A DNA stretch of 35,017 nt from Deltaproteobacteria bacterium (GTDB lineage Bacteria > Desulfobacterota > Binatia > UTPRO1): NCBI GenBank assembly GCA_005879405.1, contig VBKW01000026.1, positions 1 to 35,017 of the forward strand. Direction: 5' to 3'. This document shows positions 1-35,017 of the stretch, one piece after another. Position numbers and translations under genes: made by a program. Within the stretch, counting starts at the first letter, position 1. Each line of letters starts with the position of its first letter. Under the pieces are notes generated by a model that made no database searches, had not been told where the DNA came from, and was given only the letters and a program-made list of their open reading frames with translations.

Positions 1-855
1 GCCAGGCGGCGGCCGGACAGGAGCGGGGCCGGGGGTGTCGGTCGGCAGGCCGAGGTGGCGCAGGATGCGCTGCACAACGGGCGGGTCCTCGATCGCCGCG
101 ACGAAACGGAGCCGACCGCCGCAGGCGCACGCGAGAACGTCGATCTCAAAAATCCGGCGCAACAGGTCGGCCCACGCGAACGCGCGACGACTCGGCGACG
201 CGGACGACGGCGGCGCCGCGGCGTCGGCGGGACACGCGCTCGCGCCCGCACCGGCCCGCGCCAGCGGGACGGCGCGCGCGACGGCGGCGGCGCGATCGCG
301 GGCGCGCGGGCGAGGATCCCGTGGTAGACGACCAAGTTGATCCGCGGCTTCGGTATCAAGACCGCGAGCTTCTCGAGGAACTCGACGGGGTCGAAGACGA
401 GCAAGCGGGTGCCGTCACTCCACGGGTGCGCGAGCGTCACGCCGACGCGCCCGCCGGGGAGCATCTCGAGCCGTTCTTGGGCAAGCGGCGGGCGGAAGAG
501 GTAGTGGCACAAACGCTCGAGCCCGGCGCGATCGTCGGCGCGGAAGCGCGTCCGGCATGGAGATCGAAGCTCGCGTGGCGCGCGTGCCACGGCGCGTCCG
601 CGGCCGGGCCCGGCGCATCGGGATCGACGCCGAGGCGGAGCACGCGCGCGCCGGGCGTGCGGCCAAGACAACTCCGCCCCGCAACCGACGCGGCCGCAAG
701 CGCGGCGAGCGCAGGCGCATCCTCACCGAGCGCATCACGTGCCGGCTCGGCATCGTCGTCGAGGCTGAGGCCGTGACGGCGGAGGAGCCGCTCGACGCGC
801 GTCGCGATCGCGGCGACGAGGCGCGCGAGCTCGGGCGCGGTCGGCGGCTCGCGTT
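1..855 (-). pseudogene. IS91-family (Y2_Tnp) transposase relic, frameshifted, partial
   Basis: Translating the minus strand in shifting frames gives a recognisable IS91-type transposase: a stretch starting FEREPPTAPELARLV next to the atpC stop, then FDLHAG, then ADDRAGLERLCHYLFRPP, LVFDPVEFLEKLA, PRINLVVYHGILA, and finally AFAWADLLRRIFEIDVLACACGG and IEDPPVVQRILRHLGLP. These are typical of the middle and C-terminal parts of this HUH transposase family, including a late Cys-rich segment. The frame breaks near position 550 (after FDLHAG) and near 305 (after HGILA); each break fits loss of one base. The N-terminal part is missing, because the homology starts where atpC ends, and the C-terminus runs off the window. 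The gene is therefore dead. The family call rests on remembered motifs and is fairly secure. Confidence 0.8.
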
Positions 856-1265
856 CAAACGCGCTCGGACGTCGCGGCGAGGCGGGCGGTTGACTGCTCG
901 ACGACGCGGCGGAGAAGCGCGACGTCGGGTGCGGCGGCGTCGAGGCCGGCGAGCTTCGCTTCGGCGTCGCGCAGCTCGCGCTCGGCGCGTTGCGCGTCGA
1001 TCTCCTCCACCGGCTCGGCGCCGTCGGCCAAGACCGTCATGACGTTGTCGGCGACCTCGGCGTAGCCGCCGAAGATCGCGAGCACGTGCCGCTTGCCACC
1101 GCTCTTGTAGATCAGCCGTCCGGGCGCGAGCACCGTGAGGAACGCGATGTGGTCCGGCAGCACGCCGAACTCGCCGGCCGCGCCGGGCGCGGTCACTTCT
1201 TCGACGTCCTCGTCGAGGAGCTGGCGCGCCGGCGTGACGATGCGCAGACGAAAGCTCGTGGCCAT
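855..1265 (-). CDS. atpC: F1Fo ATP synthase epsilon subunit
   Basis: This encodes a 136-residue epsilon subunit of the F1 sector, the central-stalk protein that rotates with gamma and can inhibit ATP hydrolysis. It starts FRLRIVTPARQLLDEDVEEVTAPGAAGEFGVLPDHI, the usual N-terminal beta-barrel with the GEFGVLPDH motif, and ends in a two-helix domain of about 45 residues rich in Ala, Glu and Arg. It starts with ATG twelve bases after the atpD stop. A GAGG that overlaps the atpD stop can serve as ribosome binding site. It is the last gene of the F1 operon. Its TGA stop directly abuts transposase-derived sequence, so the operon's natural downstream region has been replaced by an insertion relic. 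The length is normal for the family. Confidence 0.96.
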   Translation of the reverse strand: MATSFRLRIVTPARQLLDEDVEEVTAPGAAGEFGVLPDHIAFLTVLAPGRLIYKSGGKRHVLAIFGGYAEVADNVMTVLADGAEPVEEIDAQRAERELRDAEAKLAGLDAAAPDVALLRRVVEQSTARLAATSERV

Positions 1266-1277
1266 TCCGCGACGACC

Positions 1278-2717
<1,440 letters not shown>

Positions 2718-2740
2718 TCAGCGAAATTACAGTGGGGACG

Positions 2741-3598
2741 TCATCCTCTGAGCGCCTCGGCGCCGCCGACGATCTCCATGAGCTCCTTGGTGATCGTCGC
2801 CTGGCGGGCGCGGTTCATCTCGAGCGTGAGACGCTCGATCATATCACTCGCGTTCTTGGTCGCGCTGTCCATCGCCGTCATGCGCGCGCCGTGCTCGCTC
2901 GCGATCGACTCGAGGAGCGCCTGCAGGATCTTCACCTCGACGTAGCGCGGCAGCAGGTTCTCGATGACGGCGTCGCGGTCCGGCTCGAAGAGGTACTCGC
3001 GCGGGTTCTCGACCTCGGCCGGCGCTTCGATCGGGAGCAGTCGCTCGATCGTCGCCACCTGCGACAGCGCCGAGCGGAACTGGCTGTAGAGCAGATAGAT
3101 CTCGTCGACCTCCTCATCGCCGAAGAGGGTCAAGGCACGCGTCGTCATCGCGCGCACGATCTCGCTGAGCGGCAGGACTCCCACGTTGACGTAGTGCGAG
3201 CGAATGGGCGTCGCGCGCTTCTTGTAGTAGTCGAAGCCCTTCCGGCCGACGACAACGAGCGAAGCGTTTTCCCTTTGCCGCGCGACGAAGACCTCACTTT
3301 GCCGGATGATGCTCGCGTTGAACGCGCCGCAAAGTCCGCGGTCGGCCGTCAGCACGACGAGCAGCACCCGCGGCGACTCCGCGGTACGCGGCTTTACGAG
3401 CCGGTGCTCGCGCAGACTCGGCTCCGCCGCGAGGTTGGAGACCACCTCACGCAGCTTCTCCCCGAAGGCGCGCCCCTGAACGACGGCGTCCTGCGCGCGA
3501 CGCAGCTTCGCCGCCGCGACCATTTTCATCGCCTTCGTGATCTGCTGCGTGCTGCGGACCGACGTGATCCGCTTGCGGATGGCCTTGAGGCTCGCCAT
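2741..3598 (-). CDS. atpG: F1Fo ATP synthase gamma subunit
   Basis: This encodes the 285-residue gamma subunit, the rotating shaft of F1. It has the two hallmark terminal helices: the N-terminal IRKRITSVRSTQQITKAMKMVAAAKLRRAQ and a C-terminal segment with SATKNASDMIERLTLEMNRARQATITKELMEIVGGAEAL. The ATG (3596-3598) shares its A with the TAA stop of atpA, so translation is probably coupled. The same frame stays open far upstream through atpA in this GC-rich DNA, but the conserved protein starts at [10 protein letters not shown], which fixes the start. The length is normal for bacterial gamma subunits. Confidence 0.97.
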   Translation of the reverse strand: MASLKAIRKRITSVRSTQQITKAMKMVAAAKLRRAQDAVVQGRAFGEKLREVVSNLAAEPSLREHRLVKPRTAESPRVLLVVLTADRGLCGAFNASIIRQSEVFVARQRENASLVVVGRKGFDYYKKRATPIRSHYVNVGVLPLSEIVRAMTTRALTLFGDEEVDEIYLLYSQFRSALSQVATIERLLPIEAPAEVENPREYLFEPDRDAVIENLLPRYVEVKILQALLESIASEHGARMTAMDSATKNASDMIERLTLEMNRARQATITKELMEIVGGAEALRG

Positions 3599-5106
3599 TA
3601 CGCCGCGAACCGGGCCTTGAACTCCTCGAGCACCGCGTTCAGCTGCTGCTTCACCTCTGCGGTGAGCTCGCGCTTCTCGCGCAGCGTCGTGAGCAGCTGC
3701 GCATGCTTCGCTTCGACGTACTCTCCGAGCTCGGTCTCGTAGCGGCGCACCGCCTCGACCGGGATCTGGTCGATGAAGCCGGACGTGGCGGCATAGACGA
3801 TGAGGATCTGGCGCTCGACGGGCTGTGGTTGAAATTGCGGCTGCTTCAGCACCTCGACCAGCCGTGCGCCGCGCGCGAGCATGTGTTGCGTCGCGGCATC
3901 GAGATCGGAACCGAACTGCGCAAACGCGGCCATCTCGCGGAACTGCGCGAGGTCGAGACGAAGCGTGCCGGCAACCTGCTTCATCGCCTTGATCTGCGCG
4001 TTGCCGCCGACGCGCGACACCGAGAGGCCGACGTTCACCGCCGGTCGCACGCCGGAGTAGAAGAGGTCGGTCTCGAGATAGATCTGGCCGTCGGTGATCG
4101 AAATGACGTTGGTCGGGATGTAGGCGGAGACGTCGCCGGCTTGCGTCTCGATGACGGGCAGCGCCGTGAGCGAGCCACCGCCGCGCTCGTTCGACATCTT
4201 GGCCGCGCGCTCGAGGAGGCGCGAGTGCAGGTAGAAGACGTCGCCGGGAAACGCCTCGCGCCCGGGGGGCCGACGCAGGAGCAGCGACAGCTGGCGGTAC
4301 GCGACAGCGTGCTTCGAGAGATCGTCGTAGACGAGGAGCGCGTGCTGGCCGTTGTCGCGGAAGTACTCGCCCATCGCGCAGCCGGTGTACGGGGCGATGA
4401 ACTGCAGCGGCGCCGCCTCGGATGCGGTCGCGGCGACGACGGTCGTGTACTCCATCGCGCCGAGACGGGAGAGCTTCTCGACGACCTGGGCGACGGTCGA
4501 GCGCTTCTGCCCGACCGCGACGTAGATGCAGGTGACGTCGCCGCCGCGCTGATTGACGATGGTATCGAGGGCGACCGCCGTCTTGCCGGTTTGGCGATCG
4601 CCGATGATGAGCTCGCGCTGGCCGCGGCCGATCGGGATCATCGTGTCGACGGCTTTGATGCCGGTCTGCAGCGGCTCCTTGACCGGCTGACGGGCGACGA
4701 TGCCGGGCGCCTTCAGCTCGATGCGGCGCGTCTCCTTGGTGGCGATCGGTCCTTTGCCGTCGATCGGTACGCCGAGCGCGTTCACTACGCGACCGCGGAG
4801 CGCGGCGCCGATCGGCACTTCGGCGATGCGGCCGGTGCGGCGCACCTCGTCGCCCTCGCCGATCGCCTGCACCTCGCCGAAGAGCACGGCGCCGACGTTG
4901 TCCTCCTCGAGATTCAGGACCATCCCGGTGACGTCGTGCGGGAACTGCAGCAGCTCGCCCGCCGCCGCCTTGTCGAGGCCGTAGATGCGCGCGATGCCGT
5001 CGCCGCACGAGAGCACGATACCGGTCTCACGCACTTCGACGTCGCGGCTGTACTCGGCGATCTGTTTTTTGATGACGTCGCTGATCTCTGCGGCTCGAAT
5101 CTCCAT
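3598..5106 (-). CDS. atpA: F1Fo ATP synthase alpha subunit
   Basis: This encodes the 502-residue alpha subunit, the non-catalytic nucleotide-binding partner of beta in F1. It starts [16 protein letters not shown] and carries the P-loop GDRQTGKT near residue 170. The [10 protein letters not shown] segment and the [31 protein letters not shown] block are typical of alpha. The ATG is preceded by GGAGAGGCAG, a suitable ribosome binding site. It follows atpH by 17 bases and overlaps the atpG start by one base (TAATG). Length and motifs are normal for the family. Confidence 0.98.
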
Positions 5107-5123
5107 CTGCCTCTCCGTTTCGA

Positions 5124-5663
5124 TTAGCTGGCGCTCGCCATCTGCTGGCGGAGCTTCGCGAGCTGCGTGCGTAGACTGCCGTCGTACGCGCGGCCGTCAA
5201 CCTCGACGATCGCGCCGGCCAGGAGCTCGGGGTCGACAGTCGTCTCCGCAATCACCTGCTTGCCCGTGAGCTCGCCGAAGACGCGCGTCAGCTGCGCCAG
5301 CAGCTCGGGAGTGAGCGGCACCGCGCTGACGACGCGCGCGCGGGTGCGGCCGCGACGCTTGTCGACGAGGGCCTCGAAGACGGTACGGATGGCCGCGAGC
5401 TGGCGCAAGCGGTCGCGCTCGGCGAGCAGCAGGAGGAGATCGCGGAACGTCGGCGGCGCGCCGACGTCGTCGCTGATCGTGCGCAGGAGCCGCTGCTTGT
5501 GCTCACGCGGCACCGGACCGGTCAGCACGTACGCGAGGCGCGCGTCCTCGAGGAGCGTCGTGGTCGCCGCGAGCGCGCGGGCCACGGCGTCGACGTTGTC
5601 CTGCTCCTCCGCGAGCCGGAAGATGGCGCGCGCGTACCGTCGCGCAGCGGTGTCCGCTCTCAT
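5124..5663 (-). CDS. atpH: F1Fo ATP synthase delta subunit
   Basis: This encodes the 179-residue delta subunit (OSCP homologue), which joins the peripheral stalk to the top of F1. It starts [21 protein letters not shown], the usual ARRYARAIF-type opening, and ends with a C-terminal domain reading [33 protein letters not shown]; the GxxxxVxxxxxDxSxxxxL pattern is typical. The ATG overlaps the atpF stop as ATGA (5660-5663), so the two genes are translationally coupled. The reading frame is open further upstream, but that part lies inside atpF and has no family resemblance. Confidence 0.95.
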
Positions 5664-6253
5664 CGCCTCGGGGCTTCCTCGAGGAACTCCTCGACGAACG
5701 CGCGCTGATCGTCCGCGGAGAGCGCGCCGCGCAGGCGCGACTCGGCGAGCTCGGTCGCGAGCGCGGCGACTTCCGCACGCACCTCCCCCAAGGCGCGGCG
5801 CCGCTCCTGCTCGGCGACGAGCGCGGCATCGGCGAGACGGCGTTTGCCGGTCTCCTCCGCTTGCGCGCGCAGGCGCTCGGCGTGGCGGGTCGCGGTGGTC
5901 ACGAGATCGTCGCAAATGCTCGCCCGCTCGGCGGCGACCGCTTGCGCGCGCGTGCGCGTCGACGCCATGAGCGCCTCGGCGTCGGCCAGCGCGGCGTCCG
6001 CTTGGGTGATCGTGGCAGTGACGTCCTCCGCGCGCCGACGCAAGTATTCGCGCAACGCCGGGATCACGTACTTCACCACGATGACGGCGAAGAGCGCGAA
6101 GTTGATCGCGGGAAAGACGAGCTCGGTGACGCTCGCCACGTGCGCGCCCTCGTGGTGCGCGTCGTGGGCCTCCTCCGCCGCGAGGAGCGGGCTCGTCTCG
6201 ACGAACGCGACCCCGGAGAGTGCTGCCGCGATTCGCGCCGGATGCCGGGTCAC
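5660..6253 (-). CDS. atpF: F1Fo ATP synthase b subunit
   Basis: This encodes a 197-residue b subunit of the peripheral stalk. Residues 1-26 are hydrophobic and signal-like (ARIAAALSGVAFVETSPLLAA). They are followed by an acidic, His-rich stretch (EEAHDAHHEGAH), then one membrane helix (LVFPAINFALFAVIVVKYVIPAL), then a long charged coiled coil to the C-terminus. The start is GTG and overlaps the atpF' stop as GTGA (6250-6253). With the preceding gene it forms a pair of different b-type subunits, an arrangement known from photosynthetic bacteria and several Deltaproteobacteria. The His-rich insertion before the membrane helix is unusual for the family. Confidence 0.9.
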   Translation of the reverse strand: MTRHPARIAAALSGVAFVETSPLLAAEEAHDAHHEGAHVASVTELVFPAINFALFAVIVVKYVIPALREYLRRRAEDVTATITQADAALADAEALMASTRTRAQAVAAERASICDDLVTTATRHAERLRAQAEETGKRRLADAALVAEQERRRALGEVRAEVAALATELAESRLRGALSADDQRAFVEEFLEEAPRR

Positions 6254-6681
6254 GCCGGCCTCCCCAGTACCTTCGTCACGACGGTCGTCGCGAGTCGATC
6301 CGCGTCGGCGCGAAGCGGGGCACGCGCCGCCGCCACTTGCGCGTTCGTCGTCGCGCGCTCGCGTTCGAGCAGCGCGAGCGCTTGGTCGCGATGGCGCGCC
6401 TGGATCGATTGCTCATCGGCCTCGGCGCGGCGGCGAATCTCCTCCGCCTGCCGTGCGCCCTCGTGGCGCCCTGCCGCGAGCTCGGCCTCGACGCTGGCGG
6501 CCAAGGTCGCCGCGTCGGCGCGGAGCGCGTCGGCGCGCGCGCGCGCGCCGTTCGTCCGCGCGGCGCGCATCGCCAACGCCCGCTGCACCGGGGTGAACAA
6601 CGCCCAGCGCATGAGCTGCCAGAACACGACGAAGCAGATGATCTGCGCGACGAAGGTCCAGTCCGGCGGCAGCTTGATCAT
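6250..6681 (-). CDS. atpF': F1Fo ATP synthase b' subunit
   Basis: This encodes a 143-residue second b-type stalk subunit. It starts MIKLPPDWTFVAQIICFVVFWQLMRWALFTPVQRAL, with one membrane helix at residues 8-30, followed by a continuous Ala/Arg/Glu-rich coiled coil. MIKLPPDWTF matches the usual opening of b'-type (atpX) proteins, so I chose the ATG at 6679-6681. An in-frame extension upstream is not protein-like. It is the first gene of the F1 operon, 130 bases after the bactofilin gene. A GAGG lies eleven bases before the ATG, so the ribosome binding site is weak. The genes for the a and c subunits are missing here and lie about 22 kb away, at 28.6-29.7 kb. Confidence 0.9.
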   Translation of the reverse strand: MIKLPPDWTFVAQIICFVVFWQLMRWALFTPVQRALAMRAARTNGARARADALRADAATLAASVEAELAAGRHEGARQAEEIRRRAEADEQSIQARHRDQALALLERERATTNAQVAAARAPLRADADRLATTVVTKVLGRPA

Positions 6682-6811
6682 CGGCCTGCACACCTCGCGT
6701 GATACACGAGATTCGAGTGTTTCGTCGGATGGCTCATCGTGTCTCTGCCGGGGAGCGGACGCCGATCGCCGGCGCACGCAGACGACGTCGGAGCAGCGCT
6801 TCCGAAGGGGG

Positions 6812-7366
6812 CTACTTCATGCCGTCGGAGAACGCGGCTTTCGGTGCGAGCGCTTCGCCGCGATCGTCCTTCGGGAACGGCGTGACTTTGCGGTCGCCCT
6901 TCGCCGCGTCCGCGCCGCCCATCGAGCAGTGACCCTCGAAGATCACGCCCTCCTGGATGATGAGGCACGGCGTCGTCACGTTGCCGAACAACTTCCCCGG
7001 CGCTTTGATCTCGACGCGTTTGCGCGCAGTGATGTCGCCGGTGACCTTGCCTTTGATGATGATCGTGCTGCCGATGATCTGCGCGTTGACGATCGCGCTT
7101 TCGCCGACGATCAGCGTGTCCTGCGCCGCCACCTCGCCTTCCACCGTCCCGTCGACCCGCACCGTGCCTTCGAACGTCAGCTTGCCGGCGACCTTACTTC
7201 CTTTTCCGAGATACGCGTTCACCTCGCCGCTAGCGGCGGGCAGCGTGGGTTCTGGCTCAGGCATATAAGCTTCCTTGCGAGTTGAGTCTTCGGTTACGAG
7301 ACGCGTGTCATCGCGATCCGACAGGCGATCGTGCCGATCCTTGTTCTCCTTCCCGAAGAGCGCCAT
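6812..7366 (-). CDS. Bactofilin (polymer-forming cytoskeletal protein)
   Basis: This encodes a 184-residue bactofilin, a protein that polymerises into filaments and scaffolds cell-shape or chromosome-segregation factors. After a charged 45-residue N-terminus (MALFGKENKDRHDRL) comes the beta-helical core with its regular hydrophobic/Gly pattern: YLGKGSKVAGKLTFEGTV, RVDGTVEGEV, IVGESAIVNAQI, IIIKGKVTGDI, and VEIKAPGKLFGNV. The Pro- and charge-rich C-terminus is typical. AAGGA lies about eight bases before the ATG. It follows parB on the same strand, and such linkage of bactofilin with the ParABS system is seen in Deltaproteobacteria and Myxococcota. A role in anchoring the origin or the Par proteins is inference from position. 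Confidence 0.9.
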   Translation of the reverse strand: MALFGKENKDRHDRLSDRDDTRLVTEDSTRKEAYMPEPEPTLPAASGEVNAYLGKGSKVAGKLTFEGTVRVDGTVEGEVAAQDTLIVGESAIVNAQIIGSTIIIKGKVTGDITARKRVEIKAPGKLFGNVTTPCLIIQEGVIFEGHCSMGGADAAKGDRKVTPFPKDDRGEALAPKAAFSDGMK

Positions 7367-7384
7367 GGAAGGTTTCCTTTCGAT

Positions 7385-7408
7385 TGCGTTATCCGTTGCG
7401 TTATCCGT
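7385..7408. repeat. 12-bp perfect tandem repeat upstream of bactofilin
   Basis: The unit TGCGTTATCCGT occurs twice in a row, followed by TG. It lies about 20-45 bases upstream of the bactofilin start, in the short spacer after parB. On the minus strand it reads as two copies of ACGGATAACGCA. This could be a regulator binding site or a chance duplication. Confidence 0.7.
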
Positions 7409-7450
7409 TGTTTGCGGGTGGGCCGAAACCGCGTCCTCCTACCATCGGCC

Positions 7451-8338
7451 TTACACGTTGTCAAAGTTCTGCTGGCCGCGCGAGAGCCTTTCTGCGAGGC
7501 CTTGGAGTTCCTCGTTCGAGTAGTACTCGATCTCGATCCGGCCACCACGGCCGCGCGGCACGATGCGCACGCGCGTGCCGAGCGCGGCGGCGAGATCGCG
7601 CTCGAGTGCGGCGCGGTGCGGGTCGCGCGGCGCGCGTCGCGCGTCGCCACCGCGGCGCGCGCTCGCGAGCTTCTCGGTATCGCGCACCGAGAGTTGTCGC
7701 GCGAGGATCTGGCGCGCGGCGCGGAGCTGTGCGTCGGCGGTGTCGAGCGAGAGCAGCACGCGCGCATGCCCGGCAGTGAGGCGTCCGCGCGCCAGCTCGC
7801 GCTTGATCGGCTCGGGAAGCCGTAGCAGCCTGAGCGCGTTCGCGATCGCCGGGCGGCTCTTGCCGACGCGCGCGGCGATCTCTTCTTGCGTGTGACCGAA
7901 GTCGTCGAGCAAGCGCTGGTATGCCGCCGCTTCCTCGAGCGGCGAGAGGTCGTCGCGCTGGATGTTCTCGATGAGCGCGAGTTCGAGGCTCTCGCGATCG
8001 GAGACCTCGCGGACGACGATCGGCACCTCGCGGAGTCCGGCGAGACGCGCCGCGCGGAGTCGCCGCTCACCGGCGACGAGCTCGTAGCCGCCGTCGCCGT
8101 CGGGGCGGACGAGCAGCGGCTGCAGAATCCCCTGGGCGCGGATCGAAGCGGCGAGCTCGTTCAGCGCCGCCTCGTCGAAGTCGGCGCGCGGTTGGCGCGG
8201 GTTCGGCCGGATGCGATCGATCGCCGCTTGGCGCTCGGGCTCGACGCCGACGGTCGTCGGCATCTCGCCGAGCATCGGCTTTGGAGCTCCGGGAATGAGC
8301 GCGTCGAGTCCGCGCCCCAAGGCCTTCCGCATGGTCAT
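7451..8338 (-). CDS. parB: Chromosome-partitioning protein ParB
   Basis: This encodes a 295-residue ParB, the CTP-dependent DNA clamp that loads at parS and spreads along the origin region. It starts MTMRKALGRGLDALIPG, the usual opening that contacts ParA. The N-terminal domain holds the CTP-binding signature GERRLRAAR and the ENIQRDDLSPLEEA segment. A helix-turn-helix follows (HTQEEIAARVGKSRPAIANALRLLRLP), then a C-terminal dimerisation domain. The ATG overlaps the parA stop as ATGA (8335-8338). Two perfect 16-bp parS sites lie within 1.3 kb, so a working ParABS system is very likely. An Arg-rich linker around residue 230 separates the DNA-binding and dimerisation parts. Confidence 0.97.
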   Translation of the reverse strand: MTMRKALGRGLDALIPGAPKPMLGEMPTTVGVEPERQAAIDRIRPNPRQPRADFDEAALNELAASIRAQGILQPLLVRPDGDGGYELVAGERRLRAARLAGLREVPIVVREVSDRESLELALIENIQRDDLSPLEEAAAYQRLLDDFGHTQEEIAARVGKSRPAIANALRLLRLPEPIKRELARGRLTAGHARVLLSLDTADAQLRAARQILARQLSVRDTEKLASARRGGDARRAPRDPHRAALERDLAAALGTRVRIVPRGRGGRIEIEYYSNEELQGLAERLSRGQQNFDNV

Positions 8339-9105
8339 CTCCTAACGACGTTTTGAATCAGCTCATTCGCGACCGCGGCATACGCCCTCGCGCCACGCGA
8401 TCGGGCGTCGTAGAGCATCGCCGGCATGCCATAGCTCGGCGACTCGCTGAGCCGTACATTGCGCGGAACGACGGACTCGAACACTTGATTTGGGAAATGC
8501 TGCCGAACCTCGTTGACGACCTGATGCGCGAGCCCGTTACGTGTATCAAACATCGTTAGCAAAAGCCCCTGAATGTCCAGCTTGGGATTCAGACTCTGGC
8601 GGATGAAGCCGATCGTCTCCAGCAGCGCGCTCAGACCCTCGAGCGCGTAGTACTCGCATTGCAAGGGAATCAAGACGGCGTCGGCGGCGGTGAGCGCGTT
8701 GACCGTCAAGAGCCCGAGAGACGGCGGACAGTCGACGATCACGAACTCGTACTGGCGGCGCACTTGTGTGATCGCGTCGTCCAGGCGGTACTCACGTCGC
8801 GGCAGCGGGACGAGCTCGATCTCGGCGCCGATCAGGTCGCGACTCGCCGGCAGCAGCGAGAGGTGGTCGATCTGGGTTGGACGGATGACGTCCTCGGCCG
8901 GTCGTGCCCCGATGAGCACGTGGTAGACCGAGGCTTCGAGCTCCTGAGGATGAACGCCGAGGCCGCTCGTGGCGCTCGCCTGAGGGTCGAAGTCGACGAG
9001 CAGCGCCGAGCAGCCGGCGAGCGCCAGCCCGGCGCTGAGATTCACCGCCGTGGTGGTCTTTCCGACGCCGCCTTTTTGATTTGCGACCGCGAGAACCCGT
9101 CCCAC
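8335..9105 (-). CDS. parA: Chromosome-partitioning ATPase ParA
   Basis: This encodes a ParA/Soj ATPase that binds DNA non-specifically when ATP-bound and drives origin segregation with ParB. The deviant Walker A motif KGGVGKTT lies near residue 11. It also has FDPQASAT (Walker A'), VIVDCPPSLGLL (Walker B), and a C-terminus with RNVRLSESPSYGMP. I chose the GTG at 9103-9105. It lies five bases after GGAGG and gives MGRVLAVANQKGG, the standard ParA opening. A second in-frame GTG two codons upstream overlaps the ribosome binding site. The 256-residue length is normal. A parS site sits about 60 bases upstream, so ParB bound there could repress this operon. Confidence 0.96.
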   Translation of the reverse strand: MGRVLAVANQKGGVGKTTTAVNLSAGLALAGCSALLVDFDPQASATSGLGVHPQELEASVYHVLIGARPAEDVIRPTQIDHLSLLPASRDLIGAEIELVPLPRREYRLDDAITQVRRQYEFVIVDCPPSLGLLTVNALTAADAVLIPLQCEYYALEGLSALLETIGFIRQSLNPKLDIQGLLLTMFDTRNGLAHQVVNEVRQHFPNQVFESVVPRNVRLSESPSYGMPAMLYDARSRGARAYAAVANELIQNVVRR

Positions 9106-9165
9106 AAGCACCTCCGCACCAGACGGTCATGCGTCTCATAACAGCGGCGGGGCGGAGGCGCAATC

Positions 9166-9181
9166 TGTTTCACGTGAAACA
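9166..9181. promoter_or_regulatory. parS site 1 (perfect consensus)
   Basis: The palindrome TGTTTCACGTGAAACA matches the conserved bacterial parS consensus at all 16 positions. It lies about 60 bases upstream of the parA start, where ParB binding would both load the partition complex and affect parA transcription. Confidence 0.97.
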
Positions 9182-9527
9182 TGTGACGTTCGGGCCGGAG
9201 GCCGTGGAGGGCGGCGCCTTGCGCGGGGCGCGGGTGTCGTCGGTCTGCACCCGACGTGCGCAAGAGGGCAAGTTTGCGCACCACGGGTGCAGACCGACGA
9301 CGACCGCGCCCCGCTCGCGACGTCGACGGTCACCACGGCAGCCCGCTCGCGGCGGCACGCGTTCCGCGCGCTACGCCAGTCCGCGTCTTCGCCTCGCTGA
9401 CGCTGGCGGTCGACTTGAGACCGGGCGAGGTGACCGAGCGCGTGGATGCCCGAGCGCGAGGCGTGTGAGGAATGGGTGCGACGCGGATGACTAGACGCGT
9501 GGCAAATGGGTCTGGGGAAGCGGATTG
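9182..9527. other. Non-coding spacer between parA and rsmG, flanked by parS sites
   Basis: These 346 bases contain no convincing gene on either strand. The short open frames in it are Arg/Pro-rich and mirror each other because of a large inverted repeat (9223-9314). A perfect parS bounds the spacer on each side. The part from 9315 to 9527 shows no further structure that I can recognise. Confidence 0.7.
9223..9314. repeat. 92-bp near-perfect inverted repeat between the two parS sites
   Basis: The arms 9223-9263 and 9274-9314 are reverse complements with 37 of 41 positions paired; one of the four mismatches is a G-T pair. The loop is only ten bases (9264-9273). The core arm contains GTCGTCGGTCTGCACCCG. 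No T-run follows, so it is not a standard intrinsic terminator. It may be a palindromic repeat or MITE-like element, or a structured site linked to the partition region. The inverted repeat is a direct observation; any function is unknown. Confidence 0.9.
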
Positions 9528-9543
9528 TGTTTCACGTGAAACA
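9528..9543. promoter_or_regulatory. parS site 2 (perfect), overlapping the rsmG stop codon
   Basis: This second exact TGTTTCACGTGAAACA covers the last codons of rsmG: the gene ends with codons for Cys-Phe-Thr and a TGA, all inside the palindrome. The two parS sites lie 362 bases apart, start to start. Confidence 0.97.
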
Positions 9544-10209
9544 TTCGGTGGAGGTTGACGGCTTTCTGTAGACGTCGAGACGGCGGTGGATGCGGGGTGA
9601 TGGGTGGTACTCCGGGGATTGTTCTAGGACGAATGGAGGTGCGGGGGGGCGGGCGTGGGTCAGGCTCCGGAGGCAGAAGAGGAGGCCGCCCTCGCGGATC
9701 CATGGGGCGGCGAAGCGGAGCATGCGATCGTCGGACCAGACGGCTCGGGAGACGGCGACGTCGACCGGCTCGACCTCGACATGGGCGTACTCTTCGACTC
9801 GAACCGGCACCACCTGGACGTGCGGCAGGTCGAGCTCGCGCTTCACCTCACGCAGGAAGCTCGCGCGGCGACGACGAGGCTCGACGAGCAGGGTCCGCCG
9901 CTCGGGAGCGACGATCGCGAGCGGCAGGCCGGGCAGTCCGGCACCGCTGCCGAGGTCCGCGACGGCGCTTGCCGCGGCGCATGGCCAGGCGCAGACGAGC
10001 GCGTCCAGTAGGTGGCGCTCGATCAGCTCGTCGGCGCTGCGGCACGAGATCAGGTTCGCCGAGCTGCGCCAGCGGTCGAGGAGGTCGACGTAGCGTACGA
10101 GTCGGGAGAGAGCCGTCCGGTCGAGCTCGACGCTCAGCTCGGCCGCGCCGGCCCGCAATCGCTCGCGCTCAGCCGCGCCGAGTCTCAGCGACGGCCGCGC
10201 GGTGCTCAC
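9532..10209 (-). CDS. rsmG: 16S rRNA (guanine-N7) methyltransferase RsmG
   Basis: This encodes a 225-residue SAM-dependent methyltransferase, the homologue of the enzyme that makes m7G527 in 16S rRNA. The SAM-binding motif [17 protein letters not shown] is intact. The preceding [19 protein letters not shown] resembles the usual NLT..-..RH..DSL region, and the VSRAVW segment matches the usual SRA motif. The Pro-rich C-terminus ends in RRLDVYRKP plus a tail encoded by parS site 2. The GTG start (10207-10209) lies 41 bases inside the end of mnmG. That overlap is longer than others in this cluster, so the true start could be slightly further in. The order mnmG-rsmG-parA-parB is the classic gid/par arrangement. 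Confidence 0.9.
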
Positions 10210-12052
10210 GGGCGCTTCTCACGTGGACCGCGAGAATGGAGATCGCGGCGGGAGTGACGCCCGGAATCCGCGCCGCTTGCCCGAGCGTCGTCGGCTGGAC
10301 GAGCGTCAGCTTCTCGCGCACCTCGCTCGAAAGCGCGCGCAGACTCGCGTACTCGAGGTCCGCCGGCAAGCGTAGATCTTCGAGGTCGCGCAGGCGCGCG
10401 ATCTCGCGGAGCTGGCGCTCGATGTAGCCGGCATACTTGATCCGGCACTCGACCTCTCCCTCGAACGCAGGCGGCAACGGCGATCGCTCGGGCGGTCGCC
10501 GGCCACGCACGTCTGCGTACCCGACTTCGGGTCGCCGGAGCTCGGCGGCGAGGCCGCACTGCGCGAGGAGTGCGATCTCGGCAATAATCAACTCATGTTT
10601 TATTCGTATGCGCGCGGCGCGGGCGTCGTCGATCAACCCGACGGCTTCCGCCAATGCGCACAGCCGTTCGTCGGCATTCCCCTCGCGCAGCACGAGACGA
10701 TGCTCGGCGCGCGACGTGAACATGCGGTACGGCTCCTCGCCCACGCCGCGGGTGACGAGATCGTCGATCATGACACCGATGTACGCGAGCTCGCGCCCGA
10801 TCGCGAGCGGCGCGGCACCGCGCGCCGTGAGCGCGGCGTTGGCGCCGGCGACGAGCCCTTGCGCGGCGGCTTCCTCGTAGCCCGTCGTGCCGTTGATCTG
10901 GCCGGCGTGGAAGAGCCCGCGCACGAGCTTCGTCTCGAGCGATGCGTGGAGCTGCAGCGGGTCGACGTAGTCGTACTCGATCGCGTATCCCGGTCGCATG
11001 ATCTCGGCGCGTTCGAGCCCCGGGATCGAGCGCACCATCGCCTGCTGGACCTCGAGCGGTAGGCTCGTCGAGAGACCGTTGGGGTACACCTCGACGGTGT
11101 CGAGGCCCTCGGGCTCGAGGAAGATCTGATGACGCGGCTTCTCCGCGAAGCGCACGATCTTGTCCTCGATCGACGGGCAGTAGCGCGGGCCGCGGCCGGT
11201 GATGTTGCCGACGTACATCGCCGACTCGGAAAGGCCGGCGCGCACGATGTCGTGCGTCGCCGCGGTCGTGTACGTGATGTGGCACGGCACCTGCGGCTGT
11301 ACGATGCCGCGACTCTCGAACGCGAACGGCACCGGCTCGACGTCGCCGGGCTGGGCGACGAGCGTCGCGAAGTCGATCGTGCGCGCGTCGAGTCGCGGAC
11401 ACGTGCCCGTCTTCAAGCGGCCGATGCGGAACCCGAGCGCCGCCAGGCTCTCGCTCAATCCGAAGACGGCGAAATCGCCGGCACGTCCCGACGGATAGTG
11501 CCGGCGGCCGACGTGGATCAGGCCCTTCAGGAACGTGCCGGTCGTCAGCACGACGGTCCGCCCGAGAAACTGCTCGCCGATCTGCGTCTCGACGCCGCGG
11601 ACGACCGGGATCGCCGCGGGCGCACCCGGGATCGCGTCGGCTGTCCCCGCGGCGCTGGCGCCGTCGACGAGTACGCGCTCGACGCTCGCTTGGCGCAGTG
11701 TGATCCCCACTGCCGACTCGAGAAGGCGCTTCGTGTATCGCCGGTAGAGCGCCTTGTCCGCCTGCGCTCGCGTCGCCCGAACCGCCGGACCTTTCTTCGT
11801 GTTCAGCGTCCGAAACTGAATGCCGGTCGCATCGATCGCGTGCGCCATCGCGCCGCCGAGCGCATCGATCTCTTTCACGAGATGACCCTTGCCGATGCCA
11901 CCGATCGCCGGATTGCAGGACATCTGCCCCACGTGGTCCAGGTTCGAGGTCAAAACGAGCGTATCGGCGCCGAGCCGGGCGGCCGCGAGCGCCGCCTCGA
12001 TCCCGGCGTGGCCGGCTCCGACCACGATCACGTCGTATCTCCGGTCGCTCAT
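10169..12052 (-). CDS. mnmG: tRNA uridine-5-carboxymethylaminomethyl modification enzyme MnmG
   Basis: This encodes the 627-residue FAD-binding MnmG (GidA), which with MnmE modifies U34 in the wobble position of several tRNAs. It starts [28 protein letters not shown], the FAD-binding Rossmann motif. It continues with [24 protein letters not shown] and [20 protein letters not shown], and later has [24 protein letters not shown] and NGLSTSLP, all highly conserved in GidA. The C-terminal helical domain includes the [28 protein letters not shown] block. I chose the ATG at 12050-12052 on family grounds, since no clear ribosome binding site is seen. mnmE lies 38 bases upstream. The last residues after ISILAVHV extend slightly beyond the usual end. 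Confidence 0.97.
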
Positions 12053-12090
12053 GGTTGGCGCGAACCGCGCGGGCGGTTCGACGTCGAACC

Positions 12091-13458
12091 TTATTTGCCG
12101 ATGCAGAATTCGGCAAACACCCGATCGAGGACGTCCTCCGAGGTGACGACGCCGGTGATCGTGCCGAGCGCGTCGGCGGCCGCGGCGAGATCGCTGGCGA
12201 CCAGCTCGAGCGGCGCGCCTGCGTCGAGCGTCTGCGCGGCGCGCGCGAGGTTCTCGGCGGCACGCCGGACGGCGTCGCGGTGACGCTCGCGGAAGATCCC
12301 GACCTCCGCGTCGTCGCCCTCTCCGCCCGCGAGCAGCACCCGCGCAATCGCCGCCTCGAGGGCGCCGAGGCCGTCGCCGCGCAGCGCGCTCAGCTCGACG
12401 ATCGGCGCGTCGCCGAGAAGGGCGACGACGTCCTCTGTCGCCGTCACCGCAGGCAAATCGCGCTTGTTGACGATGGCGACGAAGGGTCGCCCGCGAACGG
12501 CGGCCGCGACCGCGCGATCGGCGGCGTCGAGCGCGGCGGAGCCGTCGAACACGGCCAGGGCGCACCCGGCATCGGCGAGCGCGGCGCGCGTGCGCTCGAC
12601 GCCGGCGCGCTCGACGAGGTCGTCGGTCTCGCATAAGCCCGCCGTGTCGGCGACGATCACCGGCACGCCGCACACCGTGATCGCCGCCTCCAGCACGTCG
12701 CGCGTGGTGCCGGCCACCGGCGTCACGATCGCGCGCTCACGACCGGCGAGCGCGTTCAACATGCTCGATTTGCCGACGTTCGGCCGCCCGACGAGAACCG
12801 CGCGCGCGCCTTCGTAGCGCACGCGCGTGCGTGCGAACGTCGCCGCGAGCGCCGCGACCGCGTCGCGCACCCGAGCTATCTCCTGCGCGAGGCGCGTGTT
12901 CTCGAGCTCGGGCAGATCCTCATCCGCGAAGTCGATCGCCGCTTCGCAGAGCGCGCGCGCCGCGACGACGCTCTCCCGCAGCGTCTCGACGCGCGTCGAC
13001 AAGTGGCCCTCGAGCTGCGACCACGCGAGGCGCTGCGCAGCGTCGCTGCGGGCGGCGATCAAGTCGGCGACCGCTCCCGCCTGCGCGAGGTCGAGGCGGC
13101 CATTCGCGAACGCGCGGCGCGTGAACTCGCCCGGCGCCGCGGGGCGCGCGCCCGCCTCGATCACGGCCTGAAGCACGCGCCCGCTCACGACGGAGCCGCC
13201 GTGACATTGGATCTCCGCCGTGTCCTCGCCGGTGTAGCTGTGCGGCGCGCGCATCGTGAACACGAGCACCTCGTCGATGGCGCTGCCGCCGGGATGATCC
13301 CGCAGCTTGCTGACGTAGACGTGCCGCGGCCGCAGCGGGCGGTCGCGTTCGAGGAGCCGGGCCACGATCGCGCACGCTTCGGGGCCGCTCACGCGGACGA
13401 TCGCGATGCCGCCCTGGCCGAGCGGGGTCGCAATCGCGGCGATCGTATCGCGCGTCAC
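12091..13458 (-). CDS. mnmE: tRNA modification GTPase MnmE
   Basis: This encodes the 455-residue GTPase partner of MnmG. The N-terminal tetrahydrofolate-binding domain begins [24 protein letters not shown] and includes [20 protein letters not shown]. The inserted G domain has GRPNVGKSS (G1), a TTRD switch, DTAG (G3) and NKRD (G4). The C-terminus is FCIGK, which contains the catalytic Cys of the CxGK motif. The GTG start (13456-13458) lies two bases after the jag stop. The frame is open further upstream, but there it overlaps jag and is not protein-like. All key residues are present, so it should be functional. Confidence 0.96.
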
Positions 13459-13460
13459 GA

Positions 13461-14222
13461 TCAGTCGTCCGCCGTGCCGCCGCCTCTCCGCCGCCCCTCC
13501 GGAACGATGATCAGCTTGCGGCGCGCGCCGTCGCTCGTCGGCTGCACGCGCACACCGCGCTCGGCGTCCAGCGCCTTCGTCCACGCCTGCTGCTCGTGCT
13601 CGTTGGCAACGTCGATCGTGACCGGCCGTCGATGCTGGCGCACACGCTCCGCGGCGCGATGCGCGCGCCGCGACACATCGCCGCCGGCGCGACCTTCGAG
13701 GACGATCGCGAAGCGGGTGCGTTCCGTCATATGCCGGTCGGCGATGCGGTTCACGAGCAGCTCGAGCGCGCCGACCACCTGGCTGGTACACGTCGCGAGC
13801 ACTTGCGGATCGTCACCGTCGATCGCGAGCGCGCACGCGCCGTTCACGACGGCGGCGGCGCGGACGCGTGCCGTCACACCCATGCGCTGCAGCGCGCCCG
13901 CGAGGAAGGCGGCGACATCGAATTCCGCGTCAGGCGCCGTTGTGGGCGTCGCTGCGGATCTCGTCGTGAGCGGTGGCGCACCGTCGGAAATGGCCGTCGA
14001 CGCGGGCGCCGCGGCCGACACGGGCGTGGGCACGGGGGCGAGGATGAACGGCGCGCGTATCGTCGCGCGCACGCGCGCCCGTCGCCTGCCGAGGCCGAGA
14101 AGGCCACGCGTCGCGTTCTCGAGGATGTCGATCTCGACTTGATCGCGGCTCGCGCCGAGCGCGCGCAGCGCACGCGCGATCGCATCGTCGATCGATCCGC
14201 CTTCGATCTCGACGGACCGCAT
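13461..14222 (-). CDS. jag: Jag/KhpB-like protein with degenerate KH and R3H motifs
   Basis: This encodes a 253-residue protein in the normal jag position between yidC and mnmE. Residues 1-52 form a Jag-N domain (VEIEGGSIDDAIARALRALGA, ENATRGLLGLGRRRARV). A low-complexity Ala/Pro/Thr linker follows to about residue 98. The central part aligns with the KH domain, but the GxxG loop expected around residues 143-148 reads ATCTSQ. The C-terminal part aligns with the R3H domain, but the Arg and His positions in the usual ERRIIH stretch read EQQAWT. Both nucleic-acid-binding signatures therefore seem lost, while the fold-like pattern (ALELLVNRIA, GVRVQPTSDGARRKLIIVP) is kept. Family members bind RNA and influence cell envelope growth; whether this one binds RNA is doubtful. 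The ATG lies three bases after the yidC stop. Confidence 0.85.
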   Translation of the reverse strand: MRSVEIEGGSIDDAIARALRALGASRDQVEIDILENATRGLLGLGRRRARVRATIRAPFILAPVPTPVSAAAPASTAISDGAPPLTTRSAATPTTAPDAEFDVAAFLAGALQRMGVTARVRAAAVVNGACALAIDGDDPQVLATCTSQVVGALELLVNRIADRHMTERTRFAIVLEGRAGGDVSRRAHRAAERVRQHRRPVTIDVANEHEQQAWTKALDAERGVRVQPTSDGARRKLIIVPEGRRRGGGTADD

Positions 14223-14225
14223 GGC

Positions 14226-15887
14226 TCACGCGTTCGCGCGGTTCGTCCACCATTGCAGGCCGATCGTCAGGAGATTGTTGACCAGCCAGTACAGAACGAG
14301 CCCCGATGGAAAGTTGACGAACATCACCGTGAACATCACCGGCATGAGCACCATCATCATGCGTTGCTGGGCGGGATCCATGCCCGTCGAGGGCGACAGC
14401 CATTGCTGCAGGAGCATGCTGGCGCCCATGAGGATGACCAGCACCGGGATGGAGAGCCCCAGCACGGACAAATCGTTGCACCCAAGCGTCGGCTGCTGCC
14501 CGGGCCACGGGTAGCACTCGTGCGCGGACAGATCACGCACCCAGAGGCCGAACTTCGCGTGGCGCAGCTCGATCGATTGGTTCAGCGCTTGATAGAGGCC
14601 GATGAACACCGGGAACTGCAGGAGCATCGGCAGGCACCCGCCGAGGGGATTCACGCGGTGGCGGCGGTAGAGCTCCATCATCTCCTTGTTCAGCCGCTCG
14701 CGGTCGTCTTTGAACTTCTCGCGCAGCTTCGCCATCTGTGGCTGCAGCCGCTGCATGTCGCGCATCGACTTCATGCTCTTCTGCGACAACGGCAAGAAGA
14801 GCACCTTCACGATGACCGTCAGCAGGATGATGTCGATGCCGTAGTTGCGGGTGAGGACGTGAAACAGCCTCAGCAAGCGCAAGAGCGGCACGGCGAGAAA
14901 GGCGAACCAGCCGAACTCGACGGCGCGGGCGAATTGGTGATCGGCCGCCTCGAGGATCTCGACGTCCTTCGGACCGACATAGACGGTGAACGCCGCGCCG
15001 CCGGCGGTGTCGCGAGGTGTCGACACGAGAATTTGCAGCCCGTCGGGATCCGGGTTCACGACGGCCGTCGCCTTCGCCGGATCCTCCGGGGCGATCGCGG
15101 CGAGAAAGTAATGGTCGCCGTACCCGGCCCACGCGACCGGCGGGTCGAAGCGCTTCGGTCCATCGGGTGAGGGCGCGCCCGGCGCCTCGTGGACGATCTT
15201 GTCGTTCGCGAGCACGACCGCGCTGCGATAGCGGGTCTCGGGATCCTTGGGGTTGCCGGCGGCGACGTGCCGCCGCCACCCGATCCCGACGTGCGTGAAG
15301 CGCGCCGGGAGCGCGTCGGCGCGGACGGCGACGGTGATCGGATACGCGTCGCCGCTGACCGTCAGCGACTTCTCCACGGCCGCGCCCGAGGGCAACGTGC
15401 CGCGAAGGTGCAGCGTCGCGCTCGCGCCTTCGGCGACGTCGATCGACGGCTGATCCGCGGCGTAGGCGACCGTCGTGTCGTCCTCGACCTTGGCGTCGTC
15501 GGCGATGAAGCGCAGGCCGAGCGGCGGCGCCGACGACGGAGCGATCTCGACCATCTCGAGCGGCTCGCTCGCGACCTCGATGCTCGTCCGAAAGCGCTTC
15601 AGGCGGACGCTCAGCAGCCGACCGCCGACGGTCGACACCCGCGCGGAGTAAAGCGGCGTCTCGATCGGAACGACCGCGCCGCGGTCTGCAGGAACCGGCG
15701 CTTCGCTGGCGACCGTTGCCGCGGCGCTCGGCGGTGTCGTCGGGGCGCTCGGGGCGCTCGTCTGCTCCGCCGTCACGGTCTGCGCGGGCTCCGGCGGCGG
15801 CGGATACAGGCGGCGGATCAACTCCTGGTAGACGACGAGCACGACCAGGCACAGCAATGCCGCAAGCAAGGCGCGACGCTGGTCCAT
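14226..15887 (-). CDS. yidC: Membrane protein insertase YidC
   Basis: This encodes a 553-residue Gram-negative-type YidC, which inserts and folds inner-membrane proteins. Residues 1-25 (MDQRRALLAALLCLVVLVVYQELI) hold the first membrane helix. A Pro/Thr/Ala-rich linker follows, then a large periplasmic beta domain of about 270 residues, then the conserved C-terminal insertase domain. That domain has YGIDIILLTVIVKVLFLPLSQKSM, a charged cytoplasmic hairpin (MAKLREKFKDDRERLNKEMMELYRRH) and NPLGGCLPMLLQFPVFIGLY. The hydrophilic-groove Arg is probably the conserved one at the start of the hairpin region. The ATG shares one base with the yidD stop (TGATG). The periplasmic domain argues for a diderm host. 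Confidence 0.97.
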   Translation of the reverse strand: MDQRRALLAALLCLVVLVVYQELIRRLYPPPPEPAQTVTAEQTSAPSAPTTPPSAAATVASEAPVPADRGAVVPIETPLYSARVSTVGGRLLSVRLKRFRTSIEVASEPLEMVEIAPSSAPPLGLRFIADDAKVEDDTTVAYAADQPSIDVAEGASATLHLRGTLPSGAAVEKSLTVSGDAYPITVAVRADALPARFTHVGIGWRRHVAAGNPKDPETRYRSAVVLANDKIVHEAPGAPSPDGPKRFDPPVAWAGYGDHYFLAAIAPEDPAKATAVVNPDPDGLQILVSTPRDTAGGAAFTVYVGPKDVEILEAADHQFARAVEFGWFAFLAVPLLRLLRLFHVLTRNYGIDIILLTVIVKVLFLPLSQKSMKSMRDMQRLQPQMAKLREKFKDDRERLNKEMMELYRRHRVNPLGGCLPMLLQFPVFIGLYQALNQSIELRHAKFGLWVRDLSAHECYPWPGQQPTLGCNDLSVLGLSIPVLVILMGASMLLQQWLSPSTGMDPAQQRMMMVLMPVMFTVMFVNFPSGLVLYWLVNNLLTIGLQWWTNRANA

Positions 15888-16132
15888 CAGCCGCTCGTTT
15901 CGCCGGGGACCGGGTCGAGACCCGCCGCGCACGCCGGCCGACAGCGCAGCACGCGGCGCGCCGCCAACCAACCGCCGCGGACGAGCCCGTGGCGAACCAC
16001 GGCCCCGATCGCATACGCGGAGCAGGTCGGCTCGAAGCGACAGCTACGCGGCAGGAGCGGCGAGAGCGTCATCCGATAGAGCCTGAGCGGCGCCACCGCC
16101 ACCTCGCGCACGACGCGCCGGTGCGTCAGCAC
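15887..16132 (-). CDS. yidD: Membrane protein insertion efficiency factor YidD
   Basis: This encodes a small (81-residue) YidD, a membrane-associated protein that aids YidC-dependent insertion. The family core is clear: LRLYRMTLSPLLPRSCRFEPTCSAYA, with the conserved CRF.PTCS.YA motif, followed by GWLAARRVLRCRP and DPVPG. I chose the GTG at 16130-16132, one base after the rnpA stop, because it puts the core at the usual distance from the N-terminus. A GTG at 16154-16156 would give eight more residues and a 23-base overlap with rnpA, and cannot be excluded. It sits between rnpA and yidC, the standard position. Confidence 0.92.
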   Translation of the reverse strand: MLTHRRVVREVAVAPLRLYRMTLSPLLPRSCRFEPTCSAYAIGAVVRHGLVRGGWLAARRVLRCRPACAAGLDPVPGETSG

Positions 16133-16133
16133 G

Positions 16134-16496
16134 TCAGGTCCGCGGTCGCTCGACACGCACAGCGGCGGCGGCGCCGAGCTCGTCGGCGATCTCGCGAAAC
16201 GACAGCGCGCCAGCTCCCGTTTTCGCGATCACCACCGTGTCGTGGTTCGGCACGAGGCGTCGAGGATCGCGCCGGAAGATCTCGCGCACACGCCGCTTCA
16301 CGCGGTTGCGCAGCACGGCATCGCCGATCTTGCGGCTCACCGTCACGCCGAGTCGCGAATCACCTTCGCGCGGCTGGCAGAGCATGACGAAATGCGCCGT
16401 GTGCCGCCGCCGCGCGGTTCGACCGAGTGCCAGGTACTCCCGGCGGCGGCGGACGCGCGCCGCCTTCGGGAAGCCCTCGCCTGCGGGCGCGGTCAT
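16134..16496 (-). CDS. rnpA: Ribonuclease P protein component
   Basis: This encodes the 120-residue protein subunit of RNase P, which supports the RNA enzyme in removing tRNA 5' leaders. The family motif [14 protein letters not shown] is intact, preceded by [17 protein letters not shown]. The N-terminus [23 protein letters not shown] corresponds to the usual RL....F..V...G.R region. The ATG overlaps the rpmH stop as ATGA (16493-16496), typical of the rpmH-rnpA pair. The C-terminal 20 residues are extended and Ala/Arg-rich. Confidence 0.95.
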
Positions 16497-16651
16497 CTCG
16501 CCTGCTTCGGCGGAATCGAGACGGTGAGCTGTTTCCGGCCCTTGGCGCGACGCCGTTTCAAGACTTGGCGCCCGCCGGGCGACGCCATGCGGGCGAGGAA
16601 GCCGTGCGTGCGCTTACGTCGGCGATTGCTCGGTTGAAAGGTTCGCTTCAT
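16493..16651 (-). CDS. rpmH: 50S ribosomal protein L34
   Basis: This short gene encodes the 52-residue ribosomal protein L34: [21 protein letters not shown], then [19 protein letters not shown]. This is the full L34 signature, with a slightly extended C-terminus ([12 protein letters not shown]). It overlaps rnpA by four bases. No strong ribosome binding site precedes the ATG. A perfect TTGACA lies upstream at 16688-16693. rpmH-rnpA-yidD-yidC here runs in the same direction as dnaA, about 10 kb from it, rather than adjacent to it as in many bacteria. Confidence 0.97.
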
Positions 16652-16664
16652 ACGGGATCGCGCC

Positions 16665-16693
16665 TATCCATCACAGCAGCCTGCCGCTGTCAA
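16665..16693 (-). promoter_or_regulatory. Possible sigma-70-type promoter of rpmH operon
   Basis: A perfect TTGACA (16688-16693, minus strand) is followed after 17 bases by TGGATA. The -10 match is poor and the implied leader before the rpmH ATG is only about seven bases, so this is a weak call that rests on the -35 box and the spacing. Confidence 0.3.
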
Positions 16694-16740
16694 TTTAGGT
16701 AAGGCGCGACGTGTAATGGATCCTTTGGCGCGCGCGAAGG

Positions 16741-16860
16741 ACTGGGTCGAGTTGCGAGCCAGACGAGGCGCGAGGGAAGCGAGCAGCGCAGGCGTAGCAG
16801 CGCTACGCCGAGCAGCGGAGCGACCGAGCAACGAAGTATCGCGACGCAAATCGGCCCAGT
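16741..16860. repeat. 120-bp palindromic element with 16-bp terminal inverted repeats
   Basis: The element begins ACTGGGTCGAGTTGCG and ends CGCAAATCGGCCCAGT, which are reverse complements at 14 of 16 positions. Its exact middle is a perfect seven-base stem, GGCGTAG-cagcg-CTACGCC (16791-16809). The arms between ends and centre are purine-rich on the plus strand and do not pair well. This symmetry is typical of small non-autonomous or REP-like repeats, though no transposase is nearby. It lies between the Cys-rich gene and rpmH. Confidence 0.8.
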
Positions 16861-16881
16861 ACCGCGATGCGGATGCAACCG

Positions 16882-17118
16882 TTAGCCGGCGGCGCCCGGC
16901 GACGCCGCGGTCTCGCCCGCCGCGGCCGGCGCCTTATGACCGTGCTCCTCGCATTTCGACCCGATCGCGCGCGGCTTCCGGCAGGCTTCGTGCGTACAGG
17001 TCTTGTAGCGTGCCTTGGGCAGCGCGCCGCGGCGCCACGCCTTGTAGTGGCGCGCGCAGTATCCCTTGCCGGCGACTGGCTTCTCACAGCCGTCGAGCTT
17101 GCATGATCCTTTCGGCAT
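16882..17118 (-). CDS. Small Cys/His-rich protein, possible zinc-binding
   Basis: This encodes a 78-residue protein of unknown function. It contains two similar Cys/His blocks: CKLDGCEKPVAGKGYCARHY and CTHEACRKPRAIGSKCEEHG. Each follows the pattern C-x4-C-x9-C-x2-H (the first as C-x4-C-x8-C-x2-H), so it is probably a tandem zinc-binding repeat. The middle is basic (KAWRRGALPKARYK) and the C-terminus is Ala-rich and probably disordered. I chose the ATG at 17116-17118, because GAGGAG lies five bases upstream and MPKGSCKLDG is a natural start. A GTG two codons earlier overlaps this spacing. It is on the same strand as gpsA and begins 12 bases after its stop, so it may be co-transcribed. Nucleic-acid binding is only a guess. 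Confidence 0.8.
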   Translation of the reverse strand: MPKGSCKLDGCEKPVAGKGYCARHYKAWRRGALPKARYKTCTHEACRKPRAIGSKCEEHGHKAPAAAGETAASPGAAG

Positions 17119-17130
17119 CGTCACTCCTCG

Positions 17131-18144
17131 TCAGTGTCGGTGGCTGAACTCCGCTTTGAGACCGCGCGCCATCAGGTCCGTGACGACCTCACGCGGCGGC
17201 TTCGCTTCGTACAACATCGCATACATCTGCTCCGTGATCGGCATCTCCACGCCGAGTTTCGCTGCGAGCGCGTGCACCGACCGCGCGTTCTTGACTCCCT
17301 CGGCGACCATTTTCATGTCGCCGACGATGTCCGCCAACGCCTCGCCGCGGCCGAGCCGAAGGCCGACGTTGCGGTTGCGGCTGAGCTCGCCGGTGCACGT
17401 GAGCACGAGATCGCCGACGCCCGCCAAGCCGGAAAGCGTGATCGGGTTTGCTCCCAGCGCGGCGCCGAGTCGCGCCGTCTCCGCGATGCCGCGGGTGATC
17501 AACGCGGCGCGCGTGTTCGATCCGAAGCCGAGCCCGTCGCTGACGCCCGCCGCAATCGCGATCACGTTCTTCACCGCGCCGCCGATCTCGACGCCGATCA
17601 GATCGTCGGACGAGTAGACGCGAAAATATCCCGTGGTGAAGACGCGCTGCACCGTCGCGCTCACCTCGTGGTCGCGGGCGCCGATCGTGACTGCCGTCGG
17701 CATGTGCGCGGCGACCTCACGGGCGAAGCTCGGGCCCGAGAGCGCGCAAACGCGGCCCGCGTGCGCGCTGCCGACGATCTCTTCGAGGACGCCCGCCATC
17801 GTGAGGAGGCTCGCCTCCTCGATCCCCTTCGACGCAGTGACCAGGTACGGATCGCCGGTCAGGTGCGGCATCGCCTCGGTCATCACCGTTCGCACGACGT
17901 GTGACGGGCTCACCGAGAGCAGCACGTCCTTGTCGCGCGTCGCCTGCGCGAGATCGGCCGTGGCGCGAAGCGTCACGGGCAATGGGAAGCCCGGCAAATA
18001 CGTCGTGTTCTCGCGCGTGGTCGTGATGTCTCGCGCGACCTCGGCGCGATGCGCCCACAGCGTGACGTCGTGGCCGGATTCGGCGAGCATCTTCGCGAGG
18101 GCCGTGCCCCAGCTCCCGGCACCGATCACGCCGATGGTCGCCAC
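17131..18144 (-). CDS. gpsA: Glycerol-3-phosphate dehydrogenase [NAD(P)+]
   Basis: This encodes a 337-residue GpsA, which reduces dihydroxyacetone phosphate to sn-glycerol 3-phosphate for phospholipid synthesis. The dinucleotide-binding motif GVIGAGSWGTALAKML is at the N-terminus. It is followed by LWAHRAEVARDI, SKGIEE, LSGPSFAREVA, GVEIGGAVKNVIAIAAGVSDGLGFGSNTRAALITRG and GLAGVGDLVLTC, all family signatures including the catalytic Lys in GGAVKN. I chose the GTG at 18142-18144 (MATIGVIGAGSW), since the open frame further upstream starts at TTG and is not conserved. It is divergent from the PadR gene, with about 150 bases between the starts. Confidence 0.96.
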   Translation of the reverse strand: MATIGVIGAGSWGTALAKMLAESGHDVTLWAHRAEVARDITTTRENTTYLPGFPLPVTLRATADLAQATRDKDVLLSVSPSHVVRTVMTEAMPHLTGDPYLVTASKGIEEASLLTMAGVLEEIVGSAHAGRVCALSGPSFAREVAAHMPTAVTIGARDHEVSATVQRVFTTGYFRVYSSDDLIGVEIGGAVKNVIAIAAGVSDGLGFGSNTRAALITRGIAETARLGAALGANPITLSGLAGVGDLVLTCTGELSRNRNVGLRLGRGEALADIVGDMKMVAEGVKNARSVHALAAKLGVEMPITEQMYAMLYEAKPPREVVTDLMARGLKAEFSHRH

Positions 18145-18295
18145 GACGGCCAGCGGTGTCGCACATGACCGACGCGTCCGCAAGGAACGGCGACGCGGCT
18201 GCCGGCCGCAAATCGCGGGGACGTCCGTCAGTATTTGCTTGCGACGCGAGCAGCATCCCTGTTAGGGGGTTCGTCCGAAGGAGGCGCATCCCCCG

Positions 18296-18880
18296 GTGTC
18301 GCTCCGCTACGCGATTCTGAGCCTGCTCGCCCACGACCCACTGAGCGGTTACGAGTTGATGAAACTCTTCGACGGCTCCGTCGGATATTTCTGGCACGCG
18401 AGCCATCCGCAGATCTACAAGGAGCTTGCCCGGCTCGAGCGCAACGGCGACGTCACGCACCGCAGCGTCGAGCAACGCGGCCGCCCGACGAAGAAGATCT
18501 ACTCGCTCAGCGACATCGGTCGGAAAGCGCTCCTCGCCTGGCTGCGGATCCCGGCTCGCCCGCAGCGGGTGAAAGACGAGATGATGCTCAAGACCTTCTC
18601 GAGCGGTCTCTTGAGCAACGAGGAGGCGACGGAGCTGATCGCGAAGCACCGGGAGATCTACCGCGCCCGATTGCAGACGTATCAGGAGCTGGAGCGATTC
18701 CTCAGCAGCGGACCCATCCTGTCGAACCGCTTACGTCTCGGCGGCTATCTCACGCTGCTGCGCGGTATTCGTCACGCGAGCAGCTACATCGACTGGTGCG
18801 ACGAGGCGATCGCGCTCCTCCACCGCGAGGGTGAGCAGCATCCGCCGCGCGTGCGTCACGCGCGCCGGCGCCGGTCTTAA
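18296..18880 (+). CDS. PadR-family transcriptional regulator
   Basis: This encodes a 194-residue PadR-type repressor. The N-terminal winged helix reads [46 protein letters not shown], then the wing [24 protein letters not shown] longer helical C-terminal domain (subfamily with dimerising helices) follows, through [18 protein letters not shown]. The GTG start lies eleven bases after AAGGAGG. It is the only plus-strand gene in the first 26 kb and is divergent from gpsA. Its TAA shares bases with the gyrA stop (TTAA at 18877-18880). Members often respond to small phenolic or hydrophobic ligands and repress a neighbouring gene; no effector gene is evident here, so gpsA or distant targets are possible. 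Confidence 0.92.
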
Positions 18881-21342
18881 CTCTCTGGTGTCGGTGCCGG
18901 ATCCGGGGGCGCCGGCTCGTCGTCGTCCTCTTCGCGCTCGGCGAGGCGCGCCAGGCTCACGACACGCTCGCCCGGCTCCGTGTCGATCAGCCGCACGCCC
19001 TGGGTGTTGCGGCCGATCACGCGAATGTCGCCGACGCGCAAGCGAATGATCTTGCCGTTGCTCGTGACCAGCATGAGATTGTCGTCGTCGGTCACTTGCT
19101 GCACGCCGACGACCAGGCCGGTACGCTCGGTCGTCTTCATCGTGATGATGCCCTTGCCGCCACGCGATTGGACCCGATACTCGGCCGTGTCGGTGCGCTT
19201 GCCGTAGCCGTTCTCGGCGACGGTCAGCACGCTCGCGCCCTCGGTCAGGATCTCGATGCTCACGACCTCGTCGTCGGCCTCGAGCGTGATCCCCTTCACG
19301 CCGCCGGCGCCGCGGCCCATGCTGCGCACCTCTTCCTCCTTGAAGCGGATCGACTGCCCCATGCGCGTCGAGAGGATGATCTCCTGCTTTCCCTCGGTCA
19401 GGCGGATGCCGATCACCCCGTCGTCGGCGTCGAGGCCGATCGCGATGATCCCGGAAGGCCGCGGGTTGGAGTACGCCATGAGGTCGGTCTTCTTCACGAT
19501 GCCCTTCTTCGTCGCGAAGAAGACGAAGCGGTTCTCCTGGAATTCGCGGACGGATAGGAAGGCGGAGATCTTCTCGTCGGGTCGCAGCGTCAACAGGTTC
19601 ACGATCGCCTTGCCGCGCGCGGCGCGGCTCGCCTGCGGCACCTCGTGCACCTTGATCCAGTAGACCTTACCGGTGGTGGTGAAGAAGAGAATGTAGCTGT
19701 GCGTCGAAGCGACGAAGAGGTGCTCGACGAAGTCCTCGTCGCGCGTGGTCGTGCCGATCTTGCCCTTTCCGCCGCGGCGCTGTGCGCGATAGAGCGACAC
19801 GGGGTTCCGCTTGATGTAGCCCTCGTGCGAGATCGTCACCACCATGTCCTCTTCGACGATCATGTCCTCGATCGAGATCTCGGTGGTGGCGTCGACGATC
19901 TCGGTGCGGCGTCCGTCGCCAAACATCTTTTTCAGCTCGCGCAGCTCCTCGACGATGATCTCGTAGACCTCGCGCTCGTCGGCGAGGATCTGGCGCAGGC
20001 GCGCGATCAGCGCGACCGTCTCGCCGTGCTCCTTGAGGATCTTGTCGCGCTCGAGATTGGTGAGGCGCTGGAGGCGCATGTCGAGGATCGCTTGCGCCTG
20101 CGGCTCGGAGAGCCCGAAGCCGCTCATGATGCCGGTGCGTGCCGTCGCCGGATCAGCCGCGGCGCGGATCAGCTTGATCACCGCGTCGAGGTTGTCGAGC
20201 GCGATCCGTAGGCCGTCGAGGATGTGGAGCCGTTCCTCGGCCTTGCGGAGCTCGAAGATCGTTCGCCGCGTGACGACGTCGACGCGGTGGCCGACGAAGT
20301 ACTGCAGTACCTGCTTCAACGTGAGGAGCCGCGGCCGCCCCTCGACGATCGCCAGCATGATGATGCCGAACGAGTCCTGCATCGGCGTCAGCTTGTAGAG
20401 CTGGTTCAGCACGATCTCCGGCACCGCGTCGCGCTTCAGCTCGATGACGATGCGCATGCCGTCGCGGTCGGACTCGTCGCGCAGGTCGGAGATGCCGTCG
20501 ACGCGCTTTTCGTTCACCAGCTCGGCCATGCGCTCGATGAGCCGCGCCTTGTTCACCTGAAACGGAATCTCCGAGACGATGATGCTCGCGCGCCCGCTCT
20601 TCTTGTCGACTTCCGTCGTCGCGCGCGCGCGCAGCTGCAGCACGCCCTTCCCGGTCTCATAGGCGTCCTGGATCGCCGCCCGTCCGTGAATGAACCCGGC
20701 GGTCGGGAAATCCGGCCCAGGGATGTGCTCCATGAGCTCTTTCACCGTGATCGCGGGCCGCTCGATCAGGGCGATCGTCGCGTCGACGACCTCACCGAGG
20801 TTGTGCGGCGGGATATTCGTCGTCATGCCGACGGCGATTCCCGTGCTGCCGTTCACGAGCAGATTGGGAAGGCGACTCGGGAGGACGACGGGCTCGCGCA
20901 GCGTCTCGTCGTAGTTCGGGGCGAAGTCGACCGTCTCTTTGTCGATGTCGGCGATGAGCTCGCCGGCGATGCGCGTCATGCGCACCTCGGTGTACCGCAT
21001 CGCCGCCGCGGGATCGCCGTCGACCGAGCCGAAATTGCCCTGGCCGTCGACGAGCGGGTAGCGCAGCGAGAAGTCCTGCGCCATCCGGACGACGCTGTCG
21101 TACACCGCGGTGTCGCCGTGCGGATGGTACTTGCCGAGCACGTCGCCGACGACGCGCGCCGATTTCTTGTAGCTGCGGTTCCACTCGTTGCCGAGCTCGT
21201 ACATCGTGTACAGCACGCGGCGATGCACGGGCTTCATCCCGTCGCGCACGTCCGGCAGGGCCCGCGCGATGATGACGCTCATCGCGTAGTCCATGAAGGA
21301 CTGCTTCATCTCGTCTTCGATGTTGACGGGAATCTTGTGCAC
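18877..21342 (-). CDS. gyrA: DNA gyrase subunit A
   Basis: This encodes the 821-residue GyrA, which cleaves and rejoins DNA to introduce negative supercoils with GyrB. The catalytic Tyr is Y117 in AAAMRYTEV. The quinolone-resistance region reads [12 protein letters not shown], with Thr78 and Asp82 at the positions matching E. coli Ser83 and Asp87. The C-terminal beta-pinwheel contains the GyrA box QRRGGKG, which distinguishes it from ParC. The tail is acidic and Pro-rich ([14 protein letters not shown]). The GTG start lies three bases after the gyrB stop, so the two are co-translated. The TTAA stop overlaps the PadR gene end. Confidence 0.98.
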
Positions 21343-21345
21343 GGC

Positions 21346-23867
<2,522 letters not shown>

Positions 23868-23893
23868 GCGAATCCGCTTGTTACATTCGCAGG

Positions 23894-25012
23894 TTACAAG
23901 CGCATCGGCATGACGACGTAGGAATATCCTTCGTCGTCGTCGACGTGGATGATTCCCGGGCTCACTTCGTCGGTGAGGCCGATCTCCACGGTGCCTGCCG
24001 ACCCCACGATTCCGAGGACGTCGAGGAGGTAACGAGCGTTGAACCCGATCGCGAACTCGTCGCCGGCGTAATCGACTTCGATCTCTTCCATTGCCTCGCC
24101 GATATCGGGATTCGTCGTCATCACCTCCAGCGTTCCGGGTTGCAGCCGCAGTTTCACCCCACGTGAGCGCTCGCTCGAGAGAATCGACACGCGTCGCAAC
24201 GCACCGAAGAGCAACTCACGGTCGACGCGCGCCCGGCGCTTGCTCTCTTTGGGTATCACCTGGCGGTAGTCCGGAAACTCGCCCTCGATGAGACGCATGA
24301 ACAGCTCGACCCCGGCGCGCTCGACGCGCGCGAGGTTGCCGGCGATCGAGAACGTGACATCGCCGCTCGTGTCCTCGAGCAACCGCTTGGTCTCGACGAG
24401 ACCTTTCCGCGGTAGGATCACGCCCGGACGCAGATCGACCCCGGCGATCTCGCGCTCGACCAGCGCCAACCGGTGGCCGTCGGTCGCGACCATCCGTACC
24501 TGATTTTTCTCGACGCTCTCGATGAACACGCCGCCGAGGCTGAGACGGGTCTCGTCGGTGGAGACTGCGAACAGCGTCTTCTCGATCATCTCCGCGAGGA
24601 CGCCGGTGCCGAGCAACAACACGACGCCGCCTTTCTTCGCGACCGGCGTGCTCGCCGGAATGCTCGGAAACTCCTTTGGATCCATCGAAACCATGCGGTA
24701 GCGAGACTTTCCGCCGCTCACCTCGACCCAACCACCCTCTCCCGAACGCAACATGAGATCGTCCGACGGAAGCTCGCGCACGATCTCGTAGAGCTTCCGT
24801 GCGTTCAACGTCACCGTGCCGGGGCGTGCGATCTTCCCTTTGCACGTTCGGCGGATCCCGACCTCCAAATCGGTCGCGGTGAGCACGATCTCGCTGCCGG
24901 TCGATTCGATCAGGACGTTGGCGAGAATCGGAAGCGTGTTGCGCTTCTCGACGACTCCCTGGGTCAGGTAGAGGCCTTGGATGAACTCGCTCTTTTCGAC
25001 CCGCAGATCCAT
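23894..25012 (-). CDS. dnaN: DNA polymerase III beta subunit (sliding clamp)
   Basis: This encodes the 372-residue sliding clamp that tethers DNA polymerase III and many repair factors to DNA. It starts MDLRVEKSEFIQGLYLTQGVVEKRNTLPILANVLIE. Other hallmarks are ATDLEVGIRR, VATDGHRLAL, IEGEFPDYRQVIP and the C-terminal YSYVVMPMRL, where the MP.R motif is characteristic. GGAG sits five bases before the ATG at 25010-25012. The frame is open well upstream into the spacer, but that part has no clamp homology. The gene follows dnaA by 229 bases and has its own possible -10 (TATAAG) just upstream. Confidence 0.97.
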   Translation of the reverse strand: MDLRVEKSEFIQGLYLTQGVVEKRNTLPILANVLIESTGSEIVLTATDLEVGIRRTCKGKIARPGTVTLNARKLYEIVRELPSDDLMLRSGEGGWVEVSGGKSRYRMVSMDPKEFPSIPASTPVAKKGGVVLLLGTGVLAEMIEKTLFAVSTDETRLSLGGVFIESVEKNQVRMVATDGHRLALVEREIAGVDLRPGVILPRKGLVETKRLLEDTSGDVTFSIAGNLARVERAGVELFMRLIEGEFPDYRQVIPKESKRRARVDRELLFGALRRVSILSSERSRGVKLRLQPGTLEVMTTNPDIGEAMEEIEVDYAGDEFAIGFNARYLLDVLGIVGSAGTVEIGLTDEVSPGIIHVDDDEGYSYVVMPMRL

Positions 25013-25241
25013 GTCGTCTCCAGCCAGTAGTCTTATAGGAGAAATGTCAGAAGAAAGACCACTAGTAGTAGGCAGTCGCCGATCCGTGGACGGCGGTAGG
25101 ATGCTCCACCCGATCCAGGAGTTATCATCGACGACCGGTTGTGGAAATGGCGCGGGATGAGCACGCTCGGGTGGGCGAACCAACCGTTCCACGGTCGTTC
25201 GCACCGCCGATTCCAACGCGAATTCACGATCCGTCCACAGC
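25013..25241. other. dnaA-dnaN spacer; candidate origin of replication
   Basis: This 229-base spacer between dnaA and dnaN has several relaxed DnaA-box-like words: TTGTGGAAAT (near 25139), CCGTCCACAG (near 25231), CCGTTCCACGG (near 25184) and GATCCGTGGACGG. It also has AT-richer patches near 25030-25060. No perfect TTATCCACA box is present. In some bacteria oriC lies exactly here. A TATAAG -10-like box (25032-25037, minus strand) may drive dnaN. Confidence 0.35.
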
Positions 25242-26666
25242 TCACGGCGTCGCCTGCAAGCGCCGCTCGATCTGCTCGATCGCCGCACGGAGCGCCCCGT
25301 CTTCGATCAGCTTCTCGCTGACGGTCGTGCACGCGTGGATCACGGTCGAGTGGTCGCGGTTGCCGAACCGTTCGCCGATCGCCGGGAACGACGCGGCCGT
25401 CAGCTTCCGTGCCAAATACATCGCGACCTGTCGCGGGCCGACGATGTCGCGGGTGCGCTTTTGCGACAGTAGGTCGCCGATACGGATGCCGTAGTGATCG
25501 CAAACGCTCGCTTGGATGGCCTCGATCGTGATCGTGCGGCGGTCGCGGAGCAGGTCTTTCAACACCGACCGCGCGAACTCGACGGTGATCGATGTCTTCG
25601 ACAGCGACGCGACCGCGGAGAGCCGCGTCAACGCGCCCTCGAGCTCCCGCACGTTGGAATCGATGTGTGATGCAAGAAACACCGCGACATCGTGCGAAAG
25701 ATCGAGGCCCTCGATCTCGGCTTTCTTCTCCAGGATTGCGACCCGCGTCTCCATGTCGGGCGGCTGGATGTCGGCGATCAGGCCCCACTCGAAGCGGTTG
25801 CGAAGCCGCTCCTCGAGCCCGGTGATGTCTTTTGGTATCTTGTCGGACGTGAGGACGATCTGCCGACGCTGCTCGTGCAGCGCGTTGAACGTGTGGAAGA
25901 ACTCCTCCTGAGTACGCTCGCGATTGGCGAGGAATTGAACGTCGTCGAGGATCAGGACCTGGACCCGGCGAAACGTGGCCTTGAACTCCTCCATTTTGTC
26001 GCGGCGGAGAGCGTTGATCAGCTGGGTCATGAACGTCTCGGCGCTGAGATAGGCGATTCGACCTTGCGACTGCCGCTCCAGCGTCTCGTGGCCAATCGCG
26101 TTGGCGAGGTGGGTCTTTCCGAGGCCGACGCCACCGTAGAGAAAGAGCGGGTTGTAGTGATTGCCAGGCTGCATCGCGACGGCTTTGCACGCCGCGTGTG
26201 CGAATTGATTGCTGCCGCCGACGACGAAGGTGTCGAACGTGTAGCGCGGCACGAGACTGCCGAACCGCATTCGCGCTCTGCGCGCAGCGGCGGCGGCGGG
26301 TTCGCCGGGAAAGAGCTCTCCTTGGGTGCGACCCTCGCCGAGAATGTCGACGGTCGACGGTAGCCCGGCGGCGCGCAGCGCGTCTTCGAGCGCGCCGGGA
26401 TGGTTAGTCTGGATCCACGTCGCGGCGGCGGCAGTCGGCGCCACCAACTGCACCGCGGTGTCGGTCGCAGCGCAGAGGCGGAGCGACTTCACGCCGAGAT
26501 CGAACGCCGCCTGCCCCAGCTTGGCGAGCAGGATGTCACGCGCTCGTTGCCACGCGCGCTCGGCGGGGCTGTCAACCGTTTGCGGCCGATTCATCGGCGC
26601 CGCATTGATGGACGAATCATGATCGAAGCCCGATGCGTGGGAGACGTCGGCCGCGAAGCCCGGCAT
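25242..26666 (-). CDS. dnaA: Chromosomal replication initiator protein DnaA
   Basis: This encodes a 474-residue DnaA, the AAA+ initiator that binds and opens oriC. Domain I (about 30-95) includes AWQRARDILLAKLGQAAFDLGV. The AAA+ domain begins PRYTFDTFVVGGSNQFAHAA and has Walker A GGVGLGKTH near residue 178, Walker B LILDDVQF and LRNRFEWGL. Domain IV carries the DNA-binding signature NRDHSTVIHACTTV. The ATG at 26664-26666 is preceded by AAGGGA and gives a 24-residue tail. An internal ATG at 26592-26594 (MNRPQTVDSPAERAW) is closer to the usual start but lacks a ribosome site. It is the first gene of the minus-strand run and diverges from hemL. Confidence 0.97.
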   Translation of the reverse strand: MPGFAADVSHASGFDHDSSINAAPMNRPQTVDSPAERAWQRARDILLAKLGQAAFDLGVKSLRLCAATDTAVQLVAPTAAAATWIQTNHPGALEDALRAAGLPSTVDILGEGRTQGELFPGEPAAAAARRARMRFGSLVPRYTFDTFVVGGSNQFAHAACKAVAMQPGNHYNPLFLYGGVGLGKTHLANAIGHETLERQSQGRIAYLSAETFMTQLINALRRDKMEEFKATFRRVQVLILDDVQFLANRERTQEEFFHTFNALHEQRRQIVLTSDKIPKDITGLEERLRNRFEWGLIADIQPPDMETRVAILEKKAEIEGLDLSHDVAVFLASHIDSNVRELEGALTRLSAVASLSKTSITVEFARSVLKDLLRDRRTITIEAIQASVCDHYGIRIGDLLSQKRTRDIVGPRQVAMYLARKLTAASFPAIGERFGNRDHSTVIHACTTVSEKLIEDGALRAAIEQIERRLQATP

Positions 26667-26703
26667 CTCTAGTCCCTTTGGCGTAGGGACGCAAGACGTT
26701 TCG

Positions 26704-26732
26704 TTGACCGTCCGACGGGTGGATGGTACCAG
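26704..26732 (+). promoter_or_regulatory. Possible sigma-70-type promoter of hemL
   Basis: TTGACC (26704-26709) is followed after 17 bases by TGG-TACCAG, an extended -10-like box. Transcription would start near 26739, which fits translation from the ATG at 26759 and not from the in-frame ATG at 26723. The site lies in the narrow dnaA/hemL divergent spacer. Confidence 0.4.
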
Positions 26733-26758
26733 AGCGGCGCGCGCCCGGCGGCGTGGCG

Positions 26759-28051
26759 ATGACTCTCTCGACGAAGCTGTACGACGAGGCGGTGCGCCTC
26801 TTTCCGGGCGGGGTGAACAGCCCCGTTCGTGCGTGGCGCAACGTCGGGGGGACGCCGCTGTTCCTGGTGCGCGGCCGCGGCGCGACCGTCACCGACGCCG
26901 ACGGCAAGACGTACTGCGATCTGATCGGCTCCTGGGGCGCCGCGATCGCCGGCCACGCGCATCCGCGAGTCGTGCAGGCCGTTCAGCAGGCCGCGGCCGC
27001 CGGACTCGGCTTCGGCGCACCGACGACCGGGGAGATCGAGCTCGGGCGCGCGATCCGTGAGGCGATGCCGGCGATCGAGCGGTTGCGCATGGTCACGTCC
27101 GGGACCGAGGCCGTGATGTCCGCCGTACGCGTCGCGCGTGCGTTCACCAAACGGCCGACGATTCTCAAGTTCGCCGGGTGTTACCATGGCCATTCCGACG
27201 GCATGCTCGTCCGCGCCGGCTCGGGACCGATGACGTTCGCGCTCCCGGACAGCGCCGGCGTGCCCGAGTCCGTCACGATGCATACCGTCGTCGCCGACTA
27301 CAATGCCGCCGATCAGGTCCGCGCCTACGTGGCGGCGAAGGCATCGGAGCTCGCCGCGGTGATCGTCGAGCCGGTCGCGGCCAACATGGGCGTCGTCCCG
27401 CCGCAGCCGGGGTTCCTCATGGCCCTGCGGGAGGCGACGCGCGCCTGCGGTGCGCTGCTCATCTTCGATGAGGTGATCACCGGCTTCCGTCTCGGCCGCG
27501 GCGGCGCGCAGGGGCGCTTCGCGATCGAGCCCGACCTCACCTGCCTCGGGAAGATCATCGGCGGCGGCTTGCCCGTAGGCGCCTTCGGCGGCCGCGCGGA
27601 CGTGATGGAGCAGCTCGCTCCCGTCGGCCCGGTGTACCAGGCGGGAACGCTCGCCGGGAATCCAGTCACGATGGCGGCGGGCCGCGAGACCCTCGCGCTC
27701 CTGGACGCCGCCGCCTACGCGCATCTCGAGACGCTCGGGGCCAAGATGGCCGCCGGTCTGGAGACGATCCTCGCCCGTCACCGTGTCGCGGGATGCGTGC
27801 AACGTGTCGGGTCGATGTTGACGCTCTTCCTCGGCATCGAGCGCGCGGCGACGCTCACCGACGTCGAGCGTCTCGATCGCGCCCGGTTTCGCGCCTTTTT
27901 CTTCGGCATGCTCGAGCGCGGCTTCTATCTCCCGCCGTCGCCGTTCGAGGCGATGTTTCTCTCGCTCGCGCACGGCGAGGAGGACGTCGACGAGTTCCTC
28001 AGCGCGGCCGAGGACGTGCTGCGACACACCCCCCATGGCGCCGGAGCGTGA
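26759..28051 (+). CDS. hemL: Glutamate-1-semialdehyde 2,1-aminomutase
   Basis: This encodes a 430-residue PLP-dependent aminomutase that makes 5-aminolevulinate in the C5 route to tetrapyrroles. It opens with KLYDEAVRLFPGGVNSPVRAW, typical of HemL. The PLP-binding Lys is K265 in CLGKIIGGGLPVGAFGG. Other marks are SGTEAVMSAVRVAR, GCYHGHSDGMLVRAGSG and LIFDEVITGFRLGRGG. I chose the ATG at 26759-26761 because MTLSTKLYDEAV fits the family; an ATG twelve codons upstream would overlap the promoter-like region. Its end overlaps the atpZ start by 17 bases. It separates dnaA from the Fo genes and is the first gene on plus after the strand switch. Confidence 0.97.
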   Translation: MTLSTKLYDEAVRLFPGGVNSPVRAWRNVGGTPLFLVRGRGATVTDADGKTYCDLIGSWGAAIAGHAHPRVVQAVQQAAAAGLGFGAPTTGEIELGRAIREAMPAIERLRMVTSGTEAVMSAVRVARAFTKRPTILKFAGCYHGHSDGMLVRAGSGPMTFALPDSAGVPESVTMHTVVADYNAADQVRAYVAAKASELAAVIVEPVAANMGVVPPQPGFLMALREATRACGALLIFDEVITGFRLGRGGAQGRFAIEPDLTCLGKIIGGGLPVGAFGGRADVMEQLAPVGPVYQAGTLAGNPVTMAAGRETLALLDAAAYAHLETLGAKMAAGLETILARHRVAGCVQRVGSMLTLFLGIERAATLTDVERLDRARFRAFFFGMLERGFYLPPSPFEAMFLSLAHGEEDVDEFLSAAEDVLRHTPHGAGA

Positions 28052-28268
28052 GGCGTCGCCCGAGTCGGCGTTCGTCCGGTACGCGAAGTACGGCGCGATC
28101 GCCTACGAGTTTCTCGGCTGCATCGCCGCTGGCGTTTTTCTCGGGTATTGGTTAGATCGCTGGCTCGGCACCGATCCGTGGCTGGTGCTCGGCATGACCA
28201 TCGCCGGGACGGTCATCGGCTTCTATCGCATGGTGCAAATCCTACGACGGCTCGAACGCAATCGATGA
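28035..28268 (+). CDS. atpZ: AtpZ/AtpI-type ATP synthase assembly protein
   Basis: This encodes a 77-residue membrane protein with two helices (YGAIAYEFLGCIAAGVFLGYWLDRWLG and PWLVLGMTIAGTVIGFYRMVQIL). The pattern, with G..LD..LGTDPW between helices, matches the AtpZ/AtpI-related family found upstream of Fo genes. Such proteins are thought to help c-ring assembly or cation handling. The ATG lies inside the last 17 bases of hemL, and the TGA overlaps the next ATG (ATGA at 28265-28268), so the genes are translationally coupled. The family call is based on size, topology and context. Confidence 0.85.
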   Translation: MAPEREASPESAFVRYAKYGAIAYEFLGCIAAGVFLGYWLDRWLGTDPWLVLGMTIAGTVIGFYRMVQILRRLERNR

Positions 28269-28589
28269 CGGAGCGCCTCGCACGGATCGAGTTGTTGATG
28301 ACGAGTCGCGCGACCCCTCGGGATCGCCTTCGGCGGCGGCGCTGCGTTGCTCGACTTCATCATGATCCGCCGGCTTGCAGCGGCGGCGCTCGCGCGCCGC
28401 GTCCCGATTCAGCACGTGGTTGCGATGGCGCTCCTCAAGTCGGTCATCTTGCTGGCCGTGCCGGCGAGCGCGTTGCTCTTGCCCGGCTCGCTCGTCGACG
28501 GCGTCTCGTTCGCGATCGGGGTCACCACGTTGCCGGTGGCGGTCGTCATCGATGCCTGTCTTCCCATCGCCGCGCCCGGGGCGGTCTGA
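28265..28589 (+). pseudogene. atpI: ATP synthase subunit I (AtpI), frameshifted
   Basis: The ATG at 28265 overlaps the atpZ stop (ATGA) and starts MTERLARIELLMTSRATP. That frame then turns Arg-rich and loses homology. In the neighbouring frame the protein continues as LGIAFGGGAALLDFIMIRR, a short linker, then VVAMALLKSVILLAVPASALLLPG and SFAIGVTTLPVAVVIDAC, ending at TGA 28589. Removing one C from the CCCC run at about 28312-28315 joins the two parts into a protein of about 107 residues with the usual membrane-helix pattern of subunit I. The first membrane helix normally expected seems short or missing. Either this is a real mutation, or it is a base error in a homopolymer. Translation from a later ATG (28347 or 28362) would give only a fragment. 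AAGGAG for atpB starts at its stop codon. Confidence 0.7.
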
Positions 28590-28604
28590 AGGAGCGCGTA
28601 GATC

Positions 28605-29297
28605 GTGGAACACGGATTCAGCTGGGTCGGAGGGATCCCCGGGGTCGCGGCGATCCCCGAACACCTCGCAACCTCGATCCTCGTGATGATCCTCCTCACG
28701 ATCTTCGCCCTCCGCGTTCGAGCGCAGCTGGCGAAGACCCCGGATCCGACGCTGCCCCAATCGGGCTTCAGCGCGCGCAACATCGCCGAGGTCGTGACGG
28801 AGATGATCACCCAGCTCGCGGAGAGCATCGTCGGCCACGACGCACCGAAGTACGTGCCCCTCTTCGGCAGCTTCTTTTTTTTCATCTTGGCGGCCAATCT
28901 CATCGGCCTGCTGCCGGGCTTCACGCCGCCGACCGACAACTTCAACATCACGATCGCGCTCGGCGCAGTGTCCTTCGTCGCCTACAACTACTACGGGGCG
29001 CGCGCGCACGGCGTGGCCTACTTGAAGCAGTTCGTCGGCCCACTGCTCGTGCTCTCGCCGCTGATGATCATCGTCGAGACCTTCAGCCACCTGTTCCGGC
29101 CCGCCTCGTTGGCGATTCGTCTCTACGGCAACATGTTCGCCGATCACCTGTTGCTGAGTATCTTCACCGATCTCACCAAGGTCGTCGTGCCGGTCGTGTT
29201 CTACGTGCTCGGCACGTTCGTATCGCTCGTGCAGGCGCTCGTCTTCACGTTGCTGACGATGGTCTATGTGGGCCTCGCGATCAGCCACGACCATTAG
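28605..29297 (+). CDS. atpB: F1Fo ATP synthase subunit a
   Basis: This encodes the 230-residue a subunit, the proton-channel part of the Fo stator. The essential Arg is R172 in SLAIRLYGNMFADHLLLS. The segment LFGSFFFFILAANLIGLLPGFTPPTDNFN is a family hallmark, and the C-terminal helix contains VQALVFTLLTMVYVGLAISHDH. The GTG start at 28605-28607 is preceded by AAGGAG about ten bases upstream. The rest of the ATPase peripheral stalk and F1 are in the separate operon at 855-6681, so the a and c subunits are expressed from a different locus. Short direct repeats TTAGG (three copies) follow the stop. Confidence 0.97.
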   Translation: MEHGFSWVGGIPGVAAIPEHLATSILVMILLTIFALRVRAQLAKTPDPTLPQSGFSARNIAEVVTEMITQLAESIVGHDAPKYVPLFGSFFFFILAANLIGLLPGFTPPTDNFNITIALGAVSFVAYNYYGARAHGVAYLKQFVGPLLVLSPLMIIVETFSHLFRPASLAIRLYGNMFADHLLLSIFTDLTKVVVPVVFYVLGTFVSLVQALVFTLLTMVYVGLAISHDH

Positions 29298-29399
29298 GTT
29301 AGGTTAGGACGTTCACCCGGCTCTCGCTCGCCGCGCGTGGAAGAGGACAAGAGGATGTGGCGGGGGCGGACCCGCAAGAGCCTTAACTCGGAGGATCAC

Positions 29400-29717
29400 A
29401 TGTCGAGAATCGTTTCGGGGATCATCTTTCTCTGCGGGCTGGTGCTGACCGCCAGTCCGAGCTTCGCCGCCGACGCGGCGGCTGCGGCGGGATCGGGCGG
29501 ATTGATCGGGATCGGAGCCGGCCTGGGAATCGGGATCGCAGCGCTCGGGGTCGGCCTCGGTCAGGGGCGTGCGACGGCGGCGGCGATGGAAAGTATCGGC
29601 CGCAATCCGAACTCGGCCGACCGCATCTTCGTGCCGATGATCATCGGCCTGGCGCTGATGGAGGCCCTCTGCCTCTACGCGCTCGTGATCGCGTTCTTCT
29701 TGCAGGGAAAGATCTGA
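29400..29717 (+). CDS. atpE: F1Fo ATP synthase subunit c, with N-terminal signal-like extension
   Basis: This encodes a 105-residue c subunit. Unlike the usual 70-80-residue c subunit it begins with a signal-peptide-like stretch ([25 protein letters not shown]), whose likely cleavage is after SPSFA or nearby. The two membrane helices follow: [25 protein letters not shown] and [21 protein letters not shown], joined by the cytoplasmic GRNP loop. The ion-binding carboxylate is E88. Q55 is present, but the Ser/Thr that usually follows Glu in Na+-binding c subunits is Ala, so H+ specificity is the likelier reading. The ATG is five bases after GGAGG. It ends 20 bases before a strong intrinsic terminator. 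Confidence 0.95.
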
Positions 29718-29736
29718 GCTGAGCGCCGATTTTCGC

Positions 29737-29767
29737 AAAAAGGGGGCGGGTGACCGCCCCTTTTTTA
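29737..29767 (+). terminator. Rho-independent terminator after atpE
   Basis: The stem GGGGCGG (29743-29749) pairs with CCGCCCC (29754-29760) around a GTGA loop, followed by six T's. A run of five A's precedes the stem, so it could also work in reverse. It closes the hemL-atpZ-atpI-atpB-atpE unit. Confidence 0.93.
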
Positions 29768-29883
29768 TTGCGGAGTGGGCAAAAAGTCCTTGGGTGTCCC
29801 CGCAAATCGAGCTATCATCCTCCGCGACGGTATCCCGACGGCTCCTGGTCCTGCACGTGTGGGTGGATGGGAAGGAGGCTGAG

Positions 29884-30693
29884 GTGGAGGCTATCGCAGG
29901 AGCAGTACGCGGCAACGGTCTCGCCGCTGGTCAATTTGTCGGCGGCCATAGGATTTTGCTCGCCGCCATTCCGATCGAGCAGATCCATCCCAACCCCAAC
30001 CAGCCGCGGCGCTTCATGGACCCGCAGGCGCTCGACGAGTTGACGGACTCGGTACGTATGCGGGGCGTGCTGCAACCGATCATCGTCAAACGCGACGCCG
30101 AGGGCTTCATGATCATGGCGGGAGAGCGGCGCTACCGCGCAGCGGTACGGGCCGGCTTGCGATCGATGCCCGCGATCGTCCGGGACGACGACCCGAACGA
30201 GATCGCGCTCATCGAGAACCTGCAGCGGGAGGACCTGACGGCGCTCGAAGAGGCGGAGGGGCTGGGCGCGATGGTCGCCCGCTACGGCTACACCCACCAA
30301 GCGCTCGCGCAGCTTCTGCACAAGAGCCGCCCCTACGTCTCGAACATGCTCGTCCTGACGCGACTACCGGCCGAGGTGAAGGCCGAGATCCACCGCTACC
30401 CGTCGATCTCGCGCGAGATCCTGATGGCGATCGCGCGTCAGGGCTCGGAATCCGACATGCTGAAGCTCTGGCGACGGGTGAAGCTCGCGAACCTCTCGGT
30501 GCACAAGTTCCGCGAGTCGCGGCGGAGCGATCAACCGCAATCCGCGGCAGACGTCATGGCGGCGGCGCGCCGACTGAATCGCAAGCTCCGCGGACTCGAT
30601 GCGTCGGCGCTGGAGGAGAAGGAGCAGAAGCGCCTCGGTCGGGTGCTGCGGCGGACCCGCAAGCGCATCGAGCTCGCGTTGGCATCGATCTAG
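29884..30693 (+). CDS. ParB/Noc-like DNA-binding protein (orphan)
   Basis: This encodes a 269-residue ParB-family protein. The N-terminal part has IHPNPNQPRR, the GERRYRAAVRAG CTP-binding signature and the ENLQREDLTALEEAEG segment, followed by a helix-turn-helix (YTHQALAQLLHKSRPYVSNMLVLTRLP). The C-terminal 90 residues are basic and rich in Arg and Leu, and unlike ParB at 7.4-8.3 kb. I chose the GTG at 29884, since a perfect AAGGAGG lies five bases upstream; an in-frame GTG at 29794 gives a poor extension. No parA lies next to it. Noc-type nucleoid-occlusion factors are ParB paralogues with this layout, but the site it recognises is not visible. It is not simply a copy of the first ParB, as sequence identity looks modest. 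Confidence 0.88.
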   Translation: MEAIAGAVRGNGLAAGQFVGGHRILLAAIPIEQIHPNPNQPRRFMDPQALDELTDSVRMRGVLQPIIVKRDAEGFMIMAGERRYRAAVRAGLRSMPAIVRDDDPNEIALIENLQREDLTALEEAEGLGAMVARYGYTHQALAQLLHKSRPYVSNMLVLTRLPAEVKAEIHRYPSISREILMAIARQGSESDMLKLWRRVKLANLSVHKFRESRRSDQPQSAADVMAAARRLNRKLRGLDASALEEKEQKRLGRVLRRTRKRIELALASI

Positions 30694-30755
30694 ATCGCCC
30701 GGTCGCTCGGCACGCTGCGCGTGATCAGCGTGACGGCCGGCGGCGTGACGCGCGC

Positions 30756-30944
30756 TCAGGCGCGACCCTCCGGAACCGCATCCGCCAGATAGCAGAGCGC
30801 GTTGAAGACCAGATCCCAGCGGCCGCGCGTCATGTACGTCCGAAGATCGTCCGGCAGACACGAGAAGTCCGAGACCGGGGGCGCCCACATCTCCAGCGAC
30901 TCGCCGTCGACTACGACTGTCTTCCGTTCCAGCATTGCGTGCAT
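30756..30944 (-). CDS. Small hypothetical protein
   Basis: This encodes a 62-residue protein I do not recognise. The sequence (MHAMLERKTVVVDGESLEM, WAPPVSDFSCLPDDLRTYMT, RGRWDLVFNALCYLADAVPEG) has protein-like composition, with few Arg runs and two aromatic helices, and no membrane segment. AAAGGA lies six bases upstream of the ATG, a good ribosome binding site. It is convergent with the orphan ParB gene. No neighbour suggests its role. Confidence 0.6.
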   Translation of the reverse strand: MHAMLERKTVVVDGESLEMWAPPVSDFSCLPDDLRTYMTRGRWDLVFNALCYLADAVPEGRA

Positions 30945-31240
30945 GAGATGTCCTTTCGGCGCCCTGGAAGCGCGGCTGTCGGTGCGCTATCGAGCAAGGG
31001 CTGCGCCAACGGTATGCGGCCGCTCGCCCACCCGGCACTAGGCCGCAATTGCGTGAAATCAAAGCCGTATGGTTGTCCGCCGCGCGCCGTCGAGTGTCAC
31101 AGGGACACGGGCGGCCAGATCGACGCGTCTCCGCTGACACATCGCGAGTGCCACGACAGTCCCGCGGGCGCCCGTCGGATGAGGACCGCCGGGAGCACAC
31201 GACGACGTCGTCGGCCGCGCAGCAGGCCGCGCGCGATCCG
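30945..31240. other. Spacer upstream of the small gene and downstream of corC-like gene
   Basis: About 296 bases without a convincing gene. It contains a 14-bp perfect palindrome CGACGACGTCGTCG (31200-31213), followed by a direct repeat of GGCCGCGC (31213-31220 and 31225-31232). GTGTC-acagg-GACAC near 31095 forms a small hairpin. No T-run makes any of these a clear terminator. Confidence 0.5.
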
Positions 31241-32560
<1,320 letters not shown>

Positions 32561-32771
32561 TGAGGGGGGGTGCGGCGCCCGAGAGAGCGCCCCGGCGGCG
32601 ATCGGTAGTCCGGGTCGCGCGACATTGGGAAGGGCCTGGACTGTATCGAATGCCCGGAGCGGGGCGCAACCCGCGCCGGACGCGATCAGGCGACGGCCAC
32701 AACTTGGCGGGCTGACAGCGGGTATCGCCTTCGGCTAAGGTTTGATGACGAATACGACGAGGAGGTCGCGT

Positions 32772-33302
32772 ATGCGAAGCGGACATGTGGCGGCTGCGGT
32801 GGTCATGGGGCTGTTTGTGGCAAGCGTGTGCTCGGCGACGAGTGTTCCGCTCGGACCGCCGGTGGCGCTCGGGCCCGGTAGCCTCGAGGTCGAGATGGAG
32901 CGCAATCCCGAGCTCGCGAGCTTGATCGCGAGGCGTGGCTATCCGGATTGGGCGGAGCGCGTCGAGGTCGACAGCGAGCCGCCGCTCGACCCGTACGAGA
33001 TTCACGTCTTCTATCTGCGATTCGACCGAGAGGTCGCGTTCGCGCGCGCGTCGATTCTCGGACGGCCGCTCATCGGCGTCCGCAAGTTCGATCGTCCGAT
33101 CGCGCCGGCGATGCGCGAGCGGATCGCGCAATACTATCTCGCGGCAGATCCGGCGGCGCGCGCCGAACTCGCGGCCGACCGCGCCGATGCCGCGGCTGAA
33201 TCCGCCGAACGCGCCGCCGCGCGAGCCAGCGACGCAGCCGATCACGTCACGCGCGTCGCCGAGCACATGGAGCGCGCGTTCCACGAGCATCTGCGCAAAT
33301 AA
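32772..33302 (+). CDS. Hypothetical exported protein
   Basis: This encodes a 176-residue protein of unknown function. It starts MRSGHVAAAVVMGLFVASVCSATSV, a clear signal peptide with likely cleavage after CSA. The mature part has an acidic N-terminal segment (SLEVEMERNPELASLIARRGYPDWAERVEVDSEPPLDPYEIHVFYLRFDREVAFARA) and an Ala/Glu/Arg-rich helical tail of about 50 residues, which could form a coiled coil. The ATG at 32772 is preceded by GGAGG six bases upstream; an earlier in-frame ATG would overlap this site. It has no operon partner and I cannot name a family. Confidence 0.75.
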   Translation: MRSGHVAAAVVMGLFVASVCSATSVPLGPPVALGPGSLEVEMERNPELASLIARRGYPDWAERVEVDSEPPLDPYEIHVFYLRFDREVAFARASILGRPLIGVRKFDRPIAPAMRERIAQYYLAADPAARAELAADRADAAAESAERAAARASDAADHVTRVAEHMERAFHEHLRK

Positions 33303-33690
33303 TCGCCCTGGCGTGCTTTTCCACTCCCGGTCACGGATCGGGTAGTGGCGCAGGCTTTCGGCCGAAACGCGCAGTTCTGCAATCCCGGCGCGGAGATCTC
33401 GCGTCACCGGTCTCGCTAGCGAACGCTCGCGCAAGTCGCCCGGCTCGGAGTGCGACTTGCGCGTGCGGCCGCCCGAGTCGACGGCTACAACTCCGCGGTT
33501 CGATTCGCATCGCGTCGCGGTCCCGATCGAGCGACGCAGCGTGGCGGAAACGATCGCTGTCCGCGACACGCGCCGCCGCGCGCCGTCGACTCGATGGCAC
33601 GAAACTTGGTCCATGCCCTTCTGGTCGGTCGTCGCGACGCATTGATGCGCGACCAACCGCACCGAGCCGGTGCGGGACCAAGGAGGACGC
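33303..33690. other. Non-coding spacer with an internal 12-bp inverted repeat
   Basis: These 388 bases hold no convincing gene. Open frames here are Arg-rich artefacts of the base composition. The main structure is a perfect inverted repeat at 33428-33463. A TGGCACGAAACTTGG word at 33595-33609 resembles a sigma-54 promoter but has G in place of the critical C at the -12 element. Upstream of the next gene, AAGGAGG forms its ribosome binding site. Confidence 0.6.
33428..33463. repeat. Perfect 12-bp inverted repeat
   Basis: CGCGCAAGTCGC (33428-33439) and GCGACTTGCGCG (33452-33463) are exact reverse complements with a 12-base loop. No T-run follows on either side, so it is not a standard terminator. 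A dimeric regulator site or RNA hairpin is possible. Confidence 0.85.
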
Positions 33691-33957
33691 GTGGCTCACC
33701 AGATTCCCTACGGAAATTCCACACCTCAGCTCGCGGTCCAAGCTCCGCTCGTCAGCGACATGCAGCTCGATTTCCGCACGTCATACGAGACGTTGTTTCT
33801 GCTTGCCGAACTGTCGGATGCGATGAAGCGCGGCGTCCGTCACTACAAGCTCGATGGAACGCCGCTTACCCGGCTCAACACCGTCGTACAGGCGTTGATC
33901 TTCGAAGGCGAGATCTTCTTCGACGACGCGACGAGCGCCGCACCCGCCGGTCACTGA
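33691..33957 (+). CDS. Small hypothetical protein
   Basis: This encodes an 88-residue protein I do not recognise. It reads protein-like throughout: VSDMQLDFRTSYETLFLLAEL, SDAMKRGVRHYKLDGTPLTR and LNTVVQALIFEGEIFFDDAT, with predicted helices and an acidic C-terminus. The GTG at 33691 lies four bases after AAGGAGG, so it is likely translated. There is no signal peptide or membrane helix. It is isolated from other genes except a convergent group at 33951-34604, and it ends just past the start of that group. Confidence 0.65.
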   Translation: MAHQIPYGNSTPQLAVQAPLVSDMQLDFRTSYETLFLLAELSDAMKRGVRHYKLDGTPLTRLNTVVQALIFEGEIFFDDATSAAPAGH

Positions 33958-34139
33958 CCGACAGAGTCGCTCGCTCTTCCTCGACTACGCGCGCCGGCGC
34001 GGGACGCGCGACGACGAATGACGAGCACCTCGTGATCGTTGACGGCGATTCGCTGCGGTGCCGCGAACGCCGGCGGCATCCCGGGTGCGATACGCCGGGC
34101 CTGCCGCCAGCGTCGGAGCTCCTCGGACAAGCTGCTCAT
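33951..34139 (-). CDS. Possible small basic protein
   Basis: A 62-codon open frame starts 12 bases after the stop of the following larger gene (34152-34604) and could be co-transcribed. It reads MSSLSEELRRWRQARRIAPG, then MPPAFAAPQRIAVNDHEVLVIRRR, then an Arg/Ser-rich tail. The N-terminal half is plausible protein, while the tail looks like GC-rich noise. No ribosome binding site is clear, and it overlaps the 3' end of the gene on the other strand by seven bases. Confidence 0.35.
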   Translation of the reverse strand: MSSLSEELRRWRQARRIAPGMPPAFAAPQRIAVNDHEVLVIRRRASRAGARSRGRASDSVGQ

Positions 34140-34151
34140 CGGTGATCGCCG

Positions 34152-34604
34152 TCAGGCGCTCTTCTTCAGGTACTCGCGCGGTCCCGTGATGCTGTGCCGC
34201 TTCCCGTTCACTCGGCGGAAGGGGAACCGGTACACGGTCGAGCGTCCTTGCTGCGCCTTGCGACGCTCCGCCTCTTTCCAACGCATCATGCCGGCACGGA
34301 GGTAATCGGCGTCGAGGTCCAACGCGGCGCAGATGTTGTCGAACGAGAACGGCCACTCGCCACTGGCGCCGGACACCCACTCCTCGACGTCCTCGACGAG
34401 CCGTTGGCTACGGCGCGTGTCGCCGATGGCGTGTCGCTGAAACGTTGCGATCGCCTCCTCCAGCACTGCGAGCATGAGCCGCTTCTCGGGCTGAAAAGCC
34501 GCATCCGTGCCGACGCGATCGAAGTACTGCGCCGGCACCAACGTGTCGGGTCCAAACAACGAAGCGCTCTGATCTTCGGCGATACGGGCAACTCGCGCAT
34601 CCAT
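34152..34604 (-). CDS. Conserved-looking hypothetical protein
   Basis: This encodes a 150-residue cytoplasmic protein. It reads EKRLMLAVLEEAIATFQRHA, then LVEDVEEWVSGASGEWPFSF, then DNICAALDLDADYLRAGMMRWKE, ending in a basic segment (RFPFRRVNGKRHSITGPREYLKK). From memory this pattern (EKRLMLAVLE..., ...EEW...WPFSFENICEALG.D..YLR.G...W) recurs in uncharacterised proteins of Deltaproteobacteria-like genomes, but I cannot name a domain. The central part looks like a helix-turn-helix. GGAGG lies nine bases before the ATG (34602-34604). The frame stays open upstream, but that Arg-rich extension is unlikely to be translated. Confidence 0.75.
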   Translation of the reverse strand: MDARVARIAEDQSASLFGPDTLVPAQYFDRVGTDAAFQPEKRLMLAVLEEAIATFQRHAIGDTRRSQRLVEDVEEWVSGASGEWPFSFDNICAALDLDADYLRAGMMRWKEAERRKAQQGRSTVYRFPFRRVNGKRHSITGPREYLKKSA

Positions 34605-34888
34605 GAGGAAGAACCTCCCACTCGGGCGAGTCGAAGAACGCGGAGATGAGCCTCGTTCCGGCGCCCGCTGCTGCGAGCGTGAGCAGATCGCATGCCACCG
34701 TCGGCGACGCGTGCGCGCGGACGCGCAAAGGCATAAGTATGCGTGCATCCGGCGCGTCGCCCGACGGTGACGGCGAGCGTGCTTCGGGTTGGGGCGGTGA
34801 AACACGACTGCGGCTGCCGCGAAATGCGACAGCCGGGCGCCGGTGCCTTTCGGATTGCCAGAGGGAGGCGATCTGGTACGTTCCGCCC
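34605..34888. other. Divergent spacer between the hypothetical gene and gshA
   Basis: About 284 bases with no convincing gene. It holds a parS half-site-like GTGAAACA (34797-34804), which has no matching other half, and the possible gshA promoter described with that gene. Open frames here are Arg-rich or very short. Confidence 0.5.
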
Positions 34889-35017
34889 GTGTCCGAGTTT
34901 CAGGCGGGTAGCGAGCCGGGTTCGAGCGAGCCGATCACCGATACGCGTGAGCTCGGTGCCTACATTCGCGGCGGCGCGAAGCCGCGCGCGGAATGGCGGG
35001 TCGGAACGGAGTACGAG
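34889..35017 (+). CDS. gshA: Glutamate-cysteine ligase (GCS2/plant type), N-terminal part
   Basis: The first 43 codons of a gene begin at a GTG and run off the window edge. After a short Ser/Glu-rich tail, the sequence LGAYIRGGAKPRAEWRVGTEYE matches the start of plant-type/alphaproteobacterial glutamate-cysteine ligase, where GEKPR..WRVGTEHE is the hallmark. This enzyme joins glutamate and cysteine in the first step of glutathione synthesis; EgtA-like relatives exist. A TTGCCA and a TGG-TACGTT box lie just upstream (34855-34882) at 16-base spacing, so the message may be nearly leaderless. Only the N-terminus can be judged, so the exact subfamily is uncertain. Confidence 0.75.
   Translation, partial: MSEFQAGSEPGSSEPITDTRELGAYIRGGAKPRAEWRVGTEYE

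Follow-up and report, generated by a model that had tools for sequence, protein, structure and literature searches.

A hairpin between two parS sites as one copy of a dispersed repeat with a fixed tip and private stems

The long hairpin lying between the two parS sites of the window (the whole stretch of 35,017 nucleotides analysed here, belonging to genome G000) is one copy of a lineage-specific, high-copy and non-coding hairpin repeat, probably of REP/MITE-like kind, the stems of which would be homogenised, and in part extended, by templated copying. What the copies have in common is the hairpin tip alone, of about 46 bp, and G001, a genome of the same genus, holds an analogous family.

The hairpin and the partition locus

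The initial annotation had described a non-coding inverted repeat without a T-run between two parS sites, and this description was accurate. The hairpin is real: of the 41 positions of arms 9223-9263 and 9274-9314, 37 pair, with a 10-nt loop between them, each parS site is perfect, no T-run is present, and the open reading frames crossing the hairpin (9042-9284 on the minus strand, 9081-9494 on the plus strand) look spurious. The features of the region are the following.

9264 to 9273, plus strand: hairpin loop, GAGGGCAAGT (family consensus GAGGGTARGT)
9250 to 9287, plus strand: conserved tip, CCCGAC GTGCGCAA-loop-TTGCGCAC CACGGG, with 42 own-genome matches at up to 3 mismatches
9223 to 9263, plus strand: left arm, 37 of 41 positions paired, the part outside the tip being copy-specific by between-copy comparison
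9274 to 9314, plus strand: right arm, copy-specific outside the tip
9212 to 9325, no strand assigned: full extent of the symmetry, 52-nt arms at 83%
9166 to 9181, no strand assigned: parS 1 (context, outside the repeat), perfect 14-mer at 9167-9180
9528 to 9543, no strand assigned: parS 2 (context), perfect 14-mer at 9529-9542
8335 to 9111, minus strand: parA (context), from its ORF and the conserved locus
7451 to 8338, minus strand: parB (context), from its ORF and ParB comparison
9532 to 10209, minus strand: rsmG (context), from its ORF and the conserved locus

The symmetry continues more weakly to 9212-9263/9274-9325, over 52 nt at 83%. This is the strongest close inverted repeat of the whole window. 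Its fold energy is -59.5 kcal/mol (z -9.6) for DNA and -89 (z -10) for RNA, and 0 of 200 shuffles fold as well; a cruciform is in principle possible. No Rfam family matched at the gathering score, and at a relaxed threshold only microRNA-precursor models and one sRNA appeared, all scoring well under their cut-offs, which would be the case for any long hairpin.

The genes parB, parA and rsmG all lie on the minus strand, with both parS sites and the hairpin in the parA-rsmG spacer. The same spacer of G001 has one parS and no hairpin, and other relatives carry 2-3 parS there. By its position next to rsmG, parS 2 is the likely counterpart of the single G001 site, a call made by eye where global alignment instead pairs parS 1. 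About 350 bp with the hairpin, at 9182-9527, look extra in comparison with G001, as does a second parS; they are flanked by two identical 16-bp parS palindromes, and the second parS may have arrived together with this insertion. By ParB, the closest relative with a name is a groundwater 'Deltaproteobacteria' MAG (84%), and the next ones include Candidatus Binatia MAGs. Next after parB on the minus strand come genes that look, from their translations only, bactofilin-like and ATP synthase b-like (window 6250-8338).

The annotation had also suggested an effect on ParB spreading, to be doubted should the hairpin be absent from close relatives at this locus and scattered elsewhere, and this is what was found. 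The location between two parS sites would suit a partition element acting together with parS or on the spreading of ParB, but about 45 further copies are found at unrelated loci, the hairpin is missing from the G001 spacer although parS is kept there, and no such family was seen in other relatives. An accessory site of ParABS, being neither conserved at the par locus nor confined to it, was thus rejected, and a partition function is very improbable. The nearness of the hairpin to parAB and parS is incidental, which corrects the first reading of this DNA.

A fixed tip with private stems

A search of the own genome with the hairpin stretch matched strongly at dozens of places, on different contigs. 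With up to 3 mismatches, the tip CCCGACGTGCGCAAGAGGGTARGTTTGCGCACCACGGG is present 42 times (reversed control, 0), and a shorter form of it 44 times; two further hairpins with a diverged tip raise the total to about 46 copies spread over many contigs, as counted by pattern and read in stretches, so that the dispersed palindromic element contemplated in the annotation was borne out. Nearly all of them are found in spacers between genes. The two diverged hairpins (L226:8195-8285 and L223:17767-17856, on contigs C112 and C69) keep the stem framework of the family, with the sense-strand loops GATAAGGAGCATT and GAAAAGGTTCATGT. Beyond this genome, the tip was found 0 times in five genomes of the family, G001 included, and in its exact form 0 times in the GTDB (85k-genome) and viral collections. 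Plasmid and phage collections gave none either, and no plasmid, phage or viral source was found in these collections at the sensitivities used, although near-identical genomes may be missing from all of them.

In the 44 copies read, the tip comprises an 8-bp stem (GTGCGCAA/TTGCGCAC, with minor variants), an AC/CA step and CGGGTGC; the step is unpaired in nearly all G000 copies and paired in one. Outside the tip, the stems become private to each copy. Between 9 and 30 nt from the tip, the two arms of one copy are 86-88% identical, in comparison with 41-45% between copies and 33% expected between copies from composition, while tip-proximal bases are equal in both comparisons. The symmetry extends over a median of about 38-60 nt, depending on which of two measures is used, and up to about 175; one copy (L103-) has lost an arm. 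Four copies form a subfamily with a shared stem and visible ends (GTAGGGCGGCGGG...CCCGCGGTCCGTCG), two of them lying within short site-specific inverted repeats. Substitutions among these four paralogous copies occur in both arms of a copy at once, with 16 symmetric vs 14 one-sided pairwise differences. Such paired changes within copies indicate that the arms of a copy evolve in concert.

The analogous family of G001 (loci L261-L275) has at least 13 folding copies with the tip loop GAAGAGAAGTCTA. The exact loop occurs 15 times in G001 and once in a class relative, and 0 times in G000 and the remaining members of the family. For the 13 readable hairpins, arm identity is 98.5% within a copy and 50% between copies, with 41% expected from composition. 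A census of 382 kb of G001 gave five long perfect hairpins, all with GAAGAGAAGTCTA or a near variant. Of the long hairpins of G000, 13 of 15 carry the tip and the other two its diverged form, in a 374-kb sample partly picked from contigs known to hold copies, which biases their density upward. Tips are borne by 15/15 hairpins scoring at least 18 in G000 and 5/6 in G001, and by nearly all long hairpins in about 750 kb of both genomes. Other family members and six other members of the class (about 1 Mb sampled) showed only scattered unrelated palindromes. Taken as a pair, the two families show a design of fixed tip and private stem common to two species whose tips differ. A different tandem palindromic unit (CACCCGGGATTCACTCCCGGGTGCGACGCCCATCGCGAG...) was seen about twice in one spacer of G001 (L075, contig C80), near the orthologue of L010.

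Both genomes are draft assemblies, in which palindromes are prone to error. An assembly artefact is disfavoured by the many contigs involved, by mismatches within arms, by a tip that is both asymmetric and conserved, and by the occurrence of such hairpins in a second, independent genome; least safe in this respect is the perfect outer portion of L106, the longest copy.

Placement at gene ends and origin of the stems

Copies in G000 favour the 37-100 nt that follow stop codons, with one fixed side toward the gene. In 19 of 40 copies, the left side of the tip looks onto a gene 3' end no more than 100 nt away, where 3.5 such copies would be expected (p about 2e-10); the right side does so in 5, with 3.8 expected. 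This bias of 19 vs 5 (p=0.007) was obtained with a cut-off chosen post hoc, the data having already been seen, and with gene ends from a crude, simple composition-based caller. The G001 family shows the same tendency (6 vs 2). The window copy is not of this type, since parA starts 144 nt to its left and rsmG ends 250 nt to its right.

This placement would be expected of an RNA element at gene 3' ends, the purine-rich tip loop of which would be read by a protein or nuclease while the stem merely pairs, leading to termination, processing or mRNA stabilisation. In its favour, and in addition to the bias of both families, most nearby pairs of copies are arranged head to head, some of them between convergent genes, the sense strand of the loop is rich in purines in both families, whose loops align as AAGAG..AAGTYT, and the skew of the stems places G in the 5' arm. 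Outward, stem bases are 0.49 C and 0.28 G, with C exceeding G in 37/40 copies, a skew absent from flanks and 3' UTRs. Against it stand the lack of a T-run, stems that reach 60-170 bp and even enter coding sequence, and the many copies, that of the window included, outside a 3'-end position. Moreover, G-U-compatible mismatches of the stems show no strand preference (12 bottom and 10 top, one shared position set aside), so that selection for RNA pairing on one strand was rejected and DNA-level correction explains the stems at least as well as RNA selection. The RNA reading as a whole is accordingly possible but doubtful. An intrinsic terminator was also discarded: the position is often right, but there is no T-run at the window copy and none is evident in the printed copies. 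A role as the source of a structured RNA, also raised in the annotation, is possible for the family, given its one-orientation placement at gene 3' ends. It is less likely for the window copy, which lies upstream of parA, at 144 nt, and is reversed relative to the rsmG stop, 250 nt away.

The likeliest process, and a rather probable one, appears to be homogenisation of the stems by template switching, together with their partial extension. One arm would serve as template for the other during DNA synthesis and so keep the stem symmetrical (quasipalindrome correction); in some copies, flanking DNA, the end of the adjacent gene included, would also have been copied in inverted form. The tip would be mobile, and any effect on the host may be mild or exerted at mRNA 3' ends. 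Template switching is known to homogenise and lengthen the arms of inverted repeats (PMC8604942). In this regard, 5 of 18 gene-end copies have on their far side an inverted copy of the adjacent coding end that outranks all 82 controls, a small null. The strongest is L047, with 23 bp perfect, where G001 has the gene end without the inverted copy; in L062, a decayed inverted copy reaches into fliP-like coding sequence. Such cases suggest that local DNA has been copied, in inverted form, around the tip. In L106, with arms of about 175 bp, the two arms resemble each other more closely over their outer 68 bp than further in, a pattern that stepwise extension would leave; the arms are unique in the genome, so they do not represent a repeat from elsewhere. 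The L106 hairpin (G000:C52:3200-6200, near 1505) lies at the position of the C-terminal part of a SpoVR-like gene of G001, and its own SpoVR-like gene, identified by eye from the translation, seems truncated or rewritten there.

Other observations limit the template-switch reading. The C/G skew of the inner stem, absent from the surroundings, indicates that this part is not simply copied flank, and arms as plain flank copies were rejected by this base-composition test. The orientation bias of 19 left and 5 right counts against DNA correction alone, which does not predict it. A further point against is that template switching can also invert the spacer, whereas the tip mostly keeps one orientation. 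Most orthologous spacers of G001 are too diverged for base-by-base alignment.

The tip could alternatively have been inserted at the apex of long palindromes already present, for instance terminators. At two of about 22 comparable G000 sites (L060 and L062), G001 has a hairpin of its own type at the orthologous gene edge, maybe through shared hotspots, and the two subfamily copies nested in site-specific inverted repeats would also fit. However, tip-less long hairpins are nearly absent, which weakened the proposal, arms in G000 generally pair from the tip outward with no leftover loop, and no long palindrome is found in orthologous spacers of G001 like those of L017 and L022, making insertion at an apex unlikely. 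Co-location at L060 and L062 may reflect hotspots or tip replacement. A dispersed element could be tentatively envisaged in which only the tip is inherited and the stem is rebuilt at each site, primed by fold-back of the tip that copies local DNA; as the tips of related species differ, tips would be replaced while the architecture and some sites persist.

Relation to known repeats

REPs are extragenic, often arranged in inverted pairs and downstream of genes (PMC3733652, PMC2817692), and the G000 repeat resembles REPs and BIMEs in being a short extragenic palindrome (about 46 copies), species-specific, often in inverted pairs, located downstream of genes and preserved by complementary changes. 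These habits (PMC3733652) would support a classical REP/RAYT repeat. Nevertheless, 2 of the 42 left arm ends have the GTAG tag, with 0.9 expected, and CGTC appears in 8 cases (5.7 expected), neither being enriched, although the four-copy subfamily does start with GTAG. The Y1/RAYT transposase (PF01797) has no match in G000, which is 96% complete, so that a gene could be missed, and is present in four relatives. Stems are only 41-45% alike between copies and much longer than those of REPs, the apex rather than the whole palindrome being conserved. With tag, RAYT and shared palindrome all failing, REP membership was rejected, and a classical REP/RAYT repeat is quite unlikely.

Copies of MITEs, ERIC and NEMIS share most of their sequence, stem ends included. 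Here the tip alone is common and, with the exception of the four-copy subfamily, no terminal inverted repeats common to copies were found; in that subfamily, the sole one with definable ends, no consistent target-site duplication was seen. The likeness to these stem-loop families (PMC2267715) lies in non-coding, dispersed sequences that fold as hairpins. Quasipalindrome correction by template switching (PMC8604942, PMC7202029) similarly involves arms that are homogenised and can lengthen, but it is known as a mutation process and not as the basis of dispersed repeat families built on a fixed tip. A possible further parallel is offered by mitochondrial double-hairpin elements and GC clusters (PMC4478555), which are mobile GC-rich hairpins of spacers but organellar and different in structure. 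The G000 repeat works like a dispersed hairpin of REP or MITE type, yet it is not filed as a member of either.

A search of the open-access literature found no description of bacterial hairpin families with conserved tip and variable stem. As a rule, a dispersed palindrome is defined by the sequence that its copies share and is linked to a transposase, whereas here two species of one genus keep the tip and vary the stem, with pairing near-perfect inside each copy. These dozens of independent palindromes offer a natural set for measuring the homogenisation of arms, the growth of palindromes into genes and the orientation-specific placement after stop codons.
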